This document shows, in pieces, positions 1 through 64,000 of a DNA stretch of 64,000 nucleotides. The notes beneath the pieces were generated by a model, which saw only the letters and a program-made list of their open reading frames with translations, was not told the DNA's origin and made no database searches. The stretch's first letter is position 1. Each line of letters begins with the position of its first letter. The stretch spans positions 1,054,001 to 1,118,000 of the forward strand of contig NZ_QXTF01000001.1 in the NCBI RefSeq assembly GCF_003583725.1. Reading direction: 5' to 3'. Source of the DNA: Sphingomonas edaphi. Lineage in GTDB: Bacteria > Pseudomonadota > Alphaproteobacteria > Sphingomonadales > Sphingomonadaceae. The translations under genes and the position numbers were made by a program.

Positions 1-519
1 CGGTCCGTGTCGGACGTCGAGCTGATGGAAGCGTTGATGCCGGGCTCTGCCGGCGGCGATGTCGCGCCACGCCCGCTTGGGCAACGTACTGCCATTTCGA
101 TCAAGGGCCTGACGCCGGGCGTTGCCTACGACCTTGCATCGTGCTGCCATCCCATCCCCGGTGACCGGATCGTGGGGCTGCGCCGCGAGGACGAGGGAAT
201 CGAAGTCCATGTCATCGGCTGCGACAAGCTGGCGACTGGTGTCGACGCCGACTGGCTGGACCTGGCGTGGGGCGACGGGTCTGACGGCGGCACGGCGCGG
301 CTGATGGTTATCCTTCGCGATGTGGCGGGGGCGCTGGGCGAGATGGCCAGCATCCTCGGCGCCAAGGGGGCGAACATCGTGAACCTGGGTCTGGCGCATC
401 GCGACGGCAGCTTTCACACCTTCCACGTCGCTGTCGAGGTCCACGACCTAGCCCACCTCCATAACCTTATCGCAGCGCTCCGCGCTGCCGATGGGGTCAG
501 CCAAGTCGAACGCATCTAG
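1..519 (+). CDS. rsh: Rel/SpoT-family (p)ppGpp synthetase/hydrolase, C-terminal fragment
   Basis: The reading frame is open from the first base of the window and ends at TAG 517-519, so the 5' end lies outside. About 172 residues remain. They contain the conserved cysteine-rich module (DLASCCHPIPGDRIVGL) of long Rel/SpoT proteins and a terminal ACT domain (VILRDVAGALGEMASIL, then GANIVNLGLAHRDG). In this family the C-terminal half senses ribosome and amino-acid status and regulates (p)ppGpp synthesis and hydrolysis in the N-terminal half. The enzymatic domains are not visible, so bifunctional and synthetase-only forms cannot be told apart. The GTG at 7 is an internal codon, not a start. Confidence 0.93.
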   Translation, partial: RSVSDVELMEALMPGSAGGDVAPRPLGQRTAISIKGLTPGVAYDLASCCHPIPGDRIVGLRREDEGIEVHVIGCDKLATGVDADWLDLAWGDGSDGGTARLMVILRDVAGALGEMASILGAKGANIVNLGLAHRDGSFHTFHVAVEVHDLAHLHNLIAALRAADGVSQVERI

Positions 520-597
520 GCTTAGCCAAGGCCAAGAATGACCGCGCAGCGATAGGCCAGCGCGCACAGCCCCGCGATGGTGTCTTGAAATCAGCAT

Positions 598-622
598 ATC
601 TCCCCGTTGTCGGCGAGGAGAT
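598..622. other. Weak hairpin in the convergent rsh/maeB gap
   Basis: The 129-base gap between rsh and maeB, whose stops face each other, holds an ATCTCC/GGAGAT inverted repeat (598-603 and 617-622) that can extend through CCG/CGG. There is no U-run on either side, so it is only a weak candidate for a shared terminator. Nothing else was recognised in this gap. Confidence 0.25.
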
Positions 623-648
623 TCATCACGCCTGCGTAAGCAGTACGG

Positions 649-2937
649 CTATCCCTTACGATCCGGTGCCCGGCGAATAGCGTCGACCCCGCCGCTGGCC
701 AGGACCGCGAGAGTAACGAGATCGGACGAAGACGCCGTCATCGGCGCGATCTGCACCGGCAACGACATGCCCATCAGATACGGTCCGAGCGCCACTTCGC
801 CGCCCAGCGCCTTGATAAGCTTGGCCGAAATATTGGCGGACTGTAGGCCCGGCATGACTAAGATATTGGCCGGGCCGGTTAGGCGGCTGAACGGGTAGTA
901 TTTTTCCTGCGCTTCATGGTTCAGCGCGACGTCCGGTCCCATTTCGCCTTCATATTCAAAGTCAGTCTGAAGCGTGTCGAGCAGCTTCACCGCATCACGC
1001 AATTCCGCTATGTGCCGCCCTGGCGGATTGCCGAACGTCGTATAGCTGACAAATGCAACGCGCGGCTCCTGCCCCATGCGGCGGGCGAAGGCGGCGGCGC
1101 GGATCGCAATCGCGGCATATTGCTCGGCGGTTGGCCGCTCCGTGACCGCCGTGTCGGCGATGAGAACGGTCTGCCCCCGTGAGGCAATGACGTGAATGCC
1201 GAACGGAGTTGGGCCGTTCTCGTCGTCGATGACCCAGCGCACCTGGCTCAGCGATTGGCTGAACGGACGAGTCGTTCCGGTAATCATTGCATCGCCCTCG
1301 CCCAGCGCCAGCATGGCGGCGGCAAAGGTGTTGCGGTCCTGATTCACCATCCGCTCCGCGGCGCGGCGAAGTAGCCCGTGACGCTGATGCTTCGCGTAGA
1401 TGAAATCCACCGCGCGGCCGACCAGCGGCGAATTCCGGCTGTTCAGCACTTCGTAGCTTTGCGGATCCTCAACGCCCAGTTCGGAGAGCTTGTCGTAGAC
1501 TTCCTCCCGCCCGACGAGCACCGGCGTGCCATAACCGCCCTCCCGGAACGCAATGGCAGCGCGCAGGACGTTTTCCTCTTCGCCCTCCGCGAACAGGACG
1601 CGCTTCGGATTGGCCTTGGCCGCCTCATAGGCGAGGCTTAGCACCGAAGAGGTGGGATTGAGCCGTGCTCGCAGCTCAGCACGATATTTCGCCATGTCTG
1701 CGATCGGCTTCTGCGCGACGCCGCTGTCCATCGCGGCCTTGGCAACGGCGGCCGGCACGATTTCAATCAAGCGCGGGTCGAAGGGAGCCGGAATGATGTA
1801 ATCTGGCCCGAAGTGATGGGTCATGCCGCCATAGGCCGCCGCCACTTCCTCCGGCACCGCTTCGCGCGCCAGTTCGGCCAGGGCATTGGCGGCGGCAATT
1901 TTCATTTCCTCGTTGATCCCGGTGGCCCGCACATCGAGCGCGCCGCGGAAAATGAAGGGGAAGCCCAGCACATTGTTGACCTGATTCGGATAGTCCGAAC
2001 GGCCGGTCGCGACGATGGCATCGGGCCGGGCCGCCTTGGCTTCCGGCGGCGTAATTTCCGGGTCGGGGTTTGCCATGGCGAAGATGATTGGCTGGGGTGC
2101 CATCGCCTTCACCATGTCGCCGCTGACGGCGCGCGCAGCGCTAAGGCCCAGGAAGACGTCGGCACCGACCAGCGCTTCGGCCAGGCTGCGCGCGTCCGTT
2201 GGCACGGCGTGGGCCGACTTGAACTGGTCCATATTCTCGCGGCCGGGGTAAAGCGGGCCGGAACGGTCGCACATGATCACATTGTTGTGCGGAACGCCCA
2301 TTGCCTTGATCAATTCGGTACAGGCAATGGCCGCCGCGCCGGCACCGTTCACGACAACCCTGATGTCCTTTAGCGTCCGGCCTGTCAGGTGGCAGGCGTT
2401 GATGAGGCCTGCCGCGGTGATGATCGCCGTCCCGTGCTGGTCGTCGTGGAAGACCGGGATGTTCATCTTTTCCTTGAGCGCAGCCTCAATCACGAAACAC
2501 TCAGGCGCGGCGATGTCCTCAAGGTTGATTCCCCCGAAGCTCGGGCCAAGCAGCGACACGGCGTCGATGAACCTCTGAGCATCAGTCGTGTCGACTTCCA
2601 GGTCGATCGAATCGACGTCCGCGAAGCGCTTGAATAGCACCGCCTTGCCTTCCATCACCGGCTTTGACGCCAGCGCGCCTAGGTTGCCCAGGCCAAGGAT
2701 CGCGGTTCCGTTGGAGATGACGGCGACGAGGTTTCCTTTGGCGGTCAGCTCATACGCCCTGCTTGGGTCTTCCGCGATCGCCTCGACCGGGACCGCAACG
2801 CCCGGCGAATAGGCCAAGCTCAGGTCACGCTGCGTCGCCATCGGCTTCGACGCGATGATCTCGATTTTCCCGGGACGCCCGCGCGAATGGAAATCCAGCG
2901 CTTCATCACGCGTGAACTTGACGTTGCTCTCGCTCAT
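649..2937 (-). CDS. maeB: NADP-dependent malic enzyme, multidomain (MaeB type)
   Basis: A cytosolic enzyme that decarboxylates malate to pyruvate with NADP reduction. The 762 residues fit the two-domain MaeB architecture. The N-terminal ~430 residues are malic enzyme, with [22 protein letters not shown] and the nucleotide-binding [13 protein letters not shown]. The C-terminal ~330 residues are a phosphate-acetyltransferase-like domain that in this family is regulatory rather than catalytic. The start at 2937 is chosen because MSESNVKF follows AGGAGAG on the minus strand; a longer frame to 2979 lacks a site. It is divergent from mutS with an 88-base gap that must hold both promoters. Confidence 0.95.
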
Positions 2938-3025
2938 TCTCTCTCCTGTCGAGCGCGGCTTTAACGACCTTTTGCACAAAGAGTCACCCTCGCGCGCGAA
3001 GGTCTTTGACGCTACGACCGCGCCA

Positions 3026-5620
3026 ATGGCCCGAAGCGACGCCCCGACCCAGACTCCGATGATGGCTCAGTACCACCGGCTTAAGGCCGAGGCGGGCGAC
3101 GCCATGCTGTTCTACCGCATGGGCGATTTCTTTGAGCTTTTCTTCGACGACGCGAAGGCCGCAGCCGCTTGCCTCGACATCGCTCTGACTAAGCGCGGCG
3201 CCGACAGCGGGGAGCCGGTACCGATGTGCGGCGTGCCCGTACACGCAGCGGAAGGCTATTTGGCCCGCTTGATCCGTGCCGGTCACCGCGTGGCCATTGC
3301 AGAGCAAATCGAAAGCCCCGCCGAAGCGCGAAAGGCGCGTGGGTCCAAGGCACTCGTCGAACGGGCGATCATCAGGTTGGTGACGCCCGGCACGCTAACG
3401 GAAGAATCGCTGCTCGAAAGCGGCAGCGCAAACTGGCTGGCGGCCGTCGGCCGGGCCGGCGACGACTGGGCAATCGCCGCCGCCGACATTTCGACCGGAC
3501 GGTTCGAACTGGTGAGTTGCGGGCCGGGCGAACTGAGATCCGAACTCGCGCGATTGTCGCCGGCTGAGACCGTTGCCGACGCCAATCTGCCGGGGATCGC
3601 GACGACCGCCGGGAAAGGGGGCTTCGACAGCCTCGCCGGCGAGCGGGCGCTGAAGGAACGGTTCGGCCTTTCCACGCTCGACGGGTTCGGCGCCCCGAGC
3701 CGCGCCGAGCTTGTCGCGGCTGGCGGCTTGCTAGCCTACCTCGACGCTACGCAGAAAAACGCCATCGCCTTCCTCGCTGCGCCGCGCCGCATCGCGCGGT
3801 CAGCGCATATGGCGATCGACCCGGCGACGCGCGACAGCTTGGAGATTTGCCGGACCCAGACGGGAAGTTTGGCGGGCAGCCTTATGGCGACCGTCGATCG
3901 CTGCGTGACGGCGCCGGGGCGCCGCCTGATGGGCGCCGACCTGTCCGCTCCTCTGACCGACCGGCAGGCCATTGAGGCGCGGCTGGCGCTGGTCCAGTGG
4001 CTTCACGACGAGCCGCTGCGGCGGGAGCGTATACGCGACGCGCTAAAGGCCATGCCGGATATCAGCCGGGCGCTTGGCCGACTGGTCGCGGGACGTGGTA
4101 GTCCACGCGACCTTGCCCTGCTGCGCGACGGCCTGTCCGCGAGTGCCGCGCTTAAGGCGGTATTGGAAGCCGACGGCGACCGGCCGGAGCTGCTCACCGC
4201 GCTGCTGCCCGACCTCGGCGGGCATGCCGCGCTGACCGGCCGGCTTGGCTTGGCCTTGGTGGAATCACCCCCGATCGACACGTCGAAGGGCGGCTATATC
4301 GCCGAAGGTTTTGACGCCGCGCTAGATGCGTTGCGGCTGGCGAGCCAGGACGGGCGGCGGGCTATCGCGGCGCTAGAGGCGCACTATCGGGACGCAACGG
4401 GCGTTTCGACGCTGAAAATCCGGCACAATGCGGTGCTGGGCTATCATATCGAGGTCGGAACGAAGCATGCCGATCGCCTTATGGCGCCCGATTCCGGTTT
4501 CACGCATCGCCAGACGCTGGCGGGTGTCGTGCGGTTCAATTCGCCCGATCTTCATTCCGAGGCGAGCCGTGTGGTGGAGGCGGCCGCCCATGCGCTTGCT
4601 GCCGAGGCCGCGCATTTCGAGGAACTGGGCGCGCTTGCGGTGGCGTCGGCGCAACGAATCGCCGCGACCGCCGATGCTGTCGCCCGGATTGACGTCGCGG
4701 CGAGTCACGCGACCCGCGCAGCGGAGGGCGGCTGGTGCCTGCCGCGACTGGTCGACGAGCCCTGCTTGGAACTGGAAGGCGGTCGCCATCCCGTGGTCGA
4801 GGAGGCATTGCGCCAGGATGGCGAGCGGTTCGTCGCCAATGATTGCACCTTGGCGGCGGACGACCGGCTCTGGCTGATTACCGGACCCAACATGGGCGGC
4901 AAGTCGACCTTTCTTCGCCAGGTAGCGCTAGCGGCGCTGCTGGCGCAGTCGGGCAGCTATGTGCCGGCAGCAAGGGCGAAGATCGGCATCGTCGATCGAC
5001 TGTTCAGCCGCGTCGGGGCTGCCGATAATCTGGCGCGCGGGCGGTCGACCTTCATGGTCGAGATGGTCGAGACCGCCGCAATCCTTGCACAGGCGACCTC
5101 TAACAGCTTGGTCATCCTAGACGAAATCGGTCGTGGCACGTCGACGTATGACGGACTTGCCATCGCCTGGGCGGTGGTCGAGGCGATGCACGACCAAGTG
5201 AGGGCGCGTACGCTGTTCGCCACCCATTATCATGAACTAACGCGGCTGGCCGACCGGCTAGACGCGCTATCGCTGCATCATGTGCGGGCGCGCGAGTGGA
5301 AGGGCGACCTCGTCTTGCTGCACGAAGTCGCCGAAGGGCCGGCGGATCGCAGCTACGGCATCGCGGTCGCCAAGCTCGCCGGCGTTCCGCCGCTGGTACT
5401 GGCGCGCGCCAAGGCAGTGCTGGCAAAGCTGGAGGCCGGGCGAGACGCGACGGGCGGGATAGCTGCAGGGCTTGACGACCTGCCGCTGTTCGCCACGCAA
5501 CAGGTCGACCCGGAAGCGACCGATCCGCTGACCGAGGCGGTCCGCGCGCTCGATCCTGATGCCCTTACGCCGCGCGAGGCGCTGGACGCGCTTTACGCGC
5601 TGAAGCGGCTGGCCGACTGA
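3026..5620 (+). CDS. mutS: DNA mismatch repair protein MutS
   Basis: MutS recognises base mismatches and small loops and recruits MutL. The predicted 864 residues match the usual length (E. coli 853). The N-terminal TPMMAQY is followed by the mismatch-contacting GDFFELF motif (Phe35, Glu37). The C-terminal ATPase has Walker [10 protein letters not shown] near residue 620 and [13 protein letters not shown] near 696. The ATG at 3026 is chosen because it sits just before the conserved TPMMAQY; the open frame runs back to 2855 inside the divergent maeB, where the translation has no MutS character. The stop overlaps the glnD start by one base (TGATG), implying translational coupling. Confidence 0.96.
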
Positions 5621-8352
5621 TGCCGCAGCCGCCGCGCTTTTCGCTGATTGCGGGGCGGCGCGATATCATCGACCGCCGCGAGATCGCTCAACGGATCGCG
5701 GCCTTGCCGGATGCCAAGCTACAGCAGGAAGGCACCCAGATCCTGCGCGATGCGCTGCAGGGCGGACGCGCTGAAATCGGCCGACGGCTCGCGGCAGAGT
5801 CCGGGCGTGGCCGGGTTATTGCCGCATCCTACGCCTTTCTGTCGGACCAGATCGTCCGGTTGGCCTATGACCTGGTCACGCAACGGCTGGTCGCGACGGC
5901 CGATCCTGACGCCGGCGAGCGGCTGGCGATCATCGGCTTGGGCGGGACCGGACGCGGGGAGATGGCGCCTTACAGCGACCTCGACCTGATGTTCCTCTGT
6001 CCGGCGCGCAACGTCCCATGGTGCGAAGGCGTCGCCGAAGCGCTGCTGTACCTATTATGGGATCTGAAACTGAAGGTCGGTCATTCGGTCCGGACGATCC
6101 CGGACATGATCGACGCCGCGCGCAACGACATGACCGTTCGAACGTCGCTGCTGGAAGCGAGATGGATCTGGGGCGATGCGGGGCTGGACGCGGAGGCGAT
6201 GCGGCGCTTTCGAAGCGAAATCGTCGCGGGTTCCGAACGGGAGTTCGTCGCAGCGAAACTCGCCGAACGCGACGAGCGGCATCGCCGGATGGGCGACAGC
6301 CGCTATGTCGTCGAGCCCAACGTCAAGGATGGCAAGGGTGGGCTGCGCGATCTGCACACGCTGTACTGGATCGGCAAATATGTGTTCGGCGTCGAGCGGC
6401 CCGCCGATCTGGTGGACAAGGGCCTATTCACCGCCGCCGAATTCCGGCGCTTTGAGCGGGCTGAGCGATTCTTTTGGTCGGTGCGCTGCCATCTCCATCT
6501 GGCTGCTGGGCGGCCCGAGGAGCGGCTGGGCTTCGACATGCAGCGGCAGATCGCCGATGCGATGCGATACGCCGACCGGCCGGGGAAGTCGGCAGTCGAG
6601 CGGTTCATGCAGTTCTATTTCCTGAATGCGAAGACCGTCGGCGATTTGACCGGGCTGTTCTTGGCCCAACTCGACACACAGATGGGAGAACGGGGGCGGC
6701 GTTTCGCGCTTCCGACCTTCCGCCGCCGCCCGAAGCGGTTGGACGGATTCACGGTCGATCGGGGGAGGTTGTCGATTCCTGCCGATGACTGGTTTCGCAA
6801 GGATGCCGTGCGACTGGTCGAGTTGTTCGCGCTGGCGGCGTCTGAGGAGATGGAAATCCATCCGCACGCGATGCGCATCGCGGCCCGTGACGCGCGGCTG
6901 GTCGACCATGTGCGAGACGATGCGCGCGCCAATGCTTTCTTCCTGGACGTCCTGACCGCCCGGAAAAACCCCGACATGGCGCTTCGCTGGATGAACGAGG
7001 CGGGCGTATTCGGACGCTTCGTACCCGACTTCGGGCGGGTCGTCGCGCAGATGCAGTTCGACATGTACCACCATTATACGGTGGACGAGCATTCGATCCG
7101 GGCAATCGGCCTTTTGTCGCGGATCGAGCGCGGCGAACTGGCCGACGATCATCCGCTGTCGACCCGGCTGTTCGACCAGATCGTGTCGCGCCGAGTGCTT
7201 TACGTCGCGGTTCTTCTTCACGACATCGCTAAGGGCCGTGGCGGTGACCACAGCGAGTTAGGCGCGGAAGTCGCACAAGAGCTTTGTCCGCGCTTCGGTC
7301 TGGATGAAGAGGAGACAGAAACGGTTGCCTGGCTGGTCCGGTATCACCTGCTATTGTCCAACACCGCGTTCCGCCGCGACGTCGCCGATCCCAAGACGAT
7401 CGAGGATTTCGTCGGGGCCGTGCAGAGCCCGGAGCGCCTTCGTCTGCTGTTGATACTGACCGTCGTCGATATCCGCGCGGTGGGGCCGACCACTTGGAAT
7501 GACTGGAAGCGGCGGCTGCTGCGGGCGCTGTTCGATGCAGCCGAAGAACGTCTGAGACTGGGCCACAAGCAGCGGGGACGGGCTGAGCAGGTCGCCGCGC
7601 GGCAACAGGCATTGGCCGACGCGCTGGCGTGGAAGTCGTCGGCCGCGCGCGCACATGCCCGCCGTTTGCCCGATAGCTACTGGCTGGCGGAACCTGACAG
7701 CTGGCAAGTCGCGAATGCTCTGCAGGTCGCCGATGCGGAGGCGCGCATTGGCGATCCGCAGCCGTCGGTCGTCGCGGACGCTGATCCTGTGTCAGGAATG
7801 ACCCGCATCTCGGTATTCGCGCCCGACCGTCCCGGCCTGTTCTACCGTATCGTCGCGGCCTTAAGCGTCGCGGGCGCCTCGATCGTTGACGCGCGGATCC
7901 ACACCACTCGGGACGGGATGGCGCTCGACAACCTGCTGATCACGGACGCGCGTGGCCGAGGGTATGAGGATAGTCGAACGCGCCGTCGGGTCGCCAATGC
8001 GCTGGAAAAGGCGCTGCGAAACGATCACGAGCCCGTGTTAAAGGAAATGGGAACCCTGCCGAGGCGCGAAGAAGTATTTCGTGTCGCCCCGCGGGTACTC
8101 ATCGCGGACAAAGCGTCCACCCGGACAACCGTGGTTGAGGTCAATGCCCGCGATCGCCCGGGCCTGCTGGCCCGGTTGGCCGGTGTCATCCACGCCGCGG
8201 GTCTGGAACTCCATTCGGCGCATATCGCGACCTATGGCGAGCGGGCAGTAGACGTCTTTTACCTGACTGATGCCAAGGGCAGGAAGCTGGATACCGAAGC
8301 GTCGGCATCGCTTCGGCAGCAGCTGCTCGACGTCGCTTCCGAGGCCAACTGA
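5620..8352 (+). CDS. glnD: Bifunctional PII uridylyltransferase / uridylyl-removing enzyme GlnD
   Basis: GlnD reads intracellular glutamine and uridylylates or deuridylylates PII proteins, controlling nitrogen metabolism. At 910 residues all four modules are visible. The nucleotidyltransferase has GRGEMAPYSDLDLMF near residues 110-125. The HD hydrolase has LLHDIAKGRGGDHSE near 530-545. Two C-terminal ACT domains follow: APDRPGLFYRIVAAL from about 730 and ARDRPGLLARLAGVI from about 840. The gene is fused translationally to mutS through TGATG and ends at a strong hairpin terminator, so mutS-glnD is the likely transcription unit. Confidence 0.96.
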   Translation: MPQPPRFSLIAGRRDIIDRREIAQRIAALPDAKLQQEGTQILRDALQGGRAEIGRRLAAESGRGRVIAASYAFLSDQIVRLAYDLVTQRLVATADPDAGERLAIIGLGGTGRGEMAPYSDLDLMFLCPARNVPWCEGVAEALLYLLWDLKLKVGHSVRTIPDMIDAARNDMTVRTSLLEARWIWGDAGLDAEAMRRFRSEIVAGSEREFVAAKLAERDERHRRMGDSRYVVEPNVKDGKGGLRDLHTLYWIGKYVFGVERPADLVDKGLFTAAEFRRFERAERFFWSVRCHLHLAAGRPEERLGFDMQRQIADAMRYADRPGKSAVERFMQFYFLNAKTVGDLTGLFLAQLDTQMGERGRRFALPTFRRRPKRLDGFTVDRGRLSIPADDWFRKDAVRLVELFALAASEEMEIHPHAMRIAARDARLVDHVRDDARANAFFLDVLTARKNPDMALRWMNEAGVFGRFVPDFGRVVAQMQFDMYHHYTVDEHSIRAIGLLSRIERGELADDHPLSTRLFDQIVSRRVLYVAVLLHDIAKGRGGDHSELGAEVAQELCPRFGLDEEETETVAWLVRYHLLLSNTAFRRDVADPKTIEDFVGAVQSPERLRLLLILTVVDIRAVGPTTWNDWKRRLLRALFDAAEERLRLGHKQRGRAEQVAARQQALADALAWKSSAARAHARRLPDSYWLAEPDSWQVANALQVADAEARIGDPQPSVVADADPVSGMTRISVFAPDRPGLFYRIVAALSVAGASIVDARIHTTRDGMALDNLLITDARGRGYEDSRTRRRVANALEKALRNDHEPVLKEMGTLPRREEVFRVAPRVLIADKASTRTTVVEVNARDRPGLLARLAGVIHAAGLELHSAHIATYGERAVDVFYLTDAKGRKLDTEASASLRQQLLDVASEAN

Positions 8353-8363
8353 CCTCCGAAAGA

Positions 8364-8403
8364 AAAGGGCCCCACCGTCTCCGGCGAGGCCCTTCCCCCT
8401 TTT
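8364..8403. terminator. Bidirectional intrinsic terminator, glnD / TonB receptor
   Basis: AAGGGCC (8365-8371) pairs with GGCCCTT (8388-8394) around a GC-rich loop. A CCCCCTTTT tail follows on the plus strand and, read on the minus strand, a CCCTTTTCTTTC tail. It sits between the facing stop codons of glnD and the TonB receptor and can serve both. Confidence 0.8.
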
Positions 8404-8415
8404 AACAGTTGGGCG

Positions 8416-11397
8416 TTAACCGCGCTCGGGTTCGGGCGGCGGCGGAGGCGGAGGAGGAGGCGGGCACGTGTCCGTCGCCAGGATCACCGAACCGTCCGAA
8501 CAGGTCTGCGTTGCCGGCGGAGGCGGCGGCGGAGGCGGTGGAGGCGGCGGCGCCGGCGGCATCGCCCGCGGTGCTGAGAAATTCGCCCGCAGCGTCAGGC
8601 CGTAGGTCCGGGGCTCCGCCAGGTAGCTCGAGAAAATCTGGCGGCCGCCCGGATAGGCCGGGTCTTGGAAGGCGGAGTCCGCTGTGCCTTCCTGGAACGG
8701 CGAGTTGAACGCTACCTGCTGGTAATTCTTGTTAAACAGGTTCTGGGCCCACAGTTCGACAGCCCAGCGCTCGTCTGGACCGCGGACGCCGACGCGGGCG
8801 TTCACCAGCGTGTAGGCTTCCTGCATTTTCTGCGGGAAGAGGTCGGAGCCGGTATTGTACTTCCCGGTATGACGGGCATCGACGTAGAAAAGGCCCGACA
8901 GGCCGTTCCCGCCAATATCCGGCGTCCAGGCGAGCGAGCCGGTCGCGACGAACTTCGGCGCATTCGACAGTTGCCTGCCCGGAAGGCGGCGAAGCGCTTG
9001 GTTGAGCGGCGTGCCATCGTCGCGGCCGACGAGGTCGCCGCGATACTTGGTGCTAGCGAAGGTCGCGCCGGCGTTGAGGCGCAGGTCGCGCATCGGGCGG
9101 AACGAGGCTTCGAGCTCGACACCCTGCGAACGGACGCCGTAGCCGACATCGCCCTCGTCGCAGGCGCCCGTCAACGCCGCATTGGCATCATAATTCGGGG
9201 CAGCCGGGAACTTCGACTGGTCTTCGTCCGTCCCGCCAAGGTCGCTGGTGCAGCCATTGATGTTCTGCACGATGAAGACAGTGCCGTCGAAGGTGTTCAG
9301 CTGGAAGTTTTTAAACTGCTGGCGGAACAGCGAGACGTTGAACGTGAAGCCCGGAAGCGTGAGCTTGCCGCCAAGTTCGAAGGCATCGACGATTTCAGGA
9401 TCGAACTGCAGGCCTTCGACCAGCGCCTGTGCGCCACCATAAAAGGCGAACGGCAGGACCGGCGGCTTAAGCGCCGAACGGTCGAGGTTAAAACCGCCCG
9501 CCTTGTAGCCGCGCGAGTAGCTTCCGTAGAGCAGCAGGCTATCGGTCGGCTTGTAGGACAGGACCGCGGTGCCGGTGAACTTGTTCTCTTTGCGCTTGTC
9601 GCGAATCTCCACGCCGTCCAATTCGGCCGTGCTGTTACCCTGGCAACTGAGGCCGAGGATCGCATTGGCGGTCGGGATGTACGGAGCGAGCGCCGGATTG
9701 GTGTAAATTGACGCAAGCGCCGCCTGATTCGTCGTACAAACGGTGTTGTCGTTACCGAACTCGGCATTCAGCTTCTTGCGCTCGCTAGTCCAGCGAAGAC
9801 CGACGGTGACATCGAACTTGTCGGTCACGTGGAAGATATTGTGCGTGAACAGCGCGAAGTTGCGGCTGTTCTGCTTGTACGTGTCGCCGATGCCGCCGAG
9901 GTCGCTGATCGAGTCAAGCCGGTCGACCGCGGCCAGGATGGTTGGACCGAGAGGGCCAAGCGACGACAGGCCCGCGTTGATGGCAGCCCGCACGGGGGCG
10001 GCAAGACAGCCGGTGCCAGTCGGGCTGTAGCCCACGGCGAGAGGGCCGCCAGTCACAAGGCGGCAGGCCGCAAACCGACCGTAATCTTCACCGAAACGTA
10101 GCGAGTCGGCCAGCGTCAGGTCTTCGTCGGCGAAATAGCCGCCGACCAACCAGTCCAGCTTGTCTTCGAAGGCAGAGCCCTGCAGCCGCAATTCCTGGCT
10201 GAGAGTGCTGAACTTGCGGTAGTTGGGGTCCTCGTCCTTGCGATAGAGGATGTCGACGGTCGAGTAATCGAAGTCGCCATTCTGTTCGGACTTGTAGCCA
10301 CGATAGCCGGTGATTGAGGTTAGCTTGGCGCCGCCGAAGTCATAGTCGATCTGCATCGACACGCCGCCGTCGGTCGTCGTACCCTTGTAGCTGCGGCCGG
10401 GGCTGACCCAGATGTCGCGCTCCCAGCCGTTGTCGAACGCCTGCGGATCCTGACCCAAGTCGGTCAGGACGTTGATCATGTTGTTGCCGTTGGCCTGCGT
10501 CGGCGCAATCGGCACCGACGGATTGTTGAGGTTGCCGATGTTCGGGTTGATGTCGTTGTTGACATAGACGGCGCCGCAGCAGGATTCCTTACGCCAAGTA
10601 TAGTCGCCAATCAGGCGGATGCTGAGCTGGTCGTTCGGTTCGTAGAGCAGCTGGCCACGGGTGAACCAGCGGTTGCGATTGTTGACGTCGGTGTCGTTGT
10701 TAACGTCGTCATAGAAGCCGTCGCGCTTGACCAGCACACCTTCGAGGCGGAACGCCAGCTCGTCGGTGATCGGTCCGGTGATGCCGCCGGCAATACGGCG
10801 CAGATCGTAGTTGCCGATCGTCAGCTCGCCATAGCCGCCGAAGTTGAACGACGGCTTTTTGGAGAAGATGTGGATGAGGCCAGCCGATGCATTGCGGCCG
10901 AACAACGTACCCTGCGGGCCGCGCAGCACCTCAACCCGGTCTATCTCGCCGAGTTCATTGAGACCTATGCCCGAGCGAGAGCGGTAGACGCCGTCGATGA
11001 ACACCGCGACCGAGCTTTCGAGGCCGGGGTTATCGCCGACGGTGCCGATGCCGCGGATACGGGCCGAGCCGTTCGCTTCGGTGCCAGTCGAGGAAACGAG
11101 CAGCGAAGGAGCGAGCTGGTTAAGCTGGCGAATGTCGGTCGCGCCCGAGTTCTGCATCGACTCCGCGTTCACCGCGGTCACCGCGATCGGAACGTCCTGG
11201 AGGATTTGCTGACGGCCTTGTGCGGTAACGACGATGACGTCGCCTTGGTCCTCTCCGTCCGTCGCCGCGGCCTCCGTCGGCGATTCCGCCGCGGGCGTCG
11301 CCGCGTCGGTCGACGGTGCCTGATTGTCCTGCGCGAAGGCCGGAGCGGAAATCGCGAAGACCCCCGCCGAGAGCAGCCACATCGACTTGCGCATCAT
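8416..11397 (-). CDS. TonB-dependent outer membrane receptor with polyproline C-terminal tail
   Basis: A 993-residue outer-membrane transporter. It has a signal peptide (MMRKSMWLLSAGVFAIS, cleavage probably after AFA), an acidic linker (residues ~23-50), a TonB-box-like GDVIVVTAQG, a plug domain with RGPQGTLFGRNASAG, and a 22-strand-type barrel to LTLRANF. The substrate is unknown; the general style resembles sphingomonad receptors for siderophores or complex organics, with no linked ABC or sigma/anti-sigma genes. AGGGGAGG precedes the double ATG. The oddity is a 53-residue tail after the last strand (bases 8419-8577): runs of 12 and 10 prolines flank a short segment with two Cys. Confidence 0.93.
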   Translation of the reverse strand: MMRKSMWLLSAGVFAISAPAFAQDNQAPSTDAATPAAESPTEAAATDGEDQGDVIVVTAQGRQQILQDVPIAVTAVNAESMQNSGATDIRQLNQLAPSLLVSSTGTEANGSARIRGIGTVGDNPGLESSVAVFIDGVYRSRSGIGLNELGEIDRVEVLRGPQGTLFGRNASAGLIHIFSKKPSFNFGGYGELTIGNYDLRRIAGGITGPITDELAFRLEGVLVKRDGFYDDVNNDTDVNNRNRWFTRGQLLYEPNDQLSIRLIGDYTWRKESCCGAVYVNNDINPNIGNLNNPSVPIAPTQANGNNMINVLTDLGQDPQAFDNGWERDIWVSPGRSYKGTTTDGGVSMQIDYDFGGAKLTSITGYRGYKSEQNGDFDYSTVDILYRKDEDPNYRKFSTLSQELRLQGSAFEDKLDWLVGGYFADEDLTLADSLRFGEDYGRFAACRLVTGGPLAVGYSPTGTGCLAAPVRAAINAGLSSLGPLGPTILAAVDRLDSISDLGGIGDTYKQNSRNFALFTHNIFHVTDKFDVTVGLRWTSERKKLNAEFGNDNTVCTTNQAALASIYTNPALAPYIPTANAILGLSCQGNSTAELDGVEIRDKRKENKFTGTAVLSYKPTDSLLLYGSYSRGYKAGGFNLDRSALKPPVLPFAFYGGAQALVEGLQFDPEIVDAFELGGKLTLPGFTFNVSLFRQQFKNFQLNTFDGTVFIVQNINGCTSDLGGTDEDQSKFPAAPNYDANAALTGACDEGDVGYGVRSQGVELEASFRPMRDLRLNAGATFASTKYRGDLVGRDDGTPLNQALRRLPGRQLSNAPKFVATGSLAWTPDIGGNGLSGLFYVDARHTGKYNTGSDLFPQKMQEAYTLVNARVGVRGPDERWAVELWAQNLFNKNYQQVAFNSPFQEGTADSAFQDPAYPGGRQIFSSYLAEPRTYGLTLRANFSAPRAMPPAPPPPPPPPPPPPATQTCSDGSVILATDTCPPPPPPPPPPEPERG

Positions 11398-11533
11398 AAT
11401 CCTCCCCTGTGAACGCGATTATTATTTTGGAGAAAGAAGTAATGCAGCCGCTGCTTAAGGGGAAGCGAGACACCCGCTCGCCCTTCTAGAATCAGACCTA
11501 TTGCGGCGAAAATGTCACATGACGCAGCGCACC

Positions 11534-11571
11534 AAAAAAAAGGCGCGGCTGCCGTAGGGGCAAGCCGCGCC
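11534..11571 (-). terminator. Intrinsic terminator of infC
   Basis: On the minus strand GGCGCGGCT pairs perfectly with AGCCGCGCC (plus-strand 11563-11571 and 11542-11550) and is followed by eight T (A-run 11534-11541). It lies 27 bases after the infC stop, so infC transcription ends before the TonB receptor gene, which needs its own promoter in 11398-11533. Confidence 0.92.
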
Positions 11572-11597
11572 GGTTTGAACCGCTATGGTTCGCTAAA

Positions 11598-12116
11598 TCA
11601 TTTGGGTGCGATAACCATCAGCATCTGGCGGCCTTCCATGCGCGGATGCTGTTCGACCTTCGCCTTTTCGGCGGTGTCTTCGGCAACGCGCTGAAGTACG
11701 GCCATGCCGAGCTGGTTGTGCGCCATTTCGCGGCCGCGGAAGCGCAAGGTGAGCTTCACCTTGTCGCCTTCCTCCAAAAACTCGAAGACCTTTTTCATCT
11801 TGGTCTGATAGTCATGGTCGTCGATGTTCGGACGCATTTTGATCTCCTTGATCTCCTGCGTCTTTTGGCGCTTGCGCTGCTCATTGGCCTTTTTCTGCGC
11901 TTCGTACTTGAAGCGGCCAATGTCGAGGAACTTGGCGACGGGCGGGTCGGCTCCCGGGCTAATCTCGACCAGGTCGAGGCCCACTTCCTGCGCCTGTTCG
12001 AAGGCTTCGCGCGTATACATCACGCCCAGATTTTCGCCATTTTCATCGATCACCCGGACCTTCGGGGACTGGATGAACTGATTATAGCGAGGACCAGTAA
12101 AGGCTGGCGGCGTCAT
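11598..12116 (-). CDS. infC: Translation initiation factor IF-3
   Basis: IF-3 binds the 30S subunit, keeps it apart from the 50S and proofreads initiator tRNA and start-codon pairing. The 172 residues show the full N domain ([20 protein letters not shown]), the Lys/Arg-rich linker ([20 protein letters not shown]) and the C domain ending QMLMVIAPK. The ATG at 12116 gives a normal N-terminus but has no clear ribosome binding site. No rpmI-rplT pair follows, and thrS lies upstream on the same strand beyond an opposite-strand gene, so the classic thrS-infC-rpmI-rplT order is only partly kept. Confidence 0.95.
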
Positions 12117-12307
12117 CGATCGACGCTGGTTGGGCGGTGGTATAGCGCAGTCTCCTAGGAATCGTTGTTACGGAGCGCGAAGTAAGCCTTCCCGCGCCAT
12201 AAGTGAAGGGCAGGCAGGCCGATGCGCGCGATTTTCGTTTCGCAATGTGGCGGCGTGGCTTCAGCCTGCCCCTTGGAGCGAGCGCAGATCGTGGCTAGGT
12301 TATTGCC

Positions 12308-12973
12308 ATGTCTGCACTTTTCCTGATCCCTGTCGTCTTCGCCTGGCTAGCTGGCCTCGCACTCTTGCGGTTCGGACGTTGGACCTGGCGGCCCGTCACG
12401 CGCCTGCTCCGCAGCTGCGCGCAATTCTTGGCCCTGGCGCTGGTAGTGACGGGCGTGCTGGCCGTCGGCTTTGACGCGGAGAAGCTGGGAGCGGCGCAGT
12501 TGGTTCTGGCGGCTCACTTGGGGTGGCGGGTGTGGCGGGACCGGAACGCCGACCTACAATCCGTAACGGCGGGGCGGGCAGCGCCGGCGGCATCGGCTGG
12601 CCCGTCTGACTGGGATGTTTTCTTTCGTTCGTTGGACCGAAGGCAGCGCAGCCGTGCCGTGCATGCCCGGGCGGCGATCGACAATTTTCTAGCGGTCGCC
12701 GACCGCACGATGCTCAACCCCGAACAGCGTTCACTGGCCATCGCGCTGAAGACCCGTATTCCCGAACTGATGGGTGCATGCCGCGACCGATGCGTGACGA
12801 CGGGCACAGCCGAGCAGCAGGCGTATGCGGAGCGTACACTGGCCGTAATTGAGCAGATGGCGGTCGAAGCGGATGACGCCCGTGCCGAGATTCGCGATCA
12901 TGCAGATCGCGAATTCGAGACGCTGGAACGTTACTTCAGCGGTTTCGCCAGGCGCCGCACGATCAGTCCTTAG
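12308..12973 (+). CDS. Hypothetical membrane protein inserted between thrS and infC
   Basis: Not recognised as a named family. The 221 residues begin with two or three hydrophobic segments (about 1-20, 35-55 and possibly 60-72), followed by an Ala-rich linker and a soluble, mostly helical C-terminal domain. That domain has [29 protein letters not shown] split over two short motifs and a charged helix ([21 protein letters not shown]). It therefore looks like a membrane-anchored cytoplasmic helical domain. The start has no strong ribosome site. Its TAG shares TTAG with the thrS TAA on the opposite strand. It is divergent from infC over 191 bases. Confidence 0.7.
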
Positions 12974-14985
12974 CCGCGAAGATCAGGCGGGATCGCCTCA
13001 GCACTGAAGACCGAAATCGCTTCTTCCAGAACCATTACCTTTTGGTGCTCGTCGCTTCCGAGCCGGCGTACCGCGACAGTGCCGTCCTCCGCCTCGCGTT
13101 TGCCAACGACGATCAGCAACGGAACTTTGGCGAGCGAATGTTCGCGCACCTTGTAATTGATCTTTTCGTTGCGAAGGTCTGCCTCGACGCGAAGTCCTGC
13201 TGCCTTAAGCTTCTCGACCACCTCGTTCGCGTACCCGTCGGCATCACTGACGATCGTCGCGACCACCGCTTGGACCGGCGACAGCCATAGCGGGAAGCGG
13301 CCCGCATGGTGTTCGATCAGGATGCCGATGAATCGCTCGAACGTCCCGAGGATCGCGCGGTGGAGCATGACCGGGCGGTGCTTCTCGCCATCTTCGCCGA
13401 CGTAGGAGGCATCGAGACGCTCAGGCAGCACCGTGTCCGTCTGAATGGTGCCAACCTGCCAGGTACGGCCGATCGCATCGGTAAGGTGGAATTCCAGCTT
13501 GGGAGCATAGAATGCTCCCTCGCCCGGCAACTCTTCCCAGCCATACTCCTCGGTGTTGCGACCGGTCGCAGCGACCGCATCGCGCAGCGATTGTTCCGAC
13601 CAGTCCCACATATCGTCGCTGCCGAAACGCTTGTCAGGACGCAGGGCCAGCTTGATGGCATACTGGTCGAAGCCCAGGTCCTTGTAGACGCTGTCTAGGA
13701 GATCGCAGAAAGCCTTCACTTCATCGATCAGCTGGTCTTCGCGAACGAAGATGTGGGCGTCGTCCTGCGTGAACTGGCGGACGCGCATGATGCCGTGCAG
13801 CGCACCATGGGGCTCGTTCCGATGGCAGCAGCCGAACTCGGCCATGCGAATCGGCAGCTCGCGATAGCTGGTGATGCCCTGCTTGAAGATCAGGACGTGG
13901 GCGGGGCAGTTCATCGGCTTGAGCGCCATCAGGTCGCTGGCGCCAGACAGCACCGGAGCATCGTCATCGGTCGAGGGAATCTCGTCCGGGACGACGAACA
14001 TATTTTCGCGATACTTGCCCCAGTGGCCGCTTTTTTCCCACTGGCGCGCATCCATCAGCTGCGGTGTCTTCACCTCGTCATAGCCCGCGGCATCGAGGCG
14101 GCGGCGCATGTAGGCCTCCAGCTGGCGCCAAAGGATGAAGCCCTTGGGATGCCAGAAGACACTGCCGTGTGCCTCGGCCTGAAGGTGAAACAGGTCCATT
14201 TCCTGGCCGATTCGGCGATGGTCGCGCTTGGCGGCCTCTTCCAGCCGGACGAGATGTTCGTCGAGCTGCTTCTTGTTGAGCCAGGCTGTTCCATAGATGC
14301 GGGACAGCATCGGGTTGTTCTGGTCGCCGCGCCAGTAGGCTCCCGAGACGCGGGTAAGCTTGAAAGCCCGGGGATCGAGCTTGCCCGTCGACGCAAGATG
14401 CGGGCCACGGCAAAGGTCCATCCAGGCTACATCGCCGTTGCCGGAGCGATACATCGTAATCGGCTCGCCTTCCGGGAGCTCCATCACCCACTCGGCCTTG
14501 AAGCTTTCGCCCGTACGTTCGAAAAAGTCGCGGACATCGGCGCGGCTCCACACTTCGCGGATCAGCGGTTCGTCAGCGGAAATGATGCGCCGCATCTCCT
14601 CCTCGATCGCCGGCAGGTCCTCGTCGGTGAACATGCCCCGTCCCGGGGCGGGCGCGAAGTCGTAATAGAAGCCGTCATCCGTCGCCGGCCCGAAAGTAAT
14701 CTGCGTGCCGGGATATAGCTTCTGCACTGCTTCGGCGAGGACATGGGCGAAGTCGTGGCGTACCAGTTCAAGCGCGTCCTTTTCGTCGCGCGAAGTGACC
14801 AGCGCGAGGGTCGAATCCCCTTCGAAAGGACGATTGAGGTCGCGCAGTTCGCCATCGACCCGCGCGGCAAGTGCCGCTTTGGCGAGGCCCGGTCCGATGG
14901 CGGCCGCCACGTCAGCGGGGGTCGACCCTTCCGGCATTTCGCGAACGGTACCGTCGGGAAGGCTGATCTTGAACATCTCGGACAT
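12970..14985 (-). CDS. thrS: Threonine-tRNA ligase
   Basis: Charges tRNA-Thr. The 671 residues carry the expected modules. A TGS domain occupies about 1-64. The editing domain has the HDFAH zinc-like motif (His77, His81) and LCRGPH. The class II catalytic core has [17 protein letters not shown] and HAHIF-type motif 2 residues, and the anticodon-binding domain ([11 protein letters not shown]) follows. The ATG at 14985 is preceded by an AGAGG-like site about ten bases upstream on the minus strand. The 3' end overlaps the inserted membrane-protein gene by four bases. The 75-base gap to the divergent hydrolase gene must contain its promoter. Confidence 0.96.
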
Positions 14986-15060
14986 AGGACGAGCCTCTAG
15001 CGGGGAGCGCGCGCCGCCTCAACTGCTTCCCTTCTGTGGCCATCGCGCTAGGGAAGCGCG

Positions 15061-15831
15061 ATGCAGACACCAGATATTCCGCCGACCGACCTCGCCTATT
15101 TTGACCCGGGCGACGGACGTCGCATTGCTTATCGCCTGCGCGAACCCAAGGGTGGTTCGCCGACGGTGGTGTTCCTGCCGGGCTATGCGTCCGACATGGA
15201 CGGGGCGAAGGCTGAGGCCATCGATCTGTTCTGTGGCGCGCGCGGGCTCGGCTGCCTACGCTTCGACTATTCGGGGACAGGTTCGTCGGGCGGCGATTTC
15301 GGCGCCGGGACACTGGAGCGATGGCTCGACGAGGCTGTCGCCGCGATCGACATGCTCACGGAGGGCACGATCATTCTCGCCGGATCCTCGATGGGCGGCT
15401 GGATAGCGCTTCACGCAGCGATGAAGCGTCCGTCGCGGGTCAAGGGTTTGCTGGGCATTGCCGCCGCACCCGATTTCACCGACTGGGGCTTTACGGCAGA
15501 GGAGAAGGAGCAGCTCAATCGGGACGGCAAGCTGGAGCGCGCCAACCCCTATGGCTCGGAACCGTCGGTAACCTACCTGGGCTTCGCACTGTCGGGACAA
15601 GCCCATCGCCTGCTTCATTCCCCCATCGACCTCAAGATCCCTGTCCGGCTGGTCCATGGCGAGCAGGATCAGGAGGTGCCGATGGGCGTTCCGATCAAGC
15701 TGCTGCAGGACCTTCGTTCATCCGATGTCCAGCTTCGCCTGATCAAAGGAGGGGGTCACCGCCTGAGCGAGCCGCACGAGATCCACGCGATCCTGACCGA
15801 GCTCGTCGGCCTCGTGGAGCTCGTCCTATGA
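15061..15831 (+). CDS. Alpha/beta hydrolase (ABHD10-like serine esterase)
   Basis: A 256-residue cytosolic serine hydrolase. The nucleophile elbow is GSSMGG (Ser110), the acid is probably Asp in HGEQDQEVP, and the His is in GGGHRLSEPHE. The N-terminal VVFLPGYASDMDG supplies the oxyanion region, and LRFDYSGTGSSGG is typical of the family related to mitochondrial ABHD10 (depalmitoylase or acyl-glucuronidase). The natural substrate is not predictable. Its stop overlaps the next start (ATGA, 15828-15831), so it is the first gene of a run leading to the glyoxalases, with thrS divergent upstream. Confidence 0.87.
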   Translation: MQTPDIPPTDLAYFDPGDGRRIAYRLREPKGGSPTVVFLPGYASDMDGAKAEAIDLFCGARGLGCLRFDYSGTGSSGGDFGAGTLERWLDEAVAAIDMLTEGTIILAGSSMGGWIALHAAMKRPSRVKGLLGIAAAPDFTDWGFTAEEKEQLNRDGKLERANPYGSEPSVTYLGFALSGQAHRLLHSPIDLKIPVRLVHGEQDQEVPMGVPIKLLQDLRSSDVQLRLIKGGGHRLSEPHEIHAILTELVGLVELVL

Positions 15832-16559
15832 TCACATTCCTTGCCGCCGCCATCCTTGCCGCTGCTCAAGCTGCACCGGAGTCGGCATCGGCCTGCCCGA
15901 CCGTGCTGACCGCCGCGGCGCAAAGCTGCCGGGCTATCTATGCCAGCAAGGCAGGGAGGTTCGCGGAAAGCGCGACCGCGTTCGAAAGCGTCGCCGAGCT
16001 AACGCCGTCGGGCGATCCGGCGCGGGATCGCGCGCTGGCGGCCGCTGGCAACATGTGGATTGCAGCCGGACAGCCGGGCAAGGCGGCCCTAGCCCTGGAC
16101 AAGGCGCTGGCTGGTACGGGCTTGCAGGCCGAACAGCATGGCCTAGCCCTGCTCGACAGGGCCAGGGCAAGCGAGGCGCAGGGCGACCTGAAGACCGCGC
16201 GGGCGAAAGTGACCGAGGCCGCCAAGACGATAAGTGAAGACCCCTATTTGTGGTTTTTCTCCGCTGCGCTTGCGATCCGGGAAGAAGATGTTCCGACGGC
16301 AAAATCGTCGATTAACCGCGCGCTGGCGATGGTACCGGATTCGCCGGAAGTAATGTTCGAGGCCGGTCATGTCTTCCACGCGGCAGGTGAGGAAGCCAAG
16401 GCGCTAGAATATTGGAACAAGGCGATTGCCGCCGACCCCAATGGCCCTGCCGGAAAAGCGGCGCGCCAGGCGCTGGCGATGAGCGATGCGCCGTTGACCG
16501 TGACCAACGATGTGACGAAAAGCCCGGTGGGGCATGGCGAAGGTCCGAAAGGTCAATAA
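15828..16559 (+). CDS. Secreted or periplasmic TPR-repeat protein
   Basis: A 243-residue protein starting with a short signal-like segment (MITFLAAAILAAAQAA). Helical tetratricopeptide-type repeats follow, e.g. AGKAGRFAESATAF-like, AGQPGKAALALDKALA, AQGDLKTARAKVTEAA and EEAKALEYWNKAIAADPNGP. TPR domains mediate protein contacts; no catalytic motif is seen. The ATG at 15828 overlaps the hydrolase stop by ATGA. In-frame codons extend upstream to 15321, but only as a shadow of the hydrolase gene. The true partner is unknown; coupling to the hydrolase suggests a shared role. Confidence 0.78.
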   Translation: MITFLAAAILAAAQAAPESASACPTVLTAAAQSCRAIYASKAGRFAESATAFESVAELTPSGDPARDRALAAAGNMWIAAGQPGKAALALDKALAGTGLQAEQHGLALLDRARASEAQGDLKTARAKVTEAAKTISEDPYLWFFSAALAIREEDVPTAKSSINRALAMVPDSPEVMFEAGHVFHAAGEEAKALEYWNKAIAADPNGPAGKAARQALAMSDAPLTVTNDVTKSPVGHGEGPKGQ

Positions 16560-16570
16560 GCGAGGAACCG

Positions 16571-16987
16571 ATGAAATTCCTTCACTCCATGCTCCGCGTG
16601 TCCGACCCAGATGCGACCATCCGCTTCTTCAATCTGCTCGGCCTCGAGGAGCGCCGCCGGAAAAATGTGCCGGAGGGCAAGTTCACGCTGATCTTCCTAG
16701 GCGCGCCGGACGACGAGGGCGGCGAGGTCGAACTGACCCATAATTGGGATGAAACCGGCTATGGCGGCGGCCGCAATTTCGGGCACCTTGCCTACGCCGT
16801 CGACGATATTTACGAAACTTGCCAGCGCCTTGCCGACAATGGCGTAACGATCAACCGCCCGCCGCGCGACGGCCACATGGCATTCGTCCGCTCGCCAGAT
16901 GGAATTTCGATCGAGCTCCTCCAGAAAGGCGACCGCCTGCCGCCTGCCGAGCCCTGGGCGTCCATGCCCAACACGGGAAGCTGGTAA
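16571..16987 (+). CDS. gloA: Lactoylglutathione lyase (glyoxalase I)
   Basis: Converts the hemithioacetal of methylglyoxal and glutathione to S-lactoylglutathione. The 138 residues match the E. coli-type family (~135). The four expected metal ligands are visible: His5 (MKFLHSMLRV), Glu in EVELTHNWD, His in NFGHLAYAVDD and Glu in GISIELLQ. The ATG at 16571 follows GAGGAACCG. The stop TAA shares one base with the gloB start, so both glyoxalase steps are translated from one message. Together they detoxify methylglyoxal and imply glutathione as the thiol. Confidence 0.94.
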   Translation: MKFLHSMLRVSDPDATIRFFNLLGLEERRRKNVPEGKFTLIFLGAPDDEGGEVELTHNWDETGYGGGRNFGHLAYAVDDIYETCQRLADNGVTINRPPRDGHMAFVRSPDGISIELLQKGDRLPPAEPWASMPNTGSW

Positions 16988-17718
16988 TGGCCCGGCTGGA
17001 GGTCGTCGCGGTCCCGGCCTTCACCGACAATTATCTGTGGCTGGTCCACGATTCCGAGAGCGGCGCCACCGCCGTGGTCGACCCGGGCGATGCAGTGCCG
17101 GTGCTGGCCGAGGCAGAGCGGCGCGGCTGGCGCATTACCAGCATCTTGAACACCCACTGGCACCCCGACCATACCGGCGGAAATCTAGCGGTTAAGGAAG
17201 CGACCGGCGCCGAAATATGGGGCCCAGCCGGCGATATGGGACGCGTACCGGGACTCGATCACGCGCTTAGTGAGGGTGATCGGGTGAGCATCGGCAACCA
17301 TCGGGCCGAAGTGTGGGAAGTCCCCGGACACACGCTCGGCCACATCGCTTATGTCTTTGGCGACGACGCTATGGCCTTTGTCGGCGACACGATGTTCGCG
17401 ATGGGCTGCGGCCGGTTGTTCGAAGGGACGGCGGAGCAGATGGTTGGTTCGCTTCGCCGGCTGGCGGCGCTTCCGCCCGTGACCGAACTTTACTGTGCTC
17501 ACGAATATACGCTGTCGAATGCACGCTTCGCTGCCCATTCCTTTCCATCGAGCAAGGAAATTGCGGATCGGCTCCGTCATGTCGAACAGGAGCGGTTAGA
17601 GGCACGCCCGACCGTCCCGACCACGGTGGCACAGGAGCGGGCGACCAACCCTTTCCTCCTAGCCCGCGATGTTGCGCATTTCGCGCAATTGCGGGCGGAA
17701 AAGGATAATTTCCGCTAA
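16987..17718 (+). CDS. gloB: Hydroxyacylglutathione hydrolase (glyoxalase II)
   Basis: Hydrolyses S-lactoylglutathione to lactate and glutathione, completing the glyoxalase pathway begun by the upstream gene. The 243-residue metallo-beta-lactamase fold shows THWHPDHTGG, the VPGHTLGHI His, the bridging Asp in FVGDTMF and the CAHEYTLSNARFA region of class II glyoxalases. The ATG at 16987 overlaps gloA by one base (TAATG), the tightest coupling in this run. Confidence 0.95.
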   Translation: MARLEVVAVPAFTDNYLWLVHDSESGATAVVDPGDAVPVLAEAERRGWRITSILNTHWHPDHTGGNLAVKEATGAEIWGPAGDMGRVPGLDHALSEGDRVSIGNHRAEVWEVPGHTLGHIAYVFGDDAMAFVGDTMFAMGCGRLFEGTAEQMVGSLRRLAALPPVTELYCAHEYTLSNARFAAHSFPSSKEIADRLRHVEQERLEARPTVPTTVAQERATNPFLLARDVAHFAQLRAEKDNFR

Positions 17719-17767
17719 TCGACCGTTGAATTGAGTGCTGCCGGAAATGAATTCGGGGAGAAAGACC

Positions 17768-18181
17768 ATGCGCCGATTCACTGCCGCCTTGTTCATCGCC
17801 GGATTCGCGGGTCTGGCCGCTTCTTGTTCGACTTCAAACGGCCAGGAAACGCGTTCGCCGAAGGCGCAGCGGGAGCTGGCCGACGCACTTGCCGGCCGCA
17901 CAGCCGGTCCCCCCGTCCGCTGCCTTCCGTCCTATCGGTCGAGGCAAATGCAGGTGATCGACGACTGGACCATCATCTTCCGCGACGGCAAGACGGTCTA
18001 CGTCCAGAACCCGCGCGGCGGTTGCCGGGGCCTGGGATCCGGCGCCTACACGTTGGTGACGAAGACCTACGGGATCGCCCAGCAGTGTGACGGCGACCTC
18101 AATCAGCTGGTCGACCTGCGCACCGGAATGATGGGCGGGTCCTGCGTGTTCGGGCCGTTCACGCCCTACACCAAGCCGTAG
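17768..18181 (+). CDS. Small lipoprotein, DUF6491-like
   Basis: A 137-residue predicted lipoprotein. A signal peptide ends in a lipobox LAASC, with the lipidated Cys near residue 20. The mature part has three more Cys (in VRCLPSY, GGCRGLG and QQCDGD) and one in GGSCVFGPF, near-regular for the uncharacterised DUF6491 family of Sphingomonadales and Caulobacterales. That assignment rests on remembered pattern (DDWTIIFRDGKTVYV, then a C-terminal SCxFGPFxPY). The ATG at 17768 follows GGGGAGAAAGACC. Function unknown. Six bases separate its stop from the stop of the convergent acyl-CoA synthetase. Confidence 0.75.
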   Translation: MRRFTAALFIAGFAGLAASCSTSNGQETRSPKAQRELADALAGRTAGPPVRCLPSYRSRQMQVIDDWTIIFRDGKTVYVQNPRGGCRGLGSGAYTLVTKTYGIAQQCDGDLNQLVDLRTGMMGGSCVFGPFTPYTKP

Positions 18182-18187
18182 GCTGGC

Positions 18188-19951
18188 CTATTTGCGGTAG
18201 AGCGCGTCCAGCCGATCGCCATAGGCTTTGCCGATGACATGACGGCGGATCTTCATCGATGGCGTCAGCTGCTCATTCTCAACCGAGAATTGCTCGTCGG
18301 CCAGGATGAAGCGGCGAACCTTCTCTATGACGGACAGCTCCGCATTGACCAGGTCGACGGCTTTCGAGAGCGCCTTCTGCATGCCGTCAGGGTCTCCCTT
18401 GAAGCGCTTCATTTCCTCGGGATCGGGAACCAGCAGCGCTACCAAGTGCGGTCGGCGGTCGCCATAGACCATCGCTTGCAGAATTTCCGGCTGGAGCGTG
18501 AGCATACCCTCGACGCGCTGCGGCGACACATTGTCGCCCTTGTCGTTAACGATTAGGTCCTTCTTGCGATCGGTAATGACAATCCGGCCTTTCTCGTCGA
18601 GGTGACCGACGTCCCCGGTGGCCAACCAGCCATCCTGCAGGACGCGGCGGCTCTCATCTTCATTATGCCAATAGCCGTGCATTACATTTTCGCCGCGAAC
18701 GAGGATCTCGCCGTCGTTGGCGATGCGCACCTCGGTATTCTTGAGTGGCGGCCCGACCGTTTCCATGCGGATGCCCGCCTTGGGACGGTTGCAGCTGATG
18801 ACCGGCCCTGCCTCGGTCTGGCCATAGCCCTGCAGCATCGGCAGCCCCATCGCTTGGAAAAACAGGCCGACGTCGGGATTGAGCGGCGCGCCGCCCGACA
18901 CCATCGCCTTCATCCTACCGCCGAATTTGCGCTTGACCTTCCGGCGCAGCGTTACCGACAGGATGCCGTCCATCGGCAGGTCCCAAGGCACCGATTTGCC
19001 CGAATAGCGCTTCCCCTCGATTGAGATGGCGCGGCCCATCAAATAGGCAGGCAGGCCGCCGTCCTTTTCAACCTGTTTCATGATCTTGGCGCGGAGCATT
19101 TCGAACAGTCGCGGGACGACAACCATGATCGTCGGGCGCACTTCCTCGATGTTGGCGGCCAGTTTCTCGAGGCTTTCGGCGTAATAAATCTGCGCGCCGA
19201 GCGCGACGGGGAAGTGCTGGCCGCCGCTATGTTCATATGCATGACTGGCAGGCAGGAAGGACAGGAAGACCTCCTCGTCCCAGCCAAAGTCATTGGCGAT
19301 GACGTCGATACAGCCTTCGACATTGTGCAGGATCATTCCATGATGCTGCATCACGCCGCGCGGCGCGCCGCCGGTCCCGCTTGTGTAGATTAGGCAGGCG
19401 AGGTCGCCGCGGCCGACGTCGGCCATGCGCTTTTCAAGCGCGCCGATGTCGGTTGGACCGGACACCATTTCCGCCCAATGGTGGAATTCGGCGATGTCGG
19501 GTGACTGTCCGGTGATAATGTCGTCGATCGAGATGACGTGCCGGCAGTCGGATGAGAAGAGTACCGCGGGTAGCAGGCTCTTGGCCAGTTTCTGTGTCGA
19601 CACGATCACCGCGCTGGCGCCAGAATTGGCAAGGATATGCTGGTGGTCGCGGGTTGTGTTGGTCGTGTAGGTCGGCACCGTCACGCAACCGGCGGCCATG
19701 ATGCCGAGATCGGCGATCAGCCATTCGGGCCGGTTCTCGCTGACCAGCATCACCCGGTCGCCTGGCTTAAGCCCGATGCGCTTCAGCGCTTCGGAGAGGG
19801 ACGCCACCTGCCGTGCCGCTTCGGCATAGCTGATCGGCGTCCACGCTCCGCTTTCCTTCTTCCACAAGAACGGCTGTTCGCCCCGTTCGCGGGCGCGCGT
19901 CAGAAACATCGTCACCAGGTTGGGAAAACGCTCGAGCTGGGTCTTGGCCAC
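18188..19951 (-). CDS. Long-chain acyl-CoA synthetase (AMP-forming)
   Basis: Activates fatty acids to acyl-CoA through an acyl-adenylate. The 587 residues have the AMP-binding P-loop motif LIYTSGTGGAPRGVMQHHG, the GYGQTEAGPVIS motif, the hinge region TGDVGHLDEKGRIVITDRKK and a C-terminal catalytic Lys region (LTPSMKIRRHVI). The gene starts with GTG at 19951; an AGAAGG lies about 11 bases upstream on the minus strand, and a nearby ATG is out of frame. Substrate chain length cannot be told. It is divergent from the ggt gene. Confidence 0.92.
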   Translation of the reverse strand: MAKTQLERFPNLVTMFLTRARERGEQPFLWKKESGAWTPISYAEAARQVASLSEALKRIGLKPGDRVMLVSENRPEWLIADLGIMAAGCVTVPTYTTNTTRDHQHILANSGASAVIVSTQKLAKSLLPAVLFSSDCRHVISIDDIITGQSPDIAEFHHWAEMVSGPTDIGALEKRMADVGRGDLACLIYTSGTGGAPRGVMQHHGMILHNVEGCIDVIANDFGWDEEVFLSFLPASHAYEHSGGQHFPVALGAQIYYAESLEKLAANIEEVRPTIMVVVPRLFEMLRAKIMKQVEKDGGLPAYLMGRAISIEGKRYSGKSVPWDLPMDGILSVTLRRKVKRKFGGRMKAMVSGGAPLNPDVGLFFQAMGLPMLQGYGQTEAGPVISCNRPKAGIRMETVGPPLKNTEVRIANDGEILVRGENVMHGYWHNEDESRRVLQDGWLATGDVGHLDEKGRIVITDRKKDLIVNDKGDNVSPQRVEGMLTLQPEILQAMVYGDRRPHLVALLVPDPEEMKRFKGDPDGMQKALSKAVDLVNAELSVIEKVRRFILADEQFSVENEQLTPSMKIRRHVIGKAYGDRLDALYRK

Positions 19952-20079
19952 CCTGTTGCATCCTTCTCGTCGCCGGGCCTCTGGCGGGCACGTGAGGCGG
20001 TTCTTAGCGCATTGCAGCGCATCCGCCAGCCGCCCTCGTGCAATGGACAGGATGCAATCGCCTCGCCTAAGCCAGCGCC

Positions 20080-21786
20080 ATGCCCGTCATCCGCCTGTTC
20101 CTGCTTCCGCTCCTTCTCGTCCTTGGTTCCTGTGCGACTGTACTGCCGCCTACGGAGGCGCCCGCGAAGGAAGAGGCATTCGTCGTCGCCGCCAACCCGA
20201 TTGCTGCTCGTGCGGGAATGGAAGTCCTGGAACGTGGGGGAAGCGCAGCCGACGCGGCAGTGGCGGTCGAGGCGATGCTGTCGCTAGTTGAGCCGCAAAG
20301 CTCCGGCCTCGGCGGCGGCGGCTTCATGACCTATTTCGATGCGTCGTCCGGCAAGGTCACCATTTACGACGGACGCGAGACCGCCCCGGCACAGGCGTCG
20401 CCGTCGATGTTCCTGGACAGTACCGGCAGGCCCCTGCCCTTTGCGCAGGCCGTACTCAGCGGCCGCGCGACCGGCGTTCCCGGTGCGGTCGCGCTGCTGG
20501 CCGAGGCGCATCGCGACCATGGTAACCTGCGCTGGTCGGACCTTTTCGATGCGGCGCGACAGACGGCGGAAGACGGTTTCATCGTCAGCCCGCGTCTTGC
20601 CCGGATGATCGCTGGCGATTTCCCGCAGAACGCCGCGCCTGATGTCCGCGCCTATTTCGCGCGGGCCGGCGGTGGGCTGCTGAAGGCAGGCGATCGGCTG
20701 CGCAATCCGGCCTACGCAGCCTTCCTCGACCGCTTGGCGAGCGAGGGGCCTTCGGCGTTTTATGCCGGCAGCACCGCGGCAAAGATCATTGGCCGGACCC
20801 GCGCGGCGCCGCTGGGCGGTTCGATGACGATGGCGGATCTGGCATCCTATCGACCGATCAAACGCAATCCCGTCTGCCGCCCTTATCGCGTCTATCTGGT
20901 CTGCGCTCCGCCGCCCCCCTCGAGCGGAGTGGGCATGCTGGCCTTGTTGGGCATGCTGGAGAAAACCGACATCGCCAGGCGCGGCCCGGTGGACCCCCAA
21001 GCCTGGTTCCTGTTCGCCGAGGCAAGCCGGCTGATGTACGCTGACCGCGATCAGTTTGTCGGCGATCCTGCCTTTGTTAGGGTGCCGGTGCAGGGAATGG
21101 TCGACAGCGACTATCTTACCGAGCGCGCTCAGCTGATCGGACAGCAAGCCATGCCTGCCCCCAAGCCGGGCAACCCGGCGGGAGCGCCCGCGCTGGCAGC
21201 GGACCGCACATATGAGCCCGCGGGAACGACTCATTTCATCGTCCGAGACGGCCGCGGCAATGTGGTGTCGATGACCGCGACGGTCGAATCCATCTTCGGC
21301 GCGGGTCGGATGGTCGATGGCTTCTTCCTCAACAACCAGCTGACCGACTTCGCATTTAGCCCGGTCGATTCCGCTGGACGGCCGCAGGCCAATGCGGTCG
21401 CGCCGGGCAAGCGCCCGCGCTCATCGATGACCCCGCTTATACTGCTCGATCGTCAAGGGCACTTCGCCGGAGCGATCGGATCTGCAGGCGGTAACGCGAT
21501 TCTGGCGTATGTCGCCAAGTCGCTGGTAGCGGCAATCGACTGGGGCTTGCCGATGCAGGATGCCCTGGCAGCGCCCAACCTTGTCGCGCGCGGTAGCAAC
21601 TTCAACGGCGAGGCGACCAAGTTCGCGCCCGGTGTGCTGGAGGCGCTGGCAGCACGCGGAATGACGGTCAAACCGGGCCAGGGCGAGGATTCGGGCGTCC
21701 ACGCCGTGCTGATCCGGGACGGAAAGGTGGACGGTGGGTTCGACCCGCGCCGCGAAGGCGTAGTGCTGGTCAAGCCGCGCGGCTAG
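20080..21786 (+). CDS. ggt: Gamma-glutamyltransferase, lipoprotein-anchored
   Basis: Cleaves or transfers the gamma-glutamyl group of glutathione and related peptides. At 568 residues it is a full-length precursor that self-cleaves: the catalytic Thr is Thr383, the first Thr of AGTTHFIV, leaving a ~382-residue large subunit and a ~185-residue small subunit. The small subunit also has RPRSSMTPLILL and GSAGGNAIL substrate-binding motifs. A signal peptide ends in LVLGSC, so unlike the periplasmic E. coli enzyme this copy is probably lipid-anchored. The CTAG at 21783-21786 is shared with the convergent pyrD stop. Confidence 0.93.
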   Translation: MPVIRLFLLPLLLVLGSCATVLPPTEAPAKEEAFVVAANPIAARAGMEVLERGGSAADAAVAVEAMLSLVEPQSSGLGGGGFMTYFDASSGKVTIYDGRETAPAQASPSMFLDSTGRPLPFAQAVLSGRATGVPGAVALLAEAHRDHGNLRWSDLFDAARQTAEDGFIVSPRLARMIAGDFPQNAAPDVRAYFARAGGGLLKAGDRLRNPAYAAFLDRLASEGPSAFYAGSTAAKIIGRTRAAPLGGSMTMADLASYRPIKRNPVCRPYRVYLVCAPPPPSSGVGMLALLGMLEKTDIARRGPVDPQAWFLFAEASRLMYADRDQFVGDPAFVRVPVQGMVDSDYLTERAQLIGQQAMPAPKPGNPAGAPALAADRTYEPAGTTHFIVRDGRGNVVSMTATVESIFGAGRMVDGFFLNNQLTDFAFSPVDSAGRPQANAVAPGKRPRSSMTPLILLDRQGHFAGAIGSAGGNAILAYVAKSLVAAIDWGLPMQDALAAPNLVARGSNFNGEATKFAPGVLEALAARGMTVKPGQGEDSGVHAVLIRDGKVDGGFDPRREGVVLVKPRG

Positions 21787-22814
21787 GCCGCCCCGACGGC
21801 ATCTGACAGGCTGGTGAAGCCTTCGCGCTCCAGCCGCAAGGCCAATGCGTCCGCCATCTTCTTGGCAAGGCCTGGGCCCTCGTAGACCATCGCCGAATAA
21901 AGCTGGACCAAGCTGGCGCCCGCGCGGATGCGGGCCCAGGCATCATCGGCATTTTCGATGCCGCCTGCTGCGATCAGCGGGATCGACCCGCCCGAAGCCG
22001 CCCGGAACAGCCGTAGCTGTTCAAGGGCGAGTGCTTTAAGCGGGCGTCCGGACAATCCACCCGTTTCCGCCCGATGCCGGGACGTCAGCGGCGGCCGTGA
22101 TATAGTTGTATTGGCAACGATCAGGGCATTGACCCCGCTGTCTGCCGCGGCGCGGACGATCCGGTCATGGTCTCCACCATCCAGGTCCGGCGCGACTTTC
22201 AGGAAGATCGGGGGCCCGTCAGGCGTTCGGCTGGCTTGCACGGCCTGAAGCAGGTCGACCAATTCTCCGCCGGCTTGCAGGTTACGGAGGCCAGGCGTGT
22301 TGGGGCTGCTGATGTTGACCGTCAGATAATCGGCGACGGGGCCCATCGCCCTGACACCCCTAGCATAATCGGCGACGCGGTCGGTGCTGTCCTTATTGGC
22401 GCCAATATTGACCCCCAGGATGCCGCGACGCTCACGCTTGCGGAGACGGTCTAGCGCCCGCTCCTGACCACCATTGTTAAACCCCATGCGATTGATCACC
22501 GCGCGGTCTTCTTTCAACCTAAACAGTCGCGGACGCGGATTGCCTGCCTGGGGACGGGGTGTCAGCGTGCCTACCTCGACGAAGCCAAAGCCAAGGCCCA
22601 GCATGGCATCGGGCACCTCAGCATCCTTGTCGAATCCCGCCGCCAGCCCGACTGGCGAAGGGAAGTCGATGCCAGCTACGCGGATAGCAAGGGTCTTCGG
22701 GAAGGACGGAAGCGGCAGGGGCGGCGCCATCGACAGGGCGGCAATAGTCGCGCGGTGCGCGGTTTCCGCGTCAAGCGCAAACGCAAAGGGTCGGAGCAGC
22801 TGGTACAGGGCCAT
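21783..22814 (-). CDS. pyrD: Dihydroorotate dehydrogenase (quinone), class 2
   Basis: Membrane-associated flavoenzyme that oxidises dihydroorotate to orotate in pyrimidine synthesis, passing electrons to quinone. The 343 residues include the amphipathic N-terminal segment of class 2 enzymes (MALYQLLRPFAFALDAETAH), the GLAAGFDKDAEV and GTLTPRPQAGNPRPRLFRL motifs, NRMGFNNGG, and the catalytic Ser region NISSPNTPGLRNLQ. FMN-phosphate binding is seen in AAGGIENADDAW. Its 3' end overlaps ggt by CTAG and its 5' end is divergent from a DUF885 gene. Confidence 0.96.
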   Translation of the reverse strand: MALYQLLRPFAFALDAETAHRATIAALSMAPPLPLPSFPKTLAIRVAGIDFPSPVGLAAGFDKDAEVPDAMLGLGFGFVEVGTLTPRPQAGNPRPRLFRLKEDRAVINRMGFNNGGQERALDRLRKRERRGILGVNIGANKDSTDRVADYARGVRAMGPVADYLTVNISSPNTPGLRNLQAGGELVDLLQAVQASRTPDGPPIFLKVAPDLDGGDHDRIVRAAADSGVNALIVANTTISRPPLTSRHRAETGGLSGRPLKALALEQLRLFRAASGGSIPLIAAGGIENADDAWARIRAGASLVQLYSAMVYEGPGLAKKMADALALRLEREGFTSLSDAVGAA

Positions 22815-22921
22815 GCGCGCCGCCTTAGCGCAGACCGCACCGCCCGTTCATCGAAAAAACTTTGCCGTTGGTCGGCACGCCGCCATGGTGCGGGGGACCA
22901 ATCCCGACAGGAGCCGCCAAG

Positions 22922-24775
22922 TTGACTCGCCTCATCCTGCTTGCCTCGACCGCCCTTCTAGCCGCCTGTGCGGCGACCCAGCCCGATCCGCTGGTTGCGC
23001 CGCCGCCACCGGAAGCGACCGAATCTGCACAGGCGCCAACCCGCGATCAGGCGGCCGAGTTGAAGCAATTCTTCGGCGAATATGACAAGGCGGAGCTTGC
23101 CCAGTCGCCGCTCAGCAAAGCCTATCGCGGTATCAAGGACGGCGACTATGGCAAGTTGAACGAGTTCACCGACGCGGATTCGATCCGCAACCGCGAACTG
23201 GACCAGCGCACCGCCGACGAAATGGTCCGCCGCTTCAACCGCGCATCGTTGAGCGCCGAGGATCAGCTGAGCTACGATCTGCTGCTTTACCGCAACCAGC
23301 GTTCAGCCAGCGTCTTTCCCTATCGCCGCTATGGCTATGTGTTTGACCAGATGAACGGGGCGCAGGCGGACATTCCCGCCTTCCTCATCAACATCCACAA
23401 AGTCGAAAACGAGCAGGACGCCAAGGACTACATCAGCCGCATCCGGGCGTCGGGAACTTACATCGACCAAGCAATCGCGGAATCGCAGGAGCGCGAGAAG
23501 CTGGGCGTCCTCCCGCCGCGCTGGGTCTATCCGCAGGTTATCGAGCAATCGAAGAACTTGATCAGCGGAGCTCCGTTCACCACCGGCGCCGACAACGACG
23601 TATATGCCGACTTCAAGGCGAAGGTCGCCAAGCTGTCGATTCCGGCGGAGCGTAAGACGTCGCTTGTAGCCGAGGCGCATGACGCTTTGCTCGGGTCGAT
23701 GGGGCCTGCTTACCAGCGGCTAGTCGCCTTGCTGACCGACCAGCATAAGCGCGCAAGCTCGGATGACGGAATCTGGCGCTTCCAGAACGGCGCCGCCCAA
23801 TATCAGGCACTATTGAAATTCTACACAACGACGGACCTGACCCCGGACCAGGTGCACGATCTCGGCCTCGCGCAGGTCGCGCGCATCCACAGCGAGATGG
23901 AGGCGATCAAGGATCGCGTCGGGTTCAAGGGATCGCTGCGTCAATTTTTCGCGCACATCCGCGACGGCAAGCAATTCTATTACCCCAACACGGCAGCCGG
24001 TAAGCAGCAATATCTCGATGAATCCAAGAAGGCACAGGCACAGGTCGCAGCGCAGCTCCCGCGTTATTTCGGACGCCTGCCAAAGACCGAATTGCTCATC
24101 AAGGCGGTCGAGCCGTTCCGCGAGAAGACCGCTGGCAAGGCCTTCTACAACGATCCGCCACCCGACGGCTCGCGCCCGGGCATCTATTACGTCAACCTTT
24201 ACGACATGAAGAACATGCCTTCTGTTGAGGTTGAGGCGCTGTTCTGCCACGAGGGCATCCCCGGCCACCACTTGCAGGGTGCCTTACTGGCCGAGCTTCC
24301 GGAAGGATCAGTGCCGCCGTTCCGGCAGTTCAGCGGCTATACCGCGACCGACGAAGGCTGGGGCCTCTACGCCGAGAAGCTTTGCAAGGAGATGGGCCTT
24401 TACGAGGATCCGTACCGGGACTTCGGCCGGCTCCAACTGGAGCTTCACCGCGCGATCCGGCTAGTGGTCGACAGCGGGCTTCATCACAAGCGCTGGAGCC
24501 GCGAGCAGGCGATAAGATATGTCGAGGACAACAGCGCTGATGCGAAGGGCGGCATCGTCAAGGCGATCGAGCGCTACATCGTCTATCCCGGCCAGGCGAC
24601 GGCCTACATGGTCGGCAAGCTGAAGATCGAGGAACTGCGCGCCAAGGCCAAGGCAGAACTCGGCGCCCGATACGACGACCGCGGGTTTCACGATACCGTC
24701 CTCCTCGCAGGCTCGATGCCGCTCGAAATGCTGGAGAAGCGCCTCGAGGATTGGATCGCGACGACGAAGGGCTGA
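22922..24775 (+). CDS. DUF885-family metallopeptidase-like lipoprotein
   Basis: A 617-residue DUF885 protein. The conserved segment CHEGIPGHHLQ (HExxxGHH arrangement) with a downstream Glu in DEGWGLYAEKL suggests a zinc metallopeptidase-like site; family members have been described as peptidase-like, but the substrate here is unknown. A lipobox (TALLAAC) marks it as a lipoprotein. The chosen start is TTG at 22922, because AGGAG lies just upstream and it begins directly with MTRLILLAS; the open frame runs further back to 22862 without a signal peptide. A long prolyl/charged helical body follows. Confidence 0.85.
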   Translation: MTRLILLASTALLAACAATQPDPLVAPPPPEATESAQAPTRDQAAELKQFFGEYDKAELAQSPLSKAYRGIKDGDYGKLNEFTDADSIRNRELDQRTADEMVRRFNRASLSAEDQLSYDLLLYRNQRSASVFPYRRYGYVFDQMNGAQADIPAFLINIHKVENEQDAKDYISRIRASGTYIDQAIAESQEREKLGVLPPRWVYPQVIEQSKNLISGAPFTTGADNDVYADFKAKVAKLSIPAERKTSLVAEAHDALLGSMGPAYQRLVALLTDQHKRASSDDGIWRFQNGAAQYQALLKFYTTTDLTPDQVHDLGLAQVARIHSEMEAIKDRVGFKGSLRQFFAHIRDGKQFYYPNTAAGKQQYLDESKKAQAQVAAQLPRYFGRLPKTELLIKAVEPFREKTAGKAFYNDPPPDGSRPGIYYVNLYDMKNMPSVEVEALFCHEGIPGHHLQGALLAELPEGSVPPFRQFSGYTATDEGWGLYAEKLCKEMGLYEDPYRDFGRLQLELHRAIRLVVDSGLHHKRWSREQAIRYVEDNSADAKGGIVKAIERYIVYPGQATAYMVGKLKIEELRAKAKAELGARYDDRGFHDTVLLAGSMPLEMLEKRLEDWIATTKG

Positions 24776-24791
24776 AGGCCCACCTCGTCGG

Positions 24792-24820
24792 TTGCAATTG
24801 AGGACGCATTGCCCTAAATC
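24792..24820 (+). promoter_or_regulatory. Candidate promoter of the suf operon
   Basis: TTGCAA (24792-24797) and TAAATC (24815-24820) are 17 bases apart, which fits a sigma70-type promoter. Transcription would begin about 24827, giving a 17-base leader before the rrf2 ATG. The match to consensus is partial. Confidence 0.4.
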
Positions 24821-24836
24821 GGAGTGGAAAGCTCCG
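24820..24836. promoter_or_regulatory. Inverted repeat, possible operator of the suf regulator
   Basis: CGGAG and CTCCG (24820-24824, 24832-24836) flank a 7-base spacer, ending 7 bases before the regulator's ATG and overlapping the predicted transcription start. Its position suits autorepression by the Rrf2 protein it precedes; this is inferred from location alone. Confidence 0.35.
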
Positions 24837-24843
24837 AATAACC

Positions 24844-25245
24844 ATGCGACTCACCCATCTTGCCGACTACGCGGTCGTGATGATGACCGCGGCCGCGCGC
24901 CGCGATGCGTCCGCGCGCCTGTCCGCTACCGACCTTGCCCAGGAGACGGGTGTGCCTTTGCCAACCGCTCAAAAGCTGATGCAGCAGCTAGCGGCGCACG
25001 GTCTACTCATCGGACAACGCGGGGCGGGAGGCGGCTATGCGCTCGCCCGACCGGTCGGGGAGATCAGCTTGGCCGACATCGTTGAGGCCATCGAAGGACC
25101 GATCGTGCTGACCCAATGCGCCGACGGCGCCAACCATGAGTGCGCGCTCGACACTCATTGCCGCGTGAAACCACACATGGGGATCGTCGGTAATGCGGTG
25201 CGCGGCGCGCTTGGCGCTGTGTCATTGCAGGAGCTGGCGCGGTGA
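24844..25245 (+). CDS. Rrf2-family regulator of the SUF system
   Basis: A 133-residue winged-helix transcription factor. The helix-turn-helix is at residues ~30-60 ([20 protein letters not shown]), and a wing motif [14 protein letters not shown] follows. Three Cys in [15 protein letters not shown] (spacing C-x7-C-x5-C) are positioned like the iron-sulfur ligands of IscR-type Rrf2 proteins. The family (SUF-associated Rrf2) senses iron-sulfur status and controls the downstream operon. Its stop overlaps the sufB GTG start (GTGA), so it is translationally coupled to the operon it likely regulates. Confidence 0.9.
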
Positions 25246-26711
25246 ACGACCAGCTGACCAACCGGGAAGCCCGCGACGCGATCGCCAAGGAATATGAGTG
25301 GGGCTTCAGCTCCGACATCGAGCAGGAGTTCGCGCCCAAGGGCCTCGACGAGGACACGGTCCGTTTCATCTCCGCCAAAAAGGGCGAGCCGGAATGGATG
25401 CTCGATTGGCGCCTGAAGGCCTTTCATGCCTGGCTAGAGATGGAGGAGGTCGACTGGGCCAAACTCGACATTCCGGCGATCAATTACCAGGACGCCTATT
25501 ACTACGCCGCGCCCAAGAAGAAGGAGGCGCTGAAGAGCCTGGACGAGGTCGATCCGGAAATCCTCCGCGTCTATGAAAAGCTCGGCATCCCGATCGAGGA
25601 GCAGAAGGTACTCGCCGGAGTCGAGGGTGCGCGGAAAGTTGCCGTCGATGCCGTGTTCGATAGCGTGTCGGTCGCGACCACCTTCCGCGAGGAACTGAAA
25701 GCCGCAGGCGTCATCTTTCTGTCGATAAGCGAAGCCATCCGGGAATATCCCGAACTGATCCGCAAATATCTCGGCAGCGTGGTCCCGCAGCGCGACAATT
25801 ACTTCGCCTGCTTGAACAGTGCGGTTTTCAGCGACGGTACGTTTGTGCTCGTCCCGGAGGGCGTTCGCTGCCCGATGGAATTGAGTACCTATTTCCGCAT
25901 CAATGCCGAAAATACCGGCCAGTTCGAGCGCACGCTGATCGTCGCTGAAAAAGGCAGCTACGTATCCTACCTCGAAGGGTGCACCGCACCGATGCGGGAT
26001 GAGAACCAGCTACATGCCGCAGTGGTCGAAATCTACGCGCATGAGGATGCGGAGGTGAAATACTCGACCGTCCAGAACTGGTATCCTGGCGACGCGGAGG
26101 GCAAGGGCGGCATCTTCAACTTCGTCACCAAACGCGCGCTTTGTGCGGGTGCGCGCTCGAAGGTCAGCTGGACCCAGGTCGAGACCGGAAGCGCGATCAC
26201 CTGGAAGTATCCGAGCTGCATCCTGAAAGGTGAAAGCAGCGTCGGCGAATTCTATTCAGTTGCGCTGACCAACAATCGCCAGCAGGCCGACACGGGAACG
26301 AAGATGGTTCACATCGGCGCGAACAGCCGTTCGACCATCGTTAGCAAAGGTATCAGCGCAGGCCGCAGCGACAATACCTATCGCGGGCTGGTGCGCGTAC
26401 TTCCGGGCGCGGAGAATGTCCGCAACTTTACTCAGTGCGACAGCCTCTTGCTGGGCAGTGAATGCGGCGCTCACACTGTCCCGTACATCGAAGTCCGTAA
26501 TCCGACCGCGACGATCGAACATGAAGCGACCACGTCGAAGATCAGCGAGGATCAGCTGTTTTACGCCATGGCCCGCGGGCTGGACGCGGAAAGCGCGGTC
26601 GCGCTGATCGTCAACGGCTTTGCCCGCGAGGTGCTGAAGCAACTACCGATGGAATTCGCAGTCGAGGCGCAGAAGCTGCTGGGCATCAGTCTTGAAGGAA
26701 GTGTTGGTTAA
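25242..26711 (+). CDS. sufB: Fe-S cluster assembly scaffold SufB
   Basis: SufB, with SufC and SufD, forms the SufBC2D scaffold on which iron-sulfur clusters are built. The 489 residues include the N-terminal [37 protein letters not shown] and the C-terminal [16 protein letters not shown] region with a conserved Cys-His environment for cluster building. It starts with GTG at 25242 inside the regulator's stop. The next gene begins directly after its TAA. Confidence 0.96.
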
Positions 26712-27455
26712 GTGCTGAAGATTGAAAACCTCCACGCAACGGTCGCCGGCAAGGCAATCCTGAACGGGCTGACACTGACCGTTCCGGCTGGCGAAATCCA
26801 TGCGATCATGGGTCCAAACGGCGCAGGCAAGTCAACGCTGGCCTACGTGCTCGGCGGGCGGCCGGGTTACGAGGTGACCGAAGGGTCGGTGACGTTCGAC
26901 GGGCGAGACCTGTTCGCAATGGAGCCGCACGAACGCGCAGCGGCGGGTATGTTTCTGGGTTTCCAGTATCCGGTCGAGATTCCCGGCGTTTCCTACCTGC
27001 AATTCCTGCGCGAGAGCCTGAACAGCCAGAAGCGTGCGAAGGGCGATGCGGAGTTTTCCGGGGCCGAGTTCATCAAGCTGGCCAAAACGCAGGCCGCGAC
27101 GTTGGGCATGGACGCGGAGATGCTGAAGCGACCGGTCAATGTTGGCTTTTCCGGCGGAGAGAAAAAGCGCGCCGAGATGGTCCAGATGGGCATCATGGAT
27201 CCCAAGCTGGCGATCCTCGACGAGACCGACAGCGGCCTCGACATCGACGCGCTAAAAGCGGTCGGCCATGGCATTAACGAGATCATGCGAGCACCTGAAA
27301 AATCGGTGCTGTTGATTACGCATTACCAGCGGCTGCTCGACTATGTCCGGCCAGACCGCGTGCATGTTCTTTCGCGGGGCAAGATTGTGCGTTCCGGCGG
27401 CCCGGAATTGGCGATGGAACTCGAACGCGAAGGATATGCGGAGGTCGCTGCGTGA
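26712..27455 (+). CDS. sufC: Fe-S assembly ATPase SufC
   Basis: An ABC-type ATPase that drives conformational changes in the SufBCD complex rather than transport. The 247 residues show Walker A GPNGAGKST, the ABC signature FSGGEKKR, Walker B LAILDETDSGLD and the switch His in LLITHYQR. There is no transmembrane partner, as expected. GTG start at 26712 immediately after the sufB TAA; the stop overlaps sufD by GTGA. Confidence 0.97.
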   Translation: MLKIENLHATVAGKAILNGLTLTVPAGEIHAIMGPNGAGKSTLAYVLGGRPGYEVTEGSVTFDGRDLFAMEPHERAAAGMFLGFQYPVEIPGVSYLQFLRESLNSQKRAKGDAEFSGAEFIKLAKTQAATLGMDAEMLKRPVNVGFSGGEKKRAEMVQMGIMDPKLAILDETDSGLDIDALKAVGHGINEIMRAPEKSVLLITHYQRLLDYVRPDRVHVLSRGKIVRSGGPELAMELEREGYAEVAA

Positions 27456-28189
27456 CGGCTCTTCCGACCCGTAAACTGGAAGCGTTTCGATACGCGGACA
27501 TTGATGCGCTGGCGTCGGTGTGGCCGTCGCTTGCGCCGCCCGTCCGGGTTGAAATTGCTGCGCAGCAAAAGCTGCAGCAAATCTGGTTGCCGAGCGGCGA
27601 CGATGTCGATGTTCGCCGGTTCGATGTTGTGTTGGAGGCGGGCGCATCGGCAAACTTTTTCGCCCTCAATACCGCATCCCGCTTCGGTCGCATTGAACTG
27701 GACGTAACGCTGCACGAAGGCGCGGAATTCGAGTTTGACGCGGCGAATATCGGTGGCGGCAATTCAACCCTCGAGGTTGTCACGACGGTGCGGCATGTCG
27801 AGCCGAACGCGACATCGCGGCAGACGGTGCGCAGCGTACTGGCCGGCAAGGCGATCGGGTCTTATCTCGGCAAGGTCGCGGTATCGCGCGGCGCGGACGG
27901 GACGGATAGCGAGCAGTCGGTCAAGGCCATGCTGCTGGCCCGCGGCGCAACCGCCAACGCCAAGCCGGAACTGGAAATTTATGCCGACGATGTGAAGTGC
28001 GCCCACGGCGCAACCGTAGGCGAATTGGACCGCGAACAGCTTTTCTACGCCGCCGCCCGCGGACTCGATCCGGCGGGCGCCCGGGCGTTGCTGCTCGAAG
28101 GCTTCGTGGGCGGTTTGTGGGACGGCATTGAAGGCGACGACCGTGGGATCGCGGACGCAGCGCGCGTCGCGCTGAAGGCGATCGCGTGA
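27452..28189 (+). CDS. sufD: Short SufD, Fe-S assembly scaffold subunit
   Basis: SufD pairs with SufB in the SufBC2D scaffold. The C-terminal motif DDVKCAHGATVGELDREQLFY, here quoted in part as KCAHGATVG, carries the His that sits at the SufB-SufD interface in E. coli. The predicted protein has 245 residues against 423 in E. coli SufD: the N-terminal region is much reduced, although the frame is intact and coupled by GTGA to both neighbours, so this looks like a short form rather than a broken gene. Confidence 0.9.
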   Translation: MTALPTRKLEAFRYADIDALASVWPSLAPPVRVEIAAQQKLQQIWLPSGDDVDVRRFDVVLEAGASANFFALNTASRFGRIELDVTLHEGAEFEFDAANIGGGNSTLEVVTTVRHVEPNATSRQTVRSVLAGKAIGSYLGKVAVSRGADGTDSEQSVKAMLLARGATANAKPELEIYADDVKCAHGATVGELDREQLFYAAARGLDPAGARALLLEGFVGGLWDGIEGDDRGIADAARVALKAIA

Positions 28190-29379
28190 ACGTGGCAACG
28201 CCCATCAATCCCGCGCTTGCCGTGCGCGACCAGTTCCCGGCCATCCCGCGAGACTGGCACTACCTAGACAGTGCCGCGACCGCTCAAAAACCGCAGGCGG
28301 TGATCGACGCAATCGCCAATGCATATGGCCGCGATTATGCAACGGTACACCGCGGCGTCTACGAACGCTCTGCGTCGATGACCCAAAGCTTCGAGGCGGC
28401 TCGCGCCGCCGCCGCGACATTGATCGGCGGGCGAGAAGAGGAAGTCGTCTTCACCCGCGGCGCGACCGAAGCCATCAACCTGGTCGCCCAGCGATATCGC
28501 AACGGCAATCGCAGCCGCGTCCTGCTGTCCGCTCTGGAGCACCATAGCAATATCGTGCCCTGGCAATTGGCAGGCTATGAGCTCGACGTCGTCCCGCTGA
28601 CCAGCGACGGTCGCATCGATCTCGACGCCGCAGAGCAAATGGCCAGCGAAGAGCATGCCCTCGTGTCGTTCGCGCACGTTTCGAACGTGCTTGGGTCGAT
28701 CCTCGACACAGCGCGTGCAGCACAGATCGCGCACAACGTCGGAGCGACGCTGATGCTCGACGGATGCCAGGCCGCGCCGCGCCTGCCCGTCGATATCGCC
28801 GCGATCGATTGCGACTTCTATGCTTTCTCCGCGCACAAGGTGTACGGCCCGACCGGCATCGGCGCGCTGTGGGCAAAGGCTGAAATCCTCAATGCCATGC
28901 CGCCGTGGCAGGGCGGTGGCGCGATGATTGACCGCGTGACGTTCGAGAAGACGACTTACCTTCCTGCGCCCGCCCGGTTCGAGGCGGGCACGCCGCATAT
29001 TGTCGGCGCTGTCGGATTTCATGCCGCGATCGACTGGGTGCGGGCGATCGGGCTGGACGCACTGCACGCGCATGAAAGCGCATTGGTAGCGGAATGCCGG
29101 GCAGCGTTGCGCTCCGTTGCAGGTGTGACTTTGTTCGGTCCGGAGGAAAGCGCCGGTATCGTCAGTTTCGCGCTCGACGGGGTTCATCCCCACGATATCG
29201 GCACCATATTGGATGACGCCGGCGTTGCTGTCCGCGCCGGTCATCATTGCGCGCAGCCGCTGATGGATTTGTTGGGCGTTCCAGCAACGGCGCGCGCTAG
29301 CTTCGCCGCGCACAGCGACGCATCGGACATTGAGGCGCTGGTGCAGGGCCTGCACAAGGTGAAACGGATTTTCGGATGA
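28186..29379 (+). CDS. sufS: Cysteine desulfurase SufS
   Basis: A pyridoxal-phosphate enzyme that removes sulfur from cysteine as a persulfide for the scaffold. The 397 residues have the PLP lysine in FSAHKVYGPTGIGALW and the persulfide Cys in VRAGHHCAQPLMDLLG, the group II signature. The frame begins with GTG at 28186, overlapping the sufD stop. No sufE or sufU sulfur-acceptor gene follows in the operon, which raises the question of how sulfur is relayed. Confidence 0.96.
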   Translation: MNVATPINPALAVRDQFPAIPRDWHYLDSAATAQKPQAVIDAIANAYGRDYATVHRGVYERSASMTQSFEAARAAAATLIGGREEEVVFTRGATEAINLVAQRYRNGNRSRVLLSALEHHSNIVPWQLAGYELDVVPLTSDGRIDLDAAEQMASEEHALVSFAHVSNVLGSILDTARAAQIAHNVGATLMLDGCQAAPRLPVDIAAIDCDFYAFSAHKVYGPTGIGALWAKAEILNAMPPWQGGGAMIDRVTFEKTTYLPAPARFEAGTPHIVGAVGFHAAIDWVRAIGLDALHAHESALVAECRAALRSVAGVTLFGPEESAGIVSFALDGVHPHDIGTILDDAGVAVRAGHHCAQPLMDLLGVPATARASFAAHSDASDIEALVQGLHKVKRIFG

Positions 29380-29837
29380 CGATGGGCGAAGAGAAAAAGA
29401 TCGAGATCGAAGAAGTCGACGCCGTCGATACTCCGCCGCGCGCCCGTGTGACTCCGGAATTCGAGCGCAAGCGCGATTATCTGACCGGCTTCCTCGCCGA
29501 AAAGAAGCCGGAGCTCGACCCCGGCGCGCCCGGCGGGCAACTGCAGGAAGCGGTAATCGAGGCGCTGAAGTCGATCTACGATCCTGAAATTCCGGTCGAC
29601 ATTTACGAACTAGGCCTGATCTACGACGTGTCGATCAACGAGGATGGGGACGCCGTCGTCACGATGACGCTAACCACGCCGCATTGCCCGGTCGCGGAAT
29701 CGATGCCCGGCGAAGTCGAGCTTCGAGTGCTGTCGGTCCCGGGCATCCGCGACGCCGAAGTGAAGCTGGTCTGGGATCCGCCGTGGGACCCGAGCAAAAT
29801 GAGCGACGAGGCCCGGCTCGAACTGGGAATGCTGTGA
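29376..29837 (+). CDS. sufT: SUF-associated MIP18/DUF59 protein (SufT-like)
   Basis: A 153-residue protein with a ~50-residue charged N-terminal region and the DUF59 (MIP18) fold: IYDPEIPVDIYELGLIYDV, then MTLTTPHCPVAESMP with its conserved Cys, then VKLVWDPPW. The family aids maturation or transfer of iron-sulfur clusters; the SUF-linked form is called SufT. ATG at 29376 overlaps the sufS stop (ATGA); a second ATG at 29382 is possible. The stop shares one base with the next gene (TGATG). Confidence 0.9.
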   Translation: MTMGEEKKIEIEEVDAVDTPPRARVTPEFERKRDYLTGFLAEKKPELDPGAPGGQLQEAVIEALKSIYDPEIPVDIYELGLIYDVSINEDGDAVVTMTLTTPHCPVAESMPGEVELRVLSVPGIRDAEVKLVWDPPWDPSKMSDEARLELGML

Positions 29838-30196
29838 TGAACAAGGAAACCAAGGTCCGGCAGCGTCCTGCCGCCATTACGCTCACGCCAGCAGCCGAAG
29901 CGCGGGTCGCCGACCTGATGAGCCGAGCGCCAGACGGCGCAATCGGCGTCAAATTGTCTACACCGCGCCGCGGATGCTCGGGCCTAGCTTATTCGGTCGA
30001 CTATGTCACCGAGGAGACCAGGCTCGACGAGAAAATAGAGACGCCCGGAGGCACGTTCTACGTCGATGGCGCGTCGATCCTTTACCTCGTCGGCAGCGTG
30101 ATGGACTGGTGCGAGGACGACTTTGCTGCCGGCTTCGTGTTCGATAATCCCAATGCCAAGGGCGCCTGCGGCTGCGGCGAGAGTTTCACCGTCTAG
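29837..30196 (+). CDS. sufA: A-type Fe-S carrier SufA/IscA
   Basis: A 119-residue A-type carrier that receives clusters from the scaffold and passes them to apoproteins. The three conserved Cys of the family are present: one in RRGCSGLAY and two in GACGCGESF. It is the last gene of the suf run, with its ATG fused to the sufT stop. No hairpin terminator follows in the 54 bases before the next gene. Confidence 0.95.
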   Translation: MNKETKVRQRPAAITLTPAAEARVADLMSRAPDGAIGVKLSTPRRGCSGLAYSVDYVTEETRLDEKIETPGGTFYVDGASILYLVGSVMDWCEDDFAAGFVFDNPNAKGACGCGESFTV

Positions 30197-30250
30197 GGTT
30201 CAAAGCGGACCAAGCATGCGTTATTCTCGTCGGGCTGAAGGAGCTTGGCG

Positions 30251-30523
30251 ATGTTGCACATTCCTTTGATCCTGTTGGTCGCCCTGACAATGTCTCCGGT
30301 GGCTACTGCCGCTCCGTTGCAAACGTCACAATCCGTGATTGACGTCTACCGCCAATGCCAGTCCCGGACCTTGGCACAAGGCGACCAGCCACGGCCGCAT
30401 TTGCAGCGTCTTGCCGACCTGCCGCCCGCAAACAGCTACGCAGCAGTTCTCCGGATCAAGAACGGCTGCCCCGATCCGCTCATTACCAGCACCGGAATCG
30501 GCAAGATCGCCCGGCCCCGCTGA
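30251..30523 (+). CDS. Small secreted hypothetical protein
   Basis: A 90-residue protein of unknown function. The N-terminus is a signal peptide (MLHIPLILLVALTMSPVATA), and the mature ~70 residues contain two Cys (YRQCQ and NGCPD) that could form a disulfide. The ATG at 30251 is chosen because GGAG lies 7 bases upstream; a TTG two codons earlier is a weaker choice. It lies 54 bases after sufA with no terminator seen, so read-through from suf is possible. It is convergent with the subtilase gene, 4 bases away. Confidence 0.6.
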   Translation: MLHIPLILLVALTMSPVATAAPLQTSQSVIDVYRQCQSRTLAQGDQPRPHLQRLADLPPANSYAAVLRIKNGCPDPLITSTGIGKIARPR

Positions 30524-30527
30524 TCAC

Positions 30528-32834
30528 CTAGAAGCCGAGGCTGTAGCGAATGGCGGCGCCCATGTCCGAGTCGGCCGATGCCACGTGACCCGGCTCGCGG
30601 CGTATGAACAGGTTACCGCCGATCCAACCCTTGCCGATTATTGCGGAATAGCTGAGTTCCGCGTCAATTTCGCGTCCGGACGGCGCAAAGCTCAGTCGGG
30701 AGAAGCTGTTTGTTTCGCTCTCGGTTGCATAATCGTAACCGGTCGGGAGCATCATCCCAATCCCGCCCCGCTCAATCCTGAGAGGCTGCGAGAGGCGGAA
30801 ACCGGCGCGGTCGTCGGTCCCGAATACGCCCGATTTGGTCAGGTCTAGCGAGTAAGCCGCGGTCGCGAATTTCCCGCTGGAGAAATCCGTCCAGCCGCGG
30901 CGGCCTGCTAACGTCGCCGTTAAACCCGAGCCGAAGTCGTGACGCGCTTCGAGATCAAGAAACAGGCTGGACGACCCGCCACTGCCGAACAACGCGCCCA
31001 TGCGACCGCCAAGCAATGTCTGTTTCTCGTCGAGGCGGCCGAGACCCAGCGAAACCCAGTTGCTTCCGCCGAAACGCCGGTCCAACGAAACACTGCTCCA
31101 GCGATAGGGAGCGTTAGTCGCGCTCGTCCGCACTTCCTGCCAGACCCGGCCTTGCTCCATCGCGACGGTGATTCCGGCAAAGCCGAGGTCACGGCGCATC
31201 GCCATGCTCATGCCGCGCCGAGCATTAAAGCCGGGATCGCCGCTGATGTCCCGAGCGACCAGGAATGCGCCGGCTTGCGCGCCGGTCAGTTTCCGTTCGA
31301 TCGCCTTGGCGCCTTCGGAAAATCCCAATGCCGCCTTGGTTTTGGAATCAAGCCGCGCAATGGCCGAGCCGGCGACGAGCCGCGATTGCCGCGCATCATC
31401 CGGTCCGATACCGAAGCGAGCGACGTCAAACATGCCCGGCATGCCCTGACGTTGCGCAACGGTCATAGCGATCGACAGCGGACCGCCCTCGACCGCCGAG
31501 GAGCGAACAATTCCGCTGAGCGCGCGAGCCAGCGGCTTGCGCGTTTCGGCTGACTTCAGGCCTTTGGCTAGGTCGATCGCAAACGCGCGGCTGTACCCGT
31601 CCAAGATGATCGCGCCCAACCCCTCCTGACCGCCGTCGCCGCCTGCTTCCGGCATGTCGCTCGACGTGTTTTCGTTAGTTACGGCGACCTCGGTTCCGGC
31701 GAGGCTTGTCGTTCCGACGGGCTGGAAGGCCCGTGTGATGTTCAGCCTGCCCTGACCGTAAACGGTATCATCGCCGGCCGAGCCTAGGTCGTCTGCCGTT
31801 CTGAACAGCAGATCTACGATCTGCGCCGAGGTCAGGTTCGGGAACGCCTGCGCGACAAGTGCTACAGCACCGCTGATTACCGGCGCCGAAAAGCTTGTCC
31901 CCGAATAGAGATAGCCCGCGCCGGTGTGATCGATCGTGCGCACGCGATAGCCGAGTGCCGCCAAATACCAGTTTTGCCCTTGGCCAGCTCTATTGGAAAA
32001 GGTGGACAACTGGTTGAGGTTGGTACCACCGGCGCCGTCGTCGGCGCCAACCGAACCGGCGATGATGACCTGTCCCGGAAACGTCTGAGCAGGGACGAGC
32101 GCGAAGGGATCCGAATTGCCGCCCTTCGCCGGGTCCTCGCCATCATTGCCTGCAGAAATGACGAGGATGATACCGGCGTTCACAGCGCGTTGCATTGCCG
32201 ACATCAATTGCGAGCCGGGAGACGATCCTCCAAGCGACATGTTGATGACCCGCGCGCCCGCAAGCCGCGCCGCGTCGATACCTTGGGCAATCGCGCTGTC
32301 GTAAAATTCGCATCCGTCGCCCGCTGGATCGGTACAACTACCAGGCTGGTCCGCCCTGAAGGACAGGATCGTCGCGTCGAATGCCACGCCAATGTTCTGG
32401 GCGTCGTTGCGCGCGGCCGCGGCCGTAGCGGTCACGGCCGTACCATGGCCGTCCTCATCCCCAAGCGCGCGATTGCCGGCTACATCCCGGCTGGCCGAGC
32501 CGATTCTTCCGGAAAATTCGGCAAGCGCCGGATTGATGCCGCTGTCGATGACAGCCAGTTTGACGCCCTTGCCGGTTGCCCCCTGTTGCCAGGCCGAGAT
32601 TGCGCCCGCGGTTACAGCGCCGTTCGAGCGACGATATTCGCTGGTGTCGTAGTTCACCGTTGGGGTGGGCGTCGGCGTAGGGGTCGGAGTCGGCGTGGGA
32701 GTGGGTGTAGGGGTTGGTGTCGGAGTGGGCGTTGGGGTCGACCCGACGCTACCGCCGCCACCGCCCCCACCGCATGCGGAAAGGGCGAGCATCAGTGCGC
32801 AGCCGGTGGATGCAAGAAACCGCTTATTCATCAT
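30528..32834 (-). CDS. Subtilisin-like serine protease, lipoprotein with autotransporter-like C-terminus
   Basis: A 768-residue S8 (subtilase) protease. A lipoprotein signal ends in LALSAC, then a Gly run and 13 Thr-Pro repeats (residues ~33-58). The catalytic triad is visible: Asp in AVIDSGIN, His in DGHGTAVTA, Ser in SGTSFSAPV. The last ~300 residues are rich in alternating hydrophobic strands and end YSLGF, like an outer-membrane beta-barrel. Lipobox plus subtilase plus barrel recalls NalP and SphB1 autotransporters. ATG at 32834 follows GGGGAG; the open frame reaches 32879. Lipid anchoring and self-secretion are inferred. Confidence 0.85.
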   Translation of the reverse strand: MMNKRFLASTGCALMLALSACGGGGGGGSVGSTPTPTPTPTPTPTPTPTPTPTPTPTPTVNYDTSEYRRSNGAVTAGAISAWQQGATGKGVKLAVIDSGINPALAEFSGRIGSASRDVAGNRALGDEDGHGTAVTATAAAARNDAQNIGVAFDATILSFRADQPGSCTDPAGDGCEFYDSAIAQGIDAARLAGARVINMSLGGSSPGSQLMSAMQRAVNAGIILVISAGNDGEDPAKGGNSDPFALVPAQTFPGQVIIAGSVGADDGAGGTNLNQLSTFSNRAGQGQNWYLAALGYRVRTIDHTGAGYLYSGTSFSAPVISGAVALVAQAFPNLTSAQIVDLLFRTADDLGSAGDDTVYGQGRLNITRAFQPVGTTSLAGTEVAVTNENTSSDMPEAGGDGGQEGLGAIILDGYSRAFAIDLAKGLKSAETRKPLARALSGIVRSSAVEGGPLSIAMTVAQRQGMPGMFDVARFGIGPDDARQSRLVAGSAIARLDSKTKAALGFSEGAKAIERKLTGAQAGAFLVARDISGDPGFNARRGMSMAMRRDLGFAGITVAMEQGRVWQEVRTSATNAPYRWSSVSLDRRFGGSNWVSLGLGRLDEKQTLLGGRMGALFGSGGSSSLFLDLEARHDFGSGLTATLAGRRGWTDFSSGKFATAAYSLDLTKSGVFGTDDRAGFRLSQPLRIERGGIGMMLPTGYDYATESETNSFSRLSFAPSGREIDAELSYSAIIGKGWIGGNLFIRREPGHVASADSDMGAAIRYSLGF
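32661..32738 (-). repeat. Thr-Pro dipeptide repeat tract (13 units)
   Basis: Twenty-six codons encode 13 consecutive Thr-Pro pairs between the lipid anchor and the protease domain. The codons vary (ACC/ACG/ACT/ACA with CCA/CCC/CCG/CCT), so the repeat is conserved as protein rather than as an exact DNA repeat. It would act as an extended spacer holding the protease away from the membrane. Confidence 0.9.
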
Positions 32835-32942
32835 TAACTCCCCGACAAGCCGTTGAGTTTTAACGACTTTCCCCAACATCCCTAATGTCGCGATAAAGCT
32901 TTCATTTTGCTGAATTGGTCAAGCGGACTAGGTAACGCGCCG

Positions 32943-33614
32943 ATGGACCCGCGCTTCGCCCATGTCACCGACTGGATTTTCGATCTCGATAATTGCCTCT
33001 ACCCGGCGGCAACGGGCCTGTTCGAGTTGATTGACGAGCGAATGGGCGCTTACATCCAGCGCTTGCTGGACTGCGACCCGGTCGAGGCCAAGCGTGTCCA
33101 GAAGGCCCATTTCCACGCGCACGGCACGACGCTCGCGGGGCTGATGAAGGAACATCAGGTAGACCCGCATCACTTCTTGGATGACGTCCATGCCATATCA
33201 CTGGAACGCATTCGGCCCGACGACCGGCTCGCTCGGGCGCTGACCCGCTTGCCTGGGCGCAAGCTCGTTTTCACCAACGGTGACGCGCCTTATGCCCGTC
33301 GCGTCCTCGGCGCTCTCGGCATCGAGCAGCACTTCGAAGAGCTGCACGACATCCATGCGTCGGACCTCCGGCCCAAGCCCGACGAACATGGCTATCGCTT
33401 GCTGTTAGATCGATTCGCGATCGACCCGAACCGTGCCGCTATGGTCGAGGATATGGCGCAAAACCTCAGGCCCGCAAAAATGCTCGGCATGACGACCATT
33501 TGGGTCGACAATGGCTCCGAACGCGGCAATCACGCCCATCACCCCGATTTTATCGACCTGACTATCGCCGACGTCGGCGAGTGGCTCGAACAGCTAACTG
33601 GAGAAGCGCAATGA
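32943..33614 (+). CDS. HAD-family pyrimidine 5'-nucleotidase (SDT1-like)
   Basis: A 223-residue HAD hydrolase with the nucleophile motif DLDNCLYP, the TNGD motif II, Lys in RPKPDEHGY and the acidic pair in MVEDMAQNL. The family dephosphorylates pyrimidine nucleotides. The ATG at 32943 ([11 protein letters not shown]) is preferred over an upstream frame. Its stop overlaps dapD by ATGA, so the two are coupled, a common pairing in alphaproteobacteria. The divergent subtilase lies 108 bases upstream. Confidence 0.88.
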
Positions 33615-34429
33615 CCGACCTTCAATCGACCATCGAGGCCGCTTGGGAGTCGCGCGACACGATCGACGCGGGCGATACCGCACTGCGCGAAGCGGTCGAG
33701 GCCGCCATCCTTCGCCTCGATTCGGGCGAAGAACGCGTCGCCGAAAAGGTCGACGGTGCCTGGCGGGTCAACCAGTGGCTCAAGAAAGCGGTGCTGCTCA
33801 GTTTTCGACTGAACCCGATGGAAGCGATTAGTGGCGGACCCGGCGGTGCGCCTTGGTGGGATAAGGTCCCGTCAAAATTCCTCGGCTGGGGTCCCGAAAG
33901 CTTTTCGCAGGCCGGTTTTCGTTCGGTTCCCGGAGCGATCGTCCGGCGCGGTGCCTTCATCGCGCCTGGCGCGGTGTTGATGCCCAGCTTCGTCAATATC
34001 GGCGCCCATGTCGGCGAGGGGACGATGGTCGATACCTGGGCTACGGTTGGCAGCTGCGCACAGATCGGCCGCAACGTTCACATCTCGGGCGGCGCAGGCA
34101 TCGGCGGCGTACTCGAGCCACTACAGGCCGGGCCGGTCATCATTGAGGATAATTGTTTCATCGGGGCTCGATCAGAAGTTGCCGAAGGCGTGATCGTCGA
34201 AGAAGGCGCGGTTCTGTCCATGGGTGTATTCCTCGGCGCTTCAACTAAGATCGTCGACCGGGCCAGCGGCGAAATCCATTACGGACGCGTCCCAGCCTAC
34301 TCGGTCGTCGTGCCTGGTGCGTTGCCCGGCAAGGACGGCGGGCCGTCGCTGGCATGCGCGGTCATCGTCAAGCAGGTCGATGAGCGCACCCGGTCCAAGA
34401 CGTCGATCAACGAACTGTTGCGCGACTGA
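33611..34429 (+). CDS. dapD: Tetrahydrodipicolinate N-succinyltransferase
   Basis: Catalyses the succinylation step of lysine and diaminopimelate synthesis. The 272 residues have a helical N-terminal region, then left-handed beta-helix hexapeptides ([21 protein letters not shown], quoted only in part as [11 protein letters not shown]) and the C-terminal [12 protein letters not shown]-like turn with [20 protein letters not shown], cited here as [16 protein letters not shown]. The ATG at 33611 overlaps the nucleotidase stop; upstream in-frame codons to 33500 are shadow sequence. A 92-base gap with a palindrome follows. Confidence 0.95.
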
Positions 34430-34439
34430 TCTCAGCCAT

Positions 34440-34469
34440 AAGGCTCACTTATCGATAAGTATGGGCCTT
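34440..34469. promoter_or_regulatory. 14-bp perfect palindrome between dapD and the DMT transporter
   Basis: ACTTATCGATAAGT (34447-34460) equals its own reverse complement, and an outer AAGGC/GCCTT pair (34440-34444, 34465-34469) extends it. It may be an operator for the transporter gene or a hairpin terminator of dapD; a short TTTCGTT tail follows. The AT-rich, exactly symmetric core favours a protein-binding site. Confidence 0.45.
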
Positions 34470-34521
34470 TCGTTGGAGATTCCCGGCGTCAGGTCGTAGC
34501 TCCCTCCAGGCAGGAGGAACT

Positions 34522-35517
34522 ATGGCGACGCTTGGAAAAAGGCTGTTTGACCGCATGCCGCGGGACGCGAGCAAGATCGGGAAAGGCTATGCAAGGCCCA
34601 TGATCAACGTCGTCATGGACCGCCGCGACTGGGCGATCCTCCTCGCGCTCGCGCTCATCTGGGGCGCCGCCTTCTTCTTTATTAAGGTGGCGGTGACACA
34701 CGTCGCGCCGCTGACCTACGTCTGGCTTCGATTGACCATCGCCGCGCTGACGCTTGCCGCCTGGATGCGTTGGCGGGGCGAAACGCTGGACCTGCCGCTA
34801 GCGGTTTGGGGCGCGATCACAGTCCTAGCCATTCTCAACAATGTCGCGCCCTTTTTGATGTTCGGATGGGCACAGCAGCATATCGCCAGCGGCCTCGCGT
34901 CGATCCTCAATGCGACAACGCCGATCTGGGGCGTCGTAGTGGCGCATATCGCGACGAGCGACGAGCGCATAACGCCTGCAAAGCTCGCCGGTGTCGTGAT
35001 TGGTTTCGTTGGGGTCGCGACGATGATCGGCCCAGACCTACTTACGTCTGGTGGCAGCTTTCTTCCGCAGCTGGCCTGCATCATTGCCTCGCTCAGCTAT
35101 GCATTAGCGGGCGTCTGGGCGCGTCGCTTCAAGCCGATGAAGATCGCACCGTTGCAGGTCGCAACGGCGCAGTTGCTCGTGGGCGCGCTGGTCATGACTC
35201 CGCTTTCGCTGACGGTCGGTCAGCCCTGGATCGGCGGTGCGCCGTCCGCCCCTGCGTTCGGCGCCATCGTCGTGTTGGCGCTGGTAAGTTCGGCCTTCGC
35301 CTACGTGCTTTATTTCAAACTGATTGATTCCGCAGGCGCGACCAATGCCAGTCTGGTGACCTTGCTGGTGCCGCCGGTCGCGATCCTCCTTGGCGCCCTA
35401 TTCCTAGGGGAGATGCTGACCGTGGTACAACTCGCCGGTCTCGGCTTCATCGCTCTGGGCCTGGCCGTCATCGATGGCCGCCTGTTTGTAGCGGTCCGCC
35501 GGCGCGCCCTTGCCTAG
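34522..35517 (+). CDS. EamA/DMT-superfamily transporter
   Basis: A 331-residue inner-membrane permease. About ten hydrophobic segments in two EamA halves are visible, the first beginning WAILLALALIWGAAFFFIKVA (cited as LALALIWGAAFFFIKVA) and the second SLSYALAGVWARRF. Members export amino acids or metabolites; the substrate is not predictable here. The ATG at 34522 has a near-perfect AGGAGG site five bases upstream, which decides this start and adds an unusual ~30-residue cytosolic N-terminus. Its stop shares CTAG with the convergent thioredoxin gene. Confidence 0.88.
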   Translation: MATLGKRLFDRMPRDASKIGKGYARPMINVVMDRRDWAILLALALIWGAAFFFIKVAVTHVAPLTYVWLRLTIAALTLAAWMRWRGETLDLPLAVWGAITVLAILNNVAPFLMFGWAQQHIASGLASILNATTPIWGVVVAHIATSDERITPAKLAGVVIGFVGVATMIGPDLLTSGGSFLPQLACIIASLSYALAGVWARRFKPMKIAPLQVATAQLLVGALVMTPLSLTVGQPWIGGAPSAPAFGAIVVLALVSSAFAYVLYFKLIDSAGATNASLVTLLVPPVAILLGALFLGEMLTVVQLAGLGFIALGLAVIDGRLFVAVRRRALA

Positions 35518-36074
35518 CGGGCTTCGGCGAGCAGTGCCCTAGCCTGTTCGCCCGTCCAGTCGAGATCGCCGACGAAGCGCCAGATCTCCTTGCCGTCTGA
35601 CCCATAGAGGATGGTCGTAGGCATGATCTGAATTCCCAGTTCTTCGGTCAGCTTCATCTCTGCGTCGTGGAACGCGGCAAAACGACCAATATCCCGTTCC
35701 GCCAGGAATGCCTCGACCGATCCCTGCGGCGCCATGTCCTGGCTAATCGCGATCACGCCGAGCTTTCCGTCTTCAGTTTGCGATTGTTCAAGGGTCTGAA
35801 GCGTCGGCAATTCCTTGATGCACGGCGCGCACCAGCTCGCCCACAGATTGACGAGCACCGGTCCACCCTTGAACTTGCCTAGGTCGATGTCGCCGCCGTC
35901 GGGATTCTTGAACTGGACCGTCGGGGCTGGCTGGCCCTTGTGGCTGCGGTCGACGCCGGTCGCGGCCTTGACCTCTTGCGTCGGCGCTTGAGGCGCGTCG
36001 GCCTTTTGCCTATCGCAGCCGCCAAGGAACGAACTGCCCGCAAGGGCAACGAGGAGAATGGCGATCAGCCGCAC
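35514..36074 (-). CDS. TlpA-like thioredoxin lipoprotein
   Basis: A 186-residue periplasmic thiol-disulfide oxidoreductase. The lipobox FLGGC places the lipidated Cys at residue 20. A ~50-residue linker leads to the thioredoxin fold with [12 protein letters not shown] (Cys82, Cys85) and the cis-Pro loop IMPTTILYG. The GTG at 36074 is preferred because GGAG lies six bases upstream on the minus strand; a TTG four codons earlier (36086) is less likely. The gene starts inside the 5' end of the divergent argH, so the two genes overlap head to head by 17 bases. Confidence 0.88.
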
Positions 36075-37473
36075 GGGCAACTCCAATCAGATGTGGGGCG
36101 GGCGCTTTGAAGGCGGTCCCGCCGCGGTGATGCGCGAGATAAATGCCTCCATCTCTGTCGACAAGCGATTGTGGAAGGAAGACATCGCTGCAAGCCGCGC
36201 CCATGCTGCGATGCTGGGCCGGAAGGGTATCCTGTCTGAAGCTGACGCCAAGGCCATCGACGAAGGCCTGACCGCTGTCGGTCTCGAGATTGATGAAGGC
36301 AAGCTGGTCGAGGACCCCGCGCTCGAAGATATCCATATGCACGTCGAGCATCGCCTGTCGCAGATGATCGGCGACGCCGCCGGGCGGCTGCACACCGCCC
36401 GTTCGCGCAACGACCAGGTCGCTACCGACTTCAAATTATTCGTCCGCAACTGTGTCGATGAGGCGGTCGAAGGCATCGATGCGCTCGAGCAGGCGCTTCT
36501 GAACCGCGCCGAGGAACATGCGGGCAGCGTCATGCCGGGCTTCACCCACCTGCAGTCGGGCCAGCCGGTCACGCTGGGCCATCACTTGCTCGCCTATCGA
36601 GAGATGCTGGTCCGCGATCGCAGCCGCTTCATCGATGCACGGGCGCGAATGAACGAGTCTCCGCTGGGCAGTGCGGCGCTGGCTGGCACCGGCTTCGACC
36701 TCGACCGCGCCGAAACAGCGCGCGCGCTAGGCTTCGACCGGCCGACGGCGAATAGCCTCGACGCCGTCTCGGACCGAGACTTCGTGGTCGATTACCTTCA
36801 TGCTGCGGCGCTCTGTTCGGTCCACCTGTCGCGGTTGGCCGAAGAAATCATCATGTGGGCCAGCCAGCCCTTCAGTTTCCTAAAGCTACCCGATGCATGG
36901 TCGACCGGATCGTCTATCATGCCTAACAAGCGCAATCCCGATGCAGCCGAACTGGTGCGCGGTCATTCGGCCCGGATCGTGGGCGACCTCGTTTCGTTGC
37001 TTGTTCTGCTCAAGGGCCTGCCACTCGCCTATGCCAAGGACCTACAGGACGACAAGCCGCCACTGTTCGACGCATACGACCTGTTGTCGCTCAGCCTTGC
37101 CGCAATGGCGGGTATGGTTGCCGACGTCATCTTCGTTCCCGAACGGATGCGCTCGGTGGCGGCGGCTGGCCACGCTACGGCTACAGACCTTGCAGACTGG
37201 CTGGTCAGCGACGCGGACGTGCCATTCCGCGAGGCGCACCATATTTCCGGACGCGCGGTCGCGGCTGCCGAGGCCGCCGGCAAGGCGCTGGACGAGCTAA
37301 GTCTTGAGGAGCTTCGCGCAGTCGACTCCCGGATCGACGAGCGCGTCCTGCCCCGCCTTTCAGTCGAAGCTTCAGTAGCCTCCCGCCGCTCCGCTGGCGG
37401 CACTGCGCCGGACCGGGTAAAGGGAGCCATCGCGGCCGCGCGCGCGCAAATTGCTGCCCGGGAGGGATCATGA
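36058..37473 (+). CDS. argH: Argininosuccinate lyase
   Basis: Releases arginine and fumarate in the last step of arginine synthesis. The 471 residues contain the N-terminal [11 protein letters not shown], the [13 protein letters not shown] core, [13 protein letters not shown] and the superfamily signature [12 protein letters not shown] with the catalytic Ser. The ATG at 36058 lies right after GAGGAG; M12 (MWGGRF) at 36091 is a shorter alternative. argG is also present, about 14 kb downstream and on the other strand. Its 5' end overlaps the tlpA-like gene. Confidence 0.95.
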
Positions 37474-37781
37474 AGACCCGTTTGGCCATTAGCGCTCTTT
37501 CGCTGACACTTGCGTCGTGCGGCAGCGTCGCCGACCTTACACCGCAAACGGGCAAATCCCTGCCTCAAAAACCTGCGCTGGCCCGGGAGCCGCTGACAGC
37601 CGAGCAGCTGCTCGAGCTTCCGCAGGTCGCAAAGCCGCGTCGTGTCGACGAACTGACAAAACGTGGCGATGTTCGCCAGGCGGACCCCTTCGAATTGCCG
37701 CCGCCGGACGGAGCCTCGGCGCCCGATGAGAGCGGCGCCAGCACGACCGGCCCCGACAACCAGGACGAACCGCGCCCATGA
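37470..37781 (+). CDS. Small lipoprotein between argH and galU
   Basis: A 103-residue predicted lipoprotein: signal peptide [17 protein letters not shown] with a clear lipobox and Cys17. The short mature part is rich in Pro and charged residues, low in complexity, and has no enzyme motif. It overlaps the argH stop and the galU start by ATGA at each end. Comparable small lipoproteins follow argH in other alphaproteobacteria, where lysA usually comes next; here galU takes that place. Function unknown. Confidence 0.72.
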
Positions 37782-38635
37782 AGCCCATCCGCAAGGCAAT
37801 TTTCCCCGTCGCCGGTCTCGGCACGCGCCTGCTGCCCGCAACGAAGACGATGCCCAAGGAAATGCTCACGGTCGTCGACCGCCCGCTGATCCAATATGCG
37901 GTCGACGAGGCACGCGAGGCGGGGATTGAGCAGATGATCTTCGTCACCGGCCGCGGCAAAGGGGCTCTCGTCGACTATTTCGACATGGGCTTCGAACTAG
38001 AGGCGACGATGAGCCAGGCAGGCAAGAGCCTTGACCCGCTCGCGCCGTCGCGCACCAATTTCGGTGAGATCGTTTCGGTCCGCCAGCAGCAGCCGCTCGG
38101 CCTTGGCCATGCGGTCTGGTGCGCCCGCCACATCGTCGGCGAAGAGCCCTTTGCCGTGCTGCTGCCGGACGACTTGATGCTGGGCAAGCCGGGCGCGCTC
38201 AAGCAGATGGTCGATGCCTATTCGCGCCTCGGCGGCAATATCATCTGCGCGCAGGAAGTTCCGGCCGACAAGACGGCAAGCTATGGCATCATCACGCCTG
38301 GATCGTCTGACGGCACTACAACCGAGGTTCGCGGACTGGTTGAGAAACCAAGGCCGGAGGAAGCTCCATCAACCCTGGCGGTCGTCGGCCGCTACATTCT
38401 GCAACCCGAAGTGATGACGATACTCGAGCGAGGGGAGCGGGGCGCCGGCGGAGAAATCCAGCTAACCGACGGCATGGCGCAGCTAATCGACAAGCAACCG
38501 TTCCACGCGTTGAAGGTCGACGCGGTCCGCCACGATTGTGGCGACAAGGCCGGCTTTGTCATTGCCAATCTGGCGATTGCGCTTGATCGGCCGGACTTGG
38601 GTCCGCGTATCCAAGAATATCTGGCAAGTCGCTAG
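37778..38635 (+). CDS. galU: UTP-glucose-1-phosphate uridylyltransferase
   Basis: Makes UDP-glucose, the glucosyl donor for envelope polysaccharides and for polyprenyl-phosphate glucose synthesis. The 285 residues include FPVAGLGTRLLPATKTMPKE, the ILPDDLMLG-like LPDDLMLG metal site and ITPGSSDGTTTEVRGLVEKP, cited as EVRGLVEKP. The ATG at 37778 overlaps the lipoprotein stop. It could supply the GtrB-like enzyme at 48.6 kb, but the link is inference. Its stop shares CTAG with the convergent response-regulator gene. Confidence 0.94.
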   Translation: MKPIRKAIFPVAGLGTRLLPATKTMPKEMLTVVDRPLIQYAVDEAREAGIEQMIFVTGRGKGALVDYFDMGFELEATMSQAGKSLDPLAPSRTNFGEIVSVRQQQPLGLGHAVWCARHIVGEEPFAVLLPDDLMLGKPGALKQMVDAYSRLGGNIICAQEVPADKTASYGIITPGSSDGTTTEVRGLVEKPRPEEAPSTLAVVGRYILQPEVMTILERGERGAGGEIQLTDGMAQLIDKQPFHALKVDAVRHDCGDKAGFVIANLAIALDRPDLGPRIQEYLASR

Positions 38636-39186
38636 TCGCGGCCGACGAGCCGCTCCAGACGGAGGCGCTCGGCCTCGCTCTTCTCGAACGCCTCGCGGAT
38701 CTCGCCGAGTTCGATCGACCGGGTTACCACGCGCGCATCAAGATTGAGATTATCCTCGCGAAGTTCGAGCACCGATCGTGCCCTAGCGATTCGCCGGGCA
38801 ATCCGCGCGGCCAGCACTTCGAAATGGAACGGCTTGGCGACCACATCGTCGGCCCCGGCGGCGAATCCATCGACGGCCCCGGAGCTGTCCGACTTGCCGG
38901 TGATCAGGATAACCGGCGTATCCTTCAGCGCCGTGTCGTCACGGATCATCCGGGTGAGATCGACACCGCTCACCGGACCCATGCGCAATTCGGCTAACAC
39001 CAAATCTACCGGCGCGCGGTGCATTTCCGCCACTGCATTACTCGAAGAATCGCAAGCGATGAGGCGGTAGCCAAGATCGCCCAAACGGCGGGCGAAGACA
39101 TCCAAGCCGGTGCGGTTCGGCTCGATCACGAGCAGACGGGCCGGGCCGGTGGAATGGTTGGACGGCGGTGCAAGCTCGTTCGGCAT
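38632..39186 (-). CDS. Response-regulator-like protein with degenerate phospho-acceptor
   Basis: A 184-residue protein: receiver domain at ~17-135 and a coiled-coil-like C-terminal helix, with no DNA-binding output. Aligned to CheY-like receivers, the phospho-acceptor Asp is replaced by Glu66 (DLVLAELRMG), and the acidic pocket reads VIEPNRTG instead of VDD. Thr96 (VILITG) and Lys118 (VVAKPF) are kept. Such receivers may be permanently active or work by protein contact; no kinase gene is adjacent. The stop overlaps galU by CTAG. Confidence 0.82.
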   Translation of the reverse strand: MPNELAPPSNHSTGPARLLVIEPNRTGLDVFARRLGDLGYRLIACDSSSNAVAEMHRAPVDLVLAELRMGPVSGVDLTRMIRDDTALKDTPVILITGKSDSSGAVDGFAAGADDVVAKPFHFEVLAARIARRIARARSVLELREDNLNLDARVVTRSIELGEIREAFEKSEAERLRLERLVGRD

Positions 39187-39228
39187 GGGCCAATTCTGAA
39201 CACGAATGGTTAACGATGGATTAGGCGA

Positions 39229-39795
39229 TCAAGGCTCAAGCTCGACATCCCAGTACAAATAATCGCGCCAGCTCCGGTGCAGATAGTTGGGCGGAAAGCT
39301 TTTCCCATGATCCTGAAGCTGCCAGCTGGTCGGACGGATAGGCTCGCGTTCGATATGCATATGGGCCTGCTTTGGCGTTCGCCCGCCCTTCTTGAGGTTG
39401 CAGGGGGCACAGGCGGTAGCGACATTTTCCCAGCTGGTCCGCCCGCCCTGCGCGCGCGGGACGACATGGTCGAACGTCAATTCCTTGTGCGACCCGCAAT
39501 AGACGCAGCGGAAATGGTCGCGAAGGAACAGGTTGAACCGGGTGAAAGCCGGATATTCGTTTGGCCGTACAAACTGGCGAAGCGCAATGACCGAGGGGAG
39601 CTTAAGTGATGCTGACGGACTGTGAACCTCGCGGTCGTAATGGGCGACGACATCGACGCGCTCCAGGAACATGGCCTTGATTGCGGTCTGCCACGGCCAC
39701 AGGGAAAGCGGGTAATAGCTCAACGGCGTATAGTCGGCGTTGAGGACGAGGGCAGGGCAGCTGTCTGGATGGCGAAGGAGGTCGGTTTGATACAC
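39229..39795 (-). CDS. HNH endonuclease-family protein
   Basis: A 188-residue protein with an HNH motif: CVYCG, LTFDHVVPRAQGG, then WENVATACAPCNLKKG, which gives two CxxC zinc pairs and the catalytic His. Similar small HNH proteins are widespread and mostly uncharacterised. The N-terminal ~80 residues (VLNADYTPLSYYPLSLWPW) are conserved in the alphaproteobacterial version. It starts with GTG at 39795; GGAGAAG lies about ten bases upstream on the minus strand. Divergent from gluQ. Confidence 0.85.
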   Translation of the reverse strand: MYQTDLLRHPDSCPALVLNADYTPLSYYPLSLWPWQTAIKAMFLERVDVVAHYDREVHSPSASLKLPSVIALRQFVRPNEYPAFTRFNLFLRDHFRCVYCGSHKELTFDHVVPRAQGGRTSWENVATACAPCNLKKGGRTPKQAHMHIEREPIRPTSWQLQDHGKSFPPNYLHRSWRDYLYWDVELEP

Positions 39796-39870
39796 GGCGC
39801 AATCTTCTCCGTCGTTCGATGCCCGTCGAACGCCGCGCCTCCGGCCTGTCGCACTATCCCGATGGTTGCC

Positions 39871-39986
39871 AGCCGCCGGGACCTTGGCGGGAGACCGGCG
39901 GCGCTAGGCCCGTCTTTCCGTCTGCGACCCCGGATGCCAACCCGGAGTGACGGTGGCATGACACCACAAGTGACGAATCACCGTCA
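39871..39986. other. Set of inverted repeats in the longest intergenic gap
   Basis: The 227-base gap between the HNH gene and gluQ holds three perfect inverted repeats: GCCGCCGG/CCGGCGGC (39872-39879, 39895-39902), ATGCCA/TGGCAT (39934-39939, 39954-39959) and TGACGGTG/CACCGTCA (39948-39955, 39979-39986). The last two share bases and cannot pair at once, as in an RNA switch. No tRNA or known riboswitch pattern was recognised. Confidence 0.4.
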
Positions 39987-40012
39987 AGAGTCGCAATTAT
40001 TGGCTTTGCCCT

Positions 40013-40016
40013 GGAG
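40013..40016 (+). promoter_or_regulatory. Ribosome binding site deciding a CTG start
   Basis: GGAG (40013-40016) lies six bases before CTG 40023, the usual spacing for a start codon. It is the main sequence support for CTG initiation of gluQ. Confidence 0.7.
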
Positions 40017-40022
40017 TGAGTC

Positions 40023-40871
40023 CTGAAGGTCACACGTTTCGCCCCCTCGCCGTCGGGCCGGCTTCACCTGGGCCACGCGTTTTCCGCCGCGCTCGGCCAC
40101 GCCCACGCACGCGCCAGCGGCGGCTTCTTCCTTCTGCGGATCGAAGACCTCGACCCGGGCCGCTGCCGCCCCGAGTTCGTCAACGGGATTTTCGAGGACC
40201 TCGCCTGGCTGGGACTGGCCCATGATGGCGCACCCATCGTCCAGTCACACCGCACCGATCTCTATGCCGCAGCGCTGGAGCGTTTGAAGGCCGACGACCT
40301 GGTCTATCCGTGCTTTTGCACTCGGGCCGATATCGCCCAGTCACTCACCGCGCCCCACGGCGATGCGGGAAGCGGCTATCCCGGCACGTGCCGCGGTCTC
40401 CCGGACGATCCTGCACGAAGGGAGAACACTCCCCACAGTTGGCGCCTAGATGCAGGGAAGGCCATCGCCCGCGCCGGCCTCCCACGCTGGACCGAGGAAG
40501 ACGGCAGCGGCTTCGAAAGCCGCCGCGACGACATTGGCGATGCGATCCTCGCCCGAAAGGACGCCCCCTCATCCTACCATCTCGCCTGCGTTGTCGATGA
40601 CGCGGATACTGGCGTGACCCTGGTCGTACGAGGAGAGGATTTGCGTCCATCGACTCCAACACAGCGCCTACTGCAGCTGCTGCTAGGTCTGCCCGAACCA
40701 ACCTATCTCCACCACCCGCTGGTGACCCATGACGATGGCCGGCGTCTTGCCAAGCGGGATCTGGCGCCGACGCTCGGGGCGATGCGTGCTGCGGGTGCCG
40801 ATGGGCCTTTGTTGGCGGCCGACCTCATCGAGGGCCGGTTGCCCCTAGGCTTTCGGCTCTCCCGAGCCTAA
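40023..40871 (+). CDS. gluQ: Glutamyl-Q tRNA(Asp) synthetase, CTG start
   Basis: Attaches glutamate to queuosine in tRNA-Asp; a paralogue of glutamyl-tRNA synthetase without the anticodon domain. The 282 residues include TRFAPSPSGRLHLGHA (the HIGH-like motif), FLLRIEDLDPGR, the zinc site CFC with YPGTC, and the KMSKS-like GRRLAKRD. An in-frame TGA at 40017 is followed only by GTC, CTG and AAG before the conserved motif, so no ATG, GTG or TTG is possible there. The internal TTG at 40284 would remove the ATP-binding motif. CTG 40023 is therefore the start. Confidence 0.88.
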   Translation: MKVTRFAPSPSGRLHLGHAFSAALGHAHARASGGFFLLRIEDLDPGRCRPEFVNGIFEDLAWLGLAHDGAPIVQSHRTDLYAAALERLKADDLVYPCFCTRADIAQSLTAPHGDAGSGYPGTCRGLPDDPARRENTPHSWRLDAGKAIARAGLPRWTEEDGSGFESRRDDIGDAILARKDAPSSYHLACVVDDADTGVTLVVRGEDLRPSTPTQRLLQLLLGLPEPTYLHHPLVTHDDGRRLAKRDLAPTLGAMRAAGADGPLLAADLIEGRLPLGFRLSRA

Positions 40872-40880
40872 ATAGCAGTA

Positions 40881-41084
40881 ATGAACACCCTCCTAATCCT
40901 CGCCCTCGTCGCCGCAATGGCCGCGACCGCCTATGTCCTCGTGCGTGGCGTCATCGCCATGGCCAATGGCAAGGATGTCAGCGGGCAGGTGCAGCAAGGC
41001 TATATGCAGAAGCGCGTCCTCTACCAGGGCATCGCAATTGTCATCGTCGTGCTGATCCTCGCGCTGGCCAGCGGCGGGCGCTAA
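40881..41084 (+). CDS. HIG1-domain small membrane protein
   Basis: A 67-residue protein with two transmembrane segments (residues ~2-24 and ~48-64) joined by a short charged loop containing QQGYMQKRVLYQG. This matches the bacterial HIG1 / twin-transmembrane type, related to eukaryotic respiratory-chain assembly factors. It begins nine bases after gluQ and ends two bases before the adenosyltransferase start, so it is the middle gene of a run. A role in respiration is inferred from the family only. Confidence 0.8.
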   Translation: MNTLLILALVAAMAATAYVLVRGVIAMANGKDVSGQVQQGYMQKRVLYQGIAIVIVVLILALASGGR

Positions 41085-41086
41085 AG

Positions 41087-41659
41087 CTGGTCAAGCTCAA
41101 CAAGATCTATACGCGGACCGGCGACCATGGAGACGCCGGACTCGTCGACGGCAGCCGCGTGTCGAAAGCAGGTCCACGCATGGCTGCGATCGGCGAAGTG
41201 GACGAGGCCAATAGTGCCATCGGCGTAGCGATCGCCGCCCTGCCGGAAGGCGAGCTCGCAGTACGACTGCGCCGGATCCAGAACGAAATGTTCGATCTCG
41301 GCGCGGACATTGCCACACCGTTCGGTACCAATTTCGAGCAACATTCGCTTCGGATCGTTTCGCGCCAGATCGAGCGGCTTGAAGAAGAAATCGACGCAAT
41401 GAACGCCGGCCTTGCGCCGCTGACCAGCTTCATCCTGCCCGGGGGATCAGCGGCCGTATCCTTGCTGCACCTTGCCCGCGCCATTGTCCGCCGAGCCGAG
41501 CGTGCCACGGTCGCACTGAAGGATGTCGAGGCGACGAACGAACATGTGCTCGCCTATCTCAACCGCCTGTCCGACCACTTGTTCGTGGCAGCCCGCTATC
41601 TGGCTTCGACTGAGGGCGGCGACGTGCTGTGGCAACCGGGGGCGACCCGCGACGCCTAA
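41087..41659 (+). CDS. Cob(I)yrinic acid a,c-diamide adenosyltransferase (PduO type), CTG start
   Basis: Transfers the adenosyl group of ATP to reduced corrinoid to form adenosylcobalamin. The ~190 residues are a helical PduO-type enzyme: VKLNKIYTRTGD with the N-terminal ATP loop, then EVDEANSAIG, FDLGADIATP and RRAERATVAL, with LNRLSDHLFVAARY at the end. The frame has no ATG, GTG or TTG for over 130 bases upstream, and the first one downstream (GTG 41159) would delete the ATP loop. CTG 41087 stands exactly where homologues have Met and lies two bases after the HIG1 stop. Confidence 0.85.
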   Translation: MVKLNKIYTRTGDHGDAGLVDGSRVSKAGPRMAAIGEVDEANSAIGVAIAALPEGELAVRLRRIQNEMFDLGADIATPFGTNFEQHSLRIVSRQIERLEEEIDAMNAGLAPLTSFILPGGSAAVSLLHLARAIVRRAERATVALKDVEATNEHVLAYLNRLSDHLFVAARYLASTEGGDVLWQPGATRDA

Positions 41660-41706
41660 TTGAACATTTGGCCGGTCCGGAGGTTATCCCGTGCAAGGGG
41701 AGTGGA

Positions 41707-42936
41707 ATGGCCAGGTCAGACGACGATCGAACCAACAGCCTTGGCGTGCGCCTCGACACGACACGAAAGCTGACGCTCGACCTCGCCGCCCCGCTGTCGG
41801 ATGCCGACGCCACCATCCAACCGCATCCCGACGCTTCGCCGGCCAAATGGCATCTGGCGCACACAACCTGGTTTTTCGAAACCTTCATTTTGCGTGATCA
41901 TGTTCCCGGCTACCGCCTGCACGACGAGCGCTGGCCCTATCTCTTTAATAGTTATTACGAGGGCGAAGGCGAACGTCATGCACGTCCGCGCCGCGGGATG
42001 ATCAGCCGGCCAAGCCTCGACGAGGTACGCGAATGGCGGGCCTGCGTAGACAAAGCGCTTGCTGCTTCCCTCCCATCGCTTCCGACAGCGGCCTTGGCGC
42101 TGATCGAACTGGGCATCCAGCATGAACAGCAGCATCAGGAACTGTTCCTGACGGACATCCTCGCTGCCTTTGCAGAAAATCCGTTAGAGCCCACGTTCGG
42201 AGCTGCGGACGCGGCCTCCTGCTATTCGACCGAGCCGCTCGCGTGGATCGACGGGCGCGAGGGGTTGGTAGAAATCGGCGCGCCCGGTGGCTTCTCGTTT
42301 GACTGCGAACGGCCGCGCCACAAGGTGTTGCTTCACCCGCACCGTATTGCCAATCGCTGCGTGACCAATGGCGAGTGGGAAAATTTTATCGCCGACGCCG
42401 GTTATCGGACACCCTCGCTCTGGCTCAGCGAAGGCTGGGACTGGGTGCAAGCAAACAGCATCGAGCGGCCGCTATATTGGCATGACGATGGATCGCATTT
42501 CACGCTTGCGGGCCGCCGCCTCCTCGACCGCGCTGCGCCCGTCGACCATGTTAGTTACTATGAGGCCGATGCCTATGCCCGTTGGGCCGGCGCTCGCCTT
42601 CCAACCGAGGCCGAATGGGAGGATGCATTCGCCTGCTCCGACCCGATGATCGGCCATCAGCTCGACACCGCCGGCCCGGTCCTTGCCAAGTCCGGAGGCG
42701 GGCCCTTCGGTGACGTCTGGCAATGGACGCAGAGCGCCTATCTTCCCTATCCAGGCTTCGCAACCGAGGCAGGCACGGTCGGCGAGTATAATGGCAAGTT
42801 CATGTGCGGGCAGTTCGTGCTGAAGGGCGCGAGTTGCGCGACGCCGCGCGGTCACAGTCGCGCCAGCTATCGCAACTTCTTTCCACCATCAGCGCGCTGG
42901 CAATTTACAGGGGTTCGCCTTGCTAGAAATGCTTGA
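41707..42936 (+). CDS. egtB: Ergothioneine sulfoxide synthase EgtB
   Basis: A non-haem iron enzyme that joins a thiol to hercynine with oxygen during ergothioneine synthesis. The 409 residues show a DinB-like N-terminal domain with the iron-binding His residues in KWHLAHTTWFFE and QHEQQHQELFLTD, and a C-terminal formylglycine-generating-enzyme-like domain (VDHVSYYEADAYARWAGARLP, cited as YEADAYARWAG, and LKGASCATPRGHSRASYRNF, cited as GASCATPRGHSRASYRNF). The ATG at 41707 follows GGGGAG. The 3' end overlaps egtD. The donor thiol type cannot be told from sequence alone. Confidence 0.9.
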   Translation: MARSDDDRTNSLGVRLDTTRKLTLDLAAPLSDADATIQPHPDASPAKWHLAHTTWFFETFILRDHVPGYRLHDERWPYLFNSYYEGEGERHARPRRGMISRPSLDEVREWRACVDKALAASLPSLPTAALALIELGIQHEQQHQELFLTDILAAFAENPLEPTFGAADAASCYSTEPLAWIDGREGLVEIGAPGGFSFDCERPRHKVLLHPHRIANRCVTNGEWENFIADAGYRTPSLWLSEGWDWVQANSIERPLYWHDDGSHFTLAGRRLLDRAAPVDHVSYYEADAYARWAGARLPTEAEWEDAFACSDPMIGHQLDTAGPVLAKSGGGPFGDVWQWTQSAYLPYPGFATEAGTVGEYNGKFMCGQFVLKGASCATPRGHSRASYRNFFPPSARWQFTGVRLARNA

Positions 42937-43879
42937 ACAGGTCGATCCCGCATTCCGCGCTGACGTCGTCAACGGACTGTCTGAACCCATCCCGTCCATT
43001 CCGGCTCGCTGGCTTTACGACAGGCGCGGGTCAGAGCTGTTCGACGACATCACCCGCCTTCCGAGCTATTATCCAACACGGACCGAAACGGCACTGCTCA
43101 AAGCAAAGATGGGCGAGATCGCCGCACTGGCCTGCAACGGCTGCGCCATCGTCGAATTCGGCTCTGGCAGTTCCACGAAGACGCCACTGCTCCTCCAGGC
43201 GATGAAGCCCGCAGCCTATGTGCCGATCGACATCAGCGGCGACTATCTTCGCGAAAGCGCTGGTCGGGTGGACCGGCGATTTCCAGATATCGCCGTCCAT
43301 CCGGTCGAGGCCGACTTTACCAAGCCCGTAGACTTGCCCAAGGAAATCGACGGCTTGCCGCGCCTCGGCTTCTTTCCCGGTTCGACTATCGGCAACTTCG
43401 TGCCACGAAGCGCGACCGATCTGCTTCGTCACTTCCGCGATATCCTGGGCACTGGCGCAAAGTTGCTGATCGGGATGGACCGGGTAAAGCCGGTCGAGCG
43501 GCTAATTGCCGCCTATGATGACCCGGAAGGCGTGACGGCCAAATTCAACCTCAACCTACTCCGCCGCATCAACCGGGAGCTGGAGGCGGATATTCCGGTC
43601 GAGGATTTTGCACATGAAGCGCGATGGAACGACATGCTTGGCAGGGTCGAGATGCACCTCGTGGCCCGGAGCAACGTCGAGTTCATGATCGACCGCAAAC
43701 GTTTTGCCTTCGCGGCCGGCGAGACCATCCACACCGAAAATAGTCATAAATATGGCCCGCGGGGCGCCCGCCTGCTGCTGCTCGCCGGTGGGTGGACGCC
43801 GCTCGCCGAGTGGACCGATGATCATCAGGATTTCGCGCTGATCCTCGCCGAGGCGCAGCGCAATCGTTTCGCGCCTTAA
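42920..43879 (+). CDS. egtD: L-histidine N-alpha-methyltransferase EgtD
   Basis: Trimethylates histidine to hercynine, the substrate of EgtB. The ~316-residue protein has the SAM motif IVEFGSGSSTKT, PIDISGDYLRESAGR and the histidine-binding FFPGSTIGNF region, and ends with TIHTENSHKYGPRGA. Two starts compete: TTG 42920 with GGGG at 42910-42913, or ATG 42929. Either way it overlaps the egtB stop, so the two steps are coupled. No egtA, egtC or egtE gene is adjacent. Confidence 0.92.
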   Translation: MLEMLEQVDPAFRADVVNGLSEPIPSIPARWLYDRRGSELFDDITRLPSYYPTRTETALLKAKMGEIAALACNGCAIVEFGSGSSTKTPLLLQAMKPAAYVPIDISGDYLRESAGRVDRRFPDIAVHPVEADFTKPVDLPKEIDGLPRLGFFPGSTIGNFVPRSATDLLRHFRDILGTGAKLLIGMDRVKPVERLIAAYDDPEGVTAKFNLNLLRRINRELEADIPVEDFAHEARWNDMLGRVEMHLVARSNVEFMIDRKRFAFAAGETIHTENSHKYGPRGARLLLLAGGWTPLAEWTDDHQDFALILAEAQRNRFAP

Positions 43880-43921
43880 GCGTCATTGTGCGGTGCGGGC
43901 GCGGCGGCTAAGCCTGTCGCC

Positions 43922-44224
43922 ATGCTCTATGCCCTCTTCTCGATCATCGACATGGTCCTCCAAGTGCTGGTCTGGATCGTCATCGCCCAGGTCATCATCA
44001 GCTGGCTGGTCGCATTCAACGTAATGAACACCAGCTCCAATTTCGTGCGCACCGTCCTCGACGCGCTCGACCGGCTGACAGCACCCCTCTACCGGCCGAT
44101 CCGCAAGATCCTGCCTGACTTCGGCGGAATCGATTTCTCGCCGATCGTGCTGATCCTAGCAATCCAGATCCTGCGCAAGCTCAACGCGGGCCTAGCGCTC
44201 GAATCCAGCGCGACCTTGATGTGA
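43922..44224 (+). CDS. YggT-family membrane protein
   Basis: A 100-residue protein with two membrane segments (about 1-28 and 70-90) and the YggT motif [14 protein letters not shown] between them, with [17 protein letters not shown]. The family is widespread near cell-division or folate genes, and its function is not settled. The ATG at 43922 is chosen because [16 protein letters not shown] starts with a membrane helix; 12 upstream codons are not helical. The stop overlaps folD by GTGA. Confidence 0.85.
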
Positions 44225-45093
44225 GCGCGAGGCGGATAGACGGAAAGGCTGCGGCGCTGGCGCTTAGGCAGCAGGTCGCGGCGGAAGTGGCTCGCTTCCA
44301 GGGGACCACCGGCCGTGTCCCCGGCCTGGTCACCGTCCTGGTCGGCGAAGATCCAGCCAGCGCGGTCTATGTCCGCTCCAAGGGCCGCGCCACAGTTGAG
44401 GCCGGGATGCAAAGTTTCGAGCACAAGCTCCCCGCCGACACGAGCGAGGCGGACCTGCTGGCGCTCGTCGAGCGCCTGAATGCCGACCCGACAATTGACG
44501 GCATTCTCGTCCAGCTCCCCCTGCCGTCTCACATCGATGCCAACAAGGTCCTCACCCGCATCGATCCCGACAAGGACGTCGATGGCTTCCACCCGGTCAA
44601 TGCCGGCCGGCTCGCAATCGGGCTTCCCGGTTTCGTCGCCTGCACGCCGCTTGGATGCCTCAAGCTCCTCCGCGCGGAGCTTGGCGACCTGTCGGGCAAG
44701 GACGCGGTCGTCATTGGTCGCTCCAACATCGTCGGCAAACCGATGGCCCTCCTCCTGCTCGGCGACAGCTGCACCGTCACGATCGCGCACAGCCGCACCC
44801 GCGACCTTCCGGCCGTGGTTCGCCGCGCCGATATCGTTGTCGCCGCCGTCGGCCGTCCCAATATGGTCAAGGGCGACTGGCTGAAGCCCGGCGCGACGGT
44901 TATCGACGTGGGCATCAACCGGACCGACGACGGCCTCGTCGGCGACGTGGACTTTGCGGACGCAAGCACCGTAGCAGGGGCCATCACTCCGGTGCCCGGC
45001 GGCGTCGGTCCGATGACCATCGCCTGCCTCATCCGCAACACCTTTGTATCGGCTGCCCGGCGCGAGGGCTTCACGGTGAATCCCCAGCTGTGA
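44221..45093 (+). CDS. folD: Methylenetetrahydrofolate dehydrogenase / cyclohydrolase FolD
   Basis: Interconverts methylene-, methenyl- and formyl-tetrahydrofolate. The 290 residues include the catalytic Tyr-Lys region [34 protein letters not shown], the nucleotide-binding [14 protein letters not shown], and the C-terminal [11 protein letters not shown]. The gene starts with GTG at 44221 inside the yggT stop. Its stop overlaps the next start (GTGA, 45090-45093). Confidence 0.95.
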
Positions 45094-45701
45094 TTACGGC
45101 GATCCTGCTTGCTGGTGCAACGCCGCCAACCGCGATCGACGCGGAACGCGCCTTTGCCGCCGACGCGCAAGAAATTGGTCAGTGGACGGCCTTCCGGAAA
45201 TACGCGACCGACGACGCGCTCATGTTCGTGCCCCAGCCGACAAAGGCGCAGGATTTCCTGAAGGACCGCAAGGACCCGCCGGTCAGCGTTTTCTGGTGGC
45301 CCGGAAGAAGCTATGTCAGCTGCGACGGCAACACCGCCGTCAACACCGGCCCCTGGGTCCGCGAATGGCGCAAGTCCGTCGGCTATTTTACCACCGTCTG
45401 GCAGCGGCAGGCGGACGGCGGCTGGAAGTGGGTCTACGACGCCGGCGACAGCTTACCCGCTGCGCGGGCGGAAGGTGGCGATATCAAGTCGCGGACGGCC
45501 GCCTGCCCGAAGGCTCCGATCCCACCGGTTATGCAGCCTGAGGCCCCGGCGGACGTCAAATCCTCCAGCGGGTCCAGCAAGGACGGCACGTTGAACTGGA
45601 GCTGGACGGTCTCGGCCGACGGCAGCCGCAGCTTTATTGCTTATCTTTGGGACGGACAGCAACATCGCGTGGTGGTCGAAGACAAGGTCGGCCCTCAATG
45701 A
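45090..45701 (+). CDS. Hypothetical secreted protein after folD
   Basis: A 203-residue protein beginning GTG at 45090, overlapping the folD stop. The N-terminus ([19 protein letters not shown]) looks like a weak signal. The following ~110 residues, [21 protein letters not shown] then ...[11 protein letters not shown], have the shape of a SnoaL/NTF2-like domain; the C-terminal ~80 residues ([19 protein letters not shown]) are unassigned. Function unknown. It is coupled to marC by ATGA. The fold suggestion is inference from sequence style only. Confidence 0.65.
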
Positions 45702-46330
45702 TCGAACTGTTCACCACCGCCTTCATCACCCTTGCGGTAATCATCGACCCGCCAGGGTGCGCGCCGATCTTCGCCTCGCTGACCAGCGGGACCGACCAGG
45801 CGCACCGACGCAAAATGGCTATCCGCTCGACCGCCGTGGCTTGGTGCATCCTCGTCTTCTTCGCGCTGCTGGGCGAACCGCTGCTTGCGACCCTCGGCAT
45901 ATCGCTAAGCGCATTCCGGCTAGCGGGCGGCATCATGCTTTTCATCATTGCGTTAGAAATGGTCTTCGAAAAGCGCACCGAGCGGCGCGAGGAACGGGCT
46001 AAGGAAATTGAGGGAACGCCGGAGGCCGAGGATATCTCAGTCTTCCCGATGGCCATCCCGATGATCGCCGGGCCAGGCTCTATCGCGTCCATCATGCTGC
46101 TGTCTGCGCGCGCCAACGGTACCGTCGAGGGCCTGATCGTGCTCGGCGCTATGACGGCAGTCATCGTATTGACGCTGATCGCGTTGTTGCTGGCTGGACC
46201 GCTGATGAAGCTGATCGGCGCAAAGCTCGAAGCCATGATCACACGTATTCTCGGCGTGATCCTGGCTGCACTGGCGGCACAGTTCGTCCTCGACGGACTT
46301 GAACGAAGCCTGCCCGGGCTCGCGGGCTAG
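45698..46330 (+). CDS. MarC-family membrane protein
   Basis: A 210-residue inner-membrane protein with six predicted helices and MarC-family motifs: IIDPPGCAPIF near residue 15 and FPMAIPMIAGPGSIAS in the centre. The family was named from the marRAB region but has no proven transport substrate. The ATG at 45698 overlaps the upstream stop; codons upstream in this frame are shadow sequence. It is the last gene of the plus-strand run beginning at gluQ, five bases from the facing end of the GT-C-like gene. Confidence 0.87.
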   Translation: MIELFTTAFITLAVIIDPPGCAPIFASLTSGTDQAHRRKMAIRSTAVAWCILVFFALLGEPLLATLGISLSAFRLAGGIMLFIIALEMVFEKRTERREERAKEIEGTPEAEDISVFPMAIPMIAGPGSIASIMLLSARANGTVEGLIVLGAMTAVIVLTLIALLLAGPLMKLIGAKLEAMITRILGVILAALAAQFVLDGLERSLPGLAG

Positions 46331-46335
46331 CTAGT

Positions 46336-48147
46336 CTAGCCGACCACCCTCCACATCTTGAACGGGGAATCCTTGGGCAGGGCGACCGGCTTCAGCCAGG
46401 CCGGCACCTTGCCCTTCACGATCTGGGCGTAAAAGCCCTTCGGCGCCTCGGCCATGAAGATGGTCGCAGTCGACATGTCGGGGCAAACCAGCAAATAGTC
46501 GCTGCCATACTCGCGGATCGTACGGTGCGCATTTGCCTCGTCGCCCCGAAACGCCTTCATCACGTCTGCGATCGCCCGGTCGTTGCGGTGATAGGGACCG
46601 CCCACCACGTCATGATGGGTCGCGATGATCATGCGTGGGCCGAGGTCGATGAAGGTGAAGACCATTCCCTTCGGCTGCGCGTTGATGGGCGCCAGTGCAG
46701 CGAGCGTCGGGCAGGTCCGGTTGGCCTTGCTTACCCGCTGGGCGGCCGCCGCTTGCCTCTCGCCCGGGATGAGACGTGTGCCAAGCGGCACGACAGCGCC
46801 GAAGCCGAACAGCACCAGCACGATCGCTATGGCGTGATGCCAGAGCTTCGGCGAGTTCAGAAGTTTGGCCGCGACCAGGACAATCAGCGCCGTCGCGGCA
46901 GGCAACGCCATCATCTGCGCCGCCGGGGCGGCCCGCATCTGCCAGAACAGCAGGCAGAAGGCCGCAATCGCAGGCAGCGCAACGGCCAGCGTACGGCGCA
47001 AGAGGTCGCGCCCGTCAGCGCCCATCTTTTTGGCCCGCCAAATTAGCAGCGCCCAGCCGATCAGGCCGGTTACCGGCAAGGTCAGCGCAATTGCTCCAAT
47101 CCGCCAGCCGTGCCGGTAGAAGGGCCGTGCCTCGCGTACATGGTCAAGCCACAGACTGGTCGCCTCGGGCGACACGCCTTCCAAACGTTCAAGACATTGC
47201 GGCCAGCTCAGCGCATGGAAACCCGCTACCACTGCGCCCGCAGCAATGGCGGCGCCGAGCCGCGCCTTCCAGCCCTCGAGGCGAAGCACTGCAAGCGCCA
47301 GCATCACCGCGCCGCCCACGGCCGCATCGGACAGCCAGACCGGCGACATCGCGTCGCATACTGCCAGCCGATTGGCTTCCGAGGCGAAAAGCAGGAACCC
47401 GGCGCCCGTCGTCGCGGCCAACGCGGTGGCATAGGCGGCCAGACGCCGCCGCTCGTCACGATCGGCGACCCACATCAGCACCGCCGCGCCGCCCAGCAGC
47501 GCGAGGTAGATGAGCATTTCCAGCCCGATCGCCAGCGACAGTCCGCTGGCGAGTCCAAGAACCGCCCCGCCCCGCGCACGCCGCGGATCCGCCATGCCCG
47601 AAATGCCGAGACCCAGCAGCGCGAGCTGCCAACCATGATGGTCGATCCTGAGCGGCGCGAACATGGCGACCGTCGAATAGGCACACAGCAGACCGATGAT
47701 CGGCAGCGGCCAAGCCTTCTCGTGCACCAGCCGCCGCATCGTCATTGCCAAGCTAAACATCAGCAGAAGCAGCGGCAGCAACGGCGCAAGCGCGACTGCC
47801 GCTCGCTCCGCATCCGCACCGCCGAGAATCGGCTTCATCAATAGGATGATGCCGGCGATCGGCAGGTCGACCAGCCGCGACCAGTGGATGTTGCCGCCAC
47901 CATGCGCCGGATCGAACCGGTGCTGAACGAGGTCGTACCATCCTTGGCCGCCCAGCCAGGCGCGGACTTGCGCCATTCGTAAATTGTCGTCGGTGTCAGG
48001 CAGTGAAAAACCGCGGATTTGCGCCCAGCGGTTGAAGATGATCCAGGCTGCGTAGACCAACCACGCCGCGATGATTACCCACCGCCAATGCCGGAAAAAT
48101 GGTTCCGCCAGTCGTTGCTGCAACTGGTCGAGCCGGCCCTCGGTCAT
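46336..48147 (-). CDS. Large polytopic membrane protein, GT-C-like
   Basis: A 603-residue protein with about 11-13 hydrophobic segments and a soluble C-terminal region. The first outside loop, after the first membrane helix, has SLPDTDDNLRMAQVRAWL and HWSRLVDLP, an acidic pattern like that of GT-C glycosyltransferases such as STT3/AglB. A lipid-linked sugar transferase is the best guess, not proven. The ATG at 48147 is chosen for its GGGGGAG site; the frame continues to 48228 into the divergent gtrA-like gene. With gtrA and gtrB homologues next to it, it is a candidate GtrC-type acceptor transferase. Confidence 0.72.
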   Translation of the reverse strand: MTEGRLDQLQQRLAEPFFRHWRWVIIAAWLVYAAWIIFNRWAQIRGFSLPDTDDNLRMAQVRAWLGGQGWYDLVQHRFDPAHGGGNIHWSRLVDLPIAGIILLMKPILGGADAERAAVALAPLLPLLLLMFSLAMTMRRLVHEKAWPLPIIGLLCAYSTVAMFAPLRIDHHGWQLALLGLGISGMADPRRARGGAVLGLASGLSLAIGLEMLIYLALLGGAAVLMWVADRDERRRLAAYATALAATTGAGFLLFASEANRLAVCDAMSPVWLSDAAVGGAVMLALAVLRLEGWKARLGAAIAAGAVVAGFHALSWPQCLERLEGVSPEATSLWLDHVREARPFYRHGWRIGAIALTLPVTGLIGWALLIWRAKKMGADGRDLLRRTLAVALPAIAAFCLLFWQMRAAPAAQMMALPAATALIVLVAAKLLNSPKLWHHAIAIVLVLFGFGAVVPLGTRLIPGERQAAAAQRVSKANRTCPTLAALAPINAQPKGMVFTFIDLGPRMIIATHHDVVGGPYHRNDRAIADVMKAFRGDEANAHRTIREYGSDYLLVCPDMSTATIFMAEAPKGFYAQIVKGKVPAWLKPVALPKDSPFKMWRVVG

Positions 48148-48208
48148 CACGCTCCCCCGATAATTTACGCGATTGTGTCCTAGCGGTAACCGACTAGAGA
48201 GCAAGCCG

Positions 48209-48631
48209 ATGATCCAGTCCACGCTCAACAGGGTCGATCCTGAGCATCGTACCGTGCTCCTGCAGCTGGCGCGTTATGCCTTCGCTGGCTTTGCGATCAC
48301 GCTGCTTGTCGCTGCCAGTTATTGGGCGATCGCCGAATATCTGCACGTCGACCCGATGGTCAGCTTCGCTATCGTTTTCCTATTCTTTTCGGCCGTTAGC
48401 TATTTCACCCACGGCGCGTTCAGCTTCAAAGGGCACGGTGAACGGGACCGGCACCATGTGCGAATGGTGCGCTTCATCATCGTCAACGTCATCGGTTTCA
48501 TTGTGAACCAAAGCTTCATCTGGCTTCTGGTCAAACAGATAGGCGGAGCCAACTGGTGGCCGACTATCCCGATGGTTTTCGTCACCCCGCTCTTGACCTT
48601 CGCCCTCCATCGCCGCTTCGTCTACGCATGA
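48209..48631 (+). CDS. GtrA-like membrane protein (putative polyprenyl-sugar flippase)
   Basis: A 140-residue protein with four membrane helices and GtrA-family motifs, including FLFFSAVSYFTHGAFSFKG, cited as SAVSYFTHGAFSF, and VTPLLTFALHRRFVYA at the end. GtrA proteins flip polyprenyl-phosphate-linked glucose across the inner membrane. The ATG at 48209 is chosen because it starts just before RTVLLQLARYAFAGF. The stop overlaps the glycosyltransferase start (ATGA), so flippase and enzyme are co-translated. Confidence 0.85.
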   Translation: MIQSTLNRVDPEHRTVLLQLARYAFAGFAITLLVAASYWAIAEYLHVDPMVSFAIVFLFFSAVSYFTHGAFSFKGHGERDRHHVRMVRFIIVNVIGFIVNQSFIWLLVKQIGGANWWPTIPMVFVTPLLTFALHRRFVYA

Positions 48632-49575
48632 ACAGCGTCGAACTGAGCCTGGTCATCCCGGTCAAGGATGAGGAAGCCGCCATCGGGCCCTGCCTCGACC
48701 GCTTGATCCCCGTCATCGAAGGCATGGATGACCCGGCCGCCCGCTCGTTTGAAATATTGTTTGTCGACGATGGCAGCACCGACCGAACACTCGACGTCAT
48801 CCGCAAGTCGCACGAAACTGACCCGCGCATCCGCGCCATTTCGCTGTCGCGCAATTTCGGCAAGGAAGCGGCGCTCTCCGCCGGCCTCGACGCCTCGCGC
48901 GGCGAAGGCGTCGTCCCGCTCGATGTCGATCTTCAGGACCCGCCCGAAGCGCTGCCCAAAATGGTCGCCAAGTGGCGGCAGGGCAACGATGTCGTTTATG
49001 GCGTACGCGATAATCGCGAGACGGACAGCCTGCCCAAGCGGCTGACCGCCGACCTTTACTACCGGGCCCACAACTGGCTGAGCAGCGACAAGATTCCGGA
49101 ACATGCCGGCGACTTTCGCCTGCTCGACCGGCGTGTAGTGGACGTTATCCGCCGCATGCCCGAACGCAATCGCTTCATGAAAGGATTGTTCGCCTGGGCG
49201 GGCTTTAGGCAGGCGGCGGTGAGCTACCATCGCGAAGAGCGCAAGGTCGGCAAGACCAAATACAATTACTGGAAACTGTGGACGCTGGCGATCGACGGGA
49301 TCACTTCCGCCTCGACGGTCCCATTGCGCATCTGGAGCTACCTCGGCGCCTTCGTCGCGCTCGGCGCGCTCGGCTATGCAATCTATATCGTCATCCGCAC
49401 CCTGACCTCGGGCATCGAGGTGCCGGGGTATGCGTCGATGATGGTCGCCGTCCTCTTCCTTGGCGGCTTGCAGTTACTCTCGCTCGGTGTGCTCGGCGAA
49501 TATGTCGGCCGCATCCTAACGGAAACGAAAGGCCGCCCGCTTTACGTCGTCCGCGAAGAGATCGGCGGGGACTGA
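48628..49575 (+). CDS. GtrB-like polyprenyl-phosphate glycosyltransferase (GT2)
   Basis: A 315-residue family-2 glycosyltransferase with LSLVIPVKDEEAAIG, FVDDGSTDRTLDV, VVPLDVDLQDPPE (the metal-binding DxD-type Asp) and the acceptor-loop REERKVGKTKYNYW. Two C-terminal membrane helices (~235-255 and ~268-290) match dolichol/polyprenyl-phosphate glucosyl or mannosyl transferases such as GtrB. It would charge the lipid carrier that the upstream GtrA-like protein flips. The ATG at 48628 overlaps gtrA; the stop shares one base with the methyltransferase. Confidence 0.88.
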   Translation: MNSVELSLVIPVKDEEAAIGPCLDRLIPVIEGMDDPAARSFEILFVDDGSTDRTLDVIRKSHETDPRIRAISLSRNFGKEAALSAGLDASRGEGVVPLDVDLQDPPEALPKMVAKWRQGNDVVYGVRDNRETDSLPKRLTADLYYRAHNWLSSDKIPEHAGDFRLLDRRVVDVIRRMPERNRFMKGLFAWAGFRQAAVSYHREERKVGKTKYNYWKLWTLAIDGITSASTVPLRIWSYLGAFVALGALGYAIYIVIRTLTSGIEVPGYASMMVAVLFLGGLQLLSLGVLGEYVGRILTETKGRPLYVVREEIGGD

Positions 49576-50309
49576 TGGAACGAAAAGTCTATGAGCAGAT
49601 GGCAAAGCTCGATGGTCTTCACTGGTGGTTCACCGCACGGCGGCGGATCCTCGATGGCCTGATCGAACGCGTCGTCCGCCCGCCCAACAACGCCCGCATC
49701 CTCGAACTCGGCGCCGGCACTGGCCACAATCTCGCGATGCTCGAACGCTTTGGCAGCGTGGAAGCTAGCGAACTGGACCCTGTCGCCCGCGAACTGGCCA
49801 GCACACGGCTCGGCCGCGAGGTGAAGGAGGCCGCGCTTCCTGACCTGTCGATGTTCCCAGCAGACAGTTACGACATGATAGCCCTGCTCGATGTGCTGGA
49901 ACATGTGCCCGACGACAAGGGCTCGCTCGACGCGATCCTCAAGCGGTTGAAGCCGGGCGGCGCGCTGCTGCTCACCGTTCCTGCCAACCCGTGGATGTGG
50001 AGCGCCCATGACGTCGCTCACCACCACCACCGGCGCTATCGCAAGTCGGAAATTGCCACGCTGGCGCGGGACGCCGGCTTCGAGATCGAACTGCTGTCGC
50101 CGTTCAACAGCCTGCTATTTCCGCCGATCGCCGCGGTTCGTGCCATCGGAAAGCTGACGGGCAAGGACGATAGCGACGACGCCATGCCGGGCGACTTGGT
50201 TAACAAGACACTTGATGCGGTCTTCGGACTTGAACGGTCGCTTATCGGCCGGGTGCCGATGCCGTTTGGGGTTTCGCTGGTGGCCGTGCTCCGGCGTCCG
50301 CGCGCCTGA
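49575..50309 (+). CDS. SAM-dependent methyltransferase in the glycosylation cluster
   Basis: A 244-residue class I methyltransferase with motif I ILELGAGTGHN, MIALLDVLEHVPDDKG and LKPGGALLLTVP. The N-terminal LHWWFTARRRILDGLI and central HHHHRRYRKSEI match class I enzymes often found next to polyprenyl-linked sugar genes. It could methylate the sugar or its lipid carrier; the acceptor is unknown. It starts at ATG 49575 sharing one base with the stop of the glycosyltransferase. Its last 68 bases overlap the convergent membrane gene. Confidence 0.82.
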   Translation: MERKVYEQMAKLDGLHWWFTARRRILDGLIERVVRPPNNARILELGAGTGHNLAMLERFGSVEASELDPVARELASTRLGREVKEAALPDLSMFPADSYDMIALLDVLEHVPDDKGSLDAILKRLKPGGALLLTVPANPWMWSAHDVAHHHHRRYRKSEIATLARDAGFEIELLSPFNSLLFPPIAAVRAIGKLTGKDDSDDAMPGDLVNKTLDAVFGLERSLIGRVPMPFGVSLVAVLRRPRA

Positions 50310-51861
50310 GCAGGATCGAGCCCTCGCCGGCCCAGACCGGCGTCCAGCCATCGACCCACGCGCGCGGGATCGGTCGCATGTCGAGCAGCCAGAGATAATC
50401 GAATGCCGGCGCCGGCAAATAGTCGAGCGCCGTTTCGATCGCCCAGCCCTCATGTCGGCAACCGCGGTCGCGGACAATCTGCGAAGGATCGCGCTGGAAC
50501 CAGCCGGCGTCCGGGTAGCGCACCGTCAACAGGCTCGAACCCGCCATCGGCCAATGGTCGTTGGTGTAGGCGTCCCGCCGCACCGTCGCCAGCGCCCCAA
50601 GATGATCCGAGCGACGAAGCGACCAGCGCTCGCAGCCGTCCCAAACCAGCACCGCGACGCGCGATCCCAGGGGCACATGGTCGAGCGCCTGGAGTTGCTC
50701 TTTCTGCCGCGCCCAGGCGATGCTGGTGCTGGCCGTTGTTCCTGCCAGCCGGACTAGCATAAAGCTGATCGCGGCAACCGCCAGCCATGTCGCCAGCGGG
50801 AAGCGCGTCTCGGCCTTGAAGCGGATCGCCAGGATGAAGATGGCGACCGCGTAGGGAACCAGCCGCATGTCAGTATAGGCTGAACCAAACACGATGCGCG
50901 GCAGCAGGACATAGGTCAGCGCCAAGACAAGTCCGGAAAAGGCCAAGTTACGCGAAAGGATCAGGCGCGGGTGGATCAGCGCGAACAGGGGCACCGCCAG
51001 CGCAATCGCCGCCGACGCGATGTCGAACGTCTCCCAGCGGTCCCGGAACATCCGCAAGAGATATTCCCACTTGAAACCCCAATCGAACCAGCGAGCCGTC
51101 ACGCCTCCGGTCGCCTCGCTCCGCCACAGGAGCAGGAACAGCACCGGCCCGGCCATCGCCATACTGTGATAGGCAGCGCGAATTATCGCCATCCACCAGC
51201 TATGCCCGCGGTCATGCTGGCGAACCGCCTCCGCCGAGAAGCATAACAGGCCCAGCGTTCCCCAACCGAAGGTATGGCAGAAGAAGATGACGAAGCTGAT
51301 CGGTACAAATAGCAAGGCGCGAAGCTTCGACTTGCCCAGCCGACCAAGCCGCAGCCACAGACCGAAGGCGAGGAACGCGAAGGCCATCGACAGCGCAAAG
51401 TTGACGAAGCCGAACATGAAGGGATGGCCGAATGCCAGCGGCAGCGCGAACGCCACCGTCGGCGGCAGGCGATTGTGCACTTCGCGAGCAACCCACAGCA
51501 TGCCTGCGACGGTCAACGGCGGAATGCTCATCACGATCAGCTTAGTCGCCGGCTCGACCCCGATCAGCTTGGCTAGCGGCACGACCAGTAGGTCGACGCC
51601 CAGGTTGCCGATTGGCAACCAGCGAAACTGGAACCATTTGTGGAGGTAAGGGCTTGTCGAAAGATCGGTGGCGACCTTGTAGCGGCCCATGTGACCGCCG
51701 AGGTCAACAACCGGAGGGATTGACGGCCAAAGGAAGGGCACGAACGCCAAGAGGATCATCGCAACGACGAACGGACGCCCTTCCCACCACGGCCGCGGCG
51801 CGCCCTTGGGCGACGCGGCGAGCGCGGCTTCGTGAGCGACCAGTTCGGGCGCGTGGATCAC
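50242..51861 (-). CDS. Second large polytopic membrane protein of the cluster
   Basis: A 539-residue protein with about ten hydrophobic segments and a ~150-residue soluble C-terminus. The first outer loop has [17 protein letters not shown], with Asp and His positions reminiscent of GT-C enzymes but without a clear family match. It starts with GTG at 51861 inside the argG stop (GTGA), so it is the second gene of an argG transcript. Its 3' end overlaps the methyltransferase by 68 bases in antisense. Function unknown; a link to the neighbouring Gtr-like genes is inference. Confidence 0.7.
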
Positions 51862-53078
51862 CGCCCGTCGCGCCGTCCCAGCAGCCGCAGGCGCAGTGCG
51901 TTCAGCTTGATGAACCCTTCCGCATCGCGCTGGTCATAGGCGCCGGCATCGTCCTCGAACGTCACCACCTTCTCGCTGTAGAGGGAATGCGGTGACTTAC
52001 GACCGGTGATGTGGACCCCGCCCTTGTAGAGCTTCATCCGTACCGTGCCTTCGACCTTCGCCTGGCTATGGTCGATCGCCGCCTGCAGCATCTCGCGTTC
52101 GGGCGAGAACCAGAAGCCGTTGTAGACCAGTTCCGCGTAGCGGGGCATCAACTCGTCCTTGAGGTGAGCGGCGCCTCGGTCGAGCGTCAATTGCTCGATC
52201 GCGCGATGAGCGGCGTGATAGATGGTGCCGCCAGGCGTCTCGTACATACCGCGGCTCTTCATCCCGACGAAGCGGTTCTCGACCAAGTCGAGGCGGCCGA
52301 TGCCATGCCGCTTGCCCAGTTCGTTCAGCTTCGCGAGCAGAGTCGCCGGCGACATCGCCTCGCCGTTCACTGCGAGGGCATCGCCCGCCTTGAAGTCAAT
52401 GGTGATTTCTTCAGGTTTATCGGGCGCCGCAACTAGGTCGTCGGTGCGCGAATAGACATAGTCCGGGACTTCTTCCCACGGATCTTCAAGCACCTTCCCC
52501 TCGCTGGAGGTGTGCAAAAGGTTGGCGTCGGTCGAGAAGGGGCTTTCGCCGCGCTTGTCCTTGGGAACCGGGATCTGGTTCTTCTCGGCGAAGTCGATCA
52601 GCGCAGTACGGCTGTTCAAATCCCACTCGCGCCACGGAGCGAGAACCTTGATGTCGGGCGCGAGCGCATAATAGCCAAGCTCGAACCGCACCTGGTCGTT
52701 GCCCTTACCCGTCGCGCCATGACTGACCGCATCTGCGCCGACTTGTCGTGCAATCTCGACCTGGCGCTTGGCGATCAACGGCCGGGCGATCGACGTCCCG
52801 AGCAGGTACAGTCCTTCGTACAGCGCGTTGGCGCGCATCATCGGGAAGACATATTCGCCGACGAATTCCTCCTTGAGGTCGTCGATGAAGATATGCTCGG
52901 GCTTTACACCCATCAGCTCGGCCTTGTGCCGCGCCGGGCCGAGTTCTTCGCCCTGACCCAAGTCGGCGGTGAAGGTCACCACCTCGCACGCATAGGTTTG
53001 CTGCAGCCATTTCAGGATCACGCTGGTGTCGAGGCCTCCCGAAAAAGCCAGGACGACGCGGTTGATCTTGTCGGCCAT
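51858..53078 (-). CDS. argG: Argininosuccinate synthase
   Basis: Joins citrulline and aspartate to argininosuccinate, the substrate of argH. The 406 residues have the PP-loop [14 protein letters not shown], the [11 protein letters not shown] and [14 protein letters not shown] motifs, and the [12 protein letters not shown]-like [11 protein letters not shown]. The ATG at 53078 gives [15 protein letters not shown], and AAGGA lies nine bases upstream; the frame runs on to 53309 without homology. It precedes the membrane-protein gene, with which it overlaps by GTGA, and is divergent from an EF-hand gene. Confidence 0.95.
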
Positions 53079-53211
53079 CACATTGCATCCTTGCATGAAT
53101 TTCGCGGAAATTAGGCAGGCGCGCCCATGCCACTGCGGCCTTCGCCGTTCAAGCGCCATACAGCTAATCGGGCATAGCCTCGTTATATTAACGTTGAGGA
53201 GGGGCTTCCCC

Positions 53212-53826
53212 ATGACGAAATTTATCCTGCTCGCCGCGACGGTACTGGCCGGTGGTGCAGCCATGGCCCAGACTGCCCCGCCGACGCGGCCGATGGCCGA
53301 CCATGTCATGACGCGCGCCGAAGCTTTGCAAATGGTCCGCGATCATTTCGCCAGGTTTGACACCAACAAGGACGGCCAAATCGCCAAAGAGGAAATCGCT
53401 TCCGCCCATGGCGCGATGGCGGGCGGTCCAGGTAAGCGTGTCATGCGCCAAAAAGGACCGATGCGCGATCCCACTGCCGCGTTCGACCGCCTCGATTCCA
53501 ACAAAGACGGTTCGATTAGCCGCGACGAATTCGCCAAGGGCCATGAAATCCGGATCGAAAAGCGCGTGGCGATGCGCGAAAGCATGAAGGACGGCGCGGT
53601 CGGCCCGATGAAGATGCACCGTATGGGCGGCATGCGGGGCGGCCGGATGATAGTGATGGCCGACACGAACAAGGACGGTCGCATCACGCTGGCCGAAGCA
53701 GAGGCGATGGCCCTCCAGCACTTCGACCAGATGGATACGAACCACGACGGCCAAGTCACTTCCGAGGAGCGGCGGGCTGGCCACAAGTTGATGATCCAGA
53801 AACATCGTACGCCGACATCGGGTTAA
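53212..53826 (+). CDS. Secreted EF-hand calcium-binding protein
   Basis: A 204-residue protein with a signal peptide ([20 protein letters not shown]) and four canonical EF-hand loops: [12 protein letters not shown] (residues 50-61), [12 protein letters not shown] (95-106), [12 protein letters not shown] (151-162) and [12 protein letters not shown] (175-186). All keep the six calcium ligand positions. The link between loops 2 and 3 is Met/Arg-rich. It is probably periplasmic and may buffer or sense calcium; its partner is unknown. The ATG at 53212 follows GAGGAGGGG. A strong terminator follows. Confidence 0.88.
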
Positions 53827-53848
53827 CCCTTCCCGAAAACGGCAGGCG

Positions 53849-53893
53849 AAGGCCCGACGCTAGGTATGGCTTCCCTTGCGTCGGGCCTTTTTT
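53849..53893 (+). terminator. Intrinsic terminator of the EF-hand gene
   Basis: AAGGCCCGACGC (53849-53860) pairs perfectly with GCGTCGGGCCTT (53878-53889), and six T follow (53888-53893). It lies 22 bases after the EF-hand stop and separates that gene from the S46 pair. Confidence 0.92.
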
Positions 53894-53929
53894 CGTGCAG
53901 GTTCGCTGGCCGATCAGGAGGAGTATTCG

Positions 53930-55978
53930 ATGTCCCGTTCCGTGCGTCTGTTCGCGCTTGCTTCCGCCGCTTTGTCCCTACCGCTTGCCGCCGCCCGCGC
54001 CGACGAGGGCATGTGGACCTTCGATGCCTTCCCGGCCGCAAAGATGCGCGCCGACTATGGCTGGGCGCCCGACCAGGCTTGGCTCGACAAAGTGCGCAGC
54101 GCCGCGGTCCGCCTGACCGGCGGCTGCTCGGCCAGTTTCGTGTCGGACTCCGGCCTCATTCTCACCAACCATCACTGCGTCGCCAGCTGCATCGAGGACA
54201 ATTCGACTGCCAACAACAACATCCTGAAGAACGGCTTCACCGCCGCCGACCGCTCGCGCGAGCTTAAATGCGCCGGCCAGCAGGCGGAGGTGGTCACCTC
54301 GATCAAGGACGTGACCGCGCAAGTGAAGTCGGCGATCGGCACTGCCACCGGCGAAGCGGCGGTGAAAGCGCGCAGCGCCGCTGTCGCAGCTCTCGAATCC
54401 GGTGCCTGCCCCGACACCGCCAGGACCCGCTGCCAAGTCGTAAGCCTCTACGGCGGCGGCCAGTACAAGCTCTACAGCTACCGCAAATACTCCGACGTCC
54501 GCCTCGTCTGGGCGCCCGAGGCGCAGGCCGCGCAGTTCGGCGGCGATCCCGACAATTTCAACTTCCCGCGCTACTCGCTCGATGCCAGCTTCCTTCGCGC
54601 GTATGAAGACGGCAAGCCAGTCGCGACGCCGCAGCACCTCGAATGGAGTGCCCGCGCCCCGGTCGACGGCGAAGCAACGTTCGTGGTCGGCAACCCTGGC
54701 TCAACCCAGCGCCTGCTGACCAGTGAGCAGCTCGCCTTCCAGCGCGAATTGGCGCTGCCGATTACGCTTGCGACCTATTCGGAACTTCGCGGCCGGCTCA
54801 TCTCCGCAATGGCATCTGATCCCGCAAAGGAACGCGAAGCCGCGGAAACGCTCGGCGGCATCGAAAACAGCCTGAAAGTCTATATTGGACGCGTTAAGGC
54901 GCTCAACGATCCCGCATTCACTGGCCGCATCGCCGCCGCCGAAGCGCAGCTCAAGGCCAAATCGGCAGGCAATCCTGCCATCGGTAATCCCTGGGCCGAT
55001 GTCGCCAAGGCGATGGCGAGCTATCGCGACTTCTACATCGCCGACCGCTTCTCGCTGCCGCAGGGCGACCTTTTCGGCTATGCGATGACGCTCGTCCGGG
55101 CAGCCGCCGAACGCGGCAAGCCCAATGCCGAGCGCTTCCCTGGCTATTCGGATTCGGTACTCCCGCTGGTCCAGAAGCGCCTGCTCGACCAGCGGCCGAT
55201 CTACCCTTGGCTCGACCAGTTGATGATGGAATGGTCTCTATCGAAGTCGCGGGAGTATCTCGGCGCGGACGACCCGCAGACGAAGCTGCTGCTCGGCAAG
55301 GAATCACCGGAAGCGCTGTCCTCGCGGTTGGTGAACGGCACAAGGTTGGCCGATCCCGCCGTCCGCAAGGGGCTGTGGGACGGCGGCATCGCCGCGATCA
55401 ACGCCTCAACCGATCCGATGATCGTCTATGCACGAAACCTCGACGCCAACGACCGCGCGCTTCAGAAGCGTTTCGACGAGACGGTCGACGCGCCGCTGAC
55501 GGCCGCCCAGTCGAAGCTCGCCGACGCCCGCTTCGCCGCGTACGGCGACACACTCTATCCGGATGCGACCTTCACGCTGCGCATCAGCTACGGGAAAGTC
55601 GCGGGCTGGATGGAGCGTGGCGAGATGGTGCCGACCCGCACGACCCTTGGCGGCACCTTCGACCGCGCGACCGGCGCATCGCCCTTTGACCTGCCGCCGG
55701 CCTTTGCCGCAAATCGCTCGAAGATCGACGCGAAGACCACTTATGATTTCGTCACCACGAACGACATCATTGGAGGCAACTCGGGTTCGCCTGTAATCGA
55801 TCGCCAAAGTCGTGTGATCGGCGCCGCATTCGATGGCAACATCCACTCGCTCGGCGGCAATTACGGGTATGACGGCTCTCTCAACCGCACGGTTGTCGTC
55901 TCAACCGACGCGGTTCAGGAGGCGCTGGAGAAAATCTATCCGGCGCCGCACATCGTCGCCGAACTACGTCGCAAATAA
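53930..55978 (+). CDS. S46 dipeptidyl-peptidase, DPP7-like (Gly636)
   Basis: A 682-residue secreted dipeptidyl-peptidase that removes dipeptides from peptide N-termini. The signal peptide ends near AARA. The catalytic triad is His82 (LTNHHC), Asp in GGDPDNFNFPR and Ser618 (GGNSGSPV). The S1-pocket position 18 residues after the Ser is Gly636 (AAFDGN), as in DPP7, which prefers hydrophobic P1 residues. The ATG at 53930 follows AGGAGGAG. A similar-length paralogue follows 59 bases downstream. Confidence 0.92.
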   Translation: MSRSVRLFALASAALSLPLAAARADEGMWTFDAFPAAKMRADYGWAPDQAWLDKVRSAAVRLTGGCSASFVSDSGLILTNHHCVASCIEDNSTANNNILKNGFTAADRSRELKCAGQQAEVVTSIKDVTAQVKSAIGTATGEAAVKARSAAVAALESGACPDTARTRCQVVSLYGGGQYKLYSYRKYSDVRLVWAPEAQAAQFGGDPDNFNFPRYSLDASFLRAYEDGKPVATPQHLEWSARAPVDGEATFVVGNPGSTQRLLTSEQLAFQRELALPITLATYSELRGRLISAMASDPAKEREAAETLGGIENSLKVYIGRVKALNDPAFTGRIAAAEAQLKAKSAGNPAIGNPWADVAKAMASYRDFYIADRFSLPQGDLFGYAMTLVRAAAERGKPNAERFPGYSDSVLPLVQKRLLDQRPIYPWLDQLMMEWSLSKSREYLGADDPQTKLLLGKESPEALSSRLVNGTRLADPAVRKGLWDGGIAAINASTDPMIVYARNLDANDRALQKRFDETVDAPLTAAQSKLADARFAAYGDTLYPDATFTLRISYGKVAGWMERGEMVPTRTTLGGTFDRATGASPFDLPPAFAANRSKIDAKTTYDFVTTNDIIGGNSGSPVIDRQSRVIGAAFDGNIHSLGGNYGYDGSLNRTVVVSTDAVQEALEKIYPAPHIVAELRRK

Positions 55979-55984
55979 GACGCC

Positions 55985-56012
55985 GCGGGGTCCGACCACC
56001 ATCGGACCCCGC
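55985..56012 (+). other. Perfect hairpin between the two S46 genes
   Basis: GCGGGGTCCGA (55985-55995) and TCGGACCCCGC (56002-56012) form an 11-bp stem with a six-base loop, in the 59-base gap between the peptidase genes. Only CACCCGTTTCCC follows, not a U-run, so it may stabilise or attenuate the message rather than end it. Confidence 0.65.
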
Positions 56013-56037
56013 CACCCGTTTCCCAAGGAGTTCCCGA

Positions 56038-58086
56038 ATGTCCTCGCTTGTCCGCAACGCGTCCCTCCTCCTCGCAGCGGCCGCGCTGCCACTGGGCGCC
56101 GCGCGCGCCGACGAAGGAATGTGGACGTTCGACGCCTTCCCGGCGGCGAAGATGAAATCGGAATATGGCTGGGCCCCCGACCAGGCGTGGCTCGACCGCG
56201 CGCGCATGGCGGCAGTGCGTTTGACAGGCGGCTGCTCCGCCAGCTTCGTCTCGGCCAGCGGGCTGATCCTCACCAACCAGCATTGCGTCGCAGAGTGCCT
56301 TTCGGACCTGTCGACCCCCGGCAACGATCTCCTCGCCAAGGGCTTTGTCGCCGCGGTGCGTGCCGAAGAAAAGCAATGCCCCGGCCAGCAGGCGGAAATC
56401 GTGACGTCGATCAAGGACGCTTCCGCCCAAGTTAAATCCGCGATCGGCACTGCGTCTGGCGAAGCGGCGGTCAAGGCACGTACCGCGGCCATCGCAACGA
56501 TCGAGAAGGCCGCCTGCCCTGACACGGCCACCACGCGCTGTCAGGTCGTCACCCTTTACGGGGGCGGCCAGTACAAGCTCTACACCTATCGAAAGTATAG
56601 CGACGTCCGCATTGTCTGGGCGCCCGAAGATGCCGCGTCCAAGTTCGGCGGCGATCCCGACAATTATAATTTTCCGCGCTACGCTCTCGATGGCTCCTTC
56701 CTGCGGGCTTATGAGAACGGCCGCCCCGTCGCGACGCCCCAGCATCTCAAATGGACAGGCCGCGAGCCGGTCGAGGGCGAACCGGTATTCGTCGTTGGCA
56801 ATCCCGGCTCGACCCAGCGCATGCTGACGATGAGCCAGTTCGCCTATCAACGCGAGGTCAACCTGCCGGTCACGCAAGCGACACAGTCGGAGCTTCGCGG
56901 CCGACTGATCGAGGCGATCGGTGACGATCCCGAGCGCAAGCGGGAGGGAACCGACACGCTCTACGGAATCGAAAACAATCTAAAGCGCACCATCGGCCGG
57001 GTAAGAGCGCTCAACGATCCCGCATTTTACGCGGGCCTCGCCGCGCGCGAGGCGGATCTCAAAGCAAAGGTTGCTGGCAATCCCGCAATCGGCAATCCAT
57101 GGGCCGAGGTAGACAAGGCGATGACTGCCCTTCGCGCGATTGATGCTGAACGCCGTTTCTCCCAGCCGGACGGAGAACTCGTCGGCTATGCGCTGACACT
57201 GGTTCGTGCGGCGCAGGAGCGAGCCAAGCCTGACGCCGATCGCCTCCCCGGCTATAGCGACAGTGCACTGCCCCTGCTGCAGAAACAGATGCTCGATCTC
57301 AAGCCGATCAGCGGCTGGCTGGAAGAGCTGACCATGCGCTGGTCGCTCAGCAAGGCGCGCGAATATCTCGGCGCCGATCATTCCCAGACGAAGTTGTTGC
57401 TAGGCCGGGAATCCCCCGAAGATCTGGCGAAGCGCCTGGTCAGCGGCACGAAGTTGGCCGATCCGGCGATACGCAAGGCGCTATGGGACGGCGGACAGGC
57501 GGCGGTGGCCGCCTCAACCGACCCGATGATCGTCTACGCCCGCGCTATCGAGGCTAACGACCGCCGTCTTCAAAAGATCTATGACGAGCAGGTCGAGGGC
57601 CCCCTTTCCGCTGCCCGCTCGAAGCTCGCCGACGCGCGCTTCGCCGCTTACGGGGATAGCGTCTATCCCGACGCGACTTTCAGCCTGCGCATCACGTACG
57701 GTAAGGTCGGCGGCTGGATGGAAAATGGCACCAAGGTCGCGCACCGCACGACTTGGTCTGGCGCATTCGACCGCGCGACGGGGGCCGAGCCGTTCGCGCT
57801 TGCGTCGGCCATCCTCGCCAGTAAGTCGAAGCTGAATCTCAACGGCGCGATGGACATGGCCTACGCGACCGACACGATCGGCGGGAACAGCGGCTCACCC
57901 GTGATAGACCGCAACCTCAACGTAATCGGTGCCAACTTCGATCGCAATATCCACGGCCTGCGCAACGACTATGCCTATGATATGACAATGGCCCGGTCGA
58001 TTGGCGTGACGACTGCGGCGCTCGAACAGGCCCTGCGCACCGTCTATCCGGCACCGGCGCTGCTGAGGGAACTGTACGCCAAATAG
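56038..58086 (+). CDS. S46 dipeptidyl-peptidase, DPP11-like (Arg636)
   Basis: The 682-residue paralogue of the upstream gene, with a signal peptide (LLAAAALPLGAARA). Catalytic residues are His82 (LTNQHC), Asp in GGDPDNYNFPR and Ser618 (GGNSGSPV). The position 18 residues after the Ser is Arg636 (ANFDRN), the feature that in DPP11 makes the enzyme prefer acidic Asp/Glu at P1. So the pair probably has complementary specificities. ATG 56038 follows AAGGAG. The conserved lengths suggest a tandem duplication followed by divergence. Confidence 0.92.
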   Translation: MSSLVRNASLLLAAAALPLGAARADEGMWTFDAFPAAKMKSEYGWAPDQAWLDRARMAAVRLTGGCSASFVSASGLILTNQHCVAECLSDLSTPGNDLLAKGFVAAVRAEEKQCPGQQAEIVTSIKDASAQVKSAIGTASGEAAVKARTAAIATIEKAACPDTATTRCQVVTLYGGGQYKLYTYRKYSDVRIVWAPEDAASKFGGDPDNYNFPRYALDGSFLRAYENGRPVATPQHLKWTGREPVEGEPVFVVGNPGSTQRMLTMSQFAYQREVNLPVTQATQSELRGRLIEAIGDDPERKREGTDTLYGIENNLKRTIGRVRALNDPAFYAGLAAREADLKAKVAGNPAIGNPWAEVDKAMTALRAIDAERRFSQPDGELVGYALTLVRAAQERAKPDADRLPGYSDSALPLLQKQMLDLKPISGWLEELTMRWSLSKAREYLGADHSQTKLLLGRESPEDLAKRLVSGTKLADPAIRKALWDGGQAAVAASTDPMIVYARAIEANDRRLQKIYDEQVEGPLSAARSKLADARFAAYGDSVYPDATFSLRITYGKVGGWMENGTKVAHRTTWSGAFDRATGAEPFALASAILASKSKLNLNGAMDMAYATDTIGGNSGSPVIDRNLNVIGANFDRNIHGLRNDYAYDMTMARSIGVTTAALEQALRTVYPAPALLRELYAK

Positions 58087-58097
58087 GGAGCGCGGGG

Positions 58098-58541
58098 ATG
58101 GCGAAATATGAGCCGAAGACCAAGCCAACCGAGGTGAGTGTCGAGGACTTCATCACCGCCGTCCCCGATCCGCGCCGCCGCGAGGAAGCGATTGAGATCA
58201 ACGCCATGCTGCGCCGCGTCTCGGGCCATGAGCCGAAGATGTGGGGCCCCTCGATTATCGGCTACGGTGAATATCATTACCGCTACGACAGCGGCCATGA
58301 AGGCGATGCGCCGCGCATCGGCTTTTCTCCGCGGAAGGCGCAGCTAGTTCTTTATTTGATGGGCAATTATTGCGACCAGCAGGAGGAGGCGGACGCGCTG
58401 TTCGCCAAGCTCGGCAAGCACAGTATCGGCAAGTCCTGCCTCTACATCCCCAGACTCGCCAACGTCGATGCAGCCGTATTGGAGCAACTGGTGAAGATTA
58501 GCTGGGATTCGATGAACAAGCTCTACGCGCCGTCATCCTAG
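58098..58541 (+). CDS. DUF1801-family protein
   Basis: A 147-residue cytosolic protein with the DUF1801 (YdhG-like) motifs KMWGPSIIGYGEYHYRY, FSPRKAQLVLYLMG and KLGKHSIGKSCLYI. The family has no settled function. It begins 12 bases after the second S46 gene, and ends overlapping the cfa stop by nine bases on the other strand. The ATG is preceded by GGGAGCGCGGGG. Confidence 0.85.
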   Translation: MAKYEPKTKPTEVSVEDFITAVPDPRRREEAIEINAMLRRVSGHEPKMWGPSIIGYGEYHYRYDSGHEGDAPRIGFSPRKAQLVLYLMGNYCDQQEEADALFAKLGKHSIGKSCLYIPRLANVDAAVLEQLVKISWDSMNKLYAPSS

Positions 58542-59744
58542 GCGGCGATAACGCTCTTCGGCCCCAATCATATAGTCCCGAGTGATCGGCAGGGCGTTGC
58601 GGTCGCGGATATATTGCGCTTGGAAATTGCACATCGATCCGCTTTCGAACGCGACGATCCCGCCCGACAGATAGAATTCCCACATCCGGAAAAAGCGCTC
58701 GTCGTGAAGGCCGACGATCCGATCACGGTTGGCGCGCGCCCGTTCCAGCCAATGCTGCAACGTATAGCCATAGTGTAGCCGTAGCAGCTCGAAATCGCTG
58801 GTGATGAGCCGCTGCCGCTCGGTCGCCGCTGCCAACTGGGAAATCGACGGCAGGTGATAGCCGGGGAATATCCACTTGTCGGTAAATGGGTCGGGCGCGG
58901 ACGCCTTCCCATATTTGCCGATCGTGTGAAGCAGCATGACCCCATCATCGGCCAGCAGGTTGCGGCAGGCGGCGAAAAACTCGTCGAAGTGTGCCGCGCC
59001 CACGTGCTCGAACATGCCGATCGACACGATCCGGTCGAAGCGCCCATTCAGCTCGCGATAGTCGACCAGCTCAAACTTCACCCGGTTGGCGACGCCGGCT
59101 TCCTCGGCCCGAGTCCGCGCAACCTTTAGCTGCTCCTCGCTCAGCGTGATGCCCAGCACATCGACATCCGCGACACGGTTGAGATACAGCGCCGTTCCGC
59201 CCCAACCGCAACCGATGTCGAGCACCTTCAGCCCCGGCTGCAGGCAAAGCTTGGCGGCGATATGCGCCTTCTTGTCGGCCTGCGCCTGCTCCAGGCTGTT
59301 AGTCGGGTCAGTGAAATAGGCGCAGCTGTACTGCATGTCCTCATCAAGAAAGAGTCGGTAGAGGTCGTTGCCGATGTCGTAATGGTGGGCGACGTTGCGG
59401 CGGGACGTGCCGACCTTGTTGCGGCGGAACAGGGCCTTCCACTTGCCCTTGCCCTTGTTCATCGCCGCGCGGCCCTTGCCCTTGTCCTCCCAGCGGTTGG
59501 CCCCGACGACGAGCCGCATCAGATCCAGGATGGTGCCGTCCTCGATCAACAGCCGCCCGTCCATATAGGCTTCGCCCAAGCCCAGCCGGGGGTTGCGGGC
59601 GATTGCAAACAGGGCTTTGCGGTCGCCCACGCGAACGGTCAGGGACTTGCCGCCGCCGGGTCCATAGGTCCGACGCTTGCCATCCGCCGTCACCAGCGTC
59701 AGCTGCCCCCTGGTCATCAGCTTGTTGATCAGCCGCTCGATCAT
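58533..59744 (-). CDS. cfa: Cyclopropane-fatty-acyl-phospholipid synthase
   Basis: Adds a methylene bridge from SAM to double bonds of membrane phospholipid acyl chains. The 403 residues show the N-terminal lipid-binding region (LGLGEAYMDGRL), NVAHHYDIGNDLYRLFLD, motif I VLDIGCGWGGTALYL and IVSIGMFEHVGAAHFDEFF. The C-terminal Tyr-rich segment (FPGYHLPSI) is as expected. The ATG at 59744 follows GGGGGG. The stop overlaps the DUF1801 gene by nine bases; rlmN lies 39 bases upstream on the same strand. Confidence 0.93.
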   Translation of the reverse strand: MIERLINKLMTRGQLTLVTADGKRRTYGPGGGKSLTVRVGDRKALFAIARNPRLGLGEAYMDGRLLIEDGTILDLMRLVVGANRWEDKGKGRAAMNKGKGKWKALFRRNKVGTSRRNVAHHYDIGNDLYRLFLDEDMQYSCAYFTDPTNSLEQAQADKKAHIAAKLCLQPGLKVLDIGCGWGGTALYLNRVADVDVLGITLSEEQLKVARTRAEEAGVANRVKFELVDYRELNGRFDRIVSIGMFEHVGAAHFDEFFAACRNLLADDGVMLLHTIGKYGKASAPDPFTDKWIFPGYHLPSISQLAAATERQRLITSDFELLRLHYGYTLQHWLERARANRDRIVGLHDERFFRMWEFYLSGGIVAFESGSMCNFQAQYIRDRNALPITRDYMIGAEERYRRLG

Positions 59745-59783
59745 TCCCGTCCCCCCAGTTGATCGCCGGGACAGGTTGGCGCG

Positions 59784-60995
59784 TCAGGCGGCGTCGTGCA
59801 ACCCAGCCGCAGCAGCCTGATCGCGGTCGCGATCGGCACGGGAGCGCTTTTCGGCGGCAGTCTTCAGCTGGCCGCAGGCGGCATCAATGTCGCGACCACG
59901 CGGCGTGCGCACGGGTGCGGAAATGCCGCCCTCGAACACGATATTGCTAAATGACCGGATGCGCTCCGCTGTCGAACAGTCATAGGGCGCGCCAGGCCAA
60001 GGATTGAACGGAATCAGATTCACCTTCGCGGGCAGCTTGTACGCTTTCAACAGCCGCACCAGCTCGCGCGCATCGGCGTCGCTGTCGTTCTTGTCCCTTA
60101 GCATCACATATTCGAACGTGATGCGCCGCGCATTATTAGCGCCGGGATAATCGGCGCAGGCCTGCAGCAATTCCTCGATGCCGTATTTCTTGTTCAGCGG
60201 CACGATCTCGTCGCGGATGTCCTTGGTAACCGCGTGAAGCGATACGGCCAGGTTGACCCCGATCTCGTCGCCGCAGCGTTCCATCATCGGCACTACACCC
60301 GATGTCGACAGGGTGATGCGCCGCTTCGACAGACCCAGCCCGTCTCCGTCCATGACGATCTTGAGCGCCTGTTTCACATTATCGAAGTTATAGAGCGGCT
60401 CGCCCATGCCCATCATCACGATGTTGGTCAGCATACGGCCGTCCGGACTGCTCGGCCATTCACCGAGCGCGTCGCGCGCCAGCATCACCTGCCCGACGAT
60501 CTCTGCCGGTTCCAGATTGCGGACCAGTTTCATCGTTCCAGTGTGGCAGAAGCGGCAGTTGAGGGTGCATCCCACTTGGCTCGACACGCACAGCGTGCCG
60601 CGGTCAGCGTCAGGAATGAACACCATTTCGAAGTCATGGCCGTCGTGCGTGCGAAGCAACCACTTGCGGGTGCCGTCGTTCGAAACTTGCGCCTCGACCA
60701 CTTGCGGACGCGTGATGGCGAAGCGCTCCGCCAGCCAAGGCGACTGCGCCTTGGCGATATCAGTCATCGCCGCGAAGTCGCTGACCCCGCGGTTATAAAT
60801 CCAGTGCCAGATTTGCTTAGCGCGCAGCTTGGCCTGCCTAGGCTCCAGCCCGGCCTCTTCCAGCACGGCCCGAATCTGCTCGCGCGGCAGGCCAATCAGT
60901 TCGACTTTGCCATCGGCACGGGGAACGGCCGCGCGCGGAACGGGCACGGGATCGAGGGGGCCGGGAATCGGCATCAGGTTGGTATCGGCGCTCAT
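59784..60995 (-). CDS. rlmN: Dual-specificity RNA methyltransferase RlmN
   Basis: A radical-SAM enzyme that methylates A2503 of 23S rRNA and A37 of some tRNAs. The 403 residues have the cluster motif [11 protein letters not shown] (CxxxCxxC), an upstream [18 protein letters not shown], and the C-terminal methyl-carrier Cys in DAACGQL. The ATG at 60995 gives an extra ~20-residue N-terminal tail compared with many homologues. It may be the first gene of a minus-strand pair with cfa. Confidence 0.94.
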
Positions 60996-61022
60996 GGCAG
61001 GCTGGCGCCAATATAAGAAAAA

Positions 61023-61520
61023 TCAGCGATTTGCCAGTGTTGCCGCGCAGGCGGCCGCCGCATCGATCGCCAACGGCGCCCCGTCTAGGCTGTAACGGTC
61101 GACGATTCGGCCCCCGCCTGGGCTTCGCGCCTCGACCCGCATACTGCCACTCTTGCGCATCGCGTCGATGATCGCATGTTCCTGCGCGGGTCCCCGGCTC
61201 CAGGCGCGGTCGCCTTGGACCATCAGAAGGAACGGCGTGTCGCCGACCGTCAGCATCACGCTGGCCCCCGCCCTCGGTGTCCGGCTCAGAAGCACACTGA
61301 ATTGTCCGCGGCGCGGCCCGCCCGCATCGAACGACAGGCTTGCGCGCGCCTGCGGCCTATCCTTCAGCGCGGGGCGAAGCGCCTTCGACGCAGCCTCGCA
61401 AGTCCGGCCTTGGCTGAGCGCTGCCCATTGACCGCGCGCGGCGACGACCTGCTGCGCGGCCTGCGCGCCAGCGGCAAGGCTCAGAAGTAGAAGGTAAGTC
61501 GATCCGCGCGCAGCCACCAT
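61023..61520 (-). CDS. Secreted IalB-like protein
   Basis: A 165-residue protein with a signal peptide (STYLLLLSLAAGAQA) and a C-terminal region resembling the invasion-associated locus B family: AMRKSGSMRVEARSPGG then RYSLDGAPLAIDAAAAC. The family is periplasmic and found in many alphaproteobacteria that are not pathogens. The start at 61520 (ATG) has no clear ribosome site; a GTG follows at once. The gene begins 40 bases inside the end of cpaA, so it is probably translated after it. Confidence 0.62.
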   Translation of the reverse strand: MVAARGSTYLLLLSLAAGAQAAQQVVAARGQWAALSQGRTCEAASKALRPALKDRPQARASLSFDAGGPRRGQFSVLLSRTPRAGASVMLTVGDTPFLLMVQGDRAWSRGPAQEHAIIDAMRKSGSMRVEARSPGGGRIVDRYSLDGAPLAIDAAAACAATLANR

Positions 61521-61990
61521 GTGACAAGGATTAGGCCCGCCGCTATGGCAATGCCATAGGGGATGCCGCCGCGCCGCTGAAGAAATTCGAAGCGAGCCAG
61601 CGTGGCGTCTGACCAGTTGGCGGCTCGTGCCGCCAGGACCAGCGTCGTCTCGACCCCGCCGGCGATGGCGACGGCGACCAGCGCTTTCCAACCGGTCGAA
61701 AAATCGCACCAAAGCGCCGCGGCCGCGAGCAGCTTGATGTCACCGCCGCCCATCAACTTGCGCGCGAATAACAGCGTGCCGATTGCTAGGATCACCACGA
61801 ACAGCAGCAGGTTTTGCCATAGACCGACGATCGGGCCGTCTAGCGCTATTGCGACGAAGGCGCCGATCACGACCGCTCCGCTCGTCAGGTTGCTGATCCG
61901 AAGTCGCCCCGCATCTTCTAGCGCCGCAAGGACTAGCAGGCCGTATAGGATGAAGATCAGCCACTGAGGAGCCGACGTGAGAAGATTCAC
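61481..61990 (-). CDS. cpaA: A24-family prepilin peptidase (CpaA/TadV)
   Basis: A 169-residue inner-membrane aspartyl protease that processes tad pilin precursors. The two catalytic Asp are in the loop LEDAGRLRISN (first) and GGGDIKLLAA (second, the GxGD motif), within about six predicted helices. It starts with GTG at 61990, overlapping the TPR stop (GTGA). It lacks the N-methylase domain of longer type IV prepilin peptidases, as expected for TadV. Confidence 0.88.
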   Translation of the reverse strand: MNLLTSAPQWLIFILYGLLVLAALEDAGRLRISNLTSGAVVIGAFVAIALDGPIVGLWQNLLLFVVILAIGTLLFARKLMGGGDIKLLAAAALWCDFSTGWKALVAVAIAGGVETTLVLAARAANWSDATLARFEFLQRRGGIPYGIAIAAGLILVTWWLRADRLTFYF

Positions 61991-62799
61991 TTAGCAGCCC
62001 CAATGGCTGCGAGGTTTTCGGCAGCGCGTCCGTACCACCGGCTCTTCAGCTCGATCGCCTGCGCGAAGGCGGCCTCCGCCCGCTTCAGCTGTCCGCTGGC
62101 CGCCGCGACCACGCCCGCATCGTTGAGCCGCTCGGCGAATTGCTCCTCGCTCTCACCCTGCACCCGCCGGGGCAAGTCTGCCGCCACCGCGGCTCGCGCT
62201 AGCTCTATGTTGTTGAAGAGGTGCGGCACCTTGGGGTCAATCGCCGCCGCCCGCTCGAAAAGGACGAGCGCATCGGCCCATTGCCCGCGAAGCATCAGTG
62301 ACCAGCCTTGATTGTTCGGGACTTCGGCCCGAAGCGGATCGAGCGCCGCTGCTTTTTCGTATGCGGCATCGGCTTCGTCCCAGCGTCCATGCCGGTCGGC
62401 GGCCACCCCACGCGCGTTCCAGCTTCGCCAGCCGGCTCCCGGGGCCTGCGTCGCCCGGTCTAGCAGCGCGGTCGCTTCAGCCACACGCCCCACGCGAAGC
62501 GCCGCAATGCCCGCGCGTTCGAGCAACAGGACCTCCTGCGGATGCGCCACCAGCAGGGCGCGATAGAGGTTGAGCGCCTGATCATGATCCCCGCGCGCCA
62601 AGGCTAGGTCGGCAAGCAGCCGGTCCACCGGCTCGCCCCTCGCGCCCGCGGCCACCGCGACTCCGAGCATTTCCTTAGCTTGATCCAAGCGGCCGCCGGC
62701 AATTGCCCGGCCCGCCTCGGCTAGCGAAACGCCATTTGAAGCCACCGGTGCCGGAACAGGATCGGCCAGCGCTATCGCCAGCGCCGCCACCAAAATCAT
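61987..62799 (-). CDS. TadD-like TPR protein
   Basis: A 270-residue protein with a signal-like N-terminus (MILVAALAIALADPVPA) and TPR-type helices: GGRLDQAKEMLGVAV, RGDHDQALNLYRALL, HGRWDEADAAYEKAAALDP and RGQWADALVLFERAAAIDP. It is coupled on both sides (GTGA with cpaA, ATGA with the upstream TPR gene). TadD proteins are lipoproteins or periplasmic TPR factors needed for pilus assembly; no lipobox is visible here. Confidence 0.82.
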   Translation of the reverse strand: MILVAALAIALADPVPAPVASNGVSLAEAGRAIAGGRLDQAKEMLGVAVAAGARGEPVDRLLADLALARGDHDQALNLYRALLVAHPQEVLLLERAGIAALRVGRVAEATALLDRATQAPGAGWRSWNARGVAADRHGRWDEADAAYEKAAALDPLRAEVPNNQGWSLMLRGQWADALVLFERAAAIDPKVPHLFNNIELARAAVAADLPRRVQGESEEQFAERLNDAGVVAAASGQLKRAEAAFAQAIELKSRWYGRAAENLAAIGAAK

Positions 62800-63752
62800 G
62801 CGGTCAGCCGCAAGCTGCGGTCGCGCGCCGCATCGCGGCCAAGCAGGATGACGACCCCTTCTTTCGCGCTGTCCTGCCGCTGGAGCGCGAAGCCGAATTG
62901 CGCTGCGATGCGCTCGGCTCGCGGCTGGTCGGCGAGTGCAAACAGGATCACGCTCTGCCCGCGCACGGTCGGCGCGTCGCCGATCACCGTGCCCTTGAAC
63001 CCGCGCGCCGCAAGGTAGCTGCGGGTGCGCGCGGCAAGGCCCTGCACCCGTGCCGCGTTGAGCAGTTTCACGGGGCTAGCGGCCTTCCGCTCAAAGCGTA
63101 TCGTTGTGCTGCTTGCGGTGCGCGTCACCATGCTCGCTTCCCAGCGCGGCGCGGCATTCGTGACGAGCGCGACCTCGCCCATCGACAGGCGTTCAAGGCG
63201 CAGTCTGGCTAGTGGTTTCTCAACCGCCACCGGCGCAGAGCGCGGCGGCGCGAGGGCGACCGTCACGCTTTGCGCCGGTGGCGGCGGCAACACGGGAACC
63301 GAACCCGGCGCTTCGCGCACCGCCTCGGGGGCGACGACACGCGCCGCCAGTTCGGACTTCACGCGTGCAGCCTCGTCGCGCCGCCCCTGCTGGTCTAGGG
63401 ACGCGGCGAATAAGGAAAAAAGTTCGGAGTTACCGGGCGCCGCGGCCAGCGCCATTTCGAAATTGTGTCGCGAGAGATCGTACCTGCCCATGCGGTCGTA
63501 ACAGGTCGCCATGCCGACCAACGCCTCGACGCTGTCCGGCTTGTCGCGCCAGGCCTTGCGATAGGCTTCCAGTGCAAGCCCGACGTTGCCCAGTGCGAGC
63601 TGCGAATTTCCTTCCGCGACGCGGAAATCCACCGGCTGCTGTCCACTCGCAAGCGGCTGCTTGATCGCGCGCACGTCGATCCCGCCGGTCGAACAGGAAA
63701 CCGCGCTAAATGCCGCTGCGATGGCTAATACGGAAATTCGCTTCTTCATCAT
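62796..63752 (-). CDS. TPR lipoprotein with LytR_C domain (TadD family)
   Basis: A 318-residue lipoprotein: signal with lipobox SAVSC, TPR helices in the first ~150 residues (VGLALEAYRKAWRDKP and MGRYDLSRHNFEMALAAAP), a Pro/Ala-rich linker (~160-190) and a C-terminal LytR_C-like domain (LLNAARVQGLAARTRSYLAARGF then VILFALADQP; the first cited in part as GLAARTRSYLAARGF). The chosen ATG at 63752 follows GGGGTGAC on the minus strand; the frame continues to 63782 inside tadC. The tad position suggests outer-membrane assembly work. Confidence 0.8.
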   Translation of the reverse strand: MMKKRISVLAIAAAFSAVSCSTGGIDVRAIKQPLASGQQPVDFRVAEGNSQLALGNVGLALEAYRKAWRDKPDSVEALVGMATCYDRMGRYDLSRHNFEMALAAAPGNSELFSLFAASLDQQGRRDEAARVKSELAARVVAPEAVREAPGSVPVLPPPPAQSVTVALAPPRSAPVAVEKPLARLRLERLSMGEVALVTNAAPRWEASMVTRTASSTTIRFERKAASPVKLLNAARVQGLAARTRSYLAARGFKGTVIGDAPTVRGQSVILFALADQPRAERIAAQFGFALQRQDSAKEGVVILLGRDAARDRSLRLTA

Positions 63753-63753
63753 G

Positions 63754-64000
63754 TCACCCCGCCATGGCTGGAATAACGACACGCAAGGTACGAATGACCG
63801 CCGGCAGCATCAGCACGCCGATCATCACAGGCAGCATGCAGGTTACCAGTGGAATGGACAGCAGCACCGGCAACCGGTGCGCCTTTTCCTCGGCCCGCAT
63901 CCGACGCCGCTCGCGCATCTCGGCGGCGTAGATGCGCAGCGTCTGCGCTACAGAAGAGCCAAGCTTGTGCGACTGTATCAGCAAGGTCGCGAAAGCCTGG
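63754..64000 (-). CDS. tadC: TadC (type II secretion F-type membrane protein), 5' truncated by window end
   Basis: The C-terminal ~82 residues of a GspF/TadC protein. It shows the typical SHKLGSSVAQTLRIYAAEMR and MRAEEKAHRLPVLLSIPLV motifs, the latter cited as AEEKAHRLPVLLSIP, and a final membrane helix ending IPAMAG. The frame runs off the window at 64000, so the start is unseen. The stop at 63754-63756 lies one base from the next gene's ATG, in the same operon. Confidence 0.88.
   Translation of the reverse strand, partial: QAFATLLIQSHKLGSSVAQTLRIYAAEMRERRRMRAEEKAHRLPVLLSIPLVTCMLPVMIGVLMLPAVIRTLRVVIPAMAG

Follow-up and report, generated by a model that had tools for sequence, protein, structure and literature searches.

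The window, a stretch of 64,000 nucleotides of Sphingomonas edaphi contig NZ_QXTF01000001.1, contains two co-directional S46 peptidase genes on the plus strand, located at 53930..55978 (copy 1) and 56038..58086 (copy 2) and separated by a spacer of 59 bp. Both open reading frames are free of internal stops and encode proteins of 682 amino acid residues, which align without gaps and are identical at 448 of 658 positions (68%), in agreement with the sequence-only reading of two S46 proteins whose catalytic sites match residue for residue. Full-length matches to the Pfam profile Peptidase_S46 (PF10459) scored 703 and 660 bits, respectively (cut-off 22). The catalytic triad of both copies, His82, Asp218 and Ser618, aligns with His84, Asp222 and Ser655 of SmDPP7 (PMC8041751), and the inserted alpha-helical domain, which together with the triad defines the S46 family, is formed by helices within residues 265-538 of the copy-2 model. 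Copy 1 carries a predicted signal at approximately residues 1-24, with the mature protein starting near DEGMW, and copy 2 has the same layout; both enzymes are thus predicted to be secreted. The host genome (2.37 Mb, 99.99% complete) contains only these two S46 genes. The spacer region harbors a GC-rich stem-loop with a perfect 11-bp stem (55985..56012, plus strand), and two of the three further tandem loci have hairpins at a similar place between the genes.

The two copies differ most clearly in the S1 pocket, encoded by residues 612-654 of each protein (55763..55891 in copy 1 and 57871..57999 in copy 2, plus strand). Copy 1 possesses I613, A633, G636, S640, G643, N644 and T654, and copy 2 possesses T613, N633, R636, G640, R642, N643, D644 and S654. 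The reference S1 residues are H649, T650, T651, G652, N670, R673, G677, G680, D681 and S691 in PgDPP11 (PMC6753110), and include D649, I650, T651, G652, A670, G673, S677, V678, S680, N681 and M691 in SmDPP7 (PMC8041751; PMC6753110); DPP11s conserve Thr650 and Asn670, where DPP7s have Ile and Ala (PMC6753110). In this Porphyromonas/Stenotrophomonas numbering, copy 1 carries the DPP7 set I650, A670, G673, S677 and N681, combining Gly673 with Ile650 and Ala670 as DPP7s do, and copy 2 carries the PgDPP11 set T650, N670, R673, G677, D681 and S691, that is, Arg673 in the DPP11 combination with Thr650 and Asn670. Copy 2 coincides with PgDPP11 at positions 650, 670, 673, 674, 677, 681 and 691, and departs from it with Arg642 (=679) and Asn643 (=680), where PgDPP11 has Gly-Gly. 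The residues noted earlier 18 positions after the catalytic Ser, Gly636 in the first protein and Arg636 in the second, are borne out by the codons GGC (55835..55837, plus strand) and CGC (57943..57945, plus strand). Likewise, the DPP7-like versus DPP11-like contrast proposed from this single site is upheld and extends to six or seven positions of the pocket. Four species of the genus show the alternation of Gly and Arg at 673 consistently according to copy, so that it is not a matter of chance.

The equivalence of Arg636 to Porphyromonas position 673 was confirmed by an ungapped alignment of the copy-2 tail to PgDPP11 (4xzy), in which query residues 4-51 correspond to chain residues 647-694. 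The PgDPP11 letters were obtained with a probe sequence composed of residues typical of DPP11s, made solely to rank those chains first; it returned residues 643-716 (AFCATTHTTGGNSGSPVMNANGELIGLNFDRNWEGVGGDIQYLADYQRSI...), so that S655, T650, N670, R673, G677, G679, G680, D681 and S691 are directly legible. Among PDB entries, 4y06, the engineered G675R mutant of DAP BII, matched the copy-2 tail best. All best PDB matches of the AF2 model of copy 2 (pLDDT 88.6, pTM 0.89) were S46 enzymes (probability 1.00), with DPP7 structures ranking first (TM up to 0.86, 28% identity) and DPP11 structures behind them (TM up to 0.79, 22% identity). As modelled, copy 2 appears to be a DPP7-like body furnished with a DPP11-like pocket.

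Comparison of five Arg-type with 24 sphingomonad Gly-type proteins revealed that each type has its own strictly fixed residue at only 11 of the 658 columns (210, 553, 610, 613, 633, 636, 640, 643, 652, 654 and 655). Columns 613, 633, 636, 640, 643 and 654 correspond to S1 positions 650, 670, 673, 677, 680 and 691, so that six of the ten S1-lining residues fall among the fixed columns (hypergeometric p 9e-10). Column 210 is equivalent to SmDPP7 Trp214, an N-terminal clamp residue also in contact with P1, and is occupied by Phe210 in copy 1 and Tyr210 in copy 2; of the amino clamp as a whole (SmDPP7 Asn213, Trp214, Asn328 and Asp672), N209, N313 and D635 are retained.

Phylogenetic analysis of S46 proteins from Pseudomonadota, based on a main tree built without the pocket columns, revealed two branches with a very long separating branch (support 100), one containing the canonical DPP7s and DPP11s and the other marked by the motif GGDPDN[F/Y]xFPR[Y/F], with Gly673 in almost all members. 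Both copies belong to the latter and are only 27-31% identical to canonical DPP7 and DPP11 of Pseudomonadota (31.1 and 29.3% to PmDAP BII for copy 1 and copy 2, respectively); copy 1 hence lies outside the canonical DPP7 clade, and with 192 bits it misses the NCBIfam Dpp7 equivalog cut-off of 1200. The Arg copies form one clade (100/100) nested inside the Gly copies of their own genus. This topology matches a duplication and, together with synteny, bears out the earlier suggestion of a duplicated and then diverged pair, although the exact place of the Arg clade among the Gly copies has moderate support (80/95 and 92/98) and is without resolution in another tree. The AU test rejected a single clade of Arg copies with the Ser673-type enzymes of Caulobacteraceae (p 4e-5) and with proteobacterial DPP11s (p 1e-39); copy 2 therefore groups with Gly-type enzymes rather than with DPP11s, the tree covering proteobacterial DPP11s and the Arg673-type DPP11s of Bacteroidota having been compared by score and alignment. 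Pocket history was assessed through change counts and fixed differences. The combined label T650, N670 and R/S673 requires three changes on a 47-row tree, and three origins are a minimum, since the DPP11s of xanthomonads and of the Shewanella type are not clearly joined. The nesting of the Arg copies and the AU rejections thus indicate that pockets of the acidic-P1 type arose on at least three occasions, in this case following a tandem duplication within a single genus. Gene 2 should work like a DPP11, although phylogenetically it is not one, as the earlier wording might have suggested. An open-access literature search yielded no paper on sphingomonad S46 phylogeny or DPP11 convergence.

The Ser673-type enzymes form a second acid-type clade among Caulobacteraceae, and several Brevundimonas carry the gene next to a Gly copy (L095, L099, L101, L102 and L134-L137), a tandem pair that parallels the Gly and Arg pair described here. 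Ser-type genes also occur within the host's genus (L016, L022 and L023) and have T650, N670, R679 and N680 in common with copy 2, while identity between the two paralogues drops to 0.38-0.48 over the last ~80 residues; both observations would fit acquisition of the copy-2 pocket by recombination or gene conversion, either from such a gene or from a true DPP11. A tree of the C-terminal pocket segment, however, joined the Arg copies to sphingomonad Gly copies (98) and placed the Ser type elsewhere, which makes conversion from a Ser-type gene unlikely. Furthermore, copy 2 lacks the Ser-type marks GGSSGSP, FDST and A681, and canonical DPP11s are only ~28% identical to it, so we regard a foreign donor as very improbable and favor remodelling of the pocket within the duplicated gene. 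For the body and the tail (the last ~80 residues), respectively, the estimated stem lengths were 0.13 and 0.58 changes per site in the Arg clade and 0.15 and 0.72 in the Ser clade.

In the genus, the locus is syntenic and follows the order EF-hand gene, S46, (S46), CFA and RlmN. The Gly and Arg genes occur in tandem in four genomes, including that of the host (G000, G024, G025 and G027), the Arg copy alone in G007 and, with a frameshift, in S. rhizophila KACC 19189 (L068), and the Gly copy alone in several other members. Any S46 gene is present in only 17 of 61 relatives, so that these enzymes are dispensable and often absent. Both copies are under purifying selection, with dN/dS values between the G000 and G025 orthologues of 0.09 (Arg) and 0.13 (Gly), synonymous sites being near saturation. 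With a profile of the Arg tail, on which Arg copies score ~185 bits and no Gly copy exceeds 116, all Arg hits among the 399 Sphingomonadales and 385 Alphaproteobacteria genomes sampled fell within this genus. This narrow distribution speaks against the alternative that both pockets are ancestral, the duplication being older than the tree implies and the bodies having been homogenised by gene conversion that spared the pocket. The clustering of differences in the pocket would be expected in that case; in contrast, the Arg copies form one clade over four tandem species and one Arg-only species, distances between Arg orthologues resemble those between Gly orthologues, as expected without concerted evolution of the paralogues, and the C-terminal segment likewise nests within sphingomonads. 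Two ancestral pockets are regarded as very improbable, and a tandem duplication with divergence of copy 2 is preferred.

Position 673 had been put forward as the residue that separates DPP7 from DPP11. The Gly versus Arg contrast stands, and the rule is incomplete, since Ser673 marks DPP11s too. Moreover, one protein (L084_5803) combines Ser673 with I650 and V670, a DPP7-like pocket, and 673 alone is therefore no safe label. Two broader rules were also rejected. A basic residue at 679 or 680 accompanied every acid-type pocket in a first set (27/27) until five xanthomonad DPP11s with S679 and A680 broke the rule, leaving 27 of 32 acid-type proteins and none of the other types; position 679 is basic in the Ser-type alphaproteobacterial enzymes as well, and Shewanella-type enzymes have Lys680. 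The constant association of T650 and N670 with R/S673 was broken by two genomes, L211 and L213, which have T650, N670 and G673 with K/R675.

DPP7s accept hydrophobic P1 residues, whereas DPP11s of the Porphyromonas type (Arg673) prefer Asp and those of the Shewanella type (Ser673) prefer Glu (PMC8048996). By these published residue rules, copy 1 should accept hydrophobic and copy 2 acidic P1 residues, although with 27-31% identity to characterised-type enzymes and Phe210/Tyr210 in place of Trp214 the rules may transfer inexactly. It is thus conceivable that the pocket of copy 2 was altered toward a mixed or other preference (polar, Asn/Gln, or hydrophobic plus acidic) that is not strictly acidic, as might be expected from Arg642 and Asn643 instead of Gly-Gly, from Tyr210 replacing Trp, and from the just partial acidic activity conferred by Gly666Arg alone in PgDPP7 (PMC8048996). 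We consider this outcome unlikely, though less so than either alternative history, because copy 2 adds the PgDPP11 residues Thr650, Asn670, Gly677, Asp681 and Ser691 to Arg673. As a guess, Arg642 might provide a second carboxylate contact and widen the acceptance of Asp and Glu. Sphingomonas yabuuchiae was isolated for its activity toward Met-Leu-ACA as well as Leu-Asp-ACA (PMC8886566), which is no more than a hint.

The account preferred here, to which we assign a probability of roughly 0.78, is that the gene of a secreted S46 dipeptidyl peptidase was duplicated in tandem within a single genus of sphingomonads with small genomes. Copy 1 would have retained the ancestral Gly673 pocket and its DPP7-like, presumably hydrophobic, P1 preference. 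In copy 2 the S1 pocket would have been rebuilt by I650T, A670N, G673R, S677G, G680N and T691S, plus R679 and D681, arriving at Porphyromonas-type DPP11 residues at most positions and, as predicted, at the release of dipeptides with Asp or Glu in P1. The change would be convergent, starting from a Gly-type sphingomonad enzyme and not from a DPP11. Together, the two enzymes may convert extracellular or periplasmic peptides to complementary dipeptides, for which the product of the single PTR2 (POT) transporter gene in the genome is a plausible importer. The pair may be seen as a natural replay of a change in protease specificity, with adjacent, 68%-identical enzymes differing consistently by type at 11 positions, six of them in S1, and it predicts which residues beyond 673 are required for full acidic specificity. 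It also implies that, in S46 naming, pocket type is decoupled from ancestry, and it opens an S46 branch without a solved structure, for which the literature search yielded no characterised or assayed member.

Compared with known systems, both copies share family, triad and fold with DPP7 (MEROPS S46.001; SmDPP7, PmDAP BII and PgDPP7; TM 0.78-0.86 for the copy-2 model), and copy 1 also shares Ile650, Ala670, Gly673, Ser677 and Asn681; they differ in their low identity (~29-31% to PmDAP BII), their other deep branch, Phe/Tyr for Trp214 and the missed Dpp7 equivalog cut-off. Porphyromonas-type DPP11 (S46.002, Arg673) has T650, N670, R673, N674, G677, D681 and S691 in common with copy 2, which differs in its Gly-type alphaproteobacterial descent, in R679-N680 for G679-G680 and in that its function is predicted. 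With Shewanella/Stenotrophomonas-type DPP11 (Ser673), copy 2 shares T650 and N670, but it has Arg at 673 and lies on another branch. The Ser673 enzymes of Brevundimonas and other Caulobacteraceae resemble copy 2 in their S46 branch, in the tandem of a Gly and an acid-type gene, and in T650, N670, R679, N680 and S691; they differ in independent origin, Ser673-Thr674, Ala681 and the catalytic motif GGSSGSP. It seems somewhat probable that both DPP11 designs (R673, N674, G677, D681 and S691; S673 and T674) were re-invented independently in this uncharacterised alphaproteobacterial branch, each beside a tandem Gly copy, and that the same small set of S1 positions (650, 670, 673, often 679/680, and 691) may constitute a general switch from hydrophobic to acidic P1.

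A terminator-like hairpin with a T-run follows the EF-hand gene (53851-53896), and the S46 pair is therefore probably carried on its own transcript. The gap between the two S46 genes harbors a GC-rich stem-loop in three of the four tandem loci, located at positions 55985-56012 of the window, where no T-run accompanies it, and at about 9757-9785 and 3436-3467 of loci L191 and L193, respectively. This element, a possible modulator of the downstream S46 gene's expression, is missing from the tandem locus of genome G025, where about 15 bp separate the genes. Downstream, a DUF1801 gene (58098-58541) begins 11 bp past copy 2; it was found at the S46 locus only in S. edaphi and G025. In S. rhizophila KACC 19189 (locus L068), frameshifts at about 7413 and 8330 split the Arg-type S46 gene and the adjoining CFA synthase gene, reflecting either decay or sequencing error.

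Some genus-mates (L016, L022 and L023) possess S46 genes of the Caulobacteraceae Ser type, which lie at unrelated loci; since the tree nests the encoded proteins among Caulobacteraceae, horizontal transfer is probable. Other variants include the S46 proteins of L211 and L213, which have T650 and N670, yet Gly673 with Lys/Arg675, possibly another acid-type pocket with its charge at 675, and a Gly673-Gly673 tandem in another alphaproteobacterium (L210, genome G811). Finally, Brevundimonas and related Caulobacteraceae have their own Gly673 and Ser673 tandem (L134-L137, L084, L095, L099, L101 and L102), with the active site GGSSGSP in the Ser673 copy; in L084, a Ser673 protein lacking T650/N670 replaces the Gly673 copy.
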